Virus record (IMG/VR): IMGVR_UViG_3300001041_000017
Span: 16,058-80,057 of that record
DNA from: a virus
Reading direction: 5' to 3' (one strand)
Length of the DNA stretch: 64,000 nucleotides
The notes beneath the pieces were generated by a model. That model saw only the letters and a list, made by a program, of their open reading frames with translations, ran no database searches and had not been told where the DNA came from. The position numbers were made by a program, and so were the translations under genes. This document shows, in pieces, positions 1 through 64,000 of the stretch (position 1 is its first letter; every line of letters starts with the position of its first letter).

Positions 1-342
1 CTAAGTAAAAATTTCAATGAATCAGAATTTGTATGCAAATGTGGCTGCGGAACCGTCCATGTAAATCCTAATCTTATCTCTAAACTTCAAAAACTTAGAG
101 ATATGGTTGGGAAACCTATAACTATTGTTTCTGGTTATAGGTGTGCAGCTCATAACGCTGCTGTAGGTGGGGTTCCGAGAAGTCAACATAAACTTGGTAA
201 TGCTGCCGATATATCTATATCAGGAATGTCTCCTGCTGAAGTCGCTAAACTGGCTGAAAAGGTTGGGTTTAACGGTATCGGGAGATATTCTACATTCACT
301 CACGTTGATGTTAGAGGTTATAGATCTAGGTGGAATGGTTAG
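1..342 (+). CDS. Peptidase M15-type (VanY-like) endopeptidase, C-terminal part
   Basis: The reading frame is open from the first base, so the gene's 5' end lies outside the window. The visible 113 residues form an M15_3-type zinc peptidase that would cut the peptide stems of peptidoglycan. Visible motifs are SGYRC, SQHKLGNAADI (zinc ligands His and Asp) and FTHVDVR (zinc ligand His). The same domain ends the tail lysin at 10664-12427, so the phage carries two copies. Since the holin at 32540 has no endolysin next to it, this gene may be the endolysin or a capsid-side lysin; that is inference. Confidence 0.8.
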   Translation, partial: LSKNFNESEFVCKCGCGTVHVNPNLISKLQKLRDMVGKPITIVSGYRCAAHNAAVGGVPRSQHKLGNAADISISGMSPAEVAKLAEKVGFNGIGRYSTFTHVDVRGYRSRWNG

Positions 343-372
343 ACCATATTGCTGAACCTAACAATATGGTCT
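341..372 (+). promoter_or_regulatory. RNA hairpin over the stop codon of the M15 gene
   Basis: An 11-bp perfect inverted repeat (AGACCATATTG at 341-351, CAATATGGTCT at 362-372) with a 10-nt loop overlaps the TAG stop. It is followed by TAATAAAA rather than a T-run, so it is more likely an mRNA processing or stabilising element, or a weak terminator, than a strong terminator. Confidence 0.5.
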
Positions 373-404
373 TAATAAAATACTTAATGAAAGGAGGAAT
401 CCTA

Positions 405-584
405 ATGCCTAAAGTACCGAAAAATATGACTGGTGACGGTAATTTAGTTCATCCTGACGTTAAAGAGTGCTTGAATGCTGCTGTAGCAGATTTGGCAACA
501 CTTCGGGCTGAAATAATTGCCCTGAAAGGTGAAGAAGGAACTGAAACTCCCGAACTCACACTGGAAAAATCGGAAGATTCCTAA
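405..584 (+). CDS. Hypothetical 59-aa protein
   Basis: A small gene with an excellent ribosome binding site (AAGGAGG) seven bases before ATG 405. In-frame triplets reach further upstream but lack a binding site. The protein is a short amphipathic-helix region (about residues 18-42) followed by a Glu/Thr-rich tail; no family is recognised. It sits between the M15 peptidase and a strong terminator, so the two are probably co-transcribed. A small structural or lysis accessory is possible but there is no direct evidence. Confidence 0.6.
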   Translation: MPKVPKNMTGDGNLVHPDVKECLNAAVADLATLRAEIIALKGEEGTETPELTLEKSEDS

Positions 585-610
585 ACTTCATAAAATCCAA
601 AAACTACAGA

Positions 611-642
611 GGGGCTAAATGTTAAAGTTTAGCCCCTTTTTT
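611..642 (+). terminator. Rho-independent terminator
   Basis: A 9-bp perfect stem (GGGGCTAAA at 611-619 with TTTAGCCCC at 628-636) and an 8-nt loop is followed by TTTTTT. It closes the short transcript ending with the 59-aa gene. Confidence 0.85.
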
Positions 643-682
643 AATATCTATTTTTAATAATTGTTGAAAGGAAGTTTTATTT

Positions 683-910
683 TTGTCAAATAAATCTGTT
701 TCAAAAAATTTAGATTTAGAGAGAAAATTCTCTTATCATCCTCCAAAATTAGGACAGCCAGAAAAATATGAGATTATTAGAAGTATGGCTAAAGATTTAG
801 CATACAGAATTAATGAATTATGTCCTGATTGTGAAGAAAAATATGAATCCTTAAAAAGACTTCAGGAATCTGTTTTCTGGGCTAATGCCGGAATAGCTAG
901 AAACGAATAA
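683..910 (+). CDS. Acb2/Tad1-type hairpin protein, probable cyclic-nucleotide sponge (anti-CBASS)
   Basis: 75 residues, TTG start with binding site GAAAGGAAG. The protein matches the small two-helix Acb2/Tad1 hairpin family: an N-terminal FSYHPP motif, a Gln-x-x-x-Tyr then Ile-Arg segment, KDLAYRI, the CP turn (NELCPDCEEKY) and the C-terminal WANAGIARNE. Known Acb2 proteins (T4 Vs.4, Pseudomonas phage PaMx33) form oligomers that sequester the cyclic di- and trinucleotides of CBASS defence, and Tad1 proteins also bind gcADPR of Thoeris. Which signal this one binds cannot be told from sequence. It lies between the terminator and the head-tail genes and is likely expressed with them; the placement inside a structural module is notable for a counter-defence gene. 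Confidence 0.75.
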   Translation: MSNKSVSKNLDLERKFSYHPPKLGQPEKYEIIRSMAKDLAYRINELCPDCEEKYESLKRLQESVFWANAGIARNE

Positions 911-933
911 TTTTTGAAAGGAGAATCTTTTAA

Positions 934-1233
934 GTGGCTAAAAAATATTTAGTTCAATTTATTGGGACAGCACAAACCAGGGCTACCCATAGGTATAAAT
1001 TCACCAAAGCAAAACCCTTTGATATCGTTTTCGAAGAAGATATTGAGTATTACCAAGACAATATCGACTTCCTTATTGTTCAAGAAATAAAAGATGTCTT
1101 GGAAGAAGTAGAGGAAGATTTGGATATCGAAGAAGAGGAAGACTTAGATATTAAAGACGATGAGGATCTTCCCGACTCCTTAGAGGAAACCGAAGAACAA
1201 ATTGCTGAAAAAAAGAAAAAAGTTAAAAAGTAA
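934..1233 (+). CDS. Small acidic head-module protein of unknown function
   Basis: 99 residues, GTG start with GAAAGGAG seven bases upstream. The first 50 residues look like a compact beta domain (KKYLVQFIG onward); from about residue 52 the protein is extremely acidic (EEVEEDLDIEEEEDLD) and then ends in a basic run (EKKKKVKK). Small genes at this position just upstream of the connector are commonly head-tail or capsid accessory proteins, but no family is recognised. The acidic-then-lysine tail recurs in several unrelated proteins of this phage. Confidence 0.55.
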   Translation: MAKKYLVQFIGTAQTRATHRYKFTKAKPFDIVFEEDIEYYQDNIDFLIVQEIKDVLEEVEEDLDIEEEEDLDIKDDEDLPDSLEETEEQIAEKKKKVKK

Positions 1234-1246
1234 GGGTGATGTTTAA

Positions 1247-1846
1247 ATGCCAGAAGATATTCTCTGGATAAGCCCTAAAGATGTCCGTGATAGTACAGAG
1301 ATTAAGTTAGTTAAGGGTAAAACCGATTCAGTTTTAAATCTTTGCATAAAAAGAGCTATGGCTAAAATTCAGGCATTCTCTAATGTTAAATTTACTCCCT
1401 ACGAAGACAGAAAGTATCTTGACGGAAACGATTCTTCAGTTATTGAATTACCAGAAAACCTTATTAGTTTTGCTTTAGTGTTAGTTGACGGTGTAAACGT
1501 AACAGATTTAATAACGAACAACAATAAAAATATATCATCAATTAACGATGTTTTTTATTCTGGAACTTCTAATGTGATAGTTGAAGGAATCTGGGGATAC
1601 GATCCTATTCCTGAAGAATTAAAGATGGGTTTATTTTTATTGACTGAATCTTTAGCCTTAGTAAATAATGACATGGACGGTAAAAAAGCCTTAGCCTCAC
1701 CTTTCAAGATACAGAAGTTTGGTTCATTTCAGTATGAAATGTTTTCTACTGGTGGGAATAAAAAAACTACTGGAATCCCTGAAGTGGATATGTTGATAAA
1801 ACCTTTTACCTCTAAAGCAAATGCTATTTTTTGCGAGGTGATATAA
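1247..1846 (+). CDS. Head-tail connector (gp6/gp15-type adaptor)
   Basis: 199 residues. The N-terminus (ILWISPKDVRDSTEI, then an alpha-helical stretch VLNLCIKRAMAKIQ) and the ELPENLISFALVLVDG segment have the layout of the adaptor proteins that form the first ring under the portal in SPP1/HK97-like siphoviruses (gp15/gp6, YqbG-like). The assignment rests on this pattern and on gene order: it is followed directly by stopper-, gp10- and terminator-like genes and then the tail tube. Binding site GGGTGATG precedes ATG 1247. Confidence 0.65.
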   Translation: MPEDILWISPKDVRDSTEIKLVKGKTDSVLNLCIKRAMAKIQAFSNVKFTPYEDRKYLDGNDSSVIELPENLISFALVLVDGVNVTDLITNNNKNISSINDVFYSGTSNVIVEGIWGYDPIPEELKMGLFLLTESLALVNNDMDGKKALASPFKIQKFGSFQYEMFSTGGNKKTTGIPEVDMLIKPFTSKANAIFCEVI

Positions 1847-1847
1847 C

Positions 1848-2171
1848 TTGTTTGATACAACAATTTCTGTTCTTAGGAAAAAATCTAAACCAAACATTGA
1901 TAAAAAGATTGAACAAGTTGAGGATCTAATAGCAAATGAAATTCCGGCTATGTTTGATAAGCCAAAAAGTTCTTTTAAAAGAACCGATGCTGGAGGTATG
2001 AATCAAACGGTCATACCTTTATATACTCAGTATGACGATTCATTAGGATTTGTCGAATTATTAATTAACGACATAATCATAAACGAAAAAACAGGAAAGA
2101 GATATGTAGTTATTGAGGAACCCTTTGATTGTCGGGGTCATCATATCGAAGCATATCTAAAGTCTAATTAA
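1848..2171 (+). CDS. Head closure/stopper-like protein
   Basis: 107 residues from a TTG start just after the previous stop (binding site GAGGTGAT within the upstream gene). The C-terminal half (VELLINDIIINEKTGKRYVV, then an EEPFDCRGHHIEAYL end) has the beta-barrel pattern of SPP1 gp16-like stopper proteins, which close the head channel and connect it to the tail. The call is supported mainly by size and by its place second in the connector cluster. Confidence 0.55.
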   Translation: MFDTTISVLRKKSKPNIDKKIEQVEDLIANEIPAMFDKPKSSFKRTDAGGMNQTVIPLYTQYDDSLGFVELLINDIIINEKTGKRYVVIEEPFDCRGHHIEAYLKSN

Positions 2172-2654
2172 ATGAAAATAATTTATAAATGTGACGTTGG
2201 TAAGTTAGTAACTGTCGTCCGGCAGCTAAGAAGACAAAAAATACTTGAGCTTAGTCATGTTATCAATGTTAGAACAAAAGAGATTCTTGACGAAGCAAGG
2301 TTAGAACATAGTGGTTCAGGTATGCCTTTCACAGGTTATTTAGGAAGTAGTTTAACCCATGAATTCTACGTTGATTCTGGATTAGGAAGAATCATAGGTA
2401 AAGTAGGAACAAACGTCAAATACGCCGAACTAAGGCATAGTGGAAGCCCATCAAGAAAAAGATGGTTCGTTTCTTTCAAAACTGCTCCATTGCTTAAAGC
2501 ATGGTTTATCAGAAAAGCAGGAGTTTCTAAAAAGGTTGTAGACAAATGGAAAGGTGGATGGGTTACAGACTCTCACCATCCTTTCTTTAAAATTGTTTTC
2601 GATAGAAAGAAACTACTTATCAAGAGTGATTTAGATAGGGTGATGAATTCTTGA
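2172..2654 (+). CDS. HK97 gp10-like minor tail/head-tail joining protein
   Basis: 160 residues starting at ATG immediately after the upstream stop codon. The ARLEHSGSGMPFTGYLGSSL and VGTNVKYAELRHSGSPSRK segments are typical of the HK97-gp10 family, with the 'G-tNV-YA---h-G' block that marks these proteins. They act in tail completion or in joining head to tail. It overlaps the next gene by four bases, indicating translational coupling. Confidence 0.65.
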   Translation: MKIIYKCDVGKLVTVVRQLRRQKILELSHVINVRTKEILDEARLEHSGSGMPFTGYLGSSLTHEFYVDSGLGRIIGKVGTNVKYAELRHSGSPSRKRWFVSFKTAPLLKAWFIRKAGVSKKVVDKWKGGWVTDSHHPFFKIVFDRKKLLIKSDLDRVMNS

Positions 2655-3136
2655 AGAAAAAATTCTTTGGTAAACAGTTAAGCGAAAAACTCTTAGAAAT
2701 CATTAGAAATGATTTTACAGAGTTGAAAACTTTAGAACTTGGTGAATTATCAAAACTCCCCTCTCCTACAGAGTGGGATTCTTTTTTGCCAGGAATAATC
2801 CTAATACCTTTAAGAACTAGGTCGGTAACGGCTGATAACGAATCTATAGTTGATTCGGTCTACAGCTATACAATGTACTATTTAAAGATGTTTGAAGAGG
2901 ATTCTAGTCCTTACAATTTTGTATACGAGGATTCAGAAAAAATCTCTCAAATAATTCTTGAAAATAAAACATTGGGAGATTTTAAAATACCTGACGGTGG
3001 GAGAGTTATTAATTGTTCCTGCGAAAATGTTTTGTACGATAATTCGCTTAATTCATATCTAAAGACTTTAGAAGAAGTGAATATTGTTGCAGTAGAGTTT
3101 GATCCAAAAATATATTTCAGGACACTAAGAGGTTAG
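2651..3136 (+). CDS. Tail terminator/tail completion-like protein
   Basis: 161 residues from a TTG that overlaps the upstream TGA. No strong motif is visible; size, mixed alpha/beta composition and a position between the gp10-like protein and the tail tube gene fit the tail terminator (gpU/gp17-like) that caps the tail tube. Binding site GATAGGGTGATG lies in the preceding gene. The function is inferred from gene order. Confidence 0.5.
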   Translation: MKKKFFGKQLSEKLLEIIRNDFTELKTLELGELSKLPSPTEWDSFLPGIILIPLRTRSVTADNESIVDSVYSYTMYYLKMFEEDSSPYNFVYEDSEKISQIILENKTLGDFKIPDGGRVINCSCENVLYDNSLNSYLKTLEEVNIVAVEFDPKIYFRTLRG

Positions 3137-3148
3137 GAGGGAAATAGA

Positions 3149-3784
3149 ATGTCTGATTTCGAAAGCGTTAAACTTGGCGTTTGTGATGTATTTATAATGC
3201 CAAAAAATCAAACTGTTGAAATAAACTTAGGTCTAACTCAGGGTGGTATAGAATTCACCTATAAGCCTGAATGGTTCGATGTTAAAGCGGATCAGTATGG
3301 AAATACCCCAATTGATTCAGTTCTCATTGGTGAGCAGGGATCAGCGAAAGTTCCGATGCTTGAAAGTACAGTCAAGAAAATGAAAATGGCTATGCCTACA
3401 TTCACGACTAAACCTGGGTCTACTACTGACAAACCGGGGTCTCTTCATTTTGGTAGAAAGCCCGGTCTAAGGGCTCAAGATCGATATATGAGATTACGAT
3501 TACATCCTATTTCAATGGCTGACACTGACTACAGCGAAGATATTATAATCTATCGGGCTGTAAATAAGGGAGAGGCAAAACTTGGTTTCACGTTTAATAA
3601 AGAAAGAATTATTGAGTGTACCTTTGATGCTTTCATAGATCCTACCAAGAAAAATGGAAGTATGTTATTCCAAATTGGGTCAGAAGGATTGAGTGGTACA
3701 TTCTTGGATCTTTCTACTGCTGCTGAAAATTCTCCAGAGTTTACTTCGACTGAAGACTTCGGACAGGAAATAATTGAAGATTAA
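3149..3784 (+). CDS. Major tail tube protein
   Basis: 211 residues with a strong binding site (GGAGGGAAA). The DVFIMPKNQTVEINLGLTQG opening, the GSAKVPMLEST segment and the RAVNKGEAKLGFTF strand near the end match Bacillota siphovirus tail tube proteins, which stack as hexamers to make the tail. It is followed by its own terminator, as expected for a very highly expressed structural gene, and then by the tail assembly chaperones, the standard order. Confidence 0.7.
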   Translation: MSDFESVKLGVCDVFIMPKNQTVEINLGLTQGGIEFTYKPEWFDVKADQYGNTPIDSVLIGEQGSAKVPMLESTVKKMKMAMPTFTTKPGSTTDKPGSLHFGRKPGLRAQDRYMRLRLHPISMADTDYSEDIIIYRAVNKGEAKLGFTFNKERIIECTFDAFIDPTKKNGSMLFQIGSEGLSGTFLDLSTAAENSPEFTSTEDFGQEIIED

Positions 3785-3794
3785 GAAAACATAA

Positions 3795-3829
3795 GGAATC
3801 GGAATAGAGATATTCTGGTTCCTTTTTTT
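3795..3829 (+). terminator. Rho-independent terminator after the tail tube gene
   Basis: A 12-bp stem containing two G-T wobbles (GGAATCGGAATA at 3795-3806 with TATTCTGGTTCC at 3811-3822) has a 4-nt loop and is followed by seven T. It probably lowers read-through into the chaperone and tape-measure genes. Confidence 0.8.
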
Positions 3830-3869
3830 ATGAAATTTATGAAATATAAATAATAGGAGGTTTTATTTT

Positions 3870-4313
3870 ATGTCTATTGGTGTAAGCAATCCTAAAATTC
3901 AGTATGTGGAATTGGACGATGATAAGAAGATCCCGATTAAGAAATTAGGGATCAAAAAATATGCTTTGATCTGCGGTTCCCTTAGAAAAATACTTAAAAA
4001 ACTATCAGAACAGGCAGAAAAAGCTAATCGGATTGAAAGTAACTCGAACTTGGTCTTTATTGACCTAATAATTGAGTTTATTGAGGAAAATACAGATCTG
4101 GTTATTGAGTTTGTTATGGATGCTGTTCCCGTCCTTGAGATTAACGACTTTGACGATCTTATAGGACTTTATGAATTGGTCAACATTGTTATAGCGGTTA
4201 TAGAGGTAAACAACCTATTCGCTATTGGTGAGAAGGTAAAAAAGTACCTGCCGGAACAGATGGAAGTACCGGAGGAAATGCTGAGAGACCTTCTGAAGAA
4301 TCAGAAAAAGTAG
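3870..4313 (+). CDS. Tail assembly chaperone, short form (gpG-like)
   Basis: 147 residues, strong AGGAGG site. The protein is mostly helical and acidic, as expected for the short tail assembly chaperone that coats the tape measure during tail assembly. Its position between tail tube and tape measure is diagnostic. The stop at 4311-4313 is bypassed by a -1 frameshift at 4238-4244 that would attach the following reading frame (see the site and the extension). Confidence 0.75.
   Translation: MSIGVSNPKIQYVELDDDKKIPIKKLGIKKYALICGSLRKILKKLSEQAEKANRIESNSNLVFIDLIIEFIEENTDLVIEFVMDAVPVLEINDFDDLIGLYELVNIVIAVIEVNNLFAIGEKVKKYLPEQMEVPEEMLRDLLKNQKK
4238..4244 (+). other. Programmed -1 ribosomal frameshift site A_AAA_AAG
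   Basis: The heptamer AAAAAAG sits with AAA (4239-4241) and AAG (4242-4244) as zero-frame codons, the canonical X_XXY_YYZ register for -1 slippage. The -1 frame is closed by TGA at 4229-4231 and opens only at 4232, so the slippery site lies just inside the short window where a shift is productive. After slippage the frame runs without interruption to 4687. Confidence 0.85.
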
Positions 4314-4687
4314 AAATTGATCCTAATTGGTATATAAAACTTGTAGGATTCATGGGTAGAGAGTACAACTATTCCCCAGATACAGTTGCAGAATTGTATC
4401 CTGGGGAAATTTTATGTTTGGTTAATGAGGCCAAACAAAGGAAAGAAGATGAGTTTAAATTAGAGGGAACCAAAAAGATAATAGAATATTTGTCATTAAT
4501 AAATATTCAGCATGGAGATCCAGAAGAAGTTAGGAGAGAATTATTAAAATCTCTGGAATCAGAGAGTCCATACTATAAGAAAGAAGAAAGAGATGAAGAA
4601 GGTTTTCAAAGATTAAAAGAAATGCAAGAAAGAATAAAAGAAACAAGTATAAGAGGAAGAGTAAATATAAAAATGGGTGGTGAATAG
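4244..4687 (+). CDS. -1 frame extension of the tail assembly chaperone (T part of gpGT)
   Basis: After the slip the ribosome reads about 147 more residues, giving a fusion of about 272 residues that begins at 3870. The first 25 residues are a Gly/Ser/Glu-rich linker (starting VPAGTDGSTGG), then the conserved-looking DPNWYIKLVGFMGREYNY block and an ELYPGEILCLVNEAKQRK helix. An ATG at 4352 exists but lacks a proper binding site, so independent translation is unlikely. In lambda and many siphoviruses the equivalent T domain recruits the tail tube protein to the tape measure. Confidence 0.8.
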   Translation, partial: VPAGTDGSTGGNAERPSEESEKVEIDPNWYIKLVGFMGREYNYSPDTVAELYPGEILCLVNEAKQRKEDEFKLEGTKKIIEYLSLINIQHGDPEEVRRELLKSLESESPYYKKEERDEEGFQRLKEMQERIKETSIRGRVNIKMGGE

Positions 4688-4688
4688 C

Positions 4689-7600
4689 TTGCCTACAAAT
4701 TACCTCTTACAAACAGAAGTAATAGCAGATGTAAATAATTTTAATACTGGTATGAGTCAGGCAGAAAAACAATTAATGTCTTTAGGTGCTGCTGGAATGG
4801 CACTTAATACGGTATTTACTAATTTACAAAGATCTATTTCAGCGTTTAACGCTAGTTTAAAGAATCTAAATAGTACAAGTTTCACAAACATACGAAGCAA
4901 TTTAAAAGCATTACAGACTTTAGGTAGGATTAATATACAAACAAAAGTAGATCATTCTGGGGTAGACCAAGTTATTACAAAACTTAAATCTGCTCATATG
5001 CTTAGAAATATCAATATTCAAACAAAAGTATATATGATTCCAGTAAACAATCTCATCACAAAATTAAAAACTGCCCATGCTTTAAATGATATAAGAATTA
5101 AAACTCAATCTGATAATAAAGGTGTTAATGATGTTGTAAAAAAATTAGATTCAATAAAAATATTATTAACCCATCCTATGGAATTGAGAATAAAAGCAGA
5201 ATTAACACCACTTAATTCTGTTGTAACAAAATTGATGGTTATTAAGAAATTATTAGAAGTTCCAATGAATCTTAGACTAAATGGAAGTCAGGCAAATTCA
5301 GTTTTCGCAAATATAAGAAGTTTATTCGCTGGAATGAGAGGAATAAGAATTGAGGCTGATAATTCAAGAATTGCAGAAACTTTAAGAGTTCTTAATCGAA
5401 TCATAATAGCAATAAATAAAATAAATGGTTCAAGGATTAGGGTAGATATTAACGGAAATCCATTAGGAGATTTAAGAAGAAGAACGGATCATGCAACAGA
5501 CGGAATTGAGGCTTTAAGAAATTCAGTCAGAAATTTAAAGAAAGATATGTATTTACTTGCCGGAGTAGGTTATATTTTCACTGGTGGGTGGATTTCTGAA
5601 AAACTATGGGAGGCTTTTGTTAAGCCTAATATGGAACTAGAAAAGATGAAAATATCTTTTGAAGTTCTTTTAAAGGATAAAGAAAAAGCAAAAACTTTGA
5701 TAGATTGGACCATAAAAGAAGCTGCGGTAAGTCCCTTTGAATCAAGAGGAATGCAGGACTTCGCTATGAAGATGTTAGGAGCTAATTTAGATCCAATTAA
5801 ACATTATCAGGTATTAAAAGATTTAGGAGCTTCACCTTCCCCATTAGGTTTGACTTCAGACCAGAACCTATCAGAGTTAGGTAGAATTATAGGATTAGCC
5901 TCCGGTGGTCAAATAGGTTTAGCTATGGACTCTATGGCATCCTTCTTTCCGGTAATAAGTCGTGCATCTATGAAACAATCGGCTGGATCTAAATTTGATA
6001 GCCAGAATCAGTATATGGGAGACTTTAAAGATTGGTTGGAAGATTTAAAAATAACTGTGGCAGATAGATTAGGTGGAATGTCAGAAAGAATAGGTAAAGA
6101 GACAGTATCGGGCAGATTAAGTACATTATCTGATATATATAATATTAGAAAGAAAGATATTGGGGATGTTAAATTATATGGATTAGTTTCATATGAAATA
6201 GAAAAATTAACAAAACTACTTTTAAGAGTTAAACCTGAAAATGTTGAAGCTATTGGTAAAGCTTTAGCCGACATGGTCAAGGTGGGATTAGAAGTTGTAA
6301 AAGTTTTCGGAGCGATTGTCTATTTATTTCTAATCAATTGGCAGACAATAAGATTTCCAATAGTAACAGCTACTTTTGCTTTAGTCGGTTTTTATACAGC
6401 CTCATTGTTAGTAGCTACTTTTAGGCCAATATTTGTTTTCCTAAGAATGTTGTACGCTGGATTTATGTCTTTAATAATAATTCAAAGGGCTAGATTTTGG
6501 TTAGTCTCATTTATGCTTACGGTAAATGGAACAGGACCTATTGCAGTATTATCGGCATTAATTCGTAGACTAGCTTTAGCTTTTGCATTCTTAAGATCTC
6601 AAATAGTAGCTCAAGGTTTATTAACCTTTTTAAGATCTTTTGGAAGGTTAGCCTTATCTTTATTGAATCCTATAAAATTACTAACATTAGGAGTTAAAGG
6701 TTTAGGGGCAGCATTTTCTTTTTTAACAACAGCTACAGGTCTAAGACTTATAATAATGTTGGCAGCAATAGCTATAGGTATTGCAGGGATGACAGGGATG
6801 CTTGACGGAATATTTGAAAAGTACCCAAGTTTGAAGGAATTCTTTGGTTTTAGTCCAGCATTTGCTAGTGATTTTGATTATGATGAAGCAGTTAAAAAAG
6901 CATTATCGGAACAAGATGAAGCTCTAAAGGGAAGTGACTTAACAAGTATTCCTGGATACCAAGAAAATGATATTACGGCAATAGCTTTAGCTATTAGGAC
7001 AACGAAAGAAAAATATGACGACATAAGAAATAGAATAATGAGTGAAAGAGACAGAGATTTAGAGAACTTAAAACAAAAAGATCCAGATGCAGAACAATCA
7101 GACGAGTATAAAAAAATTCAGCAAGAAGCTGACAAAAAACTTTTAGAAATAAACAAGAAACTTATAGACGAATTAAATGTTATTGGAGATAAAAAGACAT
7201 CCGATGAGGATAGAAATAAATTATTGGCAGCCATAGCAGAAACTCAAAAAGAATCAGCAGAATATTTGAATGACATAAAATATAACACGATGCAAAATCA
7301 ATATTCAGCTACGAAACAGCATGGAGATCTAGTAACATCCTTAGCTTCTGGTAAAAAAGACGTAGGGTTATTACAATACCTTGTCCAAAATCCTTTCGGA
7401 TTACGAGAAGAATCTCCAATGTATAGGCAATTAAGTAAAAATTATAGTATGGATATTATTGAATCGTTGAAGGATCAATTTAAAAGATTGACGGAGCAAA
7501 GAAATAAATTTGTAGATCAAGGTTATGGAGAAGGTAGCGATCAATTAATGCAAATTGATTTAGATCTTTTAAACGTCCAAAAAGAAGCTTTAGGACATTT

Positions 7601-7820
7601 GGATGAAATTAAAAAATCACTAAATCAAGGATCATTCAATCTTCCTTCAGGTATAAGTCCAATAACTTTGTACGATTACCATTCTGGCAAACCTGGTGGA
7701 ACTAGATCTATGACTTTTAAAGATTCTAAGTTTACCGTACAAGTTAAGCAATTAGCTGATATAGGTAATTCTTCATTTGAGGATGAGATTTCTAGGGCTG
7801 TAGCCCGATGGAGTGGATAA
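4689..7820 (+). CDS. Tape measure protein
   Basis: About 1043 residues from the favoured TTG start at 4689, preceded by GGTGGTGA; GTG at 4677 or 4680 is possible but poorly placed. This is the longest tail-core gene, in the standard slot after the chaperones, and its length sets tail length (roughly 150 nm by the usual 1.5 angstrom per residue rule). Residues about 75-260 contain some five or six degenerate units of about 30 residues with a repeated 'I-I-T-K...V--V--KL' pattern. Residues about 540-700 hold several hydrophobic segments that could enter the host membrane during DNA delivery, and the C-terminal third is a charged coiled-coil region. Confidence 0.9.
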   Translation: MPTNYLLQTEVIADVNNFNTGMSQAEKQLMSLGAAGMALNTVFTNLQRSISAFNASLKNLNSTSFTNIRSNLKALQTLGRINIQTKVDHSGVDQVITKLKSAHMLRNINIQTKVYMIPVNNLITKLKTAHALNDIRIKTQSDNKGVNDVVKKLDSIKILLTHPMELRIKAELTPLNSVVTKLMVIKKLLEVPMNLRLNGSQANSVFANIRSLFAGMRGIRIEADNSRIAETLRVLNRIIIAINKINGSRIRVDINGNPLGDLRRRTDHATDGIEALRNSVRNLKKDMYLLAGVGYIFTGGWISEKLWEAFVKPNMELEKMKISFEVLLKDKEKAKTLIDWTIKEAAVSPFESRGMQDFAMKMLGANLDPIKHYQVLKDLGASPSPLGLTSDQNLSELGRIIGLASGGQIGLAMDSMASFFPVISRASMKQSAGSKFDSQNQYMGDFKDWLEDLKITVADRLGGMSERIGKETVSGRLSTLSDIYNIRKKDIGDVKLYGLVSYEIEKLTKLLLRVKPENVEAIGKALADMVKVGLEVVKVFGAIVYLFLINWQTIRFPIVTATFALVGFYTASLLVATFRPIFVFLRMLYAGFMSLIIIQRARFWLVSFMLTVNGTGPIAVLSALIRRLALAFAFLRSQIVAQGLLTFLRSFGRLALSLLNPIKLLTLGVKGLGAAFSFLTTATGLRLIIMLAAIAIGIAGMTGMLDGIFEKYPSLKEFFGFSPAFASDFDYDEAVKKALSEQDEALKGSDLTSIPGYQENDITAIALAIRTTKEKYDDIRNRIMSERDRDLENLKQKDPDAEQSDEYKKIQQEADKKLLEINKKLIDELNVIGDKKTSDEDRNKLLAAIAETQKESAEYLNDIKYNTMQNQYSATKQHGDLVTSLASGKKDVGLLQYLVQNPFGLREESPMYRQLSKNYSMDIIESLKDQFKRLTEQRNKFVDQGYGEGSDQLMQIDLDLLNVQKEALGHLDEIKKSLNQGSFNLPSGISPITLYDYHSGKPGGTRSMTFKDSKFTVQVKQLADIGNSSFEDEISRAVARWSG

Positions 7821-7823
7821 TAA

Positions 7824-9116
7824 ATGTCTTTTACAGACTGTTTTAAATTATACAGAATAGATGATACATCTCCAACATATTCTGAAAACTTTGATTATGA
7901 ATCAGCTAAATTTGGAGATCAGAATCAAAATAATTTCATAGCAAATATGGGACATGGAACATTTTTTAAAGTAATAAAAGATGGCTATTTAACACAGGCC
8001 AAAGCTATTCTTAACTGTATATCGCAGGGAGGATACTTTAAATGTCTAGTTAATGTATACAAAACAGACGGTACTTCCTTAGAATATATTTCTTCTGCCG
8101 AAGCTATAAGATCAGTTACATCACCAGGAAAAGCGGATTTATGGATAAGTTTCGATAACCTTTATTTGTTGGAAGGAACTTATTATATAGCACTCTGGCC
8201 GGATGTCTCTACCTCCCCAGCAAACGGTTGGCAGATTTTAGCTGCAACAGGAAGTGTTGAAGAAACAGAATATATAGAAAAACCAGAAACATTAATCGGT
8301 GGATTTAATGGTAGTGGAATTTCTCAATCTGGAGCATACATTACAGAATATTTTGATCATTATTGTATTGTAGAAATACTTATGGGAAATATAACGGCTG
8401 GCTCATCCTCTTCTTCTGAAGACTGGAATATTGTCACAGGTTCTTCTTGGGAAACGGGAGTTCCTTGGAGTATTCTAAAAAGTAAAGAAAAAGAAATAGG
8501 ATCTAGATGTGTTTATACGCAGGAAAAAACATTTAACAAACCTGGAGTTGTTAAATTTACAAGAAGAATTTTTGTTAATTTAAAAGAAACAAATAATCAA
8601 AAAAGTAAACTTAGTTTTTTCATAGATGGAATATTAAAAGTATCATGGAAAGGAATTCACCCTTGGGAATTGTTTGATACCTATTTTATATTTCCTGCCG
8701 GAGAACATACTTTTACTTGGATTTTTGAAATAGAAGAAGAGGGGTCTTACGCAGAACTTGGATTAATAGAGTATTATAAGTTTCCCCCATTGAATGATAT
8801 AGAAATAATGGAGTATAAACCTGGAAGACCAGAAATAGTTATGGCTGAGACTTCGGTTATAGACGGTTTTTCTGGGTGGCAACGGGGAGCATATAAAGGT
8901 ACTGTTTTCAGTATGAAATTATACATATATGAAAACGATGCTTATTTGGACTTTATAAAAAATCTGGACAAGGCTTATATATGGGTAGATGAATTATGTA
9001 TCCCATATGTAGGCGTTTTCGTTCTGGAAGATGATATAAGTAAAATTGGGGCTAACTGTGCTTATATTGTCTCTTGCAAGCTACACTGTCCTCAAATGGC
9101 AGGTGTAGGAGCATGA
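7824..9116 (+). CDS. Distal tail (Dit-like) protein with carbohydrate-binding-like insert
   Basis: 430 residues. It follows the tape measure, the usual slot of the distal tail protein that forms the ring at the tail tip. The N-terminal part (residues about 1-150) is a beta-rich domain with the look of a galactose-binding fold (KVIKDGYLTQAKAIL, YIALWPDVS); the last 110 residues (YKPGRPEIVMAETSV to the end) carry the tail-tip-type beta structure. It overlaps the next gene by four bases (ATGA). The Dit call rests mostly on position. Confidence 0.6.
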   Translation: MSFTDCFKLYRIDDTSPTYSENFDYESAKFGDQNQNNFIANMGHGTFFKVIKDGYLTQAKAILNCISQGGYFKCLVNVYKTDGTSLEYISSAEAIRSVTSPGKADLWISFDNLYLLEGTYYIALWPDVSTSPANGWQILAATGSVEETEYIEKPETLIGGFNGSGISQSGAYITEYFDHYCIVEILMGNITAGSSSSSEDWNIVTGSSWETGVPWSILKSKEKEIGSRCVYTQEKTFNKPGVVKFTRRIFVNLKETNNQKSKLSFFIDGILKVSWKGIHPWELFDTYFIFPAGEHTFTWIFEIEEEGSYAELGLIEYYKFPPLNDIEIMEYKPGRPEIVMAETSVIDGFSGWQRGAYKGTVFSMKLYIYENDAYLDFIKNLDKAYIWVDELCIPYVGVFVLEDDISKIGANCAYIVSCKLHCPQMAGVGA

Positions 9117-10651
9117 TTATACAGCCATTCACTTCTAAAAGTAATCTTGATTATCTCCAGTCTAAATTAGCGATTGGAGATAAAAAACCAAGATGTATTG
9201 TAAAGTTTTTTTATACAGATAGTAGTGGTATTTATACTGGTCTAATTTTTGAAAAAACTGTTTCTGTAGATATAGATCAAAAGATAGATACTCCATGTTC
9301 TGAAGCAACAATAAAGATAGATAATCCTATGGGTAGTTATTCTCCATTTTATGATGCAGCTAAATTTCCAGAAATAAATCTTCAACCATTTAATTTTAAG
9401 AATTTGTTTCTACCAAATACAAAAGTAGAAATTTGGTTAGGTTACGGAAACAATATAAAGAAAAGATTCACTGGTTTAATAGATAAAGTCAGTTTTGCTG
9501 GATTTCCTAACACAATGACTCTTAGAGTTTTAAGTATGTATAAAATAATTCAGGAACATATACTAGAACCCCCTGGGGGTTCCTATACTTATCATTGGTG
9601 GTCTGCCGGAAGTATAATGGGAGACTTAATTGATAGGTGTACCGGACTTCCTGTTATGTTTGAAGAGGTTATGATTTGGGACGGTTCCAGGGGAGATTAT
9701 GTTCCATATACAATAGAGAGTGTAGAATTTAAGTATGGAGAGTTTTTGAGTGATTCTGTTTCTAGCATAGCAAAAACTCTGAATCATAGAATTGGAGATA
9801 ATGCTGAAGGTGTTATTTATTTCAAAGAAGATATTTACGATGCTACTTGGCCGGAAGATCACCTATATACAGACTGGGTAGGTTTAAAAGAATTAAGTAT
9901 GGATATAGATGATCAAAAAATAAGAACTCATGTTATGGTTTTTGGTGGTAGCGGATTTAATCTTTTTAGAAATGATTATTTATTTAATGAAATAGCAAAA
10001 GGGAGAAGAAAAGTATCTCAAATTCCTCTTTGGTGGGGAGATACAAGAGAAAAAAGAGAAGTAGCTGCAAGGAAATTTTTTAGAGATATTTTAAGAAAAT
10101 TCAAAACAGGTAGTTTTGTTTCTACAGGAAACCCTAATATAAAGATAGCCGACTTAATACGTCTGAGAAATGTAGGAACCGGTATAAATTCTAAGTATAG
10201 GGTTGTTGGAATAAAGACATCTTTCAATACTTCTGGGGTCTATTTAGACAATATAGAATACGAATCATGTCAAAATCTATCTTATGTTGTTGAGGAAAGA
10301 AGTGTTGTTATTCCAAAAAAACCAGTTGAAGAAACTTTCTTTTTTGAGTCTTTTGATACTTACAAAACAACATTAAATCCTGGTTTTTATAAAACTTTTC
10401 AATCAGAATTAAATCCTTTCCCTTTTGGTATCCAACATAATGAAGCGGAAGGTTGGGGTGTAGCGATTAGTAATGCAAATGATCCAATACCTATAACCCC
10501 AGACAATGTAGAGGTTCCTTCTGACGTTCCTGAAAAACCTCTAAATGAAGAACCTCATCCAGAAATCATAGAAGTATGGTCTGACGGAATTTTAATGGAA
10601 AAAAGATTATCAGAACCACCCTATACTATTTTATATAAAAAACCTTCCTAA
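9113..10651 (+). CDS. Baseplate hub/tail-associated protein
   Basis: 512 residues, ATG overlapping the upstream TGA, with AGGTG seven bases before it. The segments TPCSEATIKIDNP, VEIWLGYGNNIKKRFTGLID and KIADLIRLRNVGTGINSKYR have the pattern of gpD/XkdQ-like hub proteins: a phage-late-control D fold that forms the baseplate hub. The following gene is the tail lysin, which in related phages docks on this hub. The C-terminal 100 residues are a Pro/Glu-rich extension. Confidence 0.65.
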   Translation: MIIQPFTSKSNLDYLQSKLAIGDKKPRCIVKFFYTDSSGIYTGLIFEKTVSVDIDQKIDTPCSEATIKIDNPMGSYSPFYDAAKFPEINLQPFNFKNLFLPNTKVEIWLGYGNNIKKRFTGLIDKVSFAGFPNTMTLRVLSMYKIIQEHILEPPGGSYTYHWWSAGSIMGDLIDRCTGLPVMFEEVMIWDGSRGDYVPYTIESVEFKYGEFLSDSVSSIAKTLNHRIGDNAEGVIYFKEDIYDATWPEDHLYTDWVGLKELSMDIDDQKIRTHVMVFGGSGFNLFRNDYLFNEIAKGRRKVSQIPLWWGDTREKREVAARKFFRDILRKFKTGSFVSTGNPNIKIADLIRLRNVGTGINSKYRVVGIKTSFNTSGVYLDNIEYESCQNLSYVVEERSVVIPKKPVEETFFFESFDTYKTTLNPGFYKTFQSELNPFPFGIQHNEAEGWGVAISNANDPIPITPDNVEVPSDVPEKPLNEEPHPEIIEVWSDGILMEKRLSEPPYTILYKKPS

Positions 10652-10663
10652 AGAGGTGAGAAT

Positions 10664-12427
10664 ATGTCGGTTGTAATAGAACCAGTTAATAACTGGTTAG
10701 GTATCGGAAGTAATACTTTTACCAATATAGGTAGCTCTGGAATGTCTTATCCTTTAGCCCCTCCTCCGATACAACAAGCGGATAATTTATTCCCAGACCT
10801 ACTTCAAGAATCAGATACTTATTATAAAGAAAATACTTCAGAATTTTATTCAGATCTTATTTTAAACATAACAATACCAGAAAGAACTTCTTTAGACGAG
10901 GCATATTATTTAGAGTATACCTATTGTGTTGGTGGGATGCCTCAAGATTATTTAGCATTTCTTATAAACAATTCGATAAGAAAAACAACTCATTCACCTT
11001 CCGTCTGGAAGAAGAGTGAGAAAATATATCTCCCCTACGGGGATTTAGAATTAATCTGGAGATATTATAAAATAGTAGTTGATGATTTAACAAAAATAGA
11101 AACAATAGATGTATCAAAAACCTATAGAATGACATCTGGTAAATGGGATGGTCCGTATGCAGATACTATAAATACCGTAAGTTCTGCTGCTGGAGTAGAT
11201 CCTAGATTAACAGCCATGATAATTAAGAAAGAATCTGGTTTTAACGCTAAAGCTTTAAATAAAAAATCTGGTTGTTCCGGATTAATGCAAATATTACCTT
11301 CAAACAATAGATATTTAGGAATAACTAACGCTTACGATTATTTGCAAAATATTCAGGGTGGTGTTAAGTTATTTTCTGAATATCTTAAACAAGTAAACGG
11401 AGACGTTAGGTTTGCTCTGGCAGCCTATAATTGGGGACCGGGGAATGTCGAGAAAGCTGTTCGGAAATATGGTAGAGAAGAGGCTTTAAATCATGCCCCG
11501 ACTGAAACTAAAGATTACGTCCAGAAAATAATAGAGCAATGGGAGGCTTTAGGTGGGAATCCTGCCGATCCTACTGCCCCTGTAGTTGTTGAGGGTGAAA
11601 CCCAAGGGGAATATAAAGGGAATGGTTTTTATCAACTCCCGATACTTGGACCTTGGGGAAAAGCTTGTATCGGTGAAGTAAAGATAACGAAAGAAACCAA
11701 AGAAGATATAGCTTATGATAATTGGGAGGATGTTTTGAAGTTTTATGATTTAAAAACATTTTTCTTTACGGGAGTGTGGAGCAAGATTGAAGAAACTACA
11801 ACATCTAATACATCTACTCCTACAAGTACAACTTCCACTCCTACTACAGATATTCAGAAGTTAACATCGGAACAAATTGAATATATTCAACAGCAATTAA
11901 AAAACGGTGGTTATTATGGTGGAGTAGTTAACGGTATTTATAGTATAGAAATAGGAATATCTTTAAAGAATTTTAAAACTGCTGCCGGACTGTCAGCTAA
12001 CACTAGCTACGATCAAGAAACCTCCGATGCTTTATACTTTTTTATTAAACATCAATCTGGAGGTAGACAGATATCAGAGCATTTTAATGAAGATGAATTT
12101 GCTTGTCATGCCGATAATTCCGTTATGGTTCAACCAAAATTAATAAAATTGTTAGAACAATTAAGAAATGCTATTGGGGTAGGAGTTAATATAAATAGTG
12201 GATATAGAACTCCAGAATATAATGCTACTCTTTCCGGGGCAGCTTTAAATTCTTATCATATAAAAGGTATGGCTGCCGATATCTCCCCTATCGACGGTTC
12301 TTCTTCCACTCTCCAATTGATAGCTTCAAAAGCTAGAGAATTAGGATTTGGTGGAGTAGCCTTATATTCAAGCGGATTTGTTCATGTAGATACCGGTCCC
12401 AAGAGAGATAGTTGGACTGGAGCGTAA
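10664..12427 (+). CDS. Tail lysin: lytic transglycosylase + peptidoglycan-binding + M15 peptidase
   Basis: 587 residues in four parts. Residues 1-160 are a tail-docking region. Residues about 165-290 form an SLT-family transglycosylase, with catalytic Glu190 in the KKESGF motif, then GLMQILPSN and ALAAYNWGPGNVEKA. A Thr/Ser-rich linker precedes a PGB_1-like peptidoglycan-binding domain (residues about 400-465, QQQLKNGGYYGG). The last 110 residues are an M15_3 peptidase (NSGYRTPEYN, SYHIKGMAADI, FVHVDTG). The enzyme would cut both glycan strands and peptide stems at the tail tip during DNA entry. Its M15 domain is a paralogue of the one at 1-342. Confidence 0.85.
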   Translation: MSVVIEPVNNWLGIGSNTFTNIGSSGMSYPLAPPPIQQADNLFPDLLQESDTYYKENTSEFYSDLILNITIPERTSLDEAYYLEYTYCVGGMPQDYLAFLINNSIRKTTHSPSVWKKSEKIYLPYGDLELIWRYYKIVVDDLTKIETIDVSKTYRMTSGKWDGPYADTINTVSSAAGVDPRLTAMIIKKESGFNAKALNKKSGCSGLMQILPSNNRYLGITNAYDYLQNIQGGVKLFSEYLKQVNGDVRFALAAYNWGPGNVEKAVRKYGREEALNHAPTETKDYVQKIIEQWEALGGNPADPTAPVVVEGETQGEYKGNGFYQLPILGPWGKACIGEVKITKETKEDIAYDNWEDVLKFYDLKTFFFTGVWSKIEETTTSNTSTPTSTTSTPTTDIQKLTSEQIEYIQQQLKNGGYYGGVVNGIYSIEIGISLKNFKTAAGLSANTSYDQETSDALYFFIKHQSGGRQISEHFNEDEFACHADNSVMVQPKLIKLLEQLRNAIGVGVNINSGYRTPEYNATLSGAALNSYHIKGMAADISPIDGSSSTLQLIASKARELGFGGVALYSSGFVHVDTGPKRDSWTGA

Positions 12428-12442
12428 AGGGAGTGATGAATT

Positions 12443-12823
12443 ATGATCGGAACGATGGAACAGCAATTATCCGAATTTATAGATAGATGGTTTCAAAATA
12501 AAATAACGGATGGAAATAGAACTCAGAATTCTTCTTCAACATCTCCAACGGTAGTAATAAATACTCCTGAAGAGGTATTTATTCCAGATGAACATATTAG
12601 ACTTTTTTATAATTCTGAAAACAAAGGGAGATTAGAAAAAGTAGTAACAGGTAGTAGTATTATTTCTCTGGTTGAAATAAAAAATAGATTAGAAAAAGTA
12701 TTTACAGAAACATTGCAGGGAAAAACAGAAACGGCATTAACTTACGATGATCTTAATAGATTGACAGACGTTATTATAAAACAAGTTGTAGAAATAGACG
12801 ATCCTCCATTGGAGGACGTATAG
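12443..12823 (+). CDS. Hypothetical tail-region protein
   Basis: 126 residues, ATG with GGGAGTGATG upstream. A Ser/Thr-rich stretch at residues 28-40 separates a short N-terminal helix from a helical C-terminal part ending in an acidic DDPPLEDV. It lies between the tail lysin and the first baseplate paralogue and is probably a small baseplate or connector component, but no family is recognised. Confidence 0.5.
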   Translation: MIGTMEQQLSEFIDRWFQNKITDGNRTQNSSSTSPTVVINTPEEVFIPDEHIRLFYNSENKGRLEKVVTGSSIISLVEIKNRLEKVFTETLQGKTETALTYDDLNRLTDVIIKQVVEIDDPPLEDV

Positions 12824-12824
12824 T

Positions 12825-15101
12825 ATGGTTTGGGTAAATACAAAAATATCTGAAGGGAGCCCAATTGAAGACTTAACAAATGTTATGGAGAGTAACGGTT
12901 GGGGTTTGGAAAGTAAATATAGCAGAATGGTTATTCCCTCAGATTTTATTAAACCTAAAAGGATAACCATTCCGGTATTAAGAAATGATGATTTTAGTTA
13001 TATCCCAATACCTCAAGAAATTAAGCGTATTAATAGCAAAAAATATAGAAATTATTATTTATTCAAAGATGGAGAAGAAATAGTTTCTGATATACTAGGG
13101 CCGGTTATAGTTATAGAAAGAGATGACCTAGATTCAGTAGATATGTATATAAGCCCAATAGAAGAAGGGGAGATCTTAGAAACCTCTGTTGGTATTCATT
13201 ATATTTTTCAAAGTATTTTTGACGAAAGATTTATTTTGGGTATTTCTTTTTATTTAGAAATAAAAGAGTCTGTGTTTTCGTTACTTAATAATAATTCTAT
13301 GCCGATAACTGTACCTGGGGTGGACAGGATGATTATTAAAAACGAAGAAGATTGTATCGGAAGTATTCTTAATAAAACAATGTCTAAAAGAGTTTTCCCT
13401 TCATCTTGGTATGTTTATTCTTTGAAATCTCTTAGTGATCATCTTTTAAGTGACCACGATATTTCTATTATTAAAAACTCTTTTATTTTTTTTAGCAAAG
13501 AAAACGATGATATAAAAAGAGTATGCTTAGATGTAGAAACAGAAACTTATTGGAATGAAAAAGAAGAAGTTAAAAGTAAAGGTTATCCTCAAATTATGCA
13601 ATCACCAATAATAGAAATGAATTTAAGAAAACCAGATTTAGAGGATTATAGTTACGACAATACTTTGAAGATTAAAAAGATGAATACAAACTGGTGGAAA
13701 AATAGCAAAATATCCGTCGTTGGAAGAATAGATTCAAGGACTATTTTTCTTATATTTCAAACTGATAATACTCCTTCTTTTGAGGGAAATGTCATTCCAG
13801 CGATACCTCTTTATTTTGGCGATTTAGATAAGCCTCAAGATTCTGGAAGAGGAGAAACGACTCCAATTTTAATAGCTGGGACAGTTCCCAATTTATCTTT
13901 AGACGAAATTAAATCTTTTGAATTTGATAATACAGAAATAACACAGACTCCTATATTTCCATTGCTGAAAAGTTATAAAAGTTATCCTGGGAATGGAATT
14001 GATAATGTAATGATGAGGAGAACAAATAATGGTTCTTTTTATCAAAGATGCTACTTATCATGGAATACGATTTCAGACCTTGCAAGACCTAACAGGAAGA
14101 GTTCTGAAGGGTATCAGTATCCAAGGTCTTATTACGGAGAAGATGAATTTCTTTATCAATTTAATCCTTCGGGATATTCAGAAGAAAATGAAAATAATTC
14201 TGTTTCCTCAAAGATATATGTTATCCATCCAGAAGACGGAATACTTGGATCTCTAAGATTTTGCATAGCAATAAATCCTCTATCTTTAATATCAGGGATG
14301 GATAAATTGAAAGTAAGAAGAGAGTGTCCTAGTTTGTTTGACATTTATTCTTTTAGAATAATAGAATCTGTTTCTCCATTTACGAAAAGACCAGGGACAC
14401 CTTACAGATATATAGGTATTGGTCTTTTAGAATTATCAGAAAAAATAATAGAAGAACCATATTTGGGGTTAGATTCTTTTGGAACTTACGAAAATAGAGT
14501 TTCTGTTTCTTTTATTTCTAATGGTAACGCTATTATATATACAACGGATGAAACTAATCCAATAGAATCTGAAACATCCATAGATTATTTAGGTCCTTTT
14601 GTGATTGAAGAAACCACTACAATCAATGTAGTGGCAACGGACGGAGAGGGTAATTTTAGCGAGGTTGTTACTGGAGAATTTATTATAACTCCAATCGAAA
14701 CTCCTGAAGATCCTCCTGAAGATCCTCCTGAAGATCCTCCTGAAGATCCTCCTTCTACAGATGGGCCTACATCTATTCCTATAAAAGCTCTTTTTGATGT
14801 GGATGGTGGAGGACCGATAGGAAGAATTTATCCTGAAGGTTTCTTAACAACTCCTTTTAGCGATATTTCTGTATTGCAATTTGTTTTATGGGATCTACAA
14901 CCACAAGATACTTTATTGGATGAAGTTTTTTGGACATCAAGTAATCCAGAAGTAGCAGAAGTTTATGTAGTAATAGAAGCTCCTTTAGCCAGAAACGCTT
15001 ATTATCATGTAAGATTCAAAAGTGTAGGAACAACAACATTTACTATCTCTAGTAGGACTAACCCTAATGTAAATTCCACATTTGTATTAACATTGCAATA
15101 A
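12825..15101 (+). CDS. Baseplate/fibre paralogue 1 with Ig-like C-terminal modules
   Basis: 758 residues. First of four tandem paralogues that share an N-terminal 'W-N----EG--IE-L---ME--GW-L--KY' block and a C-terminal core (NGIDNVMMRRTNNGSFYQ, EFLYQFNPSGYSEE, YVIHPEDGILGSL, SPFTKRPGTPYRYIGIG). This copy alone continues with a chitobiase C-terminal-type beta domain (IIYTTDETNPIESETS), an (EDPP)4 linker and a BIG2-like Ig domain (VFWTSSNPEVAEV). It is probably a tail fibre or baseplate component exposed on the virion. The function is inferred from module position and domains. Confidence 0.65.
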   Translation: MVWVNTKISEGSPIEDLTNVMESNGWGLESKYSRMVIPSDFIKPKRITIPVLRNDDFSYIPIPQEIKRINSKKYRNYYLFKDGEEIVSDILGPVIVIERDDLDSVDMYISPIEEGEILETSVGIHYIFQSIFDERFILGISFYLEIKESVFSLLNNNSMPITVPGVDRMIIKNEEDCIGSILNKTMSKRVFPSSWYVYSLKSLSDHLLSDHDISIIKNSFIFFSKENDDIKRVCLDVETETYWNEKEEVKSKGYPQIMQSPIIEMNLRKPDLEDYSYDNTLKIKKMNTNWWKNSKISVVGRIDSRTIFLIFQTDNTPSFEGNVIPAIPLYFGDLDKPQDSGRGETTPILIAGTVPNLSLDEIKSFEFDNTEITQTPIFPLLKSYKSYPGNGIDNVMMRRTNNGSFYQRCYLSWNTISDLARPNRKSSEGYQYPRSYYGEDEFLYQFNPSGYSEENENNSVSSKIYVIHPEDGILGSLRFCIAINPLSLISGMDKLKVRRECPSLFDIYSFRIIESVSPFTKRPGTPYRYIGIGLLELSEKIIEEPYLGLDSFGTYENRVSVSFISNGNAIIYTTDETNPIESETSIDYLGPFVIEETTTINVVATDGEGNFSEVVTGEFIITPIETPEDPPEDPPEDPPEDPPSTDGPTSIPIKALFDVDGGGPIGRIYPEGFLTTPFSDISVLQFVLWDLQPQDTLLDEVFWTSSNPEVAEVYVVIEAPLARNAYYHVRFKSVGTTTFTISSRTNPNVNSTFVLTLQ
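14706..14753 (+). repeat. Four exact 12-bp tandem repeats
   Basis: GAAGATCCTCCT is repeated four times without change, in frame, encoding four EDPP units that form the linker between the two C-terminal Ig-like domains of the 12825 gene. Perfect identity suggests recent expansion, and copy number may vary between isolates. Confidence 0.95.
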
Positions 15102-15149
15102 ATATTTTCTTACGCTTAGAGATAAATTATTGAAAGGGGAGTGATGGGA

Positions 15150-15569
15150 TTGGCTGAAAGTTTTTCAGTAAATTATTTAGCCGGAGGAAGATTAAACTCT
15201 CCCTGGTTCCCAACAAAAACAGAACCATATATTGAAGGTCTTATTTTACCGATAAATAATTCTGTTTTAGAAACACCTAAAATACTAACTTTAGATTTTG
15301 ATACAGAAATGTTATCAATGTCTATAGCAGCAGAAAGATATGAAATATTTGATTATTGGAAATTATTCATTAATAACAAGATAGTTATGAAAAATATTTA
15401 TATGAAAAAGATACCAGAGGGGGTATTTTTAATGGTTGCAAAAAGTATACCTGCAAATACTCCAATATTATTAGTATTCTATAACCAAAGTCAAGTAGCA
15501 AATCATGTCTGGGTTAATTATCAGTTTTTAAGAGATCCAGAAGAAGATATAATAGAGGATGAACAATAA
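15150..15569 (+). CDS. Small tail-region protein
   Basis: About 139 residues from TTG 15150, whose binding site is GGGGAGTGA; GTG 15141 and ATG 15144 lie inside that site and are less likely. Beta-rich, with an acidic C-terminus (DPEEDIIEDEQ). The stop overlaps the start of the second paralogue by one base, so the two are translationally coupled. Probably a baseplate or fibre accessory; no family recognised. Confidence 0.55.
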   Translation: MAESFSVNYLAGGRLNSPWFPTKTEPYIEGLILPINNSVLETPKILTLDFDTEMLSMSIAAERYEIFDYWKLFINNKIVMKNIYMKKIPEGVFLMVAKSIPANTPILLVFYNQSQVANHVWVNYQFLRDPEEDIIEDEQ

Positions 15570-17155
15570 TGTCCTGGGTAAATACAACAGTCCAAGAAGG
15601 TTTATTTTTAGAAGGAATTGCAGAAATATTAGAACCTGAAGGTTGGGAACTTTTAAAGAAATACAATAAGATAGTTTGTCCTAAAGAGTTTTTTATTATT
15701 GAAAAAATAGAATTAACTCTTCCGGCAAACACAACAACTTTAGAAATACCTCTGGGGTTAAAAAACGCTCCAGAGGGTATTATCCGAGGATTTCTTCTTT
15801 TCGAAAAAGAAACTGGTCTTATAGAAGAATATTCTTCAGGGATAAATAATATTTACATTGAGAGCAAAGTTTATGATAGGGCTTATGTTCTATTCTACAA
15901 TAACGTAAACCTATCCTCTGTTATGAATTTTAATATATCGTCTCATTATATTTTCAAAAATCAAGATGGATTAACTTTTGGATTAGCCTTATATTTAGAA
16001 ACAACAAAAACTATAATAGAAATTCTAGAAAAATCATTACTTCCGTTTATTACTCCAAAAGACAATCTGGAAGACGAGAATACAAAAATAATTGCCGATA
16101 ATGTTTTTTCTTCCTGGTTAATAGATTCTTCAAAACAATACTTTGAAAGATCTACATTATATTCGTATATGATTGAAAGTTTACAAGAAGAGATTATAAA
16201 TAAGGAAGAAGAACTTTTTCCTTGGGAAGACAATGATACAGCTAAAAATTATTCTTTAGACCAAGAAACCATTTCTTATTTTGAATACAATCCTCTAGAG
16301 GATGAATACGAATTGAAAGTTGACAATTTTCCTGAAACAATGCAATCACCAATAGTTCCCATAAATATTAGAAGACATTCTCTAGATAATGTCTATAAGG
16401 ATAATGATTTAGGTATAGATATTTATGATACTAATTGGTGGGAAGATAGTGATATTAAAGTAAAAGGGCAATTAGATTACCGAACTATATTTTTAATAAT
16501 TGAGGCAGACAATACTTCTGCTTTTGAAGGAAATGTTGTTTCGACAGTTCCTTTTTATTTTGGAGAAATAGATTTAGAAGAAACAGAAGAAAGAACAATA
16601 GTATTAATAACAGGAACAACTCCAAACGAAACAAATTATAACTTTGATGATTCATCTAATGAACCTATAGAAACAATATTACCGTTATCTAAAACTTACG
16701 AATCGAATCCGGCAAATGCTATTAATAATGTTATGGTTATGAAAAATAAAAACGGGTCATATTATAAATCTCATTATCTGTCTTGGAATACTATTTCTAA
16801 TCTAGTATCTCCAGACCGAATAGGGAATAATAAATATCCGAGGTCTTGGGGTCAGAATTCAGAAGATGAATTTCTTTATCAATTTAATCCTTCGGGATAT
16901 TCAGAAGAAGGAATGTCTTCTGAGATTTCTGTTATAAGCCCTGAAGAGGGAGTTAGGGGTAATTTAAGATTATGTGTTGCAATAAATCCTCTTTCTTTAA
17001 TAGATGAGGATAAATTGAAGGCTACGAGTGAATTTTGTCCTAATAAATACGATTATTATATCTTCAAAGAAATAAGTGGAATATCACCATTTACAAGTAG
17101 GCCTAGCACAGTTTATAGACCTATGGGTATTGGTATTTTTGAAAAAACAGAATAA
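15569..17155 (+). CDS. Baseplate/fibre paralogue 2
   Basis: 528 residues. Clear paralogue of the 12825 product: N-terminal WVNTTVQEGLFLEGI and GWELLKKYNKIV, central QSPIVPINIRRHSLD, and C-terminal NAINNVMVMKNKNGSYY, EFLYQFNPSGYSEE and SPFTSRPSTVYRPMGIGI. It lacks the Ig-like extensions. A 49-bp stretch (16861-16909) is identical to 14138-14186 in paralogue 1, which implies recent duplication or gene conversion. Confidence 0.65.
   Translation: MSWVNTTVQEGLFLEGIAEILEPEGWELLKKYNKIVCPKEFFIIEKIELTLPANTTTLEIPLGLKNAPEGIIRGFLLFEKETGLIEEYSSGINNIYIESKVYDRAYVLFYNNVNLSSVMNFNISSHYIFKNQDGLTFGLALYLETTKTIIEILEKSLLPFITPKDNLEDENTKIIADNVFSSWLIDSSKQYFERSTLYSYMIESLQEEIINKEEELFPWEDNDTAKNYSLDQETISYFEYNPLEDEYELKVDNFPETMQSPIVPINIRRHSLDNVYKDNDLGIDIYDTNWWEDSDIKVKGQLDYRTIFLIIEADNTSAFEGNVVSTVPFYFGEIDLEETEERTIVLITGTTPNETNYNFDDSSNEPIETILPLSKTYESNPANAINNVMVMKNKNGSYYKSHYLSWNTISNLVSPDRIGNNKYPRSWGQNSEDEFLYQFNPSGYSEEGMSSEISVISPEEGVRGNLRLCVAINPLSLIDEDKLKATSEFCPNKYDYYIFKEISGISPFTSRPSTVYRPMGIGIFEKTE
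16861..16909 (+). repeat. 49-bp exact repeat shared with 14138-14186
   Basis: The stretch encoding EDEFLYQFNPSGYSEE is identical at base level in fibre paralogues 1 and 2, much more conserved than the surrounding sequence. Confidence 0.9.
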
Positions 17156-17170
17156 AGGAGGTTTTAGGAA

Positions 17171-18637
17171 ATGCCTTGGATAGATGAGAAAATGATCGAA
17201 GAATCTAAAATTCAAATTGGGTTTCAAGAATTATTGGAATCTGAAGGATGGACTTTAGAATCGCATTTCAAGAAAGTTGTTTTTGGAGCGAATTTTATAA
17301 ACCCAATTTCTCCTTTACAGAGTAATTTTCCTATAGAATTTCATATTGCAGAGCATTTTATTTTTTCACCACAAAAACCAGAAGGTGTAGAAAGTCCTGA
17401 TATTTACTTCGGTTTAGCTTCTTATGGATATTTTGAAATGTTTTATGGATCTATTCCCGTAGATATAGTACCAATATTAGATACCGAAGAAATTCCAACA
17501 CCTGAAAATGGTATAGAAATCAAAGATAAAACAGGTTACAAATTGCTTGGTGAGTGGGTTACTTCCAAATTCCCTAACTACAGAAGAAATTCTACTATCT
17601 ATACTTATATGACAGAAAAGATTCCAGATATCACAGACGGAGAAGACGTAGTTATGGCATGGGATGAGGGTATATTGGGTGATTTTAAGAAAGCTTCTTT
17701 GGATATAGAAATTAAAAAGACTGGTTTTTTGAAATTTAGTGCCAGTCCTGTTTTTAAAATTTTTGTTGCAAAACCAGAATGTATGCAATCTCCCATAGTT
17801 CCTATAAATCTACGAACACCAGATTTAGAAGTAAAGAATACAAACTATAACGAAGGTTTTTTAGTAAGCACGAATAACTTATGGTCAGATAGTCTTTTAA
17901 GATTATCTGGACATTTAGATGAAAATTCTTTATTTTTTATTTTACAAGCCGACAATTCCGGCAATTTTGAAAATAATCTAGTTCCCTCAATACCTCTATA
18001 TTGGGGTAAAATAGAGTCTCTTTCTGAAACAGATAAATATTCAGATGTAATAATAACCGGAAGTGCCTTAGAATCAAAAGAATCTTTTATAGACTATGAT
18101 AGTTCCGATCCATTTATTTCCCCAGAAGATTCTTCTATAATGCCAATACTTAAGAATTATGGTTCTCTTTGTGGAAATGGAATTGATAATATAATGATTC
18201 ATAGATCTAAATATGGTTCTAGGTATCAAGCAGGATATCTTAGTTGGAATGCCCCACCTAATAGTATGCCTCCAGAAAGATCTAAAATAATATCGGGACC
18301 TTCAGGATCTTCCGTTTTGGATTATCCTAGAGCGTATCTGGATTCTTTGATGAATTATAAATTTAATCCTTCGGCTTATAGTAATAAAATTCATAGTTCT
18401 AGGGCTTACGTCGTTCATCCGGAAGAGGGGGTTCGGGGATTTCTCCCAAACATAATACTTTTCCCTGGAATGTCGATGATTAATTCAGATAAACTAAAAA
18501 TAAGGAAAGCAAACTGTCCTAATAAATTCGATCTTTATAGGTATTTTTCTATTGGATCAATATCCCCTTTTACAAAAAGACCGGGAACAGTTTATAGGCC
18601 GGCAGGTATCGGGTTTTACGAAAAGGAGATGGAATAA
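17171..18637 (+). CDS. Baseplate/fibre paralogue 3
   Basis: 488 residues with a perfect AAAGGAGG site. It keeps the family frame (PWIDEKMIEESKIQIG, EGWTLESHFKKVV, MQSPIVPINLRTPDLE, NGIDNIMIHRSKYGSRY, YVVHPEEGVRGFL, SPFTKRPGTVYRPAGIGF) with lower identity to paralogues 1 and 2. It ends one base before the next paralogue's start. Four divergent copies in a row suggest a heteromeric baseplate or fibre assembly, or several alternative receptor-facing proteins. Confidence 0.65.
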   Translation: MPWIDEKMIEESKIQIGFQELLESEGWTLESHFKKVVFGANFINPISPLQSNFPIEFHIAEHFIFSPQKPEGVESPDIYFGLASYGYFEMFYGSIPVDIVPILDTEEIPTPENGIEIKDKTGYKLLGEWVTSKFPNYRRNSTIYTYMTEKIPDITDGEDVVMAWDEGILGDFKKASLDIEIKKTGFLKFSASPVFKIFVAKPECMQSPIVPINLRTPDLEVKNTNYNEGFLVSTNNLWSDSLLRLSGHLDENSLFFILQADNSGNFENNLVPSIPLYWGKIESLSETDKYSDVIITGSALESKESFIDYDSSDPFISPEDSSIMPILKNYGSLCGNGIDNIMIHRSKYGSRYQAGYLSWNAPPNSMPPERSKIISGPSGSSVLDYPRAYLDSLMNYKFNPSAYSNKIHSSRAYVVHPEEGVRGFLPNIILFPGMSMINSDKLKIRKANCPNKFDLYRYFSIGSISPFTKRPGTVYRPAGIGFYEKEME

Positions 18638-20635
18638 ATGTGGGTTGATTATTCTTCATATGTCCAATCTATTGTCGATGATTTAAGTACAGAGTTGTCG
18701 AAAAACGGTTGGAATAATTTTTTAAAGTATAGAATAAAAAATGGTTTTAATTTTGGAGAGGTTAGGCTTTTTAAGTCTCTAGGATCAGATCTCCAAACTA
18801 GATTTCTAGGAATTGTCTACGGATACAATACATCCAATTCATTGTTTAACGATAACAGAATTATTTTTAACGATTCCCCTTTAGGTTTAGTAGGACTTGG
18901 GGATGGGGTTAAAACTGATTTTCAATTAAAACTATATCCAGTTGATACTTCTATTTTTACTCTTTACAAAAATGGAGTAGAAATAAAATCAACAGATTAT
19001 ACATTAGAAAAAGAAAGAGGAAGGATAAGATTTTCTGTAGCACCAGAACTAAATAGTCTTATAACAGTAACATATAAATTAGGAAGTTCTGCTCCAGAGC
19101 CTCCTACTAAACTAATATTCTTTACTTTTAACAATATATTTTTAGAAAATCAGAGTTTAATACAAGATGGAGGAAGTCCGGTCTCAATAGGAACTGGTAA
19201 TGGTACTACCACAAAATTTCTTATACCTAATACTCCTATTAAACCAGATTCTCTTACTGTTTATCTCAATGGAGTAACTACCTCTAATTACACGATAGAT
19301 TACACCCTGGGAGAAGTGACATTTAATACTGCTCCATTATCTCAAGTAGAAATAACAGCAAAATACTTAATACTTTTCAACAGTGAATTAGATGTAACTA
19401 TAGGAACTGGGGATGGAGAAGAAACAGAATTCTCCGTACCTATAAAACCAATAAAAGAGGATTCTCTGTTAGAAGTTACGGTTGGTGGATTATTAAAAGA
19501 AATAGATACTGATTATACAGTTAACTATGTAGAAGGAATAATAGACTTTGAAAACGCTCCAGGAACAGGTCAAAAAATAGATGTTATATATACAACGACT
19601 ATTTATAATAGCACTTCTATAGGAGATTTTTCAGTAACTATTCCAGATATATCTTCAGCAACTTTTGATGGCTTAAATACTCAGTCTCTAATGGGGGCTG
19701 TTTATAATTCATTGAATTATTCATTCCCTTCACTTCCGACAGTTGTTTCTTTTACTTCGGAAACAAACTTTGGTAGAGGATGGCAGAGAGATAGTTCTAT
19801 CTATTTCTGGGGAAACATTAATAAGGATAGAATGATTTTATTTATAAGACCAGATCCGGCTGTAGGAGCAGAATTAGCCTACTTCTCCACTTTGTACGCT
19901 GGAAGACTACAAACAATAGGGAAATCTCCAAGAAAGAATATGGTTCTTATTGGTGGGTGTAAAGATACTGATGAAATTTTATGGTCAGCAAATAAAAAAC
20001 TTGGAAATTCCATAGTTGATTACGGACCGGGGACAAGTAATGGAAATTCTAGTCCTTTACTACAACAATCAATAGGTGGAGCATATTATCAAACTCATTA
20101 TTTTGCTTTTATAACTCACGACAAAGCAATAGATTCAGGAGAAGGAAGATACAATCCTTCGGTTTATTCCGGTAAATATCATTTATCTGAAATATATTTG
20201 GTTCATCCTAACGACGGGTATGTAGGAAAACTGGACGATGTTTTTGCTATGCACCCGAAAAATGTTTATCAAAATAATGAGTTTGAAATTCAGGAAGATG
20301 TCAGTCTTTATCAGGTTGGAACTGGTGACGGAATCAATAAGATATTCCATGTCCCTCATGCCCCTACAGGTGGGAAAGAGGGTCTTGTAGTAACAATCAA
20401 TAGTGAAGATGAATGTATTGAAACAACAGGTTTTGTTTATGACGAAGAAACAAAAACAATAACCTTAAATACAGCAGCAGTAAATAAAGCTATTATTTTG
20501 GTATCTTATTCTTACAACCATGTTTATAAATTTGTCTTACCTACGACTCCCAGAACCCCTTACAGAATAGATGGGATAACCCCATACAATCCTATTGGAC
20601 TGGCTGTATTCAAAGAAAAAGATCCTGTAGAATAA
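18638..20635 (+). CDS. Baseplate/fibre paralogue 4 with repeated beta domains
   Basis: 665 residues, start immediately after the upstream stop. The most diverged paralogue: the core keeps GGAYYQTHYFAF, YNPSVYSG, YLVHPNDGYVGKL and PRTPYRIDGITPYNPIGLAVF. It carries four copies of a repeat of about 70 residues of the type 'GTGDG--T-F--P--PI--DSL-V--NG----DYT-DY--G-I-F--AP' (first near residues 85-145, another near 560-630), a module common in phage tail fibres and adhesins. Likely exposed on the baseplate. Confidence 0.65.
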   Translation: MWVDYSSYVQSIVDDLSTELSKNGWNNFLKYRIKNGFNFGEVRLFKSLGSDLQTRFLGIVYGYNTSNSLFNDNRIIFNDSPLGLVGLGDGVKTDFQLKLYPVDTSIFTLYKNGVEIKSTDYTLEKERGRIRFSVAPELNSLITVTYKLGSSAPEPPTKLIFFTFNNIFLENQSLIQDGGSPVSIGTGNGTTTKFLIPNTPIKPDSLTVYLNGVTTSNYTIDYTLGEVTFNTAPLSQVEITAKYLILFNSELDVTIGTGDGEETEFSVPIKPIKEDSLLEVTVGGLLKEIDTDYTVNYVEGIIDFENAPGTGQKIDVIYTTTIYNSTSIGDFSVTIPDISSATFDGLNTQSLMGAVYNSLNYSFPSLPTVVSFTSETNFGRGWQRDSSIYFWGNINKDRMILFIRPDPAVGAELAYFSTLYAGRLQTIGKSPRKNMVLIGGCKDTDEILWSANKKLGNSIVDYGPGTSNGNSSPLLQQSIGGAYYQTHYFAFITHDKAIDSGEGRYNPSVYSGKYHLSEIYLVHPNDGYVGKLDDVFAMHPKNVYQNNEFEIQEDVSLYQVGTGDGINKIFHVPHAPTGGKEGLVVTINSEDECIETTGFVYDEETKTITLNTAAVNKAIILVSYSYNHVYKFVLPTTPRTPYRIDGITPYNPIGLAVFKEKDPVE

Positions 20636-20642
20636 AATAAAG

Positions 20643-20710
20643 GGGAGACGATTATGAAGAAAATTTATTCTTTGAGTATCGTCTCCCATACTTTTTTCAA
20701 AAAGTATGGG
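20643..20710 (+). promoter_or_regulatory. Two overlapping RNA hairpins at the start of the 792-aa gene
   Basis: Stem A pairs GGGAGACGAT (20643-20652), which contains the ribosome binding site, with ATCGTCTCCC (20678-20687); the start codon at 20654 lies in its loop. Stem B pairs CCCATACTTTTT (20685-20696) with AAAAAGTATGGG (20699-20710) around a 2-nt loop. Both stems use the same CCC at 20685-20687, so they compete at that point, the arrangement expected of a translational switch. Confidence 0.6.
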
Positions 20711-23032
20711 TTAGAATGTCCAATTCTTTTCTCAGGACAATACTTAAAGACTCCTCTTACCTTGCCCCATTATAGTAAATGTGATGGAAAGGAATTAAGG
20801 ATAAATAGAGGTTTTACTAGAAGGGTAGTTGAAGTTGAAAGCATTCTTTCTGACTTTGTAGAATCTATAAAAAAAGATATTCAAGAAATTGTAACTAATA
20901 ACGAAAAAAAATATGGAAACAAAGTAGGATATGTTTGGTTGGAATCTGAAAATAATTATTTTGATTTTTATAAAAAAGAATTAGAAGTAAAAGATATCCT
21001 TCAAGAGATAAAAGGATATCTGATAAATAATTTAGAAACAGTAATTATTGATGATAAAAAATCAGAAGTATTAAATAATTTAGAAATAGTAGAAATTGAG
21101 AGTAAAGATTCAAGAATGTTTAACAATTTAGAAACAGAGGTTAGTAATAGTCTTCAGGTTGGTATAGCAAGAGAAGTTATTGATACTGTAATTTATTTAA
21201 AAGATTCTAAGGAGGAAGTAGTCTCAGAAGTAGAAATAGATTCTGGAATTGATTCTGAGAAGGCTATTTTAATAGATGAGTTTGAAAAAGATTCTCTTAG
21301 CTCTTCTCAGAAAATAAATAATGAAATGTATTTTCAGCCAAACAATTTATTTAATCCAGAACTATCTTTTAAGGATAATATCTTGGAACTACCAGAAGAA
21401 ATTAAATCCTTTGATTTAGAGAATAAGGTAGTTATAGATATCCATTGGATTAAAGATTTAATGAGAAAAAGTTTAACAGCGGAGAATCCTTTAACCGAAA
21501 AAATCTTAAATATTCTCCAGGTCAATTATGGAGAAGATTTTGTTAAGAGTATGAATTTAGAAAGAATTATTCCAGAAGAAGAATTTTTACTTTCGGAAAC
21601 TTATTTATTGGAACCACATTACCCCTTATCAGAATTAATTTCTATAAGCTCTTCTGAAAGAATATCTCCAGAAATTCCATTCTCTATAATTCAAGAAAAA
21701 GAATTATCCAAAAAAGATATAGTTGTCTTTAATATTGATTCAAGCAAAGAGTTTGTCAATAATCAAACAGTTGAAATAGATTTAACATCTTCTCCAGAGT
21801 TTGATAAGAACAATATTTTTGAGTCAGAAATATCAGAAAATAAAGAAATGTCTTTGGAAAATAATCTTGTCTTAACGGTTTCAAATGATATCGTTTCAAA
21901 TAAAATAAATATTTCTGAGTCAATAATTGAAAACGGAAGAATGTTCTATAAAGATCAAATAGAAGAAGTTATCCCTTCTGATAGATTTATGGATTTTGCT
22001 AATTCAAATATTCACGAAATAAGGGGCGAAAGTATTATTGAGGGATCTCCCCACCAAAATTACAACGTATTTATTCCAGATAATTTCTTGGGGAATAGTC
22101 TTGTTTCTGAAATAGAGTCTATCGAAGATTATCTTACACAATTTAATAGAATTATTCCTATTGAGGAGTTATTAGAAAGTAAAATAATCTCTGGAGATAA
22201 AGGTCTGGTTGGTGAAGTTTATTTTCAGGAACTATTAAATCTTACTCCTTATAATATAAGAATAGTAGATGTTGAAAAAAGCAAATTAAGCACAAAGAAT
22301 GAAATATATGATTTTGAAATATTGAATAGCGAAAGTTTTTCAAGGAGAGAATCGTTAGAAGAATTCTCCCTTATAGATTTCTCAGAATTTAATCAACCAA
22401 GTATGATGTCAGAATTAATAGAACTACCTTCCGGAGCTACTCCAATACTTCGGGAAAATATTCTTTATGTCTTAGAAGACTTAATGGCAACAAGAAATAT
22501 TACTGAAAAATTTATAGTAGATTCTTTGGAGGAGATGAAAGGTAGGGCTATTTTAGAATCTGTTCTCTCTCCATTAATGAATTTTACAAAAAATAAAAAA
22601 GTTCTTCCGATAAAGATTAGAAAAAGAAAGCTATCAAGTCTAAAAAACAAAGAAATTATAACTAGGGTAACAGATTTTAAAGATATGGTTAGGGATAATA
22701 TTTTACCTATAGTTATACCTAAACAGAAAAAACTTCTTAGGTTAAATAATGAAATTATAACAGAATTGAAAGAGCAAAAAGAATTTGTTATTAATAGGCC
22801 AGAAATAATTATCAGAAAATCAAAAGATTCTTTTTTTAACAGAATAAACAAAGAGATACTTTTGATAAATGATTCAATAGAAAATGCTTTAAGGATAAAA
22901 CAAGTTATACCTATAAGTATAATTAAAGATGTTAATTTAACCGAGAAAGAAGAAGAAAGTAGTGAATTAATATGGCTCATAATGGGAAGACCTTATTTCT
23001 GGTCTAACTGGCCTGGAAAGAAAACAAGGTAG
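20654..23032 (+). CDS. Large protein of unknown function (792 aa)
   Basis: No family recognised. Residues 1-60 are ordered-looking (TFFKKYGLECPILF, LTLPHYSKCDGKELRINRGF). Residues about 70-640 are a very Glu/Ser/Ile/Asn-rich region with loose repeats such as NNLE and SE-I--, and residues 640-770 are basic. The C-terminus is aromatic and short-motif-like (WLIMGRPYFWSNWPGKKTR). It lies inside the tail-fibre cluster, so it is probably a virion or assembly protein. Its ribosome binding site is masked in a predicted hairpin (20643-20687). Confidence 0.5.
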   Translation: MKKIYSLSIVSHTFFKKYGLECPILFSGQYLKTPLTLPHYSKCDGKELRINRGFTRRVVEVESILSDFVESIKKDIQEIVTNNEKKYGNKVGYVWLESENNYFDFYKKELEVKDILQEIKGYLINNLETVIIDDKKSEVLNNLEIVEIESKDSRMFNNLETEVSNSLQVGIAREVIDTVIYLKDSKEEVVSEVEIDSGIDSEKAILIDEFEKDSLSSSQKINNEMYFQPNNLFNPELSFKDNILELPEEIKSFDLENKVVIDIHWIKDLMRKSLTAENPLTEKILNILQVNYGEDFVKSMNLERIIPEEEFLLSETYLLEPHYPLSELISISSSERISPEIPFSIIQEKELSKKDIVVFNIDSSKEFVNNQTVEIDLTSSPEFDKNNIFESEISENKEMSLENNLVLTVSNDIVSNKINISESIIENGRMFYKDQIEEVIPSDRFMDFANSNIHEIRGESIIEGSPHQNYNVFIPDNFLGNSLVSEIESIEDYLTQFNRIIPIEELLESKIISGDKGLVGEVYFQELLNLTPYNIRIVDVEKSKLSTKNEIYDFEILNSESFSRRESLEEFSLIDFSEFNQPSMMSELIELPSGATPILRENILYVLEDLMATRNITEKFIVDSLEEMKGRAILESVLSPLMNFTKNKKVLPIKIRKRKLSSLKNKEIITRVTDFKDMVRDNILPIVIPKQKKLLRLNNEIITELKEQKEFVINRPEIIIRKSKDSFFNRINKEILLINDSIENALRIKQVIPISIIKDVNLTEKEEESSELIWLIMGRPYFWSNWPGKKTR

Positions 23033-23042
23033 GTGTTTAAGA

Positions 23043-24065
23043 TTGGGTTTATATAAATCAAGAAGTGGCCTTTATTTCGAAGATACTTTTAGAAGTCTAA
23101 ATGATAGGTGGAAATTTTCTTCAGAAAACTATTCTCTAGGAATTGATTATTTGAGATTAATACAATCGGATGTAGAATGTTTCGCTTTATTTGATCTTCC
23201 GGCAGAAAATAATATTGTCATAGACATCTATTCCGACTTCGCTCCTCAAGATAATATTTCACAAGCTGGACTATTGGTTTGGAGGAATTCCTATGAGAGA
23301 TTAGAATTATTGAAAGATTTAGATTTAGCGGAAGAAGATTTTATAGGTTTTAGAACAGTAAAAGAAAATGGTCTTTGGTCTTTCTATGGAATACAGGAGA
23401 ACGGTATTAAATTTATAGACAAGACAGAGTTTCTAGGGGCTATATCCTGTGGCTTTATCTTAAAACAAGGAAACATACCTTTTGATGTTAAAAGGGTCTT
23501 AGTAAGCCTTGGAGACTCATTAAAAATAAGAAACATATTACCAGGACAAGTTGTTGAATTATATGATAGTGAATCAGTATTGATAGAATCAAAAGTTGTT
23601 CCAGATGATAGTAATGGTTTAGATTTTACATTATCGACAATGCCTCTCAATGGAAGAGTAATATTAAAAGATGAATTAAGTAACGAGTTAGATAATTTAG
23701 AAACAATTTTTTCTGGTGGAGATGTTTACGAATCTGGATCATATCTTCAAGTATTGAAAGATGGACAAGAATTGTCAACGACAGACCTAACAAACTTGGG
23801 GATTATGCGAAATGGAGTTTTAGAAATTCCTTTGCAGCTTTTCAATCCTAAAACAGAGACTACAGCTACAAACATAAATATTTTTACAGAACAATATGAA
23901 ACAAAGTTCGGATACCAATGGGTAACTATAAATGGTTTAGAATCCTTAAGTCTTGGTTTTCTAAATCCTCTTGGTCTTTTTGATTTTACGATAAAAGTTG
24001 AACAATCAGACGATTATTCTGGTCCTCTTCCATTGTTTTTTAATTTGGGGGTGGATCACAGATGA
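23043..24065 (+). CDS. Tail/baseplate protein with concanavalin-like N-terminus
   Basis: 340 residues, TTG start. The opening (LYFEDTFRSLNDRWKF, QAGLLVWRNSYERLEL, GFRTVKENGLWSF) has the strand pattern of a laminin-G/concanavalin-type jelly roll (DUF1349-like), a sugar-binding fold often found in phage fibres. The rest is beta-rich without a recognised domain. It overlaps the next gene by four bases. A receptor-facing role is plausible but inferred. Confidence 0.5.
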   Translation: MGLYKSRSGLYFEDTFRSLNDRWKFSSENYSLGIDYLRLIQSDVECFALFDLPAENNIVIDIYSDFAPQDNISQAGLLVWRNSYERLELLKDLDLAEEDFIGFRTVKENGLWSFYGIQENGIKFIDKTEFLGAISCGFILKQGNIPFDVKRVLVSLGDSLKIRNILPGQVVELYDSESVLIESKVVPDDSNGLDFTLSTMPLNGRVILKDELSNELDNLETIFSGGDVYESGSYLQVLKDGQELSTTDLTNLGIMRNGVLEIPLQLFNPKTETTATNINIFTEQYETKFGYQWVTINGLESLSLGFLNPLGLFDFTIKVEQSDDYSGPLPLFFNLGVDHR

Positions 24066-24430
24066 GATTGAAATTAAACATCATTTCAGGAGAACTCATA
24101 AAAGAAGAATATAAATTGTTTGATGTTTCTCCAGGAGATGTTGAAAGATTCTGGTTTCCCTATTATCCTTACGGAATTATTAAAGGAATAAAAGTTATCG
24201 GGACAGCCGGAGTTATGGGTTTTAATGTTTCTGTCTTTACAGACGAAACAGAAAAGAATCCAATTTATTATTCTGGATCTGTTAATACGATTTTGTGGGA
24301 CATTATGGACATTCCGGTTATTGACGAAACAGGAATGGAAAGAGTTTACGTTGTTTTGAAAAGCGAGAATTCACCAGAATCAATTATAGGTGATTTTCAT
24401 ATGGAAATCTATACACAGAGGAGGTTGTAA
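24062..24430 (+). CDS. Small tail-region protein
   Basis: 122 residues, ATG overlapping the upstream stop, so probably translated together with the 340-aa protein. A single beta-sandwich-like domain (LFDVSPGDVERFWFPYYPYG, YVVLKSENSPESII). The two may be subunits of one structure. Family not recognised. Confidence 0.5.
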   Translation: MRLKLNIISGELIKEEYKLFDVSPGDVERFWFPYYPYGIIKGIKVIGTAGVMGFNVSVFTDETEKNPIYYSGSVNTILWDIMDIPVIDETGMERVYVVLKSENSPESIIGDFHMEIYTQRRL

Positions 24431-24435
24431 CAATT

Positions 24436-24951
24436 ATGGCAGGACCGCCAGATGTACGTTGGTATGATAAAGATAGTATTGCTGAAGTAGTAGGTGGTTG
24501 GGATGCCGGAACAGTAGATGCCGGAGGAGAATCTGTTCCGGCAGTATTTCATATTTGGAATAACAAAGGTGGGGCAGAGACACTTTCAGATATGCAGGAC
24601 GTTACAATAACCACGAAAAGTTATGTTCCTGGAGATGAGGCAGCCTCCGGCAAGGATGAAGGACCGGTAGCAACAAAATCTCAAGCTTCTGTTTTTGCAT
24701 TATTCGAGACAGATGCAGGTTGGATTTCATCATTGGGAAATGGTGTTTATGAAGAGGTTGGAGGATCTGATACGGCTGTAGTCTACAGTAGGTCAGGTGT
24801 TGCCGGGATTATAAAGGGAACCTTAAATAATGGCGACGTTTTAACCAACAAAGCTAATTATTCCAAAGTCAAATTAAAACTTGTAGCAAAAGCAGATGCG
24901 GCAGCAGGTCAAATTTGGTGGTTAACAAGATTTAGTTACAAATACGTCTAA
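24436..24951 (+). CDS. Virion protein, Gly/Ala-rich
   Basis: 171 residues preceded by GAGGTTG. Composition and codon choice differ from neighbours: Gly, Ala, Val and Asp are frequent and GC is visibly higher, a pattern usually seen in abundantly made virion proteins. It opens MAGPPDVRWYDKD and ends IWWLTRFSYKYV. A strong terminator follows at once. Probably a major fibre, decoration or baseplate protein; no named family. Confidence 0.55.
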   Translation: MAGPPDVRWYDKDSIAEVVGGWDAGTVDAGGESVPAVFHIWNNKGGAETLSDMQDVTITTKSYVPGDEAASGKDEGPVATKSQASVFALFETDAGWISSLGNGVYEEVGGSDTAVVYSRSGVAGIIKGTLNNGDVLTNKANYSKVKLKLVAKADAAAGQIWWLTRFSYKYV

Positions 24952-24958
24952 GAATTAA

Positions 24959-25003
24959 TAAAGCGGTGGTTTGGCTTAATAGCCGGATCTCCGCTTTATT
25001 TTT
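24959..25003 (+). terminator. Rho-independent terminator with two-tier stem
   Basis: An outer 8-bp stem (TAAAGCGG at 24959-24966 with CCGCTTTA at 24991-24998) encloses an inner GGCT/AGCC stem, and is followed by TTTTT. Confidence 0.75.
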
Positions 25004-25026
25004 ATGTTAAGGGAGATGATTTATTT

Positions 25027-25779
25027 ATGTTATGGAATGCTCAGTTGAAAGATGGTTTATTCATAAGCGAAATACAGAATGGTAAAAGAAATGACTTCTT
25101 GGATATACCAAAAGAAAATATTGAAAAAATAGTAGTGAAAGAATCAAATGCTTTAAGCAATATTTCTTTTTCAGCAGATGAAGGAATTTTTGACTTTAAT
25201 AATCTTGATTTTTCAAAACTTCAAGAATTAGAAGAAGGAAAAGAATTTAAGTTTGTTTATAATAAAGAAAAAGGAAAGTTTTTATTAGATACAGACTCCA
25301 GGAATACTCTTTTGGATTTAATTTTAAAGCAAGAATATCAAGATTATATAAGCCTTAATTCTAAAGGATTTTTTGAAATAAATAGGGAACCTTATTTCAT
25401 TAGTTTGAAGGAAGATAAATCAGATGAAGAATTGTTGGTGTCAGACGGTTCTTTAGGTTTTATTTATTTCAAAGAAGGATATACGAATTTTATTGGGAAT
25501 ACGGGAAATGTTATTCCTCTGAAAAAATCTATGGGGAATATGTCTTACAATTTAGGTTATGAAAAAGAATATATTTTGGATGATTTGAAGTTTTACGTTA
25601 AAAATATCGTGTCATATAATGTATCTCAGAGAGGTATATTTATGGATTTGATTATGAAATGTAATAGAAAAGATTTTAAAGTAGACTTAGATATTGTTTA
25701 TGGTTCAAAAGTACATACTATTAATTTTATGTTTAGAGGAGATCCGGTAAGAATATCAAGAACAATATGTATGATATAG
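25027..25779 (+). CDS. Hypothetical tail-region protein (250 aa)
   Basis: 250 residues with GGGAGATGA upstream of ATG. Alternating beta strands and charged loops (KRNDFLDIPKENIEKIVV, FFEINREPYFISLKED). No domain recognised. It is the first gene after the terminator at 24959 and precedes the lectin-like receptor-binding genes, so it may be a trimerisation, chaperone or fibre subunit. Confidence 0.45.
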   Translation: MLWNAQLKDGLFISEIQNGKRNDFLDIPKENIEKIVVKESNALSNISFSADEGIFDFNNLDFSKLQELEEGKEFKFVYNKEKGKFLLDTDSRNTLLDLILKQEYQDYISLNSKGFFEINREPYFISLKEDKSDEELLVSDGSLGFIYFKEGYTNFIGNTGNVIPLKKSMGNMSYNLGYEKEYILDDLKFYVKNIVSYNVSQRGIFMDLIMKCNRKDFKVDLDIVYGSKVHTINFMFRGDPVRISRTICMI

Positions 25780-25792
25780 AGGTGATTTAATT

Positions 25793-26458
25793 ATGTGTCC
25801 GATCCCGGCAACAAGCGGAATTTTAAGATCAAGCATTTATGATATGCAAGTTGGCGATTATATTCCTTTCAGATGGACAGCATTAACATCTGGAATAGTA
25901 GGTTTCCCTAGTGAATTAGGTACTTGTACGGTTACAGAAATTACAACCGCAGGATATGATATACCTACCATTGATGGAAAAGCCTTTTTACTTAAAGCAG
26001 ATAAAGGTTTGTTAATAGGTGATAGAACTGTTCAAACGAATATTTCATGGAATAATTTGAATGCAGCTGGGTATATAGAAGGTAAAATATATACATTCTC
26101 ATCAAAACAAATCCTATTACGATCTCTTTCAGGTGGTTGTTCCTATTCAGATGTTAATGGAGAAAAAAGTTCTTCTAATCAAGGTAAAGGTGGTTGGCCT
26201 ACTATAAACGAATGGGATACGTATATAATTAAATCTGATTTAGGTGGAAAAATAATTCCGGCAGCAGACAATGTTTGGAACGCAAACACTAGATATAGTT
26301 TTACAAAAGATACTCCAATATTAGGTATAGCAGCATCCTCTAATAGAGTAGTTCGTGTATCAAATTCTTTTGTTAATATTGATTGTGGATATTTGGCAGC
26401 AAATATGGGCTATCGTCCAGTATTAGAGTTTAAAGAAGATGGTAGCGGTGTATGGTAA
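25793..26458 (+). CDS. Receptor-binding/lectin-like fibre protein
   Basis: 221 residues, GAGGTGA site. The domain (YIPFRWTALTSG near the start, then INEWDTYIIKSDLGGKI, VWNANTRYSFT and a terminal MGYRPVLEF) is a module seen at the C-termini of phage fibres and of clostridial surface proteins. A diverged copy is present in the following 1119-aa gene (NEWDKYITESTLGGLI, FGFRPLF). Probably contacts the host surface; ligand unknown. Confidence 0.55.
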   Translation: MCPIPATSGILRSSIYDMQVGDYIPFRWTALTSGIVGFPSELGTCTVTEITTAGYDIPTIDGKAFLLKADKGLLIGDRTVQTNISWNNLNAAGYIEGKIYTFSSKQILLRSLSGGCSYSDVNGEKSSSNQGKGGWPTINEWDTYIIKSDLGGKIIPAADNVWNANTRYSFTKDTPILGIAASSNRVVRVSNSFVNIDCGYLAANMGYRPVLEFKEDGSGVW

Positions 26459-26477
26459 TAAAAGGTGGTGATATGAT

Positions 26478-29400
26478 TTGGCGACAGTAGGGCAACAGTT
26501 ATTATCTCCAGAAACAGGATGGACGAGAGTAAACGACACTGATAGTAGACTTGTATATAGTAGTGGATGGTTATTGGACGCATCTGTTTCTGGCTCGTAT
26601 AGAGGAAATTATCACTATACGAATTTGGTTAATGCAACAATGTCCTTTTCTTTCAACGGAACAGGTTTGAGATTTGTAGGAGCAATACATCCTAATAGAA
26701 GCAATAATATCACAGTAATTATTGATGGAATATCTTATCCTTCAAGTGAATACGGTAGTTCGTATCAATTACAAACGCTATGGTTTGAAAAAATAGATCT
26801 ATCTGATACAAGACATGATGTTGTACTGAAATTAAATAATAATGCATATTTAGATCTGGATGCTATAGATATCTATACCCCTCCAAAAACAACTTTAGCA
26901 AATTGTATGTCTCTTGGAGATAAAATAATTTGTAAATACACTGCTACTTCAAATTCTTTTGGAGTTTTCAGCCAGTTAGGAGTTTCTACAGCAAGTTTAC
27001 TTCCAGCAAGTGCCGTATCTAATCCTGATGGAAGCTTTTTTCTAACATTAGTAGGATGGGACAGTTTAGGTAGAAAGAAATTTGTAGCTGACAGAAATAT
27101 TCAATCTTCTATTAGTTGGGATACTTTAAATACTTCTGGAGTTTCTTCAGCTAGTGGAGTCCCTGTTAAAATAGATTCGTTAACAGACGTAATAGTTCGA
27201 CTACCATCCGGGGGATGGGACAATAGTAGTAAGGAAAATGAATGGGATAAGTACATAACAGAAAGTACACTTGGAGGATTAATAGTTCCAGGAGATATTG
27301 TATTCTGGAATTTAGGTTCGTTTTATTGTATAACATCTTCAAGAAGAAATATATCTGAATCTTTACCGAATTATATATCTATTAGAGGGTATGGTAGTGC
27401 AGGATATAGAGATGCTTGTAGAACTGACGAAGTTAATGCAATATTTGGATTTAGACCTCTATTTATTGATAATTCACCACTGGGTTTTGATATAGTTTCA
27501 GTTTCTACTTTATCAGATATAACAGTAGCAAACGGAACAGACTTAACTTCTATAATACTACCAACAGTTGTTACAGTCATACTTAGTAATGATACAGCAC
27601 AAGAATTAGCTGTAATATGGAATACTAGCAGCTATAATAAAAATATAGCCGGATCATGTACTTTTGTTGGTGAATTAGCATTAATAGAAGAGGTATTAAA
27701 TCCTAGCAATATAACTGCAAGTATAAATATAATAGTTTTAGCTGCTAATATTACATCCATTCAAAGTATCTTTGAATCAAACATATTTGTCAAATACGGA
27801 ACAGACATAAACTCCTTGGGATTACTACAATCAACAGATGTTTTATTAAGTAATGGTTTAACATCTACATTACAAATAGTTTGGAATAGTAATCCTACTT
27901 ATAATCCAGAAACAGCCGGAAATTATGTTTTCACAGGAATATTAATCTTACCGGAAGGAATAGCTAATCCTAGTAATTTAAAAATAACAATAACAGTAAC
28001 AGTAAAACCTCTTGGAATAACTATTCAAACTTCAACAGGAATAATAAGAGTAGCAAAAGAAAAAGAAATAACTTCACAACTAGGAATATTTTCACCCAGA
28101 ATATTTAAAGGAATTACTTCTGGTGTAAGTATTGAGTTAGTGAAAGGTCCAAGATATTACTGTGAAAGATCTACATATATTTCTTCTAGTGAAAGATTAC
28201 TGAACTTCAATTCAGACGATATATTAAAAATAGGGTCAGGAAATCATAGCTTATTCAAAATACCTCTGAACAAAAGTTTGGGGTACATATCAAAAGCACT
28301 ACTAAAATTAAATGTAAAAACAATAGTAAATAATTTAGATATACCAGGAAGAATCAGTATCTATAGAATCAACAACTTAACAGACTGGAATGAAGAAACC
28401 GTAACTTATAACAGTGGAATATCTTATGATACCTCTAATGTTTTAAACATATTTTTTGAGAATGAACAGCCTGGAGAAGTAGTTATTGATATAACTCAGA
28501 TAATTAAAAATATTGACAATAGCGATAATGATTTTGGCTTCGCTATTTACTCTAGCGACATTTATTTAGAAATTGATAAATCAGAAATAGTTATGAATAC
28601 AGAGGTTATTCCTACTGAGATAGATTTTCCTAGTCAAATATATCCCAATCTAGTTTATCTAAAATGGAAAGATGTAAGAGTCCCTTTTGGAACATTTACA
28701 AAAACCTACGTATTAAGAAGCAAGACAGAATTATTAGATTTTGATGCTAGTAAGGTTATTTTTGAAACAAATAATATAAACGAAACAGAATATACAGACG
28801 ATAATCCTCCCGAAAAAGATACTCATTATTATTACTATGTATATATAGAACAGCCAGAATTGAATTATTATTTCAGAGAAAACGCTGTATCAGCAGTAGT
28901 AAAAGAATTTGTTTCAGAATCAGATGATTGTTCTGCTGAAACGAACTTTACAATAAGCCCAGAAACGACAGAAATTATTTCTGGTAAAATTAAACCCAAA
29001 GAAGGTAGTTCTTCTATTGTTGTTTTTAATTATGAGAATTTTGATTGGGAAGAGTTTAATCATTTACTAATAGAATGTTCAAAAGATTGTAGATTTTTGA
29101 TAAATACAGAATCAAATCTTTGGTTCAAATATACTTATGGTATTTTTGTAGAAACAGATGAAATTATAAATGGGAATACTTCAGACGAATTAAACAATAT
29201 GTTCTATGAGGACTGGAATAAGTCTTGGATTTTTAATAAGTTGAATATTAAGATATTTATACCGGAGAACGGTTTCTTGGATAGAATAAATATAAGTTAT
29301 AGAAAGAACAGAGAAATAGTTTTAGAAAAAGGATCTCCTGAAATATATTTGCCAATACCAAAAAATAATTTCAGATATATTCTTCAGCTAGATAATTCTT

Positions 29401-29837
29401 ATGAATTGTGGATTATGAAAGGTCTAAGCTTTGATGATGTTCAGACTGATTATGATTTTTATACCGGTCCAGACAAAGTTAAAATAAGACCTCTAGATGC
29501 CGGAAATCTTATTGGTAAATTATATTCAAATATTTATCCTGTTGAATTGATTAACTCATATACAAACAGTAACTTTAATATCAGATTGATAGTATCACAA
29601 AATGGAATTGCAGCTAAAAAAGTAGGAGACTATTGTTTGTTAAATGATTCAGAAATAGAGGATCAAAAAACCAAAATAGAGTTAAGTCTAAGTGGTGAGA
29701 ATTTCAGACCTCAGTATCCTCTAAATGTAGTTTTATTTTCTGGAGAGAAAAAGAATTTCTATGTGAGAATATACCCGACAGAATTAGTTTCTGGTAATTC
29801 TCAATTTCAAATACAAGCATTTTTGGAACCTATATAA
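26478..29837 (+). CDS. Giant multi-domain tail fibre/adhesin
   Basis: 1119 residues from TTG 26478 (GGTGGTGAT upstream). Modules in order: a galactose-binding-like domain (residues about 10-135; GLRFVGAIHPN, VIIDGISYPSS); a lectin-like NEWDKYI/FGFRPLF module (140-335); two Ig-like repeats of the 'AVIWN--SYNKNIAGSCTF' and 'IVWNSNPTYNPETAGNYVF' type (340-510); a DNRLRE-type carbohydrate-binding beta sandwich (about 550-700; ALLKLNVKTI, ISIYRINNLTDWNEETV); a fibronectin-like stretch (VYLKWKDVRVPFGTF); and a beta-rich end. Likely a receptor-binding fibre with stacked binding modules. Confidence 0.65.
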   Translation: MATVGQQLLSPETGWTRVNDTDSRLVYSSGWLLDASVSGSYRGNYHYTNLVNATMSFSFNGTGLRFVGAIHPNRSNNITVIIDGISYPSSEYGSSYQLQTLWFEKIDLSDTRHDVVLKLNNNAYLDLDAIDIYTPPKTTLANCMSLGDKIICKYTATSNSFGVFSQLGVSTASLLPASAVSNPDGSFFLTLVGWDSLGRKKFVADRNIQSSISWDTLNTSGVSSASGVPVKIDSLTDVIVRLPSGGWDNSSKENEWDKYITESTLGGLIVPGDIVFWNLGSFYCITSSRRNISESLPNYISIRGYGSAGYRDACRTDEVNAIFGFRPLFIDNSPLGFDIVSVSTLSDITVANGTDLTSIILPTVVTVILSNDTAQELAVIWNTSSYNKNIAGSCTFVGELALIEEVLNPSNITASINIIVLAANITSIQSIFESNIFVKYGTDINSLGLLQSTDVLLSNGLTSTLQIVWNSNPTYNPETAGNYVFTGILILPEGIANPSNLKITITVTVKPLGITIQTSTGIIRVAKEKEITSQLGIFSPRIFKGITSGVSIELVKGPRYYCERSTYISSSERLLNFNSDDILKIGSGNHSLFKIPLNKSLGYISKALLKLNVKTIVNNLDIPGRISIYRINNLTDWNEETVTYNSGISYDTSNVLNIFFENEQPGEVVIDITQIIKNIDNSDNDFGFAIYSSDIYLEIDKSEIVMNTEVIPTEIDFPSQIYPNLVYLKWKDVRVPFGTFTKTYVLRSKTELLDFDASKVIFETNNINETEYTDDNPPEKDTHYYYYVYIEQPELNYYFRENAVSAVVKEFVSESDDCSAETNFTISPETTEIISGKIKPKEGSSSIVVFNYENFDWEEFNHLLIECSKDCRFLINTESNLWFKYTYGIFVETDEIINGNTSDELNNMFYEDWNKSWIFNKLNIKIFIPENGFLDRINISYRKNREIVLEKGSPEIYLPIPKNNFRYILQLDNSYELWIMKGLSFDDVQTDYDFYTGPDKVKIRPLDAGNLIGKLYSNIYPVELINSYTNSNFNIRLIVSQNGIAAKKVGDYCLLNDSEIEDQKTKIELSLSGENFRPQYPLNVVLFSGEKKNFYVRIYPTELVSGNSQFQIQAFLEPI

Positions 29838-32132
29838 ATGGCTATATATGAATCTTTATCAACAGCAGGAATAAGGATTAAAGAAAGTCATTTATCAGAA
29901 AATTCTCAGGCAGAAATTAGAAACGTCACTACTATGGACGTTTCTTTTTCTGTTCCTTTTGGATTAGATTCAAATACAAAAGGGTCTACTGGATTCATAA
30001 AAGAAAGACTAGAAACAATCTCCAAAGCTTTACTTGATATGACCAATCATAAAACTCATTCATCTTCTTTTATTTCCTACAAAAATAAATTTCCTAGTTG
30101 GGCAAGAATCGTAGGAATGACGGAAATGGATCTAAATTATAACTTGATCCAATTTCCTGTTTATAAAATTAATAGTTATATAACAAAAGATGCTTTCGTA
30201 AGACAATCAAGGCCTAGAAGTAATTACGGATACTATGAAAATATGTCTTTGGGACAATCTCTTGATGGAGAATATGTTGTCTTACTACAAGCTGACGTAT
30301 CTCAGATTTTAGATTTAGATTTAGAGAGAGAATCTTTAGAGATAAGGAAAGCACATCTCTTTTTATACTTTCCAATGTTTGATAGCTATTTAGAAAAACC
30401 AGAAGTTGAAGTTTATGAAATAGATAGAGACTGGCAAGAAAATAGTGTTACTTGGGCTGAAAGTTTAGCTTTCAACTTAACCTATGTCTTCAACTTCAAC
30501 ATAGTATCTCAGGTTAATAGGGTTAATATTTTAGACTATCTAAAAGATCTGAAAAGTAGAGGAAAGACAGTAGTAAATATTTTATTAAAAACAAAAGTAA
30601 ATAAAACTTTTTCAATATCAGCTAAAGAAACAGAAGATCTTATTATTTCTCCAAAAATAGAATTTGAGTTTAGAGATTTCTTGGAACCTATTTTTTATGG
30701 TTCAAAAAATAAAGTGGGAACATCGGTGATAAGGAGGAAGGATAAACTTGATTTAGAATATTGCACATCAAGAATAATTTCAGAATATCAGAGAGATTCA
30801 GAAGATATTTCTGGAACAGCATTACTAAAAGAATTGAGAGGAGATTCAGATCTTTCTTCTCAGATAAGTCTATCAAATTACGATGGTTCTACGGTTGTTT
30901 CTATGGCCGGAATCAGGCTATCAAATAAGATTTGCACAGTAAATATAGTAGTCTCTTCAAGAATACCTTCTGGGGCTATTATAACGTCTAAAACAAATTA
31001 CAATATGAATTCCTTTGCCGGAATTAGAGGTTCTAATAAAATTTCTACAGCTAAATTGAAAAGCTCTAATAGTATTCATGGGGCAGCCTTTATAAGAGAA
31101 AGAGAAAAGGATGAAATAATTTCAGGAATAAAAATAGTAGGACAATTAAATCAAAAAATTTCTACAGCTAAATTTAGATATTTCTCTGGAATGATTTCAG
31201 ATGCAAGAATCAGAGTAAAAACTAATTCTGACGAAACATCAAATTTGGTTGTTAGGAGATCTTCTAAGCAAGACACTCTAAGTATGGCAAAAATAATTTA
31301 TATTGAAAATATGAATAGCGAAGCCGTTATAAGGGCTATAAAAAACTATGATTTTAATGGGAAAGGTTTTATTTATGCTGAAGTCCTTAATTCAATAAAT
31401 TCTAATGCAATCATTAGACGTAAGGATTTTAAAGACATAACTTCATCCTCTTCTCTTAAAGTAATAAGTAATAAAGAATCAAATGGTTTTATTAGAATTT
31501 CAGAAACAAAAAACGAAAAAAGTTCAGCAATTATTCGGAGAGAAGAACAAAAAGATATAATTTCTGAGTCTATATTGAAGCAAATTTTAGAAACAAATTC
31601 AACAGCAGAAATAAGAGGTTTTAATTATCATAATGAATTTAGTTCTGCTGAAATAAGAATCGAAGAAAGAAAAGATTTAATTTCAGAAACCACTTTAAAA
31701 ATATTCCTGGATGGAAATTCTACAGCCAAATTAGTTTATCCGGCTGACGAAGATTATTTTGGAAATTCAATTATTAGAAGAAAAGATTCTTCTGAAGAAG
31801 AATGTATAGCTACAATTTCAGTACAAAAGTTTTCTGATAGAGCAGGTAAAGTAAAAATAACAATCATAAACCAATTTAATTCTAATGATATTCCAGCACA
31901 AGCATTTATAAGAGTAGATACTTTTAATAGCGATATAATTTCTGGTATGAAAATAAGACAAGAGGATTTATTGGATACTGTTTCAAATGTTATTATAAGA
32001 TCTCAAGAGTCTAGAGAAATCAAGGGATCTGTTATAATTATGGCGAAAAGACACTGGATACCGAATAGGCAAGGTTACGACATTTTTAGTTTTGAAGACA
32101 GAAAACTGCCTAGACAATATAAATATAAATAG
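29838..32132 (+). CDS. DNRLRE-domain fibre protein with degenerate tandem repeats
   Basis: 764 residues, ATG directly after the preceding stop. Residues about 110-280 form a second DNRLRE-like domain (KDAFVRQSRPRSNYG, EVEVYEIDRDWQENSVTW). From residue about 295 to 740 the protein is built of loosely conserved units of about 20 residues with an 'A-IRR---KD--S' core (for example TSVIRRKDKLD, SSAIIRREEQKD, NSIIRRKDSSEEE), probably a long beta-solenoid-like shaft. It ends with a short basic tail (DRKLPRQYKYK). Last gene of the tail module before lysis genes. Confidence 0.6.
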   Translation: MAIYESLSTAGIRIKESHLSENSQAEIRNVTTMDVSFSVPFGLDSNTKGSTGFIKERLETISKALLDMTNHKTHSSSFISYKNKFPSWARIVGMTEMDLNYNLIQFPVYKINSYITKDAFVRQSRPRSNYGYYENMSLGQSLDGEYVVLLQADVSQILDLDLERESLEIRKAHLFLYFPMFDSYLEKPEVEVYEIDRDWQENSVTWAESLAFNLTYVFNFNIVSQVNRVNILDYLKDLKSRGKTVVNILLKTKVNKTFSISAKETEDLIISPKIEFEFRDFLEPIFYGSKNKVGTSVIRRKDKLDLEYCTSRIISEYQRDSEDISGTALLKELRGDSDLSSQISLSNYDGSTVVSMAGIRLSNKICTVNIVVSSRIPSGAIITSKTNYNMNSFAGIRGSNKISTAKLKSSNSIHGAAFIREREKDEIISGIKIVGQLNQKISTAKFRYFSGMISDARIRVKTNSDETSNLVVRRSSKQDTLSMAKIIYIENMNSEAVIRAIKNYDFNGKGFIYAEVLNSINSNAIIRRKDFKDITSSSSLKVISNKESNGFIRISETKNEKSSAIIRREEQKDIISESILKQILETNSTAEIRGFNYHNEFSSAEIRIEERKDLISETTLKIFLDGNSTAKLVYPADEDYFGNSIIRRKDSSEEECIATISVQKFSDRAGKVKITIINQFNSNDIPAQAFIRVDTFNSDIISGMKIRQEDLLDTVSNVIIRSQESREIKGSVIIMAKRHWIPNRQGYDIFSFEDRKLPRQYKYK

Positions 32133-32152
32133 ATTAGAGAAGAGGGATTATA

Positions 32153-32527
32153 ATGTCTAGTGAAGAAGTGATTTTAAAAACCTTTCTCCAGCAATATCAG
32201 CAATCTCTTGATATGTTTGGAGATAACTTTAAACGAGTTCACGAAAGGTTGGACGACATGGTTAACAAACAGTTTGTCCCTCTTAGTCAATGTGAAAAGT
32301 ATAGGGGAACTTGTTCTTTCGAAAAAGGTATTACAGAATTGAAAAATGATTTCAATAGTGAGTTAGATGAAATTAAGACGAATGTAAAAACAATGCAAGA
32401 AGAAATATCAAAAAAGGTTTCAGAAATAAAAGTAGGTTGGCCTCCTTGGATTACAATAACAACTAATATTTTATCAACACTACTAACAGCATTGATTATT
32501 TATATTTTAACTACAAAAGGGCATTAG
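32153..32527 (+). CDS. XhlA-like lysis accessory/membrane-anchored coiled coil
   Basis: 124 residues. A soluble coiled coil (residues about 5-90) is followed by a Pro/Trp turn and one C-terminal membrane segment (ITTNILSTLLTALIIYIL). This architecture and the place just before the holin resemble the XhlA/haemolysin-like proteins of Bacillus phages, which assist the holin. Two cysteines (CEKYRGTC) in the coil are unusual. Confidence is moderate because the call depends on topology. Confidence 0.55.
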   Translation: MSSEEVILKTFLQQYQQSLDMFGDNFKRVHERLDDMVNKQFVPLSQCEKYRGTCSFEKGITELKNDFNSELDEIKTNVKTMQEEISKKVSEIKVGWPPWITITTNILSTLLTALIIYILTTKGH

Positions 32528-32539
32528 GGGGTTTGTTTA

Positions 32540-32866
32540 ATGGAGAACTTACTTTTAAACTCAAAAATATCAGTATCAACAGTAATAGTATTTTTAAATG
32601 CTTTAGGATATTTATTCAGATTTCATACCAACAAATTAAATAACAAATATATACCTTGGGTTATGGCTGGGATAGGTGTAATTGTTGGTTTGTTATCTTT
32701 TAGAACGATAGACGGGGCTGTGGAAGGGATGGTGATGGGATTGGCCTCTGTTGGTATTCATGGTCTTAGAAGTGGTATTGTTTTTGAAAGTACCACAAAA
32801 GAAATTGTAGCAGAAAAACCTAAAGAAGAAATTAGAACTACAAAAGTTATTGATGATCAAAATTAA
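32540..32866 (+). CDS. Holin
   Basis: 108 residues with AGGGGG upstream. Membrane segments are visible at residues about 9-27 (VSTVIVFLNALGYLF) and 38-55 (YIPWVMAGIGVIVGLLSF), followed by a Gly-rich amphipathic segment and a charged cytoplasmic tail. This matches the A118-like class of phage holins that make the lysis hole in the cytoplasmic membrane. It is the last gene of the late transcript, before double hairpins. Confidence 0.7.
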   Translation: MENLLLNSKISVSTVIVFLNALGYLFRFHTNKLNNKYIPWVMAGIGVIVGLLSFRTIDGAVEGMVMGLASVGIHGLRSGIVFESTTKEIVAEKPKEEIRTTKVIDDQN

Positions 32867-32920
32867 AGTTGATTTTCTTTTAGAGTTACTATATATTTAT
32901 ATTTAAGATTCAAACCAATA

Positions 32921-32988
32921 CAGAATTTCTTATTATGGAGATTAGAAATTCTGGGGAGAACAGTTTTGCACAACTGTTCTCTTTTTTT
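32921..32988 (+). terminator. Tandem hairpins closing the late operon
   Basis: The first is a 10-bp perfect stem (CAGAATTTCT at 32921-32930 with AGAAATTCTG at 32944-32953). The second is a 10-bp perfect stem (GAGAACAGTT at 32956-32965 with AACTGTTCTC at 32972-32981) followed by seven T. The second is a textbook terminator; the first may add efficiency or be a processing site. Confidence 0.85.
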
Positions 32989-33034
32989 ATTTGTAAAAGT
33001 ATTTAGATATAATAATAGTTAGGAATATTTAAAA

Positions 33035-33050
33035 TGTTCTACGTGGAACA
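33035..33050. promoter_or_regulatory. parS-like 16-bp imperfect palindrome
   Basis: TGTTCTACGTGGAACA fits the bacterial ParB-binding parS consensus TGTTNCACGTGNAACA at all fixed positions except one (T for C at the sixth base). It lies in the gap between the late terminator and the early helicase gene. It could instead be an operator for another dyad-binding regulator. Confidence 0.4.
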
Positions 33051-33090
33051 ATTACTTTGTTATAGAAGATAATTTGAGGAAGTGATTTAT

Positions 33091-34527
33091 TTGATAGAGT
33101 TAATCATTAAGGATAAAATCAAAATACCCTTAAAAAGTCTTTCAAAGACCTTAATCAAAGAATTGAAAGATATGTTTACTATGAAGAACCCTACATATTA
33201 CAAAATGAGAGCTGCCGGATTTAGACCTACTGAAAATCAGTACATAAGAACTTTTGAGATTGATAAAAAATTCATATCTTTACCCAGAGGCTCCTTCCAG
33301 GAAATACTTAATATTTTTGAAAGAGAAAAGTTGAAGTTTAAAATAATTGATCAGCGAATAGTCAAACCTTTTAAGTTTAAGTCAACTATTAAACTAAAAG
33401 AGTATCAACTAGAACCAGTTAACGAGGCTGTAAAAGCTGAACAAGGAATCATTAAGGGTGTTTGTTCAAGCGGAAAAACAATAATGTTAATTCAAACTAT
33501 GGTTCAACTTGGTCAGAGAACTTTGATTATTGTTCCGACTAAAAAATTACAGGATCAATGGGTTAAGAATTTGAAGGGTTTAATATCAACTTCTGAATCA
33601 ACGACAACGCCCCTGATAGCCTCTTACGGAGGAGGCAAGAAGGAGATAGGAATAGTTACTGTTGGAATCATAAATAGTGTCTCTAAAGACGTTAAAAAAC
33701 TATCCGATATTTTTGGAACTGTTATTGGTGATGAGATACATCGAGCAGCAGCTCCAATGTTTCTAAACATAGTAAATCATATGAAAGCAAAATATAGGAT
33801 AGGTGGTACAGCTACTCCCTACAGAAAAGATGGAAAGCAATTCTTAATGTTTCAAACATTTGGACCGGTTGTAGCCTCAGTAGAAGATTCAGACCTGGAG
33901 GAAGCCGGAGATGCAATGGAGGTAGAAATAAGAGTAATCCCAACAGATTTTTATTACGATCCCAAAGAAATAGGTGAAGAATACGAAAGAATAGATTATA
34001 ATGAATTTCTGAATCAGATTGTTAACGATGAAGAAAGAAACCAATTAATTTTTAGATTTCTAAAGAAAGAATATGATAAAGGAAATTACTCTATTCTTCT
34101 GGCTGATAGATTAGAATTCTGCCATAATTGGAAAGAAGAATTGAAGAAACAAGGAATTAAAGCTAAACTAGCAATCGGAGGTCTTGAAGAAGAATATAAA
34201 TTAGCACAGAGATTGATTGAGAAGGGTAAACTAAGGGTTCTAATTGGCACGGCAGTAGCAGACGAGGGGTTAGACATAAGTCAGCTTAATAGGGGCTTTA
34301 TTTGTACCCCTACAGTTAACAATAAGAGAAGGATAGTTCAACAGGCCGGACGTATGAAGCGGAGACATCCAGGTAAAGTTGATGCTATATGTTATTACGT
34401 CTGGGACAAGAATGTTTTTGATGATTCAGTTCTGGATAAATTAAAAAGTTATTTCAAGACTGTTAAAGTTTTTTCTTTAGGCAAGTGGTATTCGGTGAGA
34501 AATTATAAAAAGATTTTGATATATTAA
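33091..34527 (+). CDS. SF2 DNA/RNA helicase (RAD25/UvsW-like)
   Basis: About 478 residues from TTG 33091 (GAGGAAGTGA upstream; GTG 33082 falls in the binding site). Helicase motifs are all present: Walker A GVCSSGKT (residues 123-130), motif II DEIH, motif III TATP, and motif VI QQAGRMKRR. The architecture resembles phage UvsW and XPB-like helicases, which remodel branched DNA or R-loops and can control origin use. First gene of the replication module, downstream of the late terminator. Confidence 0.85.
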   Translation: MIELIIKDKIKIPLKSLSKTLIKELKDMFTMKNPTYYKMRAAGFRPTENQYIRTFEIDKKFISLPRGSFQEILNIFEREKLKFKIIDQRIVKPFKFKSTIKLKEYQLEPVNEAVKAEQGIIKGVCSSGKTIMLIQTMVQLGQRTLIIVPTKKLQDQWVKNLKGLISTSESTTTPLIASYGGGKKEIGIVTVGIINSVSKDVKKLSDIFGTVIGDEIHRAAAPMFLNIVNHMKAKYRIGGTATPYRKDGKQFLMFQTFGPVVASVEDSDLEEAGDAMEVEIRVIPTDFYYDPKEIGEEYERIDYNEFLNQIVNDEERNQLIFRFLKKEYDKGNYSILLADRLEFCHNWKEELKKQGIKAKLAIGGLEEEYKLAQRLIEKGKLRVLIGTAVADEGLDISQLNRGFICTPTVNNKRRIVQQAGRMKRRHPGKVDAICYYVWDKNVFDDSVLDKLKSYFKTVKVFSLGKWYSVRNYKKILIY

Positions 34528-34630
34528 AAGAAGGAAGATTATTGGCATGATCATTCCCGTCCTCCTTTCTTTTAATATATCTCTTATGGAAAACTTCTGA
34601 GACTTGATAAACCTCAGAAGTTATTTTTTT
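34521..34630 (+). terminator. Two successive hairpin terminators
   Basis: The first stem pairs ATATTAAAAGAAGGA (34521-34535) with TCCTTTCTTTTAATAT (34563-34578), one bulged base, and contains the helicase stop codon. The second is a 10-bp perfect stem (AACTTCTGAG at 34592-34601 with CTCAGAAGTT at 34613-34622) followed by ATTTTTTT. Confidence 0.75.
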
Positions 34631-34710
34631 CTGGTTTAAAGACGAATAACAGATTTAAGTTTTCCATACTTCCGTTAAACTTATAGAAGAACAATTAAGG
34701 AGTGATTTTA

Positions 34711-34977
34711 TTGAATTATATTGAAGACCCTTTTTTATCTATGAAATCTAAAGGAGTATTGGACTGTATTATTTTATTAAGAAAAAAAGGAGAAATAATA
34801 AGTGTTTCTAATATTGGAAACATGGGAACAGATAAAAAGACATCTGTTAGAACATCTATAAAAGAATTAATTGATAATGAGTATATTTATAAAGAAAGAG
34901 CCAAAACAGAAGACGGAAGATATTCTGGTTGGAATTATTATTTAACATCAAAATGTTATCCTAAAAAGAAAAAATAG
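34711..34977 (+). CDS. Small winged-helix DNA-binding protein
   Basis: About 88 residues from TTG 34711 with AAGGAGTGA upstream. Almost the whole chain is one winged helix: SMKSKGVLDCIILLR, a recognition-helix region DKKTSVRTSIKELIDNEYIY, and the wing ERAKTEDGRYSGWNYYL. The pattern is that of the N-terminal domain of phage replisome organisers. It may be an accessory to the larger initiator that follows with one-codon spacing, or a regulator. Confidence 0.65.
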   Translation: MNYIEDPFLSMKSKGVLDCIILLRKKGEIISVSNIGNMGTDKKTSVRTSIKELIDNEYIYKERAKTEDGRYSGWNYYLTSKCYPKKKK

Positions 34978-34986
34978 GTGAAATAT

Positions 34987-36162
34987 ATGAATAATAAATG
35001 TTTACTATATGAAAAAGGACCATACTTTACTGGTTGTTTTGCTATTTTTGAAACAGATTGGTCTTTATCTGAAAGAATGGTTTATATATATTTATTTAGT
35101 TTACAAAGTGAATTTAAAAAAGTCTTTCCTAGTTATCAAACTATAGCTGATAGATGTTTGATTAGCAGAAGAACAGCTATCTCTGCAATTCAAAAATTAG
35201 AAAGTATAGGAATAATAGAAAAAACAACGAGTGTAGATTATAATGGTATAAATAATTCTAATAGTTATATTATTCAAGATATTTTTACAGACGAATATAT
35301 AGTCAGAGTCTCTAGCAGAATGGGGGTTAACAGAACAGAAGTCGGAGATTCTAATATAGTGAAATCATTTCACTATGAAAATAAAAAAAGTAAGAAAAAA
35401 GCCATTTCACCACCAAAGAGTAAAAAACCTATGAGTACCAAGAAGGTTGGTGGTGATCTCAGATCACCCAATATCTCTTTTAACAATACTAATAATATTT
35501 CTATTAATAATAAAGAAATAGATAATAATAAGATACGAAGTACAGAGCCAGCAAAAATGAAAAAAATTAAATATGCAAAAAAAGAAAATTCTATCTCTGG
35601 TAATTCTAAAAACAAAACTTCAGCTTTAGATCAGTTTCAAAAACTGAGACAAACTGAATCGAAAAGCAACACAAGAAAAGAAACAATAGAAAAATTTAAA
35701 AAGTATCCAAGTAAAAGATTTATTTCTTGGAAGATTAAAGAACCTTCCAAATGGAACAAGTTAGAGATGTTAGGGTTCTACCTATCTACTTGGTTAGAAT
35801 TTAGCGAATCAGAAGATCCAGAATTCAAAAGAAACAGCAGATTCTCAAAAGAAAGTCATTTACTTGGATTATTTGTAGAAAAATTTTTTGATGGAAACAA
35901 AGAAGAATTTAAGAAATATACTCTCTGGTGTTTTGATTATATTTTCAACTCTGGAGATAGTGACTGGATTCAAAATGCAGGATTTTATAAAATATATTCT
36001 AATTATAATAATTTATTTTGGAAAACTTTCAAAACTTCCAAAAATAAATCTAGTAAGAAAAATAAGAAAGATACTTCTTGGGGAAATGTTGAAACATGGA
36101 GATCTAAATATAAAGATTTAGATGAGTTAAAACCTCAAATGGGAGTCAGGAAGAAAACCTAG
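34987..36162 (+). CDS. Replication initiator/replisome organiser with HTH_36-type domain
   Basis: About 391 residues from ATG 34987 with AGGTGA in the end of the upstream gene. The N-terminal 90 residues are a helix-turn-helix of the replication-initiator type (LSERMVYIYLFSL, FPSYQTIADRCLISRRTAISAIQKLESIGIIEK). Residues about 120-235 are a low-complexity Lys/Asn/Ser linker whose DNA is full of inverted repeats and AT-rich tracts. Residues 240-391 form a helical, probably loader-binding, domain. Its neighbours are a DnaC-like loader and a DnaB-like helicase, so it likely melts the origin and recruits them. Confidence 0.7.
   Translation: MNNKCLLYEKGPYFTGCFAIFETDWSLSERMVYIYLFSLQSEFKKVFPSYQTIADRCLISRRTAISAIQKLESIGIIEKTTSVDYNGINNSNSYIIQDIFTDEYIVRVSSRMGVNRTEVGDSNIVKSFHYENKKSKKKAISPPKSKKPMSTKKVGGDLRSPNISFNNTNNISINNKEIDNNKIRSTEPAKMKKIKYAKKENSISGNSKNKTSALDQFQKLRQTESKSNTRKETIEKFKKYPSKRFISWKIKEPSKWNKLEMLGFYLSTWLEFSESEDPEFKRNSRFSKESHLLGLFVEKFFDGNKEEFKKYTLWCFDYIFNSGDSDWIQNAGFYKIYSNYNNLFWKTFKTSKNKSSKKNKKDTSWGNVETWRSKYKDLDELKPQMGVRKKT
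35356..35560. other. Candidate replication origin inside the initiator gene
   Basis: Three dyads occur within 115 bp: ATAGTGAAAT-C-ATTTCACTAT (35356-35376), TCACCACCAA (35407-35416) paired with TTGGTGGTGA (35447-35456), and GGTGATCT-C-AGATCACC (35452-35468). They are followed by about 90 bp of almost pure A/T. Dyads plus an AT-rich unwinding stretch within the initiator's linker-coding region are the lambda-O-type origin arrangement. Confidence 0.5.
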
Positions 36163-36297
36163 ACTTATAATTTGATATTAGAATACAACTACAACGTGTC
36201 CTACATTCTTTAATTTATGAGCAAACATCATTTAGGTACGAATTTACCTTTAAATCTAAAATAAGCCTTCTAAGGCTTTTAAAAAGGAGATGTTATT
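36163..36297 (+). promoter_or_regulatory. Non-coding gap before the helicase loader
   Basis: 135 bases with no gene. It holds an imperfect dyad around TTTAGGTACGAATTTACC and a short hairpin (AAGCCTT at 36263-36269 with AAGGCTT at 36272-36278) running into TTAAAAAGGAG, the binding site of the next gene. A promoter or attenuator here is possible; no consensus hexamers stand out. Confidence 0.35.
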
Positions 36298-36954
36298 TTG
36301 TTAACAGAAGAGCTACGAAACAACTCTTGGTTTAGAAATTGTCATTTTTCAAACATTCCAAAAAAATTCATAAATTCTAAGTTAGATGATTTTCGTATTT
36401 TAGGAAAAAATAAAGAAAAAAAATTAAATCAAGAAAGTTTAAAATCGGTAAAATTATATATAGAAAACTTAGAAGAAAATATTATCAACGGAAAAGGAAT
36501 TATTTTATGCGGACCCTTTGGAGTTGGCAAAACAATGCTTCTTTCAATAATAGCTATGAATATTTTGAAAAGTTTATCTAGGGTAAACGCAAAAATTAGA
36601 AATGAGAAAGATATTTTTGAAAATAAATCATACTTTATTTTAGCAAACACATTAATAGATTTGGTTTTCAGATCAAATCTTACTGACAAAGAATTGAAAA
36701 TGAGAAGTAAGATAAAAGATATCTCCGCTTTATTTATTGATGACTTACTGAAATTCAAGAAAACAAAAAGTGAGGTCGAGTTAGATTTCCTGGATGAAAT
36801 TTTAAGAACAAGACATCATAATAATTTAATCACTTGCATGACTATTCAGGTAGGTTCATCTGAATTGGATAAATGGTTGCCAGAAAATATAATTGAGTTA
36901 TTAGAAAACTTTGTAGTTCTAAATTTCGTTGGAGATAGTCAACGTGGGAAGTAA
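36298..36954 (+). CDS. DnaC-like helicase loader ATPase
   Basis: 218 residues, TTG start with AAAAGGAGATG. An AAA+ core is visible: Walker A GPFGVGKT (residues 72-79), Walker B ALFIDDLL, and a sensor-like stretch HHNNLITCMTIQV. Small size and the gene order initiator-loader-helicase match DnaC/DnaI-type loaders that place the replicative helicase on single-stranded DNA. It overlaps the helicase gene by 11 bases. Confidence 0.8.
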   Translation: MLTEELRNNSWFRNCHFSNIPKKFINSKLDDFRILGKNKEKKLNQESLKSVKLYIENLEENIINGKGIILCGPFGVGKTMLLSIIAMNILKSLSRVNAKIRNEKDIFENKSYFILANTLIDLVFRSNLTDKELKMRSKIKDISALFIDDLLKFKKTKSEVELDFLDEILRTRHHNNLITCMTIQVGSSELDKWLPENIIELLENFVVLNFVGDSQRGK

Positions 36955-38272
36955 AGTAATAAACCATAATGTTAGGAATGAACAAATAGTTCTTTCTAGT
37001 ATGATTCAATCACCAAAACATAGAAGAAAGTTTACAAAACTTCTTCAAGAAAGAAATTTCATAGGTAAAAAACACAAGACAATATTCACGGCTCTAAAAA
37101 TAATCGGAGAAAGAAATATGAAATTTGACGAAGATACTCTAGATCAGATTATTGGAGATGAAGAATATGGTGGATATAAATACATCCGAAAACTGAAAGA
37201 TTTATTTGGAAAAAACGATAACATAGAATTTCACATCAAAAAACTATTAGAGGATTCCGTTAGAATTAATTTATTAGAAAAACGAGGAACGAAATTTTAT
37301 GAAATGTTGGAAGATCCCAGAACCGAAATTGAGGACCTTCTAAAAATAACATCAAAAATAAATCAAGAATTAAGAAGCGGAAGAACTCTAAACAAAACTA
37401 AATCAGGAAAACAATTAAACGAAATCTATATGAGAGATTTTACGGAAAGAAGAAAGAAGAGTATTTTCGTCCCAACACATTTAGGAGATGATTTTGATTC
37501 TGGACTAACTGAAGGGTTAGCAAGAAAAAGAGTTTCAATCTGGGCTGGCCGTCCTAGTATGGGTAAAACTACAGTCGTTGCAAACGTAATAAATAGATTA
37601 ATCAATAACGGAAAGAAAGTTTTAGCTGCCCCAATTGAGGGAGGGGATGTTTCATTTCTGGATGCACTTTTAGCAATGAGAACCGAGATTACTTTAGATG
37701 AGTTAATAAAATTCCCTCACGTTATGAAAAAGAAAAGAGTATGTAGAGTTAAGAGAACCATGATTGAAATTACAAATAACAAAAACTTAGTTCTGTTAGA
37801 TGATCCAGATACAACTCTGGATGAGATAGGAGTAATTTTGGAAGAAGGAAATTTTGATGCTTGTTTCATAGATCGTTTTGAAAATCTGAGAGATATAAAC
37901 TCAGACAGAGAAACGCTAGATAGAAAGTTGAAACAAGTTCAAAATATGAGTAAGGCTATAGACGTACATATTGGCTTATTAAGCCAGATAAAAAGACTTG
38001 GGGATAGTTTTACAAAAAAAGATAAAAGACCGACTCTGGAACAGCTAAAGAACGCTGGAGCATATGAAGAGATAGCGGATCTTATATTTCTAATCTACCG
38101 TCATAAATATTATAACCCCTGGGTAGAAGAGGATATAGTTGAGATTAACGCTGCCAAACAAAGAAGAGGGAAACAGAACCATATTGGGTACATAGAATTT
38201 CATGGGAACATATCAAAGCTAGGTGAGGAAAGAGAACCGGAAAACGAAAATACTGAGAATGAAGTTTTCTAA
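36944..38272 (+). CDS. DnaB-like replicative helicase
   Basis: About 442 residues from GTG 36944 (GGAGATAG upstream). N-terminal helical domain (NEQIVLSSMIQSPKHRRKF) followed by the RecA-like core with Walker A GRPSMGKT (residues 202-209), Walker B ACFIDRF, HIGLLSQIKR and DLIFLIYRHKYY, as in the DnaB/gp4 hexameric helicases. It unwinds the fork and is presumed to work with the primase at 38982. The C-terminus is a short acidic tail (EREPENENTENEVF). Confidence 0.85.
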   Translation: MGSKVINHNVRNEQIVLSSMIQSPKHRRKFTKLLQERNFIGKKHKTIFTALKIIGERNMKFDEDTLDQIIGDEEYGGYKYIRKLKDLFGKNDNIEFHIKKLLEDSVRINLLEKRGTKFYEMLEDPRTEIEDLLKITSKINQELRSGRTLNKTKSGKQLNEIYMRDFTERRKKSIFVPTHLGDDFDSGLTEGLARKRVSIWAGRPSMGKTTVVANVINRLINNGKKVLAAPIEGGDVSFLDALLAMRTEITLDELIKFPHVMKKKRVCRVKRTMIEITNNKNLVLLDDPDTTLDEIGVILEEGNFDACFIDRFENLRDINSDRETLDRKLKQVQNMSKAIDVHIGLLSQIKRLGDSFTKKDKRPTLEQLKNAGAYEEIADLIFLIYRHKYYNPWVEEDIVEINAAKQRRGKQNHIGYIEFHGNISKLGEEREPENENTENEVF

Positions 38273-38282
38273 AATATCTTTA

Positions 38283-38311
38283 TTGACAAGGTATTTTGTA
38301 TGATTTATAAT
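38283..38311 (+). promoter_or_regulatory. Consensus sigma-A promoter
   Basis: TTGACA (38283-38288), 17-bp spacer, TATAAT (38306-38311): a perfect vegetative promoter. It drives the 81-aa gene at 38342 and perhaps genes beyond it, and would be served by unmodified host polymerase, so it is probably immediate-early or lysogenic. Confidence 0.9.
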
Positions 38312-38341
38312 GTATAAAAATCATATAGGCGGTGAAAATTT

Positions 38342-38587
38342 ATGGAAAAATCCTGCGAGGAAAAGTTGTTTCTACTTCAGGAAAAACACAATAAAGTATT
38401 AAGAAGTCTTCAGGATCTTACGGAGTGTCTGAAACTGGCTGTTAAAGAAAGGGATTATCTAATAAATCAAAGGGAAGAAATTAATAGAATGTTAGATCTT
38501 TTAGGCGTTCCGAGAGAATTGAACGGAGATCCTCTTACTATTCCTAATCGTTTAAAAGAAGTATCTCCTCTTTATAAAGAAAAGTAA
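38342..38587 (+). CDS. Small coiled-coil protein under a strong promoter
   Basis: 81 residues, GGCGGTGAAA site. Residues 5-52 are one continuous helix with heptad spacing (KLFLLQEKHNKVLRSLQDL), followed by an extended tail. Because it follows directly after a perfect consensus promoter, and a long palindromic hairpin lies just downstream, it is likely transcribed early from its own short unit. Function unknown; small early proteins of this type often bind host polymerase or replication proteins. Confidence 0.6.
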   Translation: MEKSCEEKLFLLQEKHNKVLRSLQDLTECLKLAVKERDYLINQREEINRMLDLLGVPRELNGDPLTIPNRLKEVSPLYKEK

Positions 38588-38654
38588 AAATAATCCCGAC
38601 TGTTCATTTAAAAAAGTGTTGGGTGTGAAAAGTATTTGAAAAAGTAAAAACAAT

Positions 38655-38707
38655 TAAAAGTACGCCGTGTAGAAAAGGTTTAACCTTTTCTACACGGCGT
38701 ACTTTTA
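38655..38707. terminator. Perfect 26-bp-arm palindrome, probable bidirectional terminator
   Basis: Arms 38655-38680 and 38682-38707 are exact inverted copies around the single base 38681; each arm includes GTACGCCGTGTAGAAAAGG or its complement. A-runs on the left and T-runs on the right give terminator character in both directions. The GC-rich CGCCGTG core is unusual for this genome. Confidence 0.75.
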
Positions 38708-38715
38708 TTTTCAAA

Positions 38716-38758
38716 ACAAGGGAAATTACCTTAACTGATTAGATATATTAAAGATAAG
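38716..38758 (+). promoter_or_regulatory. Phage-type promoter (site B)
   Basis: ACAAGGGAAA (38716-38725), 18 bp, TATATT (38744-38749), then AAAGATAAG. The same composite occurs before the genes at 43656, 44635 and 48942. The -35 part does not resemble TTGACA, so a phage factor may be needed. Confidence 0.6.
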
Positions 38759-38789
38759 AGATAAAATTATTAAAGAAGGGGTGTTAATT

Positions 38790-38981
38790 TTGAAAAAGGA
38801 AAGATGGAAAAAATTAAGTAAGAAAGATCAAAGAAAGAAAAGGCTTAGTCGTTGCAATTTTATGGAGAGAGATAGTAATATCGGATATATGAAAGACTTT
38901 ATAAAATCCGGTCTAGCCAAAAGTTTAGATTTAGAAAACATAACCTATCCTATAAATTCTGCTGGAAAACTGACTTATTAA
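38790..38981 (+). CDS. Small basic protein
   Basis: About 63 residues from TTG 38790, with GAAGGGG at the right distance; the earlier GTG 38781 falls inside the site. The N-terminus is strongly basic (MKKERWKKLSKKDQRKKR), consistent with nucleic-acid binding. Its stop codon touches the primase start, so it is translated with primase. Function not recognised. Confidence 0.55.
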   Translation: MKKERWKKLSKKDQRKKRLSRCNFMERDSNIGYMKDFIKSGLAKSLDLENITYPINSAGKLTY

Positions 38982-39998
38982 ATGAACAGACTTAAATCTT
39001 TCAAACATAATATCAGTATCGAAAAGATACTTGATAGTCTTAATATGGAATACAAACGCCGGGGAAAAGAACTCCTGGCGTTTTGTCCTAATGAGGAACA
39101 TATAGAAACTGCCCCATCATGGTCTATAAATGCAGAACCAAACAGTAAGAGGTTCGGAATACATTATTGTTTCGGCTGCGGATACCGGGGCAGCGTTATT
39201 TCGTTAGTTAAAAAATATAGAAACTGCAACGATGTAAAAGCTGTAAAATTCATAAAAGCTATCTGCGGAATAAGCGGAACAGTAGATGAAGATTATCTAC
39301 TGGAACAATCATTAAATGATAAATCAGACGATAAGAAAAAAATACTTTATAAGAGAATAAAAATAGCTTTGCCGGATGAATTTAAAAAACTAACTTCTAA
39401 GAGTGAAAAATATTTTACATATGCAACACAGAGAGGATTGACAGAAGAATCAATTAAAAAATTTAAAGTAGGATTTTGTCATACGGGATATTATTGGAAC
39501 CGTTTAATAATGCCAATATATTTCCAAGGTAATCTTTATTCATTTTTAGCAAGGAATAATGATCACAGAAGAAGATGTAAAAAAGACAAAAGAGTATTGT
39601 ATGTTCCAGGTCCCAAAATGAGCTTTATAGTTTGGCCTTATGACGATCTAGATTTTGATTTAGATTATGTGATTATCGTTGAAGGTCTATTTGATGCTAT
39701 TAAAATATTATCCTGGGATTATGAAAATGTCATAACTGTTTTCGGCAACAAAATCTCAGAAGAACAAGAGGAATTAATAAGACCATTCAAAAATATCTAT
39801 CTGGTCCCGGATGGGGATGAAGGTGGAGAAATACTAAAAGATTACTCCAAAGGATTAGTTTACGATCATAATGTATTTGTTATAGAACTTCCGGAAAATC
39901 AAGATCCGGGATCAATCTCAGAAGATGTTTTTGAAAAATGTTTTAATAACAAGAAAAATTTATTTAGCCAGAAGGTTAGAGTTAAAATAAAATATTAG
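38982..39998 (+). CDS. DnaG-type DNA primase
   Basis: 338 residues. A CHC2-like zinc finger (C35, H40, C63, C66, in FCPNEEH and HYCFGCGYRGS) is followed by a linker and a TOPRIM domain (IIVEGLFDAIKIL, then VTVFGNK and YLVPDGDEGG). It is shorter than bacterial DnaG because the C-terminal helicase-binding domain is missing, typical of phage primases. It makes RNA primers for the phage fork beside the DnaB-like helicase. Confidence 0.85.
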   Translation: MNRLKSFKHNISIEKILDSLNMEYKRRGKELLAFCPNEEHIETAPSWSINAEPNSKRFGIHYCFGCGYRGSVISLVKKYRNCNDVKAVKFIKAICGISGTVDEDYLLEQSLNDKSDDKKKILYKRIKIALPDEFKKLTSKSEKYFTYATQRGLTEESIKKFKVGFCHTGYYWNRLIMPIYFQGNLYSFLARNNDHRRRCKKDKRVLYVPGPKMSFIVWPYDDLDFDLDYVIIVEGLFDAIKILSWDYENVITVFGNKISEEQEELIRPFKNIYLVPDGDEGGEILKDYSKGLVYDHNVFVIELPENQDPGSISEDVFEKCFNNKKNLFSQKVRVKIKY

Positions 39999-40010
39999 GA
40001 TTGGTGAAAT

Positions 40011-40112
40011 ATGAATAGAGAAGATATTCTTAGAATATTTTATAGAGAGTTAATTAAACGAACAAAAAATTCTTCAGCCAAGAAGATTAAGAAAAAGAGA
40101 GTTAAGTTTTAA
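40011..40112 (+). CDS. Very small basic protein (33 aa)
   Basis: A short gene directly after primase with binding site TTGGTGAA and ATG 40011. The protein has a short helix (REDILRIFYRELIKR) and a basic end (SSAKKIKKKRVKF). Its last codons form the left arm of the following terminator. Size makes the call uncertain, but the site spacing and the tight fit to the terminator support translation. Confidence 0.5.
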   Translation: MNREDILRIFYRELIKRTKNSSAKKIKKKRVKF

Positions 40113-40133
40113 ATAACTTGACTCTCTTTTTTT
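40096..40133 (+). terminator. Rho-independent terminator after primase
   Basis: A 13-bp stem with one wobble pair (AGAGAGTTAAGTT at 40096-40108 with AACTTGACTCTCT at 40115-40127) is followed by T-run. It ends the replication operon before the integrase. Confidence 0.85.
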
Positions 40134-40140
40134 ATTGTGA

Positions 40141-40164
40141 TAATATCAAAATATCTTGATATTA
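40141..40164. promoter_or_regulatory. Probable operator upstream of integrase
   Basis: Perfect inverted repeat TAATATCAA (40141-40149) and TTGATATTA (40156-40164) separated by six bases. The half-site TAATATCAAA recurs at 42331-42340 in the repressor control region, so the two places may bind the same regulator. Confidence 0.5.
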
Positions 40165-40185
40165 TTTACATTAGGGGGAATTTAT

Positions 40186-41775
40186 TTGAAAGAAAATCAT
40201 ATACCTCCTCATTTGAGAATGGCAAATTATAAAGAGCAAAAAAGAAATTCTGACAAAGAATCAGACAAGAGTTTAATTAAGCTTCAGGGATATGTCAGGA
40301 TTTCTACAAAAAAAGAAGCTCAAAAAACATCTCTAGAATTTCAGGAAAAGCTATTAAAAGAATGGTGTGAAGTTCATGGATATCAATATGCTGGAACGGT
40401 TTTTGATATAAAATCTGGGGCATATATGAATTCAAGGACCGGTATTCAAGATCTTTTAGAGATGGCTAAGAATGAAGAAATTCACGGATTAATAACCAAG
40501 GAGGTTTCAAGAACCTCCAGAGATATTCAAGACATAATTCAGTTAAAAAGAAAACTCTCTGATTATGGAGCCTTCTTAATTTCAATAAAGGAGGGTTACG
40601 ACAGTAGATCGGATAACGATGAATTTTTGTTAACTATTTATGCAGCAATAGCCCAGAAAGAAAGAACCACTATTGGGAGTAGGTTGAAGACTACGCAACT
40701 AATAAAGGCCAGGAATGGTAGACCGAATAATAGGCCAGCTTTCGGATACCGAATATCAGAAGATAAAACCAGATATGAACCCTGCCCAATACATACTCCA
40801 ATCTATAAAGAGATAGTAGATATGTTTCTGTCTGGGAAGGGTAAGAATGCTATTTGTAGAGAGTTGAATGGAAGAGGGTTAAAAACATACCTTGGATCTA
40901 AATTCTCCTCTCTAACGATAGATACAATCCTTAGAAACCCGGTCTACATCGGAACGTATATGTATAACACTTCATATTGTTTCCGTGATGCAGAGGGTAA
41001 AAAACAGAGGGTTATTAGACCTCAGAACGAATGGATAGTCAGAGAAAATAATCACGAATCCTTAATAGAAAACTTAACCTGGGAATCTATACAAGAGTCA
41101 TTGGATAAGCGTAAAATAGATAAGAAATATACTGTTGATAAAAAATATTTACTAACCGGTAATTTAATTTGTTCAAGATGCGGATCTAAAATTTATGGAA
41201 AGATTCATTCTAGAACTAGGAAAGATGGATCGCGTCCTGTTTATTATTTATGTTATAATGAGTTCGGAAACTGTCATTTACCGTATACCAGAAAAGAAAT
41301 AATTGAGGATATGGTAAAAGAACATTTAACAAAAATAATTTACGATCCGGAAATTCTGAGAGATGAAATAAATAATCAGAAAAATATTATGGACGTAAAT
41401 AATTCAGATCTTGTCCAAAGAAGAGAAATTATTCAGAAGGAATTATCCGATATCGAAAAAGCTATGAATAAACAATTTGTGGCCTACGAAAAGGATATAA
41501 TTGATGTAGATACTTATGGTAAAAGAATTAAAGAATTAAAACAAAACAAACTAATTTTAGAGGAAGAATTATCTGTCCTGGAGAAGAAGTTAAGGAAAAC
41601 TGATCGGATGGATAATAAGACAGAAATACTTTTCAGAGAAATAAAACAACTGTTGGATTTAGAAAAAAATCCTGATGTTGCTGAATTAGCCCTAGGTTTA
41701 TTTGTAGATAAGATATATGTAGACTATAAGAAAGACAAATTAATTTTGAAGTATAAATATACTTTTCAAGAGTGA
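40186..41775 (+). CDS. int: Large serine integrase
   Basis: About 529 residues from TTG 40186 (TAGGGGGAA upstream). The N-terminal resolvase domain has the catalytic serine at about residue 40 (GYVRIST), then EVSRTSRD and the IAQKERTTIGSR helix. A recombinase domain follows (GKGKNAICRELNGRGLKT, RNPVYIGTYMYN), then a zinc ribbon (LICSRCGSK ... CHLPYTRKE) and a long coiled coil (residues about 400-480). These proteins integrate phage DNA site-specifically between short attP and attB sites. A fitting attP lies just downstream. Confidence 0.92.
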   Translation: MKENHIPPHLRMANYKEQKRNSDKESDKSLIKLQGYVRISTKKEAQKTSLEFQEKLLKEWCEVHGYQYAGTVFDIKSGAYMNSRTGIQDLLEMAKNEEIHGLITKEVSRTSRDIQDIIQLKRKLSDYGAFLISIKEGYDSRSDNDEFLLTIYAAIAQKERTTIGSRLKTTQLIKARNGRPNNRPAFGYRISEDKTRYEPCPIHTPIYKEIVDMFLSGKGKNAICRELNGRGLKTYLGSKFSSLTIDTILRNPVYIGTYMYNTSYCFRDAEGKKQRVIRPQNEWIVRENNHESLIENLTWESIQESLDKRKIDKKYTVDKKYLLTGNLICSRCGSKIYGKIHSRTRKDGSRPVYYLCYNEFGNCHLPYTRKEIIEDMVKEHLTKIIYDPEILRDEINNQKNIMDVNNSDLVQRREIIQKELSDIEKAMNKQFVAYEKDIIDVDTYGKRIKELKQNKLILEEELSVLEKKLRKTDRMDNKTEILFREIKQLLDLEKNPDVAELALGLFVDKIYVDYKKDKLILKYKYTFQE

Positions 41776-41782
41776 AATATAC

Positions 41783-41830
41783 TGTCCTAAATTGTAAGGG
41801 CGGGCAAAAGTACCTTTACAATTTAGGACA
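41783..41830. other. attP: Candidate attP of the serine integrase
   Basis: A 48-bp element immediately after the integrase stop: 15-bp exact inverted arms TGTCCTAAATTGTAA (41783-41797) and TTACAATTTAGGACA (41816-41830) around an 18-bp GC-containing centre (GGGCGGGCAAAAGTACCT). The size, symmetry and place next to the integrase gene match serine-integrase attP sites. The exact centre falls on an AA dinucleotide (41806-41807), a possible crossover dinucleotide. Confidence 0.75.
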
Positions 41831-41834
41831 ACAA

Positions 41835-41870
41835 AAACCCTAACAATGATTAATGTTAGGGTTTAATTTT
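41835..41870. terminator. Bidirectional terminator between integrase and repressor
   Basis: An 11-bp perfect stem (AAACCCTAACA at 41835-41845 with TGTTAGGGTTT at 41854-41864) with A-run on one side and T-run on the other separates the convergent genes and overlaps the repressor stop codon. Confidence 0.8.
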
Positions 41871-42259
41871 TCCTGTAATTCTATTATGCTGTTGATGATT
41901 TTTTCGAGAGTGGAGACAGGGATTTTTTTATCATATGCTTTTTCGATTAAGAGAATATACGGAAGGAAATCCGTATGAGAAAGTATGTCTGGACTTAATT
42001 TATTATTGAGAATTCCTGATTCGTAAACATCATTTAAAGTAAAGTCGAACAAAAAATAAAACGGAGACACATTAAGTATTTCACTAAGAGTTGATATTAA
42101 TTCTTTAGAAATATTTTTACCTCTTTTATCTTTAGAAAGAACACTAATATAAGCTGCGGTCACATTTACCTTTTCTGCTAACTCCTTTTGTTTCAAACTC
42201 CTATTCTCCATAATTAATTTTAACTTTTCCCCAAATGTCAGAACATCAAATCTCTTCAT
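41840..42259 (-). CDS. XRE-family repressor
   Basis: 139 residues, the only leftward gene seen. The N-terminal helix-turn-helix is clear (FGEKLKLIMENRSLKQKELAEKVNVTAAYISVLSKD would be the five-helix core). The C-terminal half (residues 70-139) is helical and lacks a LexA-type Ser-Lys autocleavage domain. Its binding site GGAGGTGATA is strong. Opposed to the integrase and divergent from the sigma-like gene, it is the natural lysogeny repressor candidate. Confidence 0.8.
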   Translation of the reverse strand: MKRFDVLTFGEKLKLIMENRSLKQKELAEKVNVTAAYISVLSKDKRGKNISKELISTLSEILNVSPFYFLFDFTLNDVYESGILNNKLSPDILSHTDFLPYILLIEKAYDKKIPVSTLEKIINSIIELQEKLNPNINHC

Positions 42260-42600
42260 ATTATCACCTCCAAATTAAATGAATTATAGGCTATAAAACT
42301 TAAATTTGATTTATTGTTGTTATTGTACCCTAATATCAAAACAATTTCTGTGACCGTCGTCACATTTTTATATATTTTTTTAACTTTTTAATTATATAAC
42401 AAAAAGTTTATTCAAACAACAAAAATTCTCTTGTCTTTTTTCGACAAATTAACTGAATGTTGTTGACATTAAGGTTATTATGAAATATAATTCATGGAAA
42501 TAACATAAAGTTAATTGATCGGCATATCATAATATAAACCCTACATAAATAATAACGGTTAGTTAACAAAACCTTTATATTTAGAGAGGAGAGATATTTT
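42260..42600. promoter_or_regulatory. Lysogeny switch control region (341 bp, no gene)
   Basis: The region holds a leftward promoter for the repressor (-10 as ATTATA at 42391-42396 on the + strand, -35 TTGTTT on the minus strand at 42414-42419, 17-bp spacing), a dyad TGTGAC-CGTC-GTCACA (42349-42364), a half-site TAATATCAAA (42331-42340) shared with the integrase operator, and a rightward consensus promoter (listed separately). The dyad lies downstream of the leftward start, suiting autoregulation. Confidence 0.6.
42463..42491 (+). promoter_or_regulatory. Consensus sigma-A promoter for the early rightward operon
   Basis: TTGACA (42463-42468), 17-bp spacer, TATAAT (42486-42491). It points at the sigma-like gene at 42601 with a leader of about 100 bases. 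This would be the main promoter held off by the repressor in a lysogen. Confidence 0.9.
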
Positions 42601-43494
42601 GTGAAGAAGGGTCAATGCCAACAATGCCAAATATGTAGTTATTCCTGTGAGGACAAGGATTTACTTCTGAAACATCTAGAAGAATACCACGGATTAAGAG
42701 TAGGTTTTGTTTTAGAGAATGAGACAGGTGTTTTAGAGAACGAAATGTATCTAATAAGAGAAGGTCTCAGTAGTTCTATAGAGAAAGTTATAAGAAAGAT
42801 GAGACCTTACTTAATTAAGGCTGTAAACCAGAAGTATTCTAATTATCCCTCGAATCTTATGAATAAAGATGATTTTATCTCTATTGCAGAGATTTCTATT
42901 TGGGAGAGCTTGAATTGTCAGATAGAAAATCCAGAAATAAAGGATAAATGTTATAAATATATTTGTCCGGTATGTGGTAAAGCGTTTACTAGCATGATTA
43001 GATACGAAAAACATTTGCTGGTTAAGCATGGTAAACAAATCTCCCCTAAAGTATCTATTGGAGAATTTGTTAACTTCAGATTAGGGGTACGACTCCAAAA
43101 TGCCGTTAGAGATGAATACGCTCAAAAACGGCAAGGGAATCATTTTTATAGTCGGGACGATGAAATGTCCCAATCATTATATTTAGACTATGCTTCTGAG
43201 AGAGACGAAGATTCTGATTTTAAGGAACTTGACTCTGGTATAAACATAGAGGACGAAGTTTCTGAAAAGTTTTTGATTGAGGGAATAATCAAGAGACTTG
43301 GATCTTCTAATATAGATAAGGCAATTATAATTCAGCTATTTCGTGGTATAAAAGTAAGAAAAATTGCCACTAAAATATATAACGCTTATGGAGAGCATTC
43401 GTCTATTAAATCAGCTACTACAACCGTCAAAAATATGATAAAAGTTCTACTGGAGAACGGAAATGTATTTGAAGACGGTTTAAAAATATCATAA
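42601..43494 (+). CDS. Sigma-70-like factor with two C2H2 zinc fingers
   Basis: 297 residues, GTG start with AGAGGAGAG. Finger 1 is C9-x2-C12-x12-H25-x4-H30; finger 2 is C122-x2-C125-x12-H138-x4-H143 (CPVCGKAFTSMIRYEKH), both with classical spacing. Residues about 60-105 (KVIRKMRPYLIKAVNQKY, DDFISIAEISIWESL) resemble sigma region 2.1-2.2, and 155-178 (FVNFRLGVRLQNAVRDEYAQKR) resemble region 2.3-2.4, so finger 2 sits inside the sigma2 domain. Residues about 225-290 resemble region 4 (IIQLFRGIKVRKIATKIY). It is first in the rightward operon from a repressor-controlled promoter, so it probably redirects RNA polymerase or activates later phage promoters. Confidence 0.6.
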   Translation: MKKGQCQQCQICSYSCEDKDLLLKHLEEYHGLRVGFVLENETGVLENEMYLIREGLSSSIEKVIRKMRPYLIKAVNQKYSNYPSNLMNKDDFISIAEISIWESLNCQIENPEIKDKCYKYICPVCGKAFTSMIRYEKHLLVKHGKQISPKVSIGEFVNFRLGVRLQNAVRDEYAQKRQGNHFYSRDDEMSQSLYLDYASERDEDSDFKELDSGINIEDEVSEKFLIEGIIKRLGSSNIDKAIIIQLFRGIKVRKIATKIYNAYGEHSSIKSATTTVKNMIKVLLENGNVFEDGLKIS

Positions 43495-43501
43495 ATAATT
43501 T

Positions 43502-43542
43502 AAGAAGAAACCTTTTACAATAAGAGGTTTCTTCTTAATTTT
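43502..43542 (+). terminator. Rho-independent terminator after the sigma-like gene
   Basis: An 11-bp stem (AAGAAGAAACC at 43502-43512 with GGTTTCTTCTT at 43526-43536) is followed by AATTTTTG. It isolates the regulator gene from the next unit. Confidence 0.8.
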
Positions 43543-43569
43543 TGATAAAATTATAAAAATTTTTCTACT

Positions 43570-43608
43570 AATCGTAAAAATAAAAAAGCAATTGATATAT
43601 TAAAGATA
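43570..43608 (+). promoter_or_regulatory. Phage-type promoter (site C)
   Basis: AATCGTAAAA, with CGTAAA (43573-43578) in the -35 place, 17 bp, TATATT (43596-43601), then AAAGATA. The -10 and downstream parts match sites A, B and D; the -35 part is the weakest match of the four. Confidence 0.5.
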
Positions 43609-43655
43609 GAGGGTAATTAAACACAAAATACAAAAGGTAAAGGGAGGAATTGTTT

Positions 43656-44486
43656 TTGGCTAAGAAAACAACTGAAAAAAAGGACGATAAGAAAACTTCC
43701 AAGACTAAATCCAAATTTAAACTGAAGGATTTACTAGCCGGGGCTGAAGCTCTTGAGCTTGATACAGATGATATCGAGGATGATGCAAAGGCTTTAGAAG
43801 CAGCCATTGATGATGCTGTTTCAGATTTAGACGAGGATGATACCTGTGAGTGTGGTGAGTGCGGTAAAGACATTCCTGACGTAGACACTTGCCCCTACTG
43901 CGGTAAAGTCTTCGAAACAGACGACTCCGATGAAGACGAAGAATCGGATGAAGATAACGACGAAGAAGAGGAAGAAGAACCTGCCACTATTAAGACTGTG
44001 GGCAAAGGCAAGAATAAAACCTTTAGCTGCTCTAAGTGCGGTAAGGCTGTAAAAGAGGATTCCAAGTCTTGCCCTAATAAGAAGTGTAAAGCTGTTTTTG
44101 AGACCGAAGAAGAGGATGAGGACGAGGAAGAAGAAACGTCCAAAAAGTCCTCTAAGAAGGATGATAAAAAAGCTGGCAAGGCTTCCGATAAAAAATCGGG
44201 CAAGGGTAAGAAAGATCCCGATCCGGAAGAAGAGGAAGATGAGGACGACGAAGAGGATGAAGAAGAAGTCGTCTATATAACTACTTCCGGTAAGGGTAAG
44301 AAGAAGAAATTTATCTGCTCAGGCTGCGGTGAAGAAGTAAAAGAAACCGCTAAAAAGTGCAAGGGTTGTAAGGCCGTATTTGGCGAAGAACCCGAAGAAG
44401 AGGAAGACGAGGAAGAAGAAACTCCTCCTCCGAAGAAGTCTTCCAAGAAGGACGATAAGAAGTCGTCCAAAAAGGGTAAGAAGTAA
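43656..44486 (+). CDS. Acidic multi-zinc-ribbon protein
   Basis: About 276 residues from TTG 43656 (AGGGAGGA seven bases upstream). Three zinc ribbons alternate with very acidic or Lys/Ser tracts: CECGECGKDIPDVDTCPYCG (about 65-85), FSCSKCGKAVKEDSKSCPNK (about 125-150) and FICSGCGEEVKETAKKCKGC (about 225-245). The end is basic (KKSSKKDDKKSSKKGKK). Codons are GC-richer than in neighbours, which suggests high expression. Zinc ribbons plus acidic spacers suit a protein that binds RNA polymerase or nucleic acid, but function is unknown. Own promoter-like site and own terminator. Confidence 0.6.
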   Translation: MAKKTTEKKDDKKTSKTKSKFKLKDLLAGAEALELDTDDIEDDAKALEAAIDDAVSDLDEDDTCECGECGKDIPDVDTCPYCGKVFETDDSDEDEESDEDNDEEEEEEPATIKTVGKGKNKTFSCSKCGKAVKEDSKSCPNKKCKAVFETEEEDEDEEEETSKKSSKKDDKKAGKASDKKSGKGKKDPDPEEEEDEDDEEDEEEVVYITTSGKGKKKKFICSGCGEEVKETAKKCKGCKAVFGEEPEEEEDEEEETPPPKKSSKKDDKKSSKKGKK

Positions 44487-44532
44487 ACTTTTAATAACCT
44501 GTCCCGGCACTTCCATCTGTTCCGGTATAGAG

Positions 44533-44565
44533 AAATCGCCTTTAATATCAAGGCGATTTTTTTAT
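44533..44565 (+). terminator. Rho-independent terminator
   Basis: A 10-bp perfect stem (AAATCGCCTT at 44533-44542 with AAGGCGATTT at 44550-44559), 7-nt loop and T-run close the zinc-ribbon gene. Confidence 0.85.
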
Positions 44566-44577
44566 TTTATTTTTCAA

Positions 44578-44618
44578 ACAAGGGAAAAAACGAATTTATT
44601 TATATATAATATAGATAA
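44578..44618 (+). promoter_or_regulatory. Phage-type promoter (site A)
   Basis: ACAAGGGAAA (44578-44587), 17 bp, TATAAT (44605-44610), then ATAGATAAGG, which runs straight into the dUTPase binding site. Transcripts starting here would have a very short leader. Confidence 0.6.
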
Positions 44619-44634
44619 GGAGGAAAAATTGAAA

Positions 44635-45063
44635 ATGTCTATACCGACAGGATTAATTCTAGTAAATAAAGAATGTATGCCATTTCGGAAATACGAAACA
44701 GATTCAGGCTGGGATGTTAAAGCTAATATTAAAAGAAATATTATAATCTGGCCTTTCTGTAGAAAAACAATTCCAATTGGGATAAAAATAGAACCTCCAG
44801 AATTTATTTGTTCAGAGGTTAGACCTAGAAGCGGATTATCAAAAGATGAAGGTTTGATAGCTGTGGTAGGAACCATAGATACAAACTACAGGGGAGAGAT
44901 AGGAGTTACATTATTGAACTTCTCATTCTGGCCTAAAGTAGTTAAACCTTATCAAAGGATAGCTCAAATTGTTTTCGCTAAAAGATTCAATATTGAGTTT
45001 CTTGAGAAAGTAAGATTTAAGGAAACAGACCGGGGAACAAATGGTTTCGGTTCCACTGGTTAG
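44635..45063 (+). CDS. dut: dUTPase
   Basis: About 142 residues from ATG 44635; TTG 44629 is also possible with the AAGGAGG site. All five motifs of the trimeric dUTPase family are present: DSGWDVKA, RPRSGLS, GTIDTNYRGEIGV, RIAQIVF and RGTNGFGSTG. It hydrolyses dUTP to dUMP, preventing uracil entering phage DNA and feeding thymidylate synthesis. Transcribed from phage-type promoter site A. Confidence 0.93.
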   Translation: MSIPTGLILVNKECMPFRKYETDSGWDVKANIKRNIIIWPFCRKTIPIGIKIEPPEFICSEVRPRSGLSKDEGLIAVVGTIDTNYRGEIGVTLLNFSFWPKVVKPYQRIAQIVFAKRFNIEFLEKVRFKETDRGTNGFGSTG

Positions 45064-45096
45064 TTATATAAAATAAAATTAGAGGGGGATTTTATA

Positions 45097-45468
45097 ATGA
45101 ATACAGCAACAAGAGATAAGTTTTCAGCAAACTATTCGGCCAGAACACCCAAAGAGGCTATTGCCTTAATCTTAACCAAAGGAAAGGCTGTTATTAATGC
45201 CAAAAACAACCTACCTCCGACATTGGGTGCTTTGGAGGCTATGTATCTGCCGTATACTATGGATTTCGAAGACAGAACTTGGACAATCCGGTTAAAGGAT
45301 TCTATGGTAAGAATCGAACCTGACAGGGCTGTTGAAAAACCAGTGGTGAAACTGGCTGAGAAAGAAGAGGTGGAAACCACTCCTCCGGTTCCGGCGAAAG
45401 CTGAAAAGAAAGTTAAAGGTGGTCAGCAGGTAACAGCAGAAACCATTTCTGCCTTATCAGAGGAATAA
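45097..45468 (+). CDS. Hypothetical protein upstream of DNA polymerase
   Basis: 123 residues, AGAGGGGG site. Residues 1-75 look like a small ordered domain (ARTPKEAIALILTKGKAVI, TWTIRLKDSMVRIEP), followed by a Glu/Lys/Pro/Thr-rich flexible tail. It lies four bases before the polymerase start, so it may be a polymerase partner or simply co-expressed. No family recognised. Confidence 0.5.
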   Translation: MNTATRDKFSANYSARTPKEAIALILTKGKAVINAKNNLPPTLGALEAMYLPYTMDFEDRTWTIRLKDSMVRIEPDRAVEKPVVKLAEKEEVETTPPVPAKAEKKVKGGQQVTAETISALSEE

Positions 45469-45472
45469 AATA

Positions 45473-48400
45473 TTGAGCAGTAAAACTTTTCTCTCCCTTC
45501 ATGTCCATGAAGAATATAGTCTTAGAGACGGAATGGGAACAGTAGAAAAACTGGCTGAGATAGCGAAGAGCAGGGGAAACCCTGCTCTTTGTGTTACTAA
45601 TCATGGAACTATTGGTCAGTATGCAAGACAATACTTCTCTTGCCGGGATGAGGGTATTAAACCCATTTTCGGCTGCGAAGTATACGTTAATAATTTTAGG
45701 GATGAAGTAAAAGAAATCATAGAAAAAATTAAGATACTTAAAGAAGAAAATAAGAAAATTAAGAACGATAAAGATCCGGTATCAATAAAAAATCTAAAGA
45801 AAATAGTTAAACTGGATTCAAGACTAGAAAAGATAAAACCAAACAATCACTTAATTTTATTAGCAAAAAATAAAACTGGTTTAGACAATCTAATAAAGAT
45901 AACGAATGATGGTTGGAAGAACGGATTCTATAGTAGGCCAAGGGTCACTATGGATTTTGTAATGGAAAACAAAGAAGGTTTAATAATTTCTACAGCTTGC
46001 ATTGCTGGAGAGATTCCTCAAACCTTAATTAAAGAAGGTTATGAAGAAGCAAAAGAATTACTTTTAGAATGGAAAAAAGTATTCGGTAAAAGTAATCTAT
46101 TTGTTGAAATAACTATGATAGATTTTAAGCAGCAAGTAAAAATTACAAAAGAATTAATTAGACTAGCAAAAGAATGTAAGTTGAAATGGATTGTAACAAC
46201 AGACAGTCATTACATAGAACCAGAGGACTCAGAAACTCACGATATACTTCTTATGATTAATTCTGGTAAGACGGTAAATGATCTTCAAAAGAATCCAGAA
46301 GAAGTATGGCAATTTGAAAGTAAAGATCTCTGGTATAAGGATTACAAAGGAATGTATCGAACCTGGAAAAAACATTATAGAAAAGTTATGTCTAAGGAAG
46401 ACTTTCATTCAGCTATAGATAACGTAATGGACATTGTAGAAAGAATTGAAGAGTTTGATTTAGATACTTCGGTAAAACTTCCTATGATTTATGAAACTCC
46501 AGAGGAAGGGTTTAGAGAATTAAAAAGATTATGTAAAAAGGGTTGGAAAAGAAGAGAAATAGAGAATGAGGATAATATTCCTGATTACATAGAAAGAAGA
46601 GATTTTGAACTTGGTGTTATTGAGCAAATGGAGTATGCTGATTTCTTTTTAATTATGGAAGATATGTTAAGTTGGGCAAGAATGGAAAAAATACCTGTAG
46701 GTCCCAGCCGAGGATCAGCAGCAGGATCATTAGTTTCATATCTTCTTGGTATTACTGATATTGATCCCCTTAAACATAATCTACTTTTTGAAAGATTTAT
46801 TAACATAGATAGAAAAGACGTTCCAGATATAGACGTAGATTTCAGTCCAGAAAGAAGAGGAGAAGTAAGAAATTACTTAAGAGAAAAATATGGTCACGAA
46901 TATACGATGTTTATAGGATCCTACGGAACCTTTGGAACTAAGGCCGTAATAGGTGATGTTTCAAGAGTGTTATGTATTCCGCTAGGTGAAGTATTTAGAG
47001 TAACTACAAAAATGGCCGGAGGGGTAGACGAAGATCATACTTCATGGGAAGACTTAAGAAAATTCTACCCAGACCTTGATAATTTCTTTGACAAATATCC
47101 AGAAGCATTTAATTTATGTGAAAGGTTGAGAGGACAAATTAAAAACCTTTCAAAACATGCTGCTGGAGTAGTAATTTGTAGCCAGAATGTTTATAACTCA
47201 ATGCCCATCCATACGATAGACGGAGTAGAAGTTACAGCTTTACAGATTGGCCTAAACAGAAAATATAAAGAACTTGAAGAATTAGGATTCCCAAAGTTTG
47301 ATTTATTGGGACTGAATAATTTAGATGTTATTTATGATTGTGTAAGATTAATTGAAGAAAATCATGGGAAGAAAATAGACTTATTAAAAATACCATTGAA
47401 CGATAAGAAAGCATTAAGATTGGGAAACAAGAAAGATACATTAGGTGTATTCCAATTAGAAACACATTTGATGAGACAAATTATAGATACAATCGGAATA
47501 AATACTTTTAACGATATTTCAGCTATTGTAGCTATTGCAAGACCAGGACCGTTGAACGCAAAAGTACATGAATTTTATGCTGATAGAAAATCAGGAGAAG
47601 AAAAATTCAAGATACCTGAATGTTGGGAGAATGATTTAAGATCATCTTTTGGTTTGATTATTTACCAGGAACAAGTTATGAATATGGTTCAGAGGATCGG
47701 ATTCTCTCAAGCTGAAAGTAATAAATTTAGAAAATTCGTTTCTAAGAAACCATTACCAGATGAACCACTTTATAAAGATTTCTTAGCATACAAGAAAAGA
47801 TTTATAAAAGGTGCTGTGATGTCTGGGATATCCAAAACAGAGGCTAAAAAGTATTGGCAAGACATTGAGTTCTTCAGCAAATATTCATTTAACCTGAGTC
47901 ATTCTGTGGCCTATGCTTTAATTGCTTATTGGGAATTATATTTAAAAGCTCTTTATCCGGTAGAATTCCATTGTGCATTATTAATGAATACTAAAAGAGG
48001 AGTTACCGGAAAAGGTAAAAAAGAAAGAAATAAGTTTGAGGAATACATTTCTAGTACAAGAGACAGAGATATTAAAGTATTACCGATTGACATAAATAAA
48101 ACTTCAGCAAACTTTAACATAGAAAAAGGTAATATTCGTGCTGGATACACTTTCATAAAAGATATTGGAGATAAATCTCCGGAAGAATTAGAAACAAATT
48201 ATCCATTCAAAAGCATTAATAAATTTTTCAAGTCTAAAATAAATTGGAGCGTTTTAAATAAGAGTAAAATGACGGCTCTAATAAAAGTAGGTGCTTTTGA
48301 TAGCATTTATAAGAACAGAAGAAAGCTATTAGCAATTTATGAAACCTGGCAAGAGGTTAAGAAAACTAAAACTAAGTCAAAAGAATTCATAGAAAGATAC

Positions 48401-48868
48401 GATAAAAAGACTCTCATAGAATCAATAATTTATCATTACGATAACAAAGTAAAACTAAATGATTTTACAGCATTAGAAAAGTTGATGATGGAGAAAGAAT
48501 ATTTGGGATTCTATTTTAGTGGACACCCAATTGATAAATATAAAAAAGTAATTGAGAAAAATGGAATGAGATATTGTAGGGAGTTTAGAAAGAAGCCTAA
48601 ATCTAATGATAAAGTTGTTGGCATGGTTTCGTCTATAAGAGTTATAACAACCAAGTATGGCGAAAATATGGCTTTTATGGATATTGAAGATGGGATAGAT
48701 AAAGTAAACATAGCACTCTGGCCGGAGTATTACGGTCAATACAAAAAAATATTGAAAGAGGGAAATTTGATAGTGATTAAATTGAAAAAATCAAATAGAC
48801 CTGACTCATTCGAAATAGCAGGACAAGACGGTAGAAAACAGATTATGTTACTTAGTGAGTTTAGTTAG
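45473..48868 (+). CDS. dnaE: DNA polymerase III alpha subunit (DnaE-type)
   Basis: 1131 residues, TTG start with AGAGGAATA. The N-terminal PHP domain is visible (LHVHEEYSLRDGMGTV, TNHGTIG). The C-family polymerase core carries GPSRGSAAGSLVSYLLG and the catalytic PDIDVDFSPERR. A C-terminal OB-fold region follows (VGMVSSIRVITTKYG, IALWPEYYGQYKK). The length is close to bacterial DnaE. No separate clamp or clamp loader gene is seen in the window, so host clamp may be used. It replicates the phage chromosome. Confidence 0.92.
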   Translation: MSSKTFLSLHVHEEYSLRDGMGTVEKLAEIAKSRGNPALCVTNHGTIGQYARQYFSCRDEGIKPIFGCEVYVNNFRDEVKEIIEKIKILKEENKKIKNDKDPVSIKNLKKIVKLDSRLEKIKPNNHLILLAKNKTGLDNLIKITNDGWKNGFYSRPRVTMDFVMENKEGLIISTACIAGEIPQTLIKEGYEEAKELLLEWKKVFGKSNLFVEITMIDFKQQVKITKELIRLAKECKLKWIVTTDSHYIEPEDSETHDILLMINSGKTVNDLQKNPEEVWQFESKDLWYKDYKGMYRTWKKHYRKVMSKEDFHSAIDNVMDIVERIEEFDLDTSVKLPMIYETPEEGFRELKRLCKKGWKRREIENEDNIPDYIERRDFELGVIEQMEYADFFLIMEDMLSWARMEKIPVGPSRGSAAGSLVSYLLGITDIDPLKHNLLFERFINIDRKDVPDIDVDFSPERRGEVRNYLREKYGHEYTMFIGSYGTFGTKAVIGDVSRVLCIPLGEVFRVTTKMAGGVDEDHTSWEDLRKFYPDLDNFFDKYPEAFNLCERLRGQIKNLSKHAAGVVICSQNVYNSMPIHTIDGVEVTALQIGLNRKYKELEELGFPKFDLLGLNNLDVIYDCVRLIEENHGKKIDLLKIPLNDKKALRLGNKKDTLGVFQLETHLMRQIIDTIGINTFNDISAIVAIARPGPLNAKVHEFYADRKSGEEKFKIPECWENDLRSSFGLIIYQEQVMNMVQRIGFSQAESNKFRKFVSKKPLPDEPLYKDFLAYKKRFIKGAVMSGISKTEAKKYWQDIEFFSKYSFNLSHSVAYALIAYWELYLKALYPVEFHCALLMNTKRGVTGKGKKERNKFEEYISSTRDRDIKVLPIDINKTSANFNIEKGNIRAGYTFIKDIGDKSPEELETNYPFKSINKFFKSKINWSVLNKSKMTALIKVGAFDSIYKNRRKLLAIYETWQEVKKTKTKSKEFIERYDKKTLIESIIYHYDNKVKLNDFTALEKLMMEKEYLGFYFSGHPIDKYKKVIEKNGMRYCREFRKKPKSNDKVVGMVSSIRVITTKYGENMAFMDIEDGIDKVNIALWPEYYGQYKKILKEGNLIVIKLKKSNRPDSFEIAGQDGRKQIMLLSEFS

Positions 48869-48890
48869 AATGAAGAAAATAAAATTATAA

Positions 48891-48930
48891 ACAAAGTAAA
48901 TTAAAAATTCATCTTTATATAATAAAGATA
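48891..48930 (+). promoter_or_regulatory. Phage-type promoter (site D)
   Basis: ACAAAGTAAA (48891-48900), 17 bp, TATAAT (48918-48923), then AAAGATA, immediately followed by the AAGGGGG binding site of the next gene. It is one of the clearest copies of the composite motif. Confidence 0.6.
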
Positions 48931-48941
48931 AGGGGGAAATT

Positions 48942-49454
48942 ATGCCCGACAATACAATCTATAAAATAATATCCAGAGACTTAAATCCCGATGATTTTGA
49001 AAGACAATATTCTAAGTTAAAGAAAGAACTAAGAACCGAAAAAAACATGAATTACGACGAACTGATTGATAAGATAGGTAAAGCAGCAGAGATGACAAGA
49101 CTTGCAGGTAATCTTTATGTAGCTGCAAAAGAATCCTACAAAAAGTTTGAAGAAGTAGAATTACCTATCTGGTGGGCTGAAGTATTATTATTAGCCGAAA
49201 AAGATTTAGAAAAACTCAAAGCTAAGAAAGAAATCTCTGGTCAAATAACTGAAGAAAAGATGAAGAATTGGGTTAGAAGAAAAAAACCCAAAACATATAA
49301 AAGAATGATGGACAAATTAAGAAAGTTACGGACAACCAGAGATATGTTAGAAATCCTTTATAAACAATGGGAGGGTAGAAAATCCCTCCTTCAAACTCAG
49401 GGTAACGTAATCAAGGAACGTAGAGAATTCCTTAATTCAAGAGGTAAATTATAA
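48942..49454 (+). CDS. Helical protein of unknown function
   Basis: 170 residues behind promoter site D. Almost wholly helical and charged, with a conserved-looking middle (ELPIWWAEVLLLAEKDLEKL) and a basic patch (NWVRRKKPKTYKRMMDKLRKL). It overlaps the next small gene by one base. Its place before the zinc-ribbon, SSB-like and RecA-like genes suggests a role in recombination or replication, but no family is recognised. Confidence 0.5.
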   Translation: MPDNTIYKIISRDLNPDDFERQYSKLKKELRTEKNMNYDELIDKIGKAAEMTRLAGNLYVAAKESYKKFEEVELPIWWAEVLLLAEKDLEKLKAKKEISGQITEEKMKNWVRRKKPKTYKRMMDKLRKLRTTRDMLEILYKQWEGRKSLLQTQGNVIKERREFLNSRGKL

Positions 49455-49612
49455 TGGAAAAAGAAGAGACATTAACTTGTCCTGAGTGTGGTTCTACAGA
49501 TATAGACTGTGAAGAATTTAGTAGTAGTCTGGATAGCGAATGGATCTGTTTGACTTGTCGCCATTTGGACACTTTAAATAATTTTATCAAAGATCTAAGA
49601 AAATTAATATAA
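49454..49612 (+). CDS. Small zinc-ribbon protein (52 aa)
   Basis: ATG 49454 overlaps the upstream TAA; the frame runs to TAA at 49610-49612. Two CxxC pairs 23 residues apart (LTCPECGST near residue 9, WICLTCRH near residue 32) form a single zinc ribbon, followed by a short helix (LNNFIKDLRKLI). Tight coupling to both neighbours supports it as real. Function unknown; possibly a nucleic-acid or polymerase-binding adaptor. Confidence 0.65.
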   Translation: MEKEETLTCPECGSTDIDCEEFSSSLDSEWICLTCRHLDTLNNFIKDLRKLI

Positions 49613-49624
49613 GGAGTGATATTT

Positions 49625-50041
49625 ATGCCGGAACAAGAAGAAAAAAAACAAATTCCTGCCGTGATGGAAAGAAGCCAGTCTTCATGCCTAATAAAGGAAG
49701 ACGGTAAAGGGAAGAAATCCTATGAAATAAAAGTTTATGACGATGAACCTGCCGAGGCCGTAAGAAAAGCTTTTAGATTGTCCAGGAGTCTTGACATTAA
49801 GTTTGGTTTTATTTCTCCTGAAGAAGAACCGGTCCAAACAACAGAAACCGCTTTGAAGTCCAAATCCGGTAAAGAAGAAAAATCTCCGGAGACCAAAGAA
49901 CCCCCATCCGAAGTAACTGTTGAAACGGAAGAAGATCCGGAAGAAGAGGAAGAAACTCCGGTCGATGATTCCGAAGAATCCGACGAGGCTGCCCCGAAAG
50001 AAAAAAAGAAAGACAAAAAGAAGAAGAAAGGTAAGAAATAA
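49625..50041 (+). CDS. Acidic protein with basic tail, co-expressed with SSB
   Basis: About 138 residues from ATG 49625 (AAGGAGTGA). Residues 1-60 look ordered (SSCLIKEDGKGKKSYEIKVYDDEPAEAV). Residues 65-120 are Glu/Thr/Pro-rich, and the end is a Lys run (KKKDKKKKKGKK). The stop overlaps the SSB-like start (TAATG). It probably works with the SSB-like protein; no known family. Confidence 0.5.
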   Translation: MPEQEEKKQIPAVMERSQSSCLIKEDGKGKKSYEIKVYDDEPAEAVRKAFRLSRSLDIKFGFISPEEEPVQTTETALKSKSGKEEKSPETKEPPSEVTVETEEDPEEEEETPVDDSEESDEAAPKEKKKDKKKKKGKK

Positions 50042-50994
50042 TGGGTGGAATGTCGTTAGCTGATTTCAAAAAGAAAGCTAAACAAAAAAATTCAACTTCC
50101 GATACCATGAAGTGGAAACCAAAAGCTGTAGTTCTACTTCATGGTCCGACAGGAATTCACCAAAGAGAAATTCACTACTTTCCTGTCTGGAAAGAAATAG
50201 AAGTCAAAGACAGTAAGGGTAAAAAAGGTAAGAAGAAATTCCAGGTTGTAAAAAACTTTGTAATCTGCCCTGGCTCAGACCGTTGTGCAATATGTCAGCT
50301 TAAATCCGGGGTTAAAGATTCAGACCTGGACGATGATGAAGTAATCTTAACCATAGGTGAAGGTAAAGCAGAAGAAGAATACCTAAAAGGTGACATTCTT
50401 CACTTGGAAGGTTTCGATTGGCAGCGTAGAATAAGCCCAAGAAGCGAATTCATTTTCGGAGCTATTCCGGTAGATAATCCAACACCTCCACAAGTTTTAG
50501 TTGCCCCAAAAAGTCTAGGTGAGGCTATTGAAAAGGTAATCAGTAATCAGCAAGAAGACGAGGGTATGGATGAGGGAGATCCCTTCCAAAACCCATACGG
50601 ATTCAAACTGGTGTATGATGAAAAAGCTCTTCCGGCTGATATGTACGATGCCCATTATTTCAGAGTCAAGATGGATAAGAAGTTTAAAAAACTTCTTGAT
50701 TCTGACGGATTGGATTTAGAAGCATATCTTAAACCTACTTCACCTAAAGAAATAGTTGAAATGGTGAGAGATGCCCTTGCTATTGATCCTGATGATATTG
50801 ATTTAGATTTAGACAGTCTGGAAAAAATGAAGTCCTCTGACGGTAAAAAATCAAAGTCCTCTAAAAAGAAAAGAATAGACGACGACGAGGATGACGAAGA
50901 GGATGAAGATGAAGAAGACGAGGATGAGGATGAAAGACCACCAAGAAGGAAGAAGTCTTCCTCTAAGAAATCTTCCAAGAAGCGTAGGAAATAA
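50041..50994 (+). CDS. Single-stranded DNA-binding protein (gp32-like)
   Basis: 317 residues. The N-terminus is basic (MSLADFKKKAKQKNS), as in T4 gp32-type cooperative SSBs. A zinc-binding-type motif VICPGSDRCAICQL lies near residue 80 within a beta-rich OB-like region, and the C-terminus is strongly acidic (DDDEDDEEDEDEED). Unusually, the acidic tail is followed by a basic end (RRKKSSSKKSSKKRRK). Place directly before the RecA-like gene supports the role of coating ssDNA and loading recombinase. Confidence 0.65.
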   Translation: MGGMSLADFKKKAKQKNSTSDTMKWKPKAVVLLHGPTGIHQREIHYFPVWKEIEVKDSKGKKGKKKFQVVKNFVICPGSDRCAICQLKSGVKDSDLDDDEVILTIGEGKAEEEYLKGDILHLEGFDWQRRISPRSEFIFGAIPVDNPTPPQVLVAPKSLGEAIEKVISNQQEDEGMDEGDPFQNPYGFKLVYDEKALPADMYDAHYFRVKMDKKFKKLLDSDGLDLEAYLKPTSPKEIVEMVRDALAIDPDDIDLDLDSLEKMKSSDGKKSKSSKKKRIDDDEDDEEDEDEEDEDEDERPPRRKKSSSKKSSKKRRK

Positions 50995-51022
50995 TTTATC
51001 CAGTTAAATATTGAATAAAAGA

Positions 51023-51057
51023 AAAGCCTCCTGAGAAATATTTGGGAGGCTTTTTTT
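51023..51057 (+). terminator. Rho-independent terminator
   Basis: A 9-bp perfect stem (AAAGCCTCC at 51023-51031 with GGAGGCTTT at 51045-51053) followed by TTTTTTT separates the SSB-like gene from the recombinase gene. Confidence 0.85.
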
Positions 51058-51075
51058 CATAAAGGAGGTCGTATT

Positions 51076-52245
51076 TTGGCAAAAGAAAAAGTTAATAAAA
51101 AGTCTAAAAAAGATTCAAATGAGCCTGTTGATATCCTTTCCCTAATAGCCGGGGATTATGCAAAGAATCGTGCCGGAAAAATGGATCAGAAAAAATGTAT
51201 TCAAATGGTTAAATGTATTTTTAGTTCAGCTAACAGGGCTTTCGGTGGAGCCATACCAACATCTTGTACTATGGTACTCCAGGGGCCAACATACGGAGGC
51301 AAAACAGCATTAGCTCAAGCAATTTTAAAAGGATTCGTTGAAGAAGGACATACTGGTATTTTTGTTGATGCAGAAAAGGGAGTTCACGAAACAGAAGAAA
51401 AGAAATCCTGGTATAGAATTCTTTTAGGTGAAGAAAATTACGGAAAAGTTATGTATTTCAGGCCTAAAACACATGAAGACTGTTCAAACAATGTAGACTA
51501 TTGGATGTTAAATTTTGCGGAAAAAAGAAAAGAAGGAAAGATTCCTAAAAATAAATGTCTATGTATAGTTGTAGATTCAGTAACAGCTTTAGTTCCAGAA
51601 GAAATATTCAAATTAATTAAAACCAAAGAAGCTGTAGGTAAAGCTAACTTTGGTAAACAGGCAGCATTAAATAGTCAGTGGATTCAATTAGCTAATTCTA
51701 TAATAGGTTCTGATGATATAACAGAAAGTACAAATATACTACTAATATTTATTATGCAAGAAAGATCAAAGATGGATGCTGGAAAGTTTGAAGAGAAATT
51801 TAAAGGGACCGGTGGAGAGGCTATCCCATTTTATTCAACAATATCTGTTAGAGTAACACCTTCTGGGGCAATAAAAGAAGGTTCCAAGGATAAAGAAAAA
51901 AGAGTAGGGAAGAGACATAAATTTACGATTAGAAAGAATCGAATAGGAATATCAGATGAAGAAGGTTATTTCTATACAAGCAACGGAAAAGGAATGATTC
52001 CTTTAGGTTTAGATTTGGTAAGAGAAGCGGTAACAGAAGCAATTGAAAGAGAAATTATTAAGAAAAACGGTTCAGATGTAAGATTGTTTGGAGAAAAATA
52101 TCATGGAGAACCGGAGTTAATAAGAGAGTTATTTGAGAAGGAAGAATTATTTAAAAAGTTAAAAAATGCTCTGGATAATAATTTTGCAGGTACATATGAA
52201 ATAGATAAGATAGAAGAATCAAAAAAGAAAAAGAAGGTTAAGTAG
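51076..52245 (+). CDS. RecA/UvsX-like recombinase
   Basis: 389 residues, TTG start with AAAGGAGG. The core contains Walker A GPTYGGKT (residues 70-77), GIFVDAEKGVH, Walker B CLCIVVDSVTAL, and a region corresponding to RecA loop 2 with KGTGGEAIPFYSTISVRV. It would drive strand exchange for recombination-dependent replication and repair. The C-terminus is a short Lys tail (EESKKKKKVK). Expected partners in the window are the SSB-like protein, SbcCD and RuvC. Confidence 0.85.
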   Translation: MAKEKVNKKSKKDSNEPVDILSLIAGDYAKNRAGKMDQKKCIQMVKCIFSSANRAFGGAIPTSCTMVLQGPTYGGKTALAQAILKGFVEEGHTGIFVDAEKGVHETEEKKSWYRILLGEENYGKVMYFRPKTHEDCSNNVDYWMLNFAEKRKEGKIPKNKCLCIVVDSVTALVPEEIFKLIKTKEAVGKANFGKQAALNSQWIQLANSIIGSDDITESTNILLIFIMQERSKMDAGKFEEKFKGTGGEAIPFYSTISVRVTPSGAIKEGSKDKEKRVGKRHKFTIRKNRIGISDEEGYFYTSNGKGMIPLGLDLVREAVTEAIEREIIKKNGSDVRLFGEKYHGEPELIRELFEKEELFKKLKNALDNNFAGTYEIDKIEESKKKKKVK

Positions 52246-53379
52246 TTGAAGAAAATAAAGATACCCAGAAAAGAAAAGATCCTTCTTGTTAAACCAGTAT
52301 TCAAATTCATACCTTTAGCTTTAATGAAATTAAGTACTTATCATAAGGGTTTAGGAGATATTGTTGAATATACAGAAGGAATAAGAAGTAAGTTAAAATA
52401 TTATGATAAAATTTATATAACATCACTTTTTACCTGGGAATACAGAAAAGTAATAGATGCAATTAATACCTATAAATTCAGAACAGATGAATTAATAGTT
52501 GGTGGACATTTAACAACTTTTGCTCCAGAACTAATTGAATCTCTTGTCAAATATTCTCCTAACAAAATAACCTATCATCAAGGATTGTATTATGAAGAAG
52601 TAGACAGATCTAAGATTGATTACAGTATATTTAATTTAAACTATTCAATAGCAACAGCCACAAAAGGATGTATAAGAAAATGTGGTTTCTGCGGTGTAAA
52701 ATATTTAGAACCAAATTACATTGACTACATCCCAATAAAACCTCAGATAGACGAAACAAGACAACATCTTCAGCTTTGGGGTAATAATGATTTTGCAAGT
52801 AGTAAATTTGATAGGATAATTGAGGAATTAATTTCATTAGGATTTCATAAAGGGGCTAAAATGAATAATCGGCAAAGATATGTAGACTTTAATCAAGGAA
52901 CAGATTGTAGATTATTCAACAAAGAAATAGCCAAATTGGTTTCAAAAGTGAACATTTACCCATTAAGATTTTCATTCGATTCTATGAAAGAAGATGTATA
53001 TTTCCAAAATGCTATAAAACTAGCTGCGAAGTTTGGAATAAAGACTTTTAGTTCTTATATTCTTTATAATTGGAAAGATACTCCCGAAGAATTTTACTAT
53101 AGATGTAGAGAAATAGTAGAATTAAGTAAGGAATTAGATTTAAGAATTTCTGGTTTCCCTATGAAATACATTCCAGTAAATCATTTAGATAGGACTTATG
53201 TTTGTGATAAATGGACAAAGCATAATTTGAATATGATAAGAGTTATAACAATTGCTACAAGAGGTATGTTACCCATGAAATTAGAAACATTCAAAGTTTA
53301 TTTCGGTAAGAATGAAAAAGAGTTCGTTAATTTAATTAATTCAAGCGAAGACTATATCAGGAATAGATTGAAAGGGTGA
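52246..53379 (+). CDS. Radical SAM enzyme with B12-binding-like N-terminus
   Basis: 377 residues, TTG directly after the recombinase stop. The 4Fe-4S ligands are C142, C146 and C149 (ATKGCIRKCGFCGVKY). The first 110 residues resemble a cobalamin-binding-type fold (ILLVKPVFKFIPLALMKL, IYITSLFTWEY, LIVGGHLTTFAPE). A TIM-barrel region follows (DCRLFNKEI, LRFSFDSM, SYILYNWKDTPEEF). It is larger and different from QueE. The substrate is unknown; presence in a block with DpdA-like and methylase genes suggests nucleic-acid or nucleotide modification, but this is inference. Confidence 0.75.
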   Translation: MKKIKIPRKEKILLVKPVFKFIPLALMKLSTYHKGLGDIVEYTEGIRSKLKYYDKIYITSLFTWEYRKVIDAINTYKFRTDELIVGGHLTTFAPELIESLVKYSPNKITYHQGLYYEEVDRSKIDYSIFNLNYSIATATKGCIRKCGFCGVKYLEPNYIDYIPIKPQIDETRQHLQLWGNNDFASSKFDRIIEELISLGFHKGAKMNNRQRYVDFNQGTDCRLFNKEIAKLVSKVNIYPLRFSFDSMKEDVYFQNAIKLAAKFGIKTFSSYILYNWKDTPEEFYYRCREIVELSKELDLRISGFPMKYIPVNHLDRTYVCDKWTKHNLNMIRVITIATRGMLPMKLETFKVYFGKNEKEFVNLINSSEDYIRNRLKG

Positions 53380-53383
53380 TAAA

Positions 53384-53662
53384 ATGAATATTATAAAATA
53401 CGGCGTAGTTGGTGTTTATCAAGAAATAAGAAAAACAGATATTATACTTTTTGTTTATAGTAAAAAAACTTCTGAATTATTTAGAATAAATATTGAGATA
53501 CCCATTAAGAAATTCAGAAACTTATTAAAGAGAATCAAAGATGATGAGAAATTTATAAAGTTTGATGATAGAGTTACTTGTAGAATAATTGATGGATATT
53601 ATCAGCTTTATTATCAAGGTTCAGAATTCAACTTTGAATTAGAAGTGTTGAATAAGATATAA
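53384..53662 (+). CDS. Hypothetical protein (92 aa)
   Basis: 92 residues with GGGTGATAA upstream, between the radical SAM and SbcD-like genes; its stop shares a base with the next start. Beta-rich first half (YGVVGVYQEIRKTDIILFVY) then a helix and more strands. No family recognised; the tight coupling suggests an accessory to one of its neighbours. Confidence 0.5.
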   Translation: MNIIKYGVVGVYQEIRKTDIILFVYSKKTSELFRINIEIPIKKFRNLLKRIKDDEKFIKFDDRVTCRIIDGYYQLYYQGSEFNFELEVLNKI

Positions 53663-54417
53663 TGGGAGACTACTTAATAATATCTTCAGACTGGCATTTA
53701 GGAAAGCCAGGAGAGATAGACAGAACTCCAAACATAATAAAATCAGTAAGACAGTCGATAGATAGAGCGACATTATTAAAAAGAAAAGGAAATAAAGTAG
53801 TTTACCTAATGGCCGGAGATATGTTTGACGGAAACAATCCTACTCCTAAACTAATCTCCGAAGCTATTAAACTACTTAACAAATTAGAACGTAACATGGT
53901 TCCTACAGTAGTAATAGTAGGAAACCATGAAACTATCTCTCAGAAGGGCAAGAAACATGCTCTAGAACCACTACAAGCTGTTGGATATGAGAATGTTTCG
54001 ATAGTAGATAAAGTAGAATTAATAGAGAAACTAAAACTAAATGTCATATGTATTCCCCATATGACAAAAGCAAGGGTTAAAGAATTAGGTTTCGATAGTG
54101 TTAAAAAGTACATCAAGAAAGAATGTCTAAGATTAATCAGAGACTATATTATTTATTTGCATAGCCCAACAATTGTTCTTTCTCACCATATGATTAGCGG
54201 AGTAAAGTTAAATTTCTCAGAGGAAGAATATATAGATGATGAAAAAGTATTTCCAGAATTTTTACTTAACAACGAAAGAATAAAATATATAATAAATGGA
54301 CATATTCATAAACCTCAAATGTTTGGAAACATAATAATCCCAGGTTCTATAGAATGTATGGACTTTGGAGAGAGAAACGATATTAAATGTTATGTGGAGG
54401 TGAAGTTAAATGATTAA
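53662..54417 (+). CDS. sbcD: SbcD/Mre11-like nuclease (gp47-like)
   Basis: 251 residues. All metallophosphoesterase motifs are visible: SSDWHLG, AGDMFDG, VGNHET, LSHH and NGHIHKPQ. It is shorter than bacterial SbcD because the C-terminal capping domain is minimal. With the SbcC-like ATPase at 57174 it should form the complex that processes DNA ends and hairpins. Six genes separate the two subunits, unlike the usual adjacent arrangement. Confidence 0.85.
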   Translation: MGDYLIISSDWHLGKPGEIDRTPNIIKSVRQSIDRATLLKRKGNKVVYLMAGDMFDGNNPTPKLISEAIKLLNKLERNMVPTVVIVGNHETISQKGKKHALEPLQAVGYENVSIVDKVELIEKLKLNVICIPHMTKARVKELGFDSVKKYIKKECLRLIRDYIIYLHSPTIVLSHHMISGVKLNFSEEEYIDDEKVFPEFLLNNERIKYIINGHIHKPQMFGNIIIPGSIECMDFGERNDIKCYVEVKLND

Positions 54418-54652
54418 CACAAAATGCCCTTATGGTATAATAGGGTGTATAAAAGATAAATGTGGGTTTTTTAAAGGTGAAGAAAATATAAGTTTAAGCG
54501 ACAAGTTGACTTTTAAAGTTGTTTTATGTGAGGCTATGAATCTTACTCCTCAAGAAATGATTCAGAAACAGTTAGATAAAATGGCTGAAAAAATATCTGA
54601 AAGAATGTTAAAAGAAGCTTCAAGAATTATGTTTTTTAGTTTATGTCCGTAA
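54410..54652 (+). CDS. Small cysteine-containing protein
   Basis: 80 residues, overlapping both neighbours by eight to ten bases. Four cysteines near the start (KCPYGIIGCIKDKCGFF plus VVLCEAM) suggest a metal-binding N-terminus, followed by a long helix. Possible SbcD partner or regulator; no family recognised. Confidence 0.45.
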   Translation: MINTKCPYGIIGCIKDKCGFFKGEENISLSDKLTFKVVLCEAMNLTPQEMIQKQLDKMAEKISERMLKEASRIMFFSLCP

Positions 54653-55029
54653 AATTCAGAAAGGTAAATTACCTCCGGCATGTTCAGTTAACATTTGATT
54701 TAACTAATGAACCGGACAAAATAGAAAGCCTACATGAACACATCAAAATAAAAGATATAAAAGATGCTAATGTATCATTCAAAATTTATATCCTGGAGAA
54801 TGATGTTCATAGATTAGATTTAAGTTTAGTCATAGAAAAAATAAAGAAACATGCAAAATATCATACTAAAATACATCCTACCATAGTAAAAACGAAAATG
54901 GTAAGGATTAAAAATCTAACAGCAAATGAAGATCCAATTAAAGCGTTAAGAAAATTTGTAGAAGCTAAAAACCCTTCTTTTTCAAAGGAAATAATAAAAA
55001 AGGGTAAAGCTATTATTAAGGGGGAATAA
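54643..55029 (+). CDS. Hypothetical protein (128 aa)
   Basis: 128 residues beginning inside the end of the previous gene. Alternating strands and helices (LRHVQLTFDLTNEP, NVSFKIYILENDVHRLDLSLVIEKI) with a basic C-terminal third. Ten-base overlap indicates coupled translation. Family not recognised; it sits just before the DUF6884- and DpdA-like pair. Confidence 0.5.
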   Translation: MSVKFRKVNYLRHVQLTFDLTNEPDKIESLHEHIKIKDIKDANVSFKIYILENDVHRLDLSLVIEKIKKHAKYHTKIHPTIVKTKMVRIKNLTANEDPIKALRKFVEAKNPSFSKEIIKKGKAIIKGE

Positions 55030-55031
55030 GA

Positions 55032-55469
55032 ATGATAGGTGATTCTGTAATGAAAATAGCGTTAATAAGTTGCTCAAAATCTAAATTGAATATGGAGTGT
55101 AAAGCAAGAATACTATATTCTCCTTCGATACTATTTACAAAAGCAAGAAATCATGTCGAATCAAGTTTTAGTATATACTACATTCTTTCAGCTAAACATG
55201 GACTACTTGATCCAGACAAGATAATTAAACCATATGATAAATCGTTATTCAATTTAACAAACAAAGAAAGAAAAGATTGGGCTAACTTAGTATGTAAAGA
55301 AATAATAGAAAAACATCCTAATCTAAAATATGTGGATATTTATGCTGGAAAGCTATACAGAGTACATTTAATCAAACTACTAGAAAAACACGGAATCAAG
55401 TGTAATGTACCATTGCAAGGTTTAGGAATAGGCCAGCAGCTAAACTTTTATAAAACAGAGGGTTTTTAA
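55032..55469 (+). CDS. DUF6884-like protein, probable partner of the DpdA-like enzyme
   Basis: 145 residues; an internal ATG at 55050 (giving MKIALISCSKSK) with AGGTGA upstream is an equally good start. Motifs: LISCSKSKL at the start, ARILYSPSILFTKARNHVE, YILSAKHGLLDPDKIIKPYD, and a final GLGIGQQLNFY. These are the hallmarks of the DUF6884 family, seen in phages and, as I recall, often near TGT-like genes. It lies three bases from the DpdA-like gene, so they probably act together in base modification. Confidence 0.65.
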   Translation: MIGDSVMKIALISCSKSKLNMECKARILYSPSILFTKARNHVESSFSIYYILSAKHGLLDPDKIIKPYDKSLFNLTNKERKDWANLVCKEIIEKHPNLKYVDIYAGKLYRVHLIKLLEKHGIKCNVPLQGLGIGQQLNFYKTEGF

Positions 55470-55472
55470 AAG

Positions 55473-56285
55473 TTGATACTTTATATTTCTAAGACAGGAA
55501 ATAAGATGTCTGGAAAACTTTTAAGACAAGAATTCTTTTGCAAACATATTTGTATTAGTCCTCACTATAAAGTTTGGATGGACAATCCCAAAGCAAGTAT
55601 ATTATTGGACTCAGGAGCATTTCAAGACAGAGGAAAAGAGGATCGGTTATCTTTCAAAGATGCTTTAGCAAGACAATTAAAGCATGAAAAGAAAATGAAT
55701 TTTATATCTCAAAGAATTGTTTCTTACGATTACATAGGAAATGTAGAAGAAACATTGAAAGCTAATAAATTCTTGATAAGAAGAAGAGAGGAATTAAGTC
55801 CTAGGCAGCTAGTATTAACCTGTCAAGGAAATACGATTAAAGAGTATATTTATTGCATTATAGAAACATTGAAAATGATGGATCGAAAAGATTGTCTAGG
55901 AATTGGGGGTAATGCTCTAGCTGGGAAAGATAAAGGTGTTAGAAAGAAACTTTTAGACATCTTTAAGTTTGGAATACCTCTAATTCTAAACAAAGGAATA
56001 AAACAGATACATATATTCGGTGTAGCCACTTTCGATATATTAAAGGAGATAAGATATTACTTAAATATCTTTGAAATGATGGGATATCGAAACGCTAATA
56101 AATTAAGAATCAGTGTAGACTCATCAACCTATGAAATACAATCAACTTTGGGAAAAGTAATAAATATGGAATTAGAAAAGTGGGAAAAGATATATTATAA
56201 GGAAGATAAGTTCGTTAATTATCATCCGGCAGACTTAGCTATTGAAAATATGAAACGTGGAATGAAAATTATTAAAAATATATAA
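55473..56285 (+). CDS. dpdA: DpdA-like (TGT-family) DNA 7-deazaguanine transglycosylase
   Basis: 270 residues, TTG start. TGT-family signatures are visible: D46 in ILLDSGAFQDRG (equivalent to the DSGG(F/Y)Q general-base motif), YDYIGNV, CLGIGGNALAG (141-151), HIFGVATFD (180-188) and a conserved Asp216 in RISVDSSTYE that suits the nucleophile. The tRNA-TGT zinc site (CxCxxC) is absent and the protein is shorter, as in DpdA. Family members exchange guanine for a 7-deazaguanine in DNA, protecting phage DNA from restriction. No queC, queD or queE is visible here, so the precursor must come from the host or from genes outside the window. Confidence 0.7.
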   Translation: MILYISKTGNKMSGKLLRQEFFCKHICISPHYKVWMDNPKASILLDSGAFQDRGKEDRLSFKDALARQLKHEKKMNFISQRIVSYDYIGNVEETLKANKFLIRRREELSPRQLVLTCQGNTIKEYIYCIIETLKMMDRKDCLGIGGNALAGKDKGVRKKLLDIFKFGIPLILNKGIKQIHIFGVATFDILKEIRYYLNIFEMMGYRNANKLRISVDSSTYEIQSTLGKVINMELEKWEKIYYKEDKFVNYHPADLAIENMKRGMKIIKNI

Positions 56286-56299
56286 GGAGATGAATTTAT

Positions 56300-56581
56300 T
56301 TGATAACTAGACTTAAAGAAGAACCTAGACCTGGAGAATTATATAGGCATTTCAAAACTAAAAATATTTACGTTGTTTTAGACGTTGGAAATCATACAGA
56401 AAACAAAGAAAGACTTGTAAGTTACACAGAAATAAATTCTCCAATAAATAAAGAACCATACAAGAGACCTCTAGAAATGTTTATGACTTACATAACAAAC
56501 TACGATCATAAATTTCATAGATTTGAAAAAGTAAATCCATTTTTATTATTAGAAAGTCTAAACAAGAATGAAAAACCATAA
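56300..56581 (+). CDS. DUF1653-family protein
   Basis: 93 residues, TTG start with AAGGAGATG. The pattern 'PGELYRHFKTKNIYVVLDVGNHTENKE' in outline, followed by RLVSYTEI, KRPLEMFMTYI and HRFEKV, matches the short DUF1653 domain common in phages and bacteria. Biochemical function is unknown. It overlaps the methylase start by 14 bases and so is co-translated with it. Confidence 0.7.
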   Translation: MITRLKEEPRPGELYRHFKTKNIYVVLDVGNHTENKERLVSYTEINSPINKEPYKRPLEMFMTYITNYDHKFHRFEKVNPFLLLESLNKNEKP

Positions 56582-57170
56582 ATACGGCGTAATATACGCC
56601 GATCCTCCGTGGCAATACAATAATTACAACTATAAGAAAACGAAAGACGGAAAGAAAGCTAAACGAGGCTGCCGTAAAGAATATAACGTAATGAATATTG
56701 AAGAAGTTAAGAAACTACCAGTCAGAGAAATAGCAGACGAAAACTGTATCCTTTTTTTATGGATTACCTTTCCCCACTTAGAAGAGGCTATGGACGTAAT
56801 CAGGTCATGGGGTTTTGAGTATAAGACTGTAGGATTCGTATGGGTTAAACTTAATAAGAAATCTAAATCATTATTCTGGGGAATGGGAACTAAAACTCGC
56901 TCTAATTCAGAAGTTTGTCTTATTGGAGTTAAAGGTAAACCTAAAAGAGTTTCTGGGGCTGTCCACTCTGTAGTCATAGAAAAAATAGGAGATAAGCATA
57001 GTAGTAAGCCGAAAGAAGTAAGAAGAAGAATTGATAAGCTTATGGGTGATGAAGTAAAGAAAATAGAGTTATTTTCTAGATTAAGTGATGTTCCTGGCTG
57101 GCATCATTGGGGCAGAGAATGCAAATGTAATATAAGAGGATTTAACCGCAAAAAGAAGGTGAAGTACTAG
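56568..57170 (+). CDS. MT-A70-type adenine-N6 methyltransferase
   Basis: 200 residues. The catalytic DPPW lies at residues 12-15 (YADPPWQYNNY), followed by YNVMNIEEVKKLPV, ENCILFLWITFP and the SAM-binding region (VCLIGVKGKPKRV, HSSKPKEVRRRID, VKKIELFSR). MT-A70 phage enzymes methylate adenine in DNA at short sites, and usually protect against restriction. Together with the DpdA-like enzyme it would give two layers of base modification. Confidence 0.85.
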   Translation: MKNHKYGVIYADPPWQYNNYNYKKTKDGKKAKRGCRKEYNVMNIEEVKKLPVREIADENCILFLWITFPHLEEAMDVIRSWGFEYKTVGFVWVKLNKKSKSLFWGMGTKTRSNSEVCLIGVKGKPKRVSGAVHSVVIEKIGDKHSSKPKEVRRRIDKLMGDEVKKIELFSRLSDVPGWHHWGRECKCNIRGFNRKKKVKY

Positions 57171-57173
57171 AAT

Positions 57174-59342
57174 ATGATCCTACAAACAATAGGCTGCCAA
57201 AACTTCGGTCCATTCAAGGACTGGAATGAAATAGAGATACCCCAACAAGGGGTTATTTCTATTATCGGAGAATGGAAAGGTCAGAAATCAAGAAGTAACT
57301 GGTCAGGGAAATCTAGTTTTATAGAAATGATAACTTACCTACTTTACGGAAAACACAGAAACAAATCAGACAAAGATCTAATTCATAACAACGCCTCAGA
57401 AGATATGATAGTGAAAGGAACTTTCTTATTAGAAGACGGTTCCCAGATATCAATAACAAGAGGAAAATCATTATCTGGTGATTTAATTTTAGAAGTTGAA
57501 GGATACGAAGGTGAACATAAAAAAGATGTCCAAGAATACCTAAACGAATTAACAGGTTTAGAGTATGAAGACTTTATAAACACATCCTTTTTCCTTCAAG
57601 GAGATATTCACGGAATAGCTACATCCACAAGCAGTAAATTAAAAGAAAAGTTTTCTAGATGGATAAATAATTCTCATTGGGACGACTACTTAGAAACAAC
57701 AAAAGAGTTTATTAAAGGATTGGAAAAAGTAATAAATGAAGTTAATTATGAAATAAACATAATTCAAAAAAAGAAAGACAATTTAGATGAATTGAAATCA
57801 TCTTTGAAAGATTTAAGAGAAGAAAAGGAATTATTATCGTTTGACTTAGAAGGTCTAACAGGTGTAGAAAGCCAGTTAAAGGCTGAATTAAAGAAGATAA
57901 AGGATATGGGTGACGACGACTACCTTCAAACTGAATATAACCATATTCTGAACATTATAGAGGATCTAAAACAAGACAACAAGGAATTATCTGAAAAGAA
58001 AGAGGAAATAGAAGAAAGGTATCAGACAGGATTAAATACTCAGAAAAAGATTAAAAAGATGAAATCTGAACTAAAGGAATATGACAAAATATCATCCTGG
58101 TATGAAGAATTAAAAACACGGCTTGAAAAATACCAAGAGAAATATTTAACAGCCAAAAACTCTATTACCAGAATAAACAAAGAGATTAGAAAAATAGCAG
58201 ACTCAAACGGAGTCTGTCCTTACAAAAATGAAAAATGTAAATACATCTCTATTGATGATATGTTGAATGAATTGAACAAAGAAATAAAAGAGTATTACGG
58301 AATAGAAGACAAAATGATCGAAAAGTTAGATGATGTAAAGAGAGAATTATCAGAAACAGAAAAACATCTTAATAATCTGAGATACATAAAAGGTCAGTTA
58401 AAAACTATTGAAAATATTTCAATTACTACTCTGTCCGACAAAGAAAAGCAAATCAAAAATTGTTCAATAAAAATTAAGAAAAACATCTCTCTAATAAAAG
58501 ATCACAAATCCAAGTTAGAAGAAATAGAAGAAAAGTTATCTCTCCTGGAGGATGACAAGCAAGAGGAAATAGAAAACAAGTTTAAGGAAAACCAAAAAGA
58601 TATTAAGAAACTTAGGCAAAAAATAAATTCATTAACAGAGGAAATCGGTAGTCTTAAAAATCAAATATCAAACATAAAAGAAGAGTCTAAAAAGATTCCA
58701 GACCTAGAAGAAAGTCTACAGGAATTAAAAGAAGAATTACAACAATATCAGTTTCTACAATTTGCATTCGGGAAAGACGGAATAAAGTCTTTCCAGTTTG
58801 AGTCAGCATTCGAAGAAATAGAAATTCAGGTAAACAAAATATTGGACAAATTAGAAACAGATATGTCTCTGGAATTCTCTTCGGTAAAAGAATTGAACGA
58901 CTGGGAAAAGAATTGTCCGGTTTGTGGATGTCTATTTGAGAGTAGGCAGAAACAATGTCCAGAGTGTAGTTGTGAGAGGGGTAAACGGAAGAAAGACGAA
59001 CTATCTATGAGGTTTTATAATGGAGAGTCTGAAATGGAGTTCACACAAGCTTCTGGAGGACTTAAAGTAATACTTAGTTTAGCTATTCGGTTAGCTATAT
59101 CTAATTTGAAAAGAAATAAAAGTGGGAGTAAGGTAGACTTTGTGATTTTAGACGAAATCTTTAGTAATTTAGACAGTATAAATCAGGAATTAGTTTTGAA
59201 ATTAATAAAAAAAGTGATGCTGAAAAATTTAGGTATCAAGCAAATATTTATTATAAGTCATAGATCTGAAATTAGTACATCGTTTGAAAATATTATCAAA
59301 ATTAAAAAGTATGATTCATATTCTACTTTTGGTTGGAGTTGA
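57174..59342 (+). CDS. sbcC: SbcC/Rad50-like ATPase (gp46-like)
   Basis: 722 residues. N-terminal Walker A region is GEWKGQKSRSNWSGKSSF (residues about 32-49), with long coiled coils (about 180-540) interrupted by a cysteine pair (GVCPYKNEKCKYI, near 345) at the expected hook. The signature motif ASGGLKVILSLAIRLA (near 625), Walker B VDFVILDEIFSNLDS and the IISHR switch follow. An extra four-cysteine ribbon (NCPVCGCLF ... QCPECSCERG, about 580-602) lies just before the signature motif. It partners the SbcD-like nuclease. Confidence 0.85.
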   Translation: MILQTIGCQNFGPFKDWNEIEIPQQGVISIIGEWKGQKSRSNWSGKSSFIEMITYLLYGKHRNKSDKDLIHNNASEDMIVKGTFLLEDGSQISITRGKSLSGDLILEVEGYEGEHKKDVQEYLNELTGLEYEDFINTSFFLQGDIHGIATSTSSKLKEKFSRWINNSHWDDYLETTKEFIKGLEKVINEVNYEINIIQKKKDNLDELKSSLKDLREEKELLSFDLEGLTGVESQLKAELKKIKDMGDDDYLQTEYNHILNIIEDLKQDNKELSEKKEEIEERYQTGLNTQKKIKKMKSELKEYDKISSWYEELKTRLEKYQEKYLTAKNSITRINKEIRKIADSNGVCPYKNEKCKYISIDDMLNELNKEIKEYYGIEDKMIEKLDDVKRELSETEKHLNNLRYIKGQLKTIENISITTLSDKEKQIKNCSIKIKKNISLIKDHKSKLEEIEEKLSLLEDDKQEEIENKFKENQKDIKKLRQKINSLTEEIGSLKNQISNIKEESKKIPDLEESLQELKEELQQYQFLQFAFGKDGIKSFQFESAFEEIEIQVNKILDKLETDMSLEFSSVKELNDWEKNCPVCGCLFESRQKQCPECSCERGKRKKDELSMRFYNGESEMEFTQASGGLKVILSLAIRLAISNLKRNKSGSKVDFVILDEIFSNLDSINQELVLKLIKKVMLKNLGIKQIFIISHRSEISTSFENIIKIKKYDSYSTFGWS

Positions 59343-59346
59343 TTAG

Positions 59347-60303
59347 TTGTCTAAGAAAATAAAATATGCTAAAAATACAGGTGTTTCAGTATGGGAATTA
59401 AAAGAAAGATTGAAACTTCCTTTAGAAATTAAGATAAATATGTCTATCCAGAGAATAATTCAATGGTATGAGTATTACAACGGAAATGTTTATATTTCTT
59501 TTAGTGGGGGTAAGGACAGTACCGTTCTAAATCATCTAGTAAGAAGTATTTATCCAAATGTTCCTGCCGTGTTTTCTAACACTGGTTTGGAATTTCCTGA
59601 GATAGTATCATTTGTTAGAGAGACAGATAATGTAATTTGGGTTTAACCCAAATTACACTTTAAAGAGATTTTAGATAGATACGGCTATCCAGTGATTAGT
59701 AAAGAAAACGCTAGAAAAATACATGATCTACAAAATCCAACAGAGAATAATAAAAGAACAATATCCTTGAGAATGGGATTAGAACCAAGTAGAAATGGAA
59801 AATTTAATGTCGGGATGGTCCCTTTGAAGTGGCAATATTTAAAAGACGCTCCATTTAAAATAAGTGATGCTTGTTGTGAAGTTATGAAGAAAAGACCATT
59901 TAAAATTTATGAGAAAGAACAAGGTAGAAAACCGTTTATAGGTTCAATGGTTTCTGAAAGTAGATTTAGGATGAATAATTATATAAGAAATGGCTGTAAT
60001 GCTTTTAATTTAGACAGACCTTTCAGTATTCCGATTTCTTTCTGGACAGAAGAGGATGTTTGGGAGTATATTAGAATTTTTAATGTACCATATTCAAGAA
60101 TATATGATATGGGATATGATAGAACTGGTTGTGTTTTCTGTCTTTTTGGAACACATTTAGAGCAAAAAAGAGGATTAAATCGTTTTCAAAGAATGTATTC
60201 AACACATCCAAGTCTATGGAAATTCTGTATGAACAAATTAGGATTAAAAGATGTATGTAAATATGTAGGTATTAAAACTATGCCGAGGAAGGTGAAATAT
60301 TGA
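59347..60303 (+). pseudogene. PAPS-reductase/adenine-nucleotide alpha hydrolase-like gene interrupted by an in-frame TAA
   Basis: TTG start at 59347 with GGAG eight bases upstream. The PP-loop SFSGGKDST and NTGLEFPEI are in the first 99 residues. The frame then meets TAA (59644-59646) and continues in the same frame without shift as PKLHFKEILDRYGYPVISKE and on to 60303 (CCEVMKKRPFKIYEKE, RTGCVFCLFG). The intact product would be about 318 residues, the size of phage PAPS-reductase-like proteins, which activate substrates with ATP and sometimes act in sulfur or base modification. The stop replaces what is probably a Lys codon. A second start at 59692 lacks a good binding site. Pseudogene, read-through or recoding cannot be told apart here. 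Confidence 0.7.
59631..59657. repeat. Perfect 27-bp palindrome centred on the TAA stop
   Basis: Arms TGTAATTTGGGTT (59631-59643) and AACCCAAATTACA (59645-59657) are exact inverted copies around the single base T59644, which is the first base of the in-frame stop. With A at the centre the codon would read AAA (Lys). Confidence 0.95.
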
Positions 60304-60305
60304 TA
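60291..60305 (+). repeat. 15-bp direct repeat, left copy, at the HNH gene border
   Basis: GGTGAAATATTGATA recurs exactly at 60945-60959. The two copies flank the HNH gene, and each supplies a stop codon in TGA context; the right copy also supplies the RuvC binding site and TTG start. Confidence 0.9.
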
Positions 60306-60318
60306 GGAGGAATAATTA

Positions 60319-60957
60319 TTGGGTAAATTTATAGATTTAACTGGTCAAAAATTTGGGAGACTTTTAGTTTTGAAAAAGAAAAAGAAAAGACAAAGTCTTC
60401 ATATTGTTTGGTTGTGTAAATGTAAATGTGGAACAAAAGTTTCTGTTTTAGGATATTCTTTGAAAAATGGAAAGACAAAATCATGTGGTTGTTATAATTT
60501 AGAAATGGTAAGAACTCATATGATGAGTGGTACTTATTTATATAAAATATGGATTGATATAAAAGATAGATGTAATAATAAAAACAATACTTCTTATAAG
60601 AATTATGGTAGTAGAGGTATAAAAATTTGCAAAGAGTGGAATAAAGATTTTATGAAATTTAGAGAATGGTGTTTAAATAATGGTTTTGATAAAAGTCTAG
60701 AATTAGATCGTAGAAATAACGATAAGGGTTATTCTCCAGATAATTGTAGGTGGATAACTAAAAAACAAAATAATAGAAATAAAAGAACTAATGTTTTTAT
60801 TATTTATAAAGGAAAAAGAAGAACATTAATAGAGGTTTCAGAATTAACAGGAATAAATTATAGAACATTAGTTGGAAGATATGGTAAAGGTTTTAGAGGA
60901 AAAAATCTTATTTTTATTAGTCAGATAATGAAACTTAAAAAGAGGGTGAAATATTGA
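60319..60957 (+). CDS. HNH homing-type endonuclease
   Basis: 212 residues, TTG start with AGGAGG. The N-terminal zinc-binding part (FIDLTGQKFGRLLVL, WLCKCKCGTKVSV, SCGCYN) is followed by an HNH core (YLYKIWIDIKDRCNN, NYGSRGIKICKEW, LELDRRNNDKGYSPDNCRWITKKQ) and a C-terminal AP2/helix-turn-helix-like DNA-binding tail (RTLIEVSELTGINYRTLVGR). This is the free-standing phage homing endonuclease family. It is wedged between the PAPS-reductase-like gene and ruvC and bordered by 15-bp direct repeats, which suggests recent insertion. Confidence 0.8.
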   Translation: MGKFIDLTGQKFGRLLVLKKKKKRQSLHIVWLCKCKCGTKVSVLGYSLKNGKTKSCGCYNLEMVRTHMMSGTYLYKIWIDIKDRCNNKNNTSYKNYGSRGIKICKEWNKDFMKFREWCLNNGFDKSLELDRRNNDKGYSPDNCRWITKKQNNRNKRTNVFIIYKGKRRTLIEVSELTGINYRTLVGRYGKGFRGKNLIFISQIMKLKKRVKY

Positions 60958-60959
60958 TA
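60945..60959 (+). repeat. 15-bp direct repeat, right copy, at the HNH gene border
   Basis: Exact copy of the 60291-60305 sequence GGTGAAATATTGATA. It contains the HNH stop codon, and the binding site and start of ruvC. Confidence 0.9.
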
Positions 60960-61598
60960 TTAGCACTAGACCTATCGTTAACTGGTTCTGCCTTAATCCT
61001 TTTAGATAAAGGAATAATGCAGGATTTCTGGTTCTTCACACAAATAAAAAAACAAGCAAAACATAAGCAAGCCATATTTTTAAGTAAAGAAATTTCAGAA
61101 TATGAACGCTTAGAGGTCATTACTGATACTACACTTGATATAATAAGAAATAGGGGCAATAAAATAAAGTTTGCTGCCATAGAAGGATATTCGTTTGGAG
61201 TCGTAGGTAAAACATCAAGAATACTCCAAACAGCAGAATTTACAGGACACATTAAAAAATATCTTTATTCGTCAAGAATTCCTTTTAGAATCTATCCTCC
61301 TGACAGAATAAAATTATTCGCAACAGGAAACGGAAACGCAACAAAAGGAATGATGATGGTAGCAGTATTAAAACGATGGGAAAAGATAGACTTTTCTCAG
61401 TTTGGAAAGTCAGCCGAGGATTTAGCAGATGCCTATTCAATAGGCCAGCTATTAACCTGGGAATTGAAAGTAAAAAGAATGATTAATCAAAACAAAAAAC
61501 CTAGACTGAATGCAGCAGAAAAAAAGATCCTATATCATAAAACAAAATCTTTTCCAATCCCATTGCTAGAACAGTCTTTAATCGTTAAAAGGGAGTGA
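60954..61598 (+). CDS. ruvC: RuvC-like Holliday junction resolvase
   Basis: 214 residues, TTG start overlapping the HNH stop. RNase-H-fold acidic residues are visible in LALDLSLTGSAL, FAAIEGYSFGV and SAEDLADAYSIG. Phage RuvC-like enzymes cut four-way junctions before packaging. The C-terminal 40 residues are a basic extension (KRMINQNKKPRLNAAEKK). It completes a recombination set with the RecA-like protein and SbcCD. Confidence 0.8.
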   Translation: MILALDLSLTGSALILLDKGIMQDFWFFTQIKKQAKHKQAIFLSKEISEYERLEVITDTTLDIIRNRGNKIKFAAIEGYSFGVVGKTSRILQTAEFTGHIKKYLYSSRIPFRIYPPDRIKLFATGNGNATKGMMMVAVLKRWEKIDFSQFGKSAEDLADAYSIGQLLTWELKVKRMINQNKKPRLNAAEKKILYHKTKSFPIPLLEQSLIVKRE

Positions 61599-61616
61599 AA
61601 GAATGGTGGATCATCA

Positions 61617-62153
61617 TTGAAAAAAAACTCCAAACTAAGAGGGAGAAGGTGGTATATAGCCTACATTCCTTACGCTACAAATAGCGATAAAGAAATAAAA
61701 AAGCTTTTAAAAAGAGGAATATTCACAGAAAGAAACATTCAGTTTTATTACCCTAAGTACAAAGTTATCAAGTATAAAAAGGGTAAAAGAAAAGCAGTAT
61801 GGGAACCGTTACTACCCAATTATTGTTTCTTTAAACTCAATGATTACAAAAAAGATTCACCTTTGTTAAAAAGATTTTTACCCATCGTAGGATTTGTAAC
61901 AGAAGATCCTATATCGAAAAAAGAAATACATAATTTAAGAAAGAAATCGAAAGAAGTTAAGAAAACTAAGTTTAATCATTTGGTGGGGAAGACGGTGATT
62001 GCCACAAAAGGATCATTTAGAGGACTTCCTGGAGAATGTGTTAAACTGGTTAAAGGTGATAGGTTACAGGCCAGAGTTCGAATCTATCTTGGAAAGAAAT
62101 ATAAGTTAGATGACAAATTAGTGAATGTCGATGAACTGGAGGTGTTAAACTAG
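61617..62153 (+). CDS. NusG/LoaP-like transcription elongation factor
   Basis: 178 residues, TTG start with GGTGGA. An NGN domain (GRRWYIAYIPYATNSDKE, WEPLLPNYCFFKLND, PIVGFVTED) is followed by a KOW motif (VGKTVIATKGSFRGLPGECVKL). NusG paralogues such as RfaH and LoaP act on long operons by preventing termination, and the host already has its own NusG. This phage has many intrinsic terminators inside its operons, so an antitermination role is plausible. Confidence 0.75.
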   Translation: MKKNSKLRGRRWYIAYIPYATNSDKEIKKLLKRGIFTERNIQFYYPKYKVIKYKKGKRKAVWEPLLPNYCFFKLNDYKKDSPLLKRFLPIVGFVTEDPISKKEIHNLRKKSKEVKKTKFNHLVGKTVIATKGSFRGLPGECVKLVKGDRLQARVRIYLGKKYKLDDKLVNVDELEVLN

Positions 62154-62897
62154 GTGGATGTAAGTGGAATATCTCTAGGTCTATTGGGTGGGTTTATATT
62201 CAATGCAATAAATAATTATTTTAGATCTAGAACATTAGCCAGGATAGGTTCTGAAAATGGAGATGAAAAGATACTTGGACGTTGGTACAACATAAGAAAG
62301 ATTAGAAAAACAGATAGGCTAAGAATAGCTTTCGCCGGAGCCGGAGGAGTAGGTAAGGGAACTTTAGGAGAAATGTTAACTAAGGAACTGGATGGAATAT
62401 TTATCCCTAGTCATATCTCAGAAACAGGCAAAATGATAGGGTTAAAAGATTCTTTCCTGGATAACCCTTCGGATGAATTAAGAATAACCTATCAGTGGTC
62501 TATAATGATAGGTCAAATGTATCAGGAGCGAGCAGCAACACTATCTACAAGACAAGCATTAATCTTTGAAAGAAGTGTTGTAGATTATTTAGGATACCTT
62601 CTAAATTATAAAGAGAATGATATCCTTAAGGAAAGAGATAGGTACATCGAAATAGTAACCGAGTGGACTAAAGTTAGTTATGATGTAATAATCTACATGA
62701 AACCAGACTTCACTCCTTTAGATTCTAAGGTTAATACTTGGAAAGAGAGAGGAGAAGGAAGAGGCAGGACCGGGGAGATTATTTTGAGCTATTTGAAGTT
62801 CATAAAATCATCCGGAGCAAGGTTCCACCTACTTGAAGTCGGTGGAAGTATTGAAGAAAGATTTGACGTAATAAAAAATTTCATAAAAAGTATATAA
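62154..62897 (+). CDS. P-loop nucleotide kinase-like protein with N-terminal membrane segment
   Basis: 247 residues, GTG start with GGAGGTG at the end of the previous gene. Residues 4-22 (GISLGLLGGFIFNAINNYF) look like a membrane or amphipathic anchor. The P-loop FAGAGGVGKGTLGEML lies near residue 60, then FERSVVDYLGYLLNY and an EERFDVIKNFI end, as in AAA_28/deoxynucleoside- or thymidylate-kinase-like enzymes. Substrate unknown; dNTP supply is plausible given the neighbouring replication genes. Confidence 0.6.
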   Translation: MDVSGISLGLLGGFIFNAINNYFRSRTLARIGSENGDEKILGRWYNIRKIRKTDRLRIAFAGAGGVGKGTLGEMLTKELDGIFIPSHISETGKMIGLKDSFLDNPSDELRITYQWSIMIGQMYQERAATLSTRQALIFERSVVDYLGYLLNYKENDILKERDRYIEIVTEWTKVSYDVIIYMKPDFTPLDSKVNTWKERGEGRGRTGEIILSYLKFIKSSGARFHLLEVGGSIEERFDVIKNFIKSI

Positions 62898-62902
62898 TAG
62901 TA

Positions 62903-62932
62903 TTGATTATTTTTTAAGTTATCATTTATAAT
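62903..62932 (+). promoter_or_regulatory. Sigma-A-like promoter before the HU gene
   Basis: TTGATT (62903-62908), 18-bp spacer, TATAAT (62927-62932), then ACAGATAA. It resembles the vegetative class upstream, but its downstream part is close to the AGATA element of the phage-type sites. Confidence 0.55.
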
Positions 62933-62967
62933 ACAGATAATATAAAAACGAGAGGGGAAATAAAACA

Positions 62968-63429
62968 ATGGCAGGTAAAGCAGAGGTAGCTAAAATAGGT
63001 GGAGTTAAGGCCGAAGCGGTAGAAGGAACTATAAAAGGTATTCTGGAACTTGTAAGATCGGGTAAGAAGGTAACGCTTCACGGTCTTGGGACATTTGATG
63101 TAATCTACAGAAAGCCCAGAATGGGAAGGAACCCTCAAACCGGAGAAGAGGCTCCAATGGAGGAAAGACCAGTCCTTAAACTGGAGGTCAACAAAGAACT
63201 CCGGCAAGAACTGTACGACGACAAAGCACTTCTTAAGTTAGTTAAACAAAAACACAAAGACAAAGAAGCTGCTAAAAAGGCAAGAAAAGAAGCCAAAGAA
63301 AATGGTGATTCTGGAGATGCCGAGAAAAAAGCTTCAACAAAAACAGCTAAAGGGAGCAACGTCAAAGACGGTAAAACCTCAAAAGTCGATGGCGAAAAAA
63401 CCGCTAAAAACAAAAGCTCTAAAAAGTAG
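62968..63429 (+). CDS. HU-like histone protein with long basic tail
   Basis: 153 residues. Residues 1-90 are a full HU/IHF fold (VTLHGLGTFDVIYRKPRMGRNPQTGEE in outline, with the Arg/Pro-tipped DNA-binding arm). Residues 95-153 are an Ala/Lys/Ser/Asp-rich extension resembling histone H1-like tails (KKASTKTAKGSNVKDGKTS). It would bend and compact phage DNA or tune transcription. Its own promoter and terminator indicate separate, probably strong expression. Confidence 0.85.
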   Translation: MAGKAEVAKIGGVKAEAVEGTIKGILELVRSGKKVTLHGLGTFDVIYRKPRMGRNPQTGEEAPMEERPVLKLEVNKELRQELYDDKALLKLVKQKHKDKEAAKKARKEAKENGDSGDAEKKASTKTAKGSNVKDGKTSKVDGEKTAKNKSSKK

Positions 63430-63444
63430 ATTATGAATCTCCGG

Positions 63445-63477
63445 AAGAAGCAGTTTAAAAATAGCTGCTTCTTTTTA
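63445..63477 (+). terminator. Rho-independent terminator after the HU gene
   Basis: A 9-bp perfect stem (AAGAAGCAG at 63445-63453 with CTGCTTCTT at 63465-63473), followed by TTTA. Confidence 0.8.
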
Positions 63478-63505
63478 TTTTGACTAATTGAGAGGTGTTT
63501 GAATT

Positions 63506-64000
63506 ATGAGATATGATGTCTTACTGGTTGACGGTAAGAATTTATGTTATCGGGCTTATTACGGAAATAAAACCTTGAAAGCTAAAATAAGGAATAAGAG
63601 TGTAGGGACCGGTTGTATTTTCGGTTTTGTGAAAACTCTTATTATGGTACACGAACAAGTTATGTCCGATAAAGCTAAAATAATAGTTTGTTGGGATTCC
63701 GGACATGAAAGAAGAACTAAGATTTATCCTGGATACAAAATAAACAGAACCGATAAAGCTAAAAATTTAACTAAGAAAGAAAAGAAAGAAAAAGAAGAAT
63801 TTGAAAGGCAAATGAAAGAATTAAAAAAAGTATTACAGATTCTTGGAATAGATCAAATGTATCGTGAGGGTGAAGAAGCTGACGATTTAGTGGGTTCATT
63901 AGCCAAGAGGCATGAAAATAGAGGAGAAAATGTTTTAATCTTTTCTGGAGACCATGACTTCTACCAGTTAATAACTGAAAAAGTAAGCTTTTATAAAAGC
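63506..64000 (+). CDS. 5'-3' exonuclease (FEN/Pol I N-terminal type), partial
   Basis: 165 residues visible; the gene runs past the right end. ATG 63506 has GAGAGGTG upstream. FEN-family motifs are present: LLVDGKNLCYRAYYG, VCWDSGHERRTKIYPGYKINR, REGEEADDLVGSLA and IFSGDHDFYQLI. The enzyme would remove RNA primers and trim flaps, completing lagging-strand synthesis alongside the DnaE-type polymerase. Confidence 0.88.
   Translation, partial: MRYDVLLVDGKNLCYRAYYGNKTLKAKIRNKSVGTGCIFGFVKTLIMVHEQVMSDKAKIIVCWDSGHERRTKIYPGYKINRTDKAKNLTKKEKKEKEEFERQMKELKKVLQILGIDQMYREGEEADDLVGSLAKRHENRGENVLIFSGDHDFYQLITEKVSFYKS

Follow-up and report, generated by a model that had tools for sequence, protein, structure and literature searches.

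In an 80,057-bp virus record, a gene for a short DUF6884 protein lies immediately upstream of one for a predicted DpdA-type DNA transglycosylase, and we think it fairly probable that the two enzymes form a 7-deazaguanine DNA-modification module in which preQ0 is inserted by DpdA and then turned into dADG by DUF6884 through hydration of the nitrile. As a phage 7-deazaguanine island the locus is ordinary in kind; what is new is a divergent DpdA clade together with a candidate role for DUF6884.

The window analysed here is a stretch of 64,000 nucleotides, bases 16058–80057 of the record. Its island comprises four plus-strand open reading frames, flanked by SbcD- and SbcC-like genes (Table 1). The ORFs for DUF6884, DUF1653 and MT-A70 all score above their Pfam cut-offs, and together with the TGT-like ORF they confirm the four-gene set proposed in an earlier sequence-only reading. 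That reading described the genes as mostly overlapping; in fact the DpdA-like gene is separated from DUF6884 by 3 bp and from DUF1653 by 14 bp, and the sole overlap, of 14 bp, joins DUF1653 to MT-A70.

Table 1. Genes of the island and nearby features, in window coordinates
Feature	Position	Strand	Matches and remarks
Large serine recombinase	40156–41775		Resolvase, recombinase and zinc-ribbon domains; suggests a temperate phage
Radical SAM protein	52246–53379		phrog_9298, 9.2e-45; weak B12-binding-like N-terminus; about 3 kb upstream of the island
SbcD-like	53662–54417		Flanks the island
DUF6884 protein, 145 aa	55032–55469	+	PF21818, 1.6e-41; predicted DpdC-like finishing enzyme for DNA-borne preQ0
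DpdA-like DNA-guanine transglycosylase (predicted), 270 aa	55473–56285	+	TTG start 3 bp after DUF6884
DUF1653 small protein, 93 aa	56300–56581	+	PF07866, 2.5e-13; neighbour, probably outside the modification step
MT-A70 adenine-N6 DNA methyltransferase (predicted), 200 aa	56568–57170	+	PF05063, 1.4e-30; phrog_359 DNA methyltransferase, 2.4e-74
SbcC-like	57174–59342		Flanks the island
PAPS-reductase-like	59347–60303		PF01507 in both halves; split by a single in-frame TAA at 59644–59646, frame open on either side

Structure and profile evidence support the identification of the TGT-like protein as a DpdA-type DNA transglycosylase. The ORF has no Pfam match (PF01702 included), no meaningful NCBIfam match and one marginal PHROG match ("queuine TGT", E 0.083); tblastn against 50,697 phage records (E 1e-5) returned nothing. 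An AlphaFold2 model built from a 36-sequence alignment reached pLDDT 95.1 and pTM 0.92, and its best 15 PDB matches in Foldseek are all TGT-family proteins, including 7ui4, "DNA preQ0 insertase DpdA"; a model from the single sequence was poor (pLDDT 49.6), and its fold search returned TIM barrels mixed with TGTs. When the PDB was searched with the family sequence profile, 7ui4 was the best match (E 0.0019), with an archaeosine TGT behind it (0.3). A phiFN37-type phage DpdA HMM, trained with the clade excluded, finds the window clade at E 1.4e-6, and in a profile–profile comparison this clade matches a set that contains 9g-type DpdAs with a probability of 93.8% (E 1.7e-7). Both Salmonella phage 7-11 (1.5e-20) and MED16 (1.2e-11) have DpdAs that a joint profile picks up. 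BLASTP of the window DpdA against the phiFN37 TGT gave no direct match, and its hhalign alignment to E. coli TGT alone was weak.

The DSGAFQ, IGGNA and DSST motifs singled out by the sequence-only reading are present in the ORF, and conservation across 36 divergent sequences marks them as real catalytic positions rather than chance resemblances: D46, S47, G48, D86, G145 and H180 are invariant, and D216 is conserved in at least 90%. Among 12 clade members D46, D86, Q118, G145-G146 and D216 are invariant; we take these to be the equivalents of D102, D156, Q203, G229-230 and D280 of Z. mobilis TGT. The CxCxxC zinc motif of tRNA TGTs is absent, the conserved cysteines being C27 and C128 (C141 nearly so). 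In alignments H180 falls opposite H196 of the 9g-type DpdA of JenP2, and histidine 196 is a feature of DpdA that is absent in DpdA2 (PMC6884629). Fold, catalytic positions and gene linkage thus agree with the earlier pairing of a DNA transglycosylase with DUF6884.

Relatives were reached through the neighbouring gene. Single-sequence scans of viral contigs with DpdA, DUF6884 and the radical SAM protein gave no matches, but alignment queries did find relatives. A scan with a DUF6884 alignment returned 80 viral loci, in three of which DUF6884 is followed immediately by a close DpdA-like relative, and a scan with the DpdA clade returned 11 viral loci and two archaeal MAG contigs (L107 and L108, one of them titled Thermoplasmata; the L108 copy has neither DUF6884 nor YhhQ beside it). 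With the window's own, the clade comprises 12 viral records and the two archaeal contigs. The branch that sets it off from other phage DpdAs measures 3.9 changes per column and has an SH-aLRT support of 100%, and the clade-specific profile does not match the transglycosylases of the characterised phages compared (7-11, MED16, HVTV-1 and CP220). On this sequence evidence the clade stands as a separate DpdA subfamily among those compared. Its assignment to DpdA2, or to the HVTV-1/CP220 transglycosylases, was rejected because the clade profile finds none of them. Two further subfamilies, DpdA3 and DpdA4, were reportedly defined in a 2023 paper; CP220 and HVTV-1 are presumably their carriers, and it is through these alone that the clade is set apart from DpdA3 and DpdA4.

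Gene order around the clade varies. DUF6884-DpdA-YhhQ is found in L098, L100 and L103 and also in L008/L097, YhhQ-DpdA-DUF6884 in L099, and QueD-QueE-QueC-DUF6884-DpdA in L096. In 5/12 viral clade records DUF6884 is not near DpdA; these loci (L101, L102, L104, L105 and L106, with L105 and L106 near-copies of each other) have DpdA-YhhQ and offer a natural contrast for the contribution of DUF6884. In L103 an AdoMet decarboxylase gene (1825–2193; PF02675, 3.2e-17) comes right after the trio, and next to it lies a gene for a ribonucleotide reductase that contains an intein-like insertion. The full run in L096 (IMGVR_UViG_3300025000_000061, 3144–8682) begins with an N6/N4 methylase and ends with a Mom homologue (PF25680, 8.5e-44), so genes for G and A modification do cluster.

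Precursor supply distinguishes the window's record from the rest of the clade. The sequence-only reading found no preQ0 synthesis genes in the window and suggested looking for queC/D/E/F beyond it; the absence extends to the full 80,057-bp record, which may be incomplete. Across that record there is no QueC, QueD, FolE, QueF, YhhQ, QueT or tRNA TGT, and no QueE was recognised, the radical SAM proteins seen being NrdG and an unrelated B12-type protein. This makes it the sole viral member among 12 with neither precursor synthesis nor a transporter: a YhhQ-type queuosine-precursor transporter is adjacent to DpdA in 10/11 of the others, and the eleventh, L096, has QueD-QueE-QueC just upstream of DUF6884. 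Because all 11 carry one or the other, preQ0/preQ1 is the likely substrate class of the clade. For a record without synthesis genes or transporter the simplest reading is that the precursor is host-made, and the earlier proposal that the host queuosine pathway is tapped is accordingly probable. A host-made precursor has likewise been proposed for HRTV-29 (PMC8651126) and for 7-11.

DUF6884 is recurrently linked to DpdA. A DpdA-like gene lies within about 2 kb in 37/87 DUF6884 loci, in 26 of these 37 at 500 bp or less and on the same strand, and both gene orders occur. Some of the 87 loci are identical copies; among dereplicated proteins, with three added from the clade scan, 35/79 DUF6884s are DpdA-linked, and this linkage changes 13 times on the DUF6884 tree. 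QueC or YhhQ is present in 32/37 DUF6884 loci with DpdA vs. 2/50 without, and in several phages (e.g., L018, L050, L054 and L082) DUF6884 sits between QueC and QueD/QueE/FolE. Gene neighbourhood thus places DUF6884 in the same predicted pathway as DpdA, often inside a preQ0 operon. Gat-QueC (the dG+ enzyme) occurs in 48 of 80 loci with 9g-type DpdA and DUF6884 in 0, whereas QueC in DUF6884 loci with DpdA is always plain, with no Gat fusion. The contrast hints that DUF6884 could be an alternative finishing enzyme to Gat-QueC, and it is suggestive only, since the 80 9g-type loci are phylogenetically narrow. In the literature that could be searched, outside which the later DpdA-subfamily papers lie, we found no paper that names the recurrent pairing, and DUF6884 appears by name only in the Pfam update and the GATOR-GC preprint.

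The sequence-only reading held that DUF6884 has no assigned chemistry. Its relationships to DpdC and YaaA revise that view. C14 and K18 (CxxxK), I51-L52-S53-A54, Y68 and Y109 are invariant, and the Pfam description relates the family to YaaA and regards CxxxK plus LSAxxG as its likely active site (PMC11701544). PADLOC DpdC models match 23/24 DpdA-linked DUF6884s (best 7.2e-9) over about 70 of 310 model positions; the window's own DUF6884 falls short of E 0.1. DUF6884s without DpdA match DpdC equally well (19/20), so this homology is unspecific to modification loci. PF03883 (YaaA) matches 20/24 DpdA-linked DUF6884s, and a PDB search with the DUF6884 profile returned YaaA 5caj at E 1.1 only, amid noise. 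The dpdC gene carries DUF6884 (PMC11888242), and DpdC, which has been tied to DUF328/YaaA, turns dPreQ0 into dADG (PMC12839542). The same base has been reported in the DNA of 7-11 and MED16 (PMC6884629, PMC8306585). DUF6884 was rejected as the source of dADG in 7-11, MED16, nt-1, HVTV-1 and CP220, none of which encodes it; dADG does not require DUF6884 and must arise otherwise in these phages.

In the mechanism we propose, D216 of the DpdA-like enzyme would attack the phage DNA at the deoxyribose C1' of certain guanine nucleotides, releasing guanine, and the enzyme would insert a host-made 7-deazaguanine, most likely preQ0. DUF6884, as a short enzyme of the DpdC/YaaA superfamily, would then act on the inserted base, hydrating the nitrile to yield dADG. 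Its cysteine may form a thioimide on the preQ0 nitrile that is hydrolysed to the amide; a Cys-thioimide on this nitrile has been shown for QueF and QueF-L (PMC5485725). Part of the G would thereby be replaced and the DNA would resist host restriction, with MT-A70 adding adenine methylation independently.

Several other readings of the island were weighed. DpdA may insert a 7-deazaguanine in DNA while the DUF6884 product is something other than dADG (an ArcS-like amidine, an amino-acid adduct or another 7-substituent). We hold this to be unlikely while giving it some weight: DUF6884 is distant from DpdC and a much shorter, stand-alone domain, it is absent from all ten sampled DpdA/7-deazaguanine phages, whose chemistry is either known or closely related (for seven, 7-deazaguanine or DNA-base chemistry has been published), and ArcS provides a precedent for lysine transfer to preQ0 (PMC11298593). 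Against it, DpdC is the nearest DUF6884 relative with assigned chemistry, and the B12/radical SAM gene at 52246, a potential RaSEA-like partner, has no counterpart in the loci related by the DpdA clade; a pairing of ArcS with this radical SAM protein was rejected for that reason. A broader proposal casts DUF6884 as an enzyme with which viruses in general finish DNA 7-deazaguanines, an alternative to Gat-QueC, QueF-L and ArcS, and has the pair in the divergent clade make a 7-substituted guanine undescribed in DNA; we regard this as speculative and doubtful. A role for DUF6884 in lesion binding or repair, like that of YaaA/YfjM, in which it merely travels with DpdA, is improbable. Pfam's link to YaaA and its report connecting YfjM of B. 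subtilis with abasic and RNA lesions (PMC11701544) would suit such a role, as would the 50/87 DUF6884 loci without DpdA of these subfamilies, but its position among the Que genes of the four phages named above argues against it, as do the occurrence of either gene order in the pairing with DpdA and the separate positions of the paired members on the DUF6884 tree.

Modification of tRNA rather than DNA, of queuosine or archaeosine type, seems quite improbable. The protein has a TGT fold and its best Foldseek matches by E-value are tRNA TGTs, but its closest solved sequence relative is DpdA, it is just 270 aa long and lacks the zinc motif, it retains the H196-type histidine of phage DpdA, and YaaA, a superfamily member of its DUF6884 partner, binds DNA. 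We give very little credence to the four-gene pathway of the sequence-only reading, in which DUF1653 and MT-A70 would also act and one step might be undescribed. The genes are adjacent in the window, and L096 also adjoins an N6/N4 methylase and a Mom homologue; against this, none of 13 related DpdA-clade loci has an MT-A70 homologue, and DUF1653 recurs in only two near-identical ones, 4 kb away. Since neither is conserved beside the DpdA clade, both look like unrelated neighbours, probably separate from the G modification: DUF1653 would be incidental, and MT-A70 probably methylates adenine independently of the 7-deazaguanine module.

The proposed DpdA–DUF6884 module resembles several known systems in part. 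DpdAs of 9g/CAjan-type phages (Nonagvirus, Seuratvirus; PHROG 887) share with the window DpdA the TGT fold family, DSGAF, D86, GG, the H196-type histidine and the D-S-S nucleophile motif; unlike the window, these phages carry FolE-QueD-QueE-(Gat-)QueC and lack DUF6884, and their DpdA is undetectable from the window clade by tblastn in 50,697 phage records. The DpdA singletons of 7-11 and Pantoea phage MED16, of similar size with open frames of 250 and 270 aa, likewise occur in phages without preQ0 genes, but DUF6884 is in neither genome and the clade-specific profile misses both DpdAs. The bacterial Dpd system offers the best solved sequence relative of the window DpdA (7ui4) and a homologue of DUF6884 in DpdC, although DUF6884 aligns to only part of the 310–319-residue DpdC models; no DpdB or restriction genes DpdD-K were noticed among the annotated neighbour genes of the island. 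Halorubrum tailed virus 29 and Fusobacterium phage phiFN37 have DUF6884 (annotated "YaaA" or "hypothetical") directly beside DpdA/TGT, as in the window, and phiFN37 also has a queuosine precursor transporter, but their DpdAs belong to other subfamilies than the window clade. YaaA (DUF328) and YfjM are placed in the same superfamily as DUF6884 by the Pfam paper (PMC11701544); unlike DUF6884, they have no link to base exchange, and YaaA is about twice as long.

The identity of the phage enzyme that makes dADG is a question raised in the literature, where it has been asked what oxidises preQ0 in phage 7-11 (PMC6884629) and how dG becomes dADG (PMC8306585). Although 7-11 and MED16 must be explained in another way, DUF6884 is by its gene neighbourhood a strong candidate for this step, found beside DpdA in at least 32 non-identical viral loci and in 0 of the 80 nearest 9g-type loci. 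The analysis also brings in a DpdA subfamily that escapes standard profiles, and it gives DUF6884, a Pfam family of unknown function, a functional frame in the form of a well-supported candidate role.
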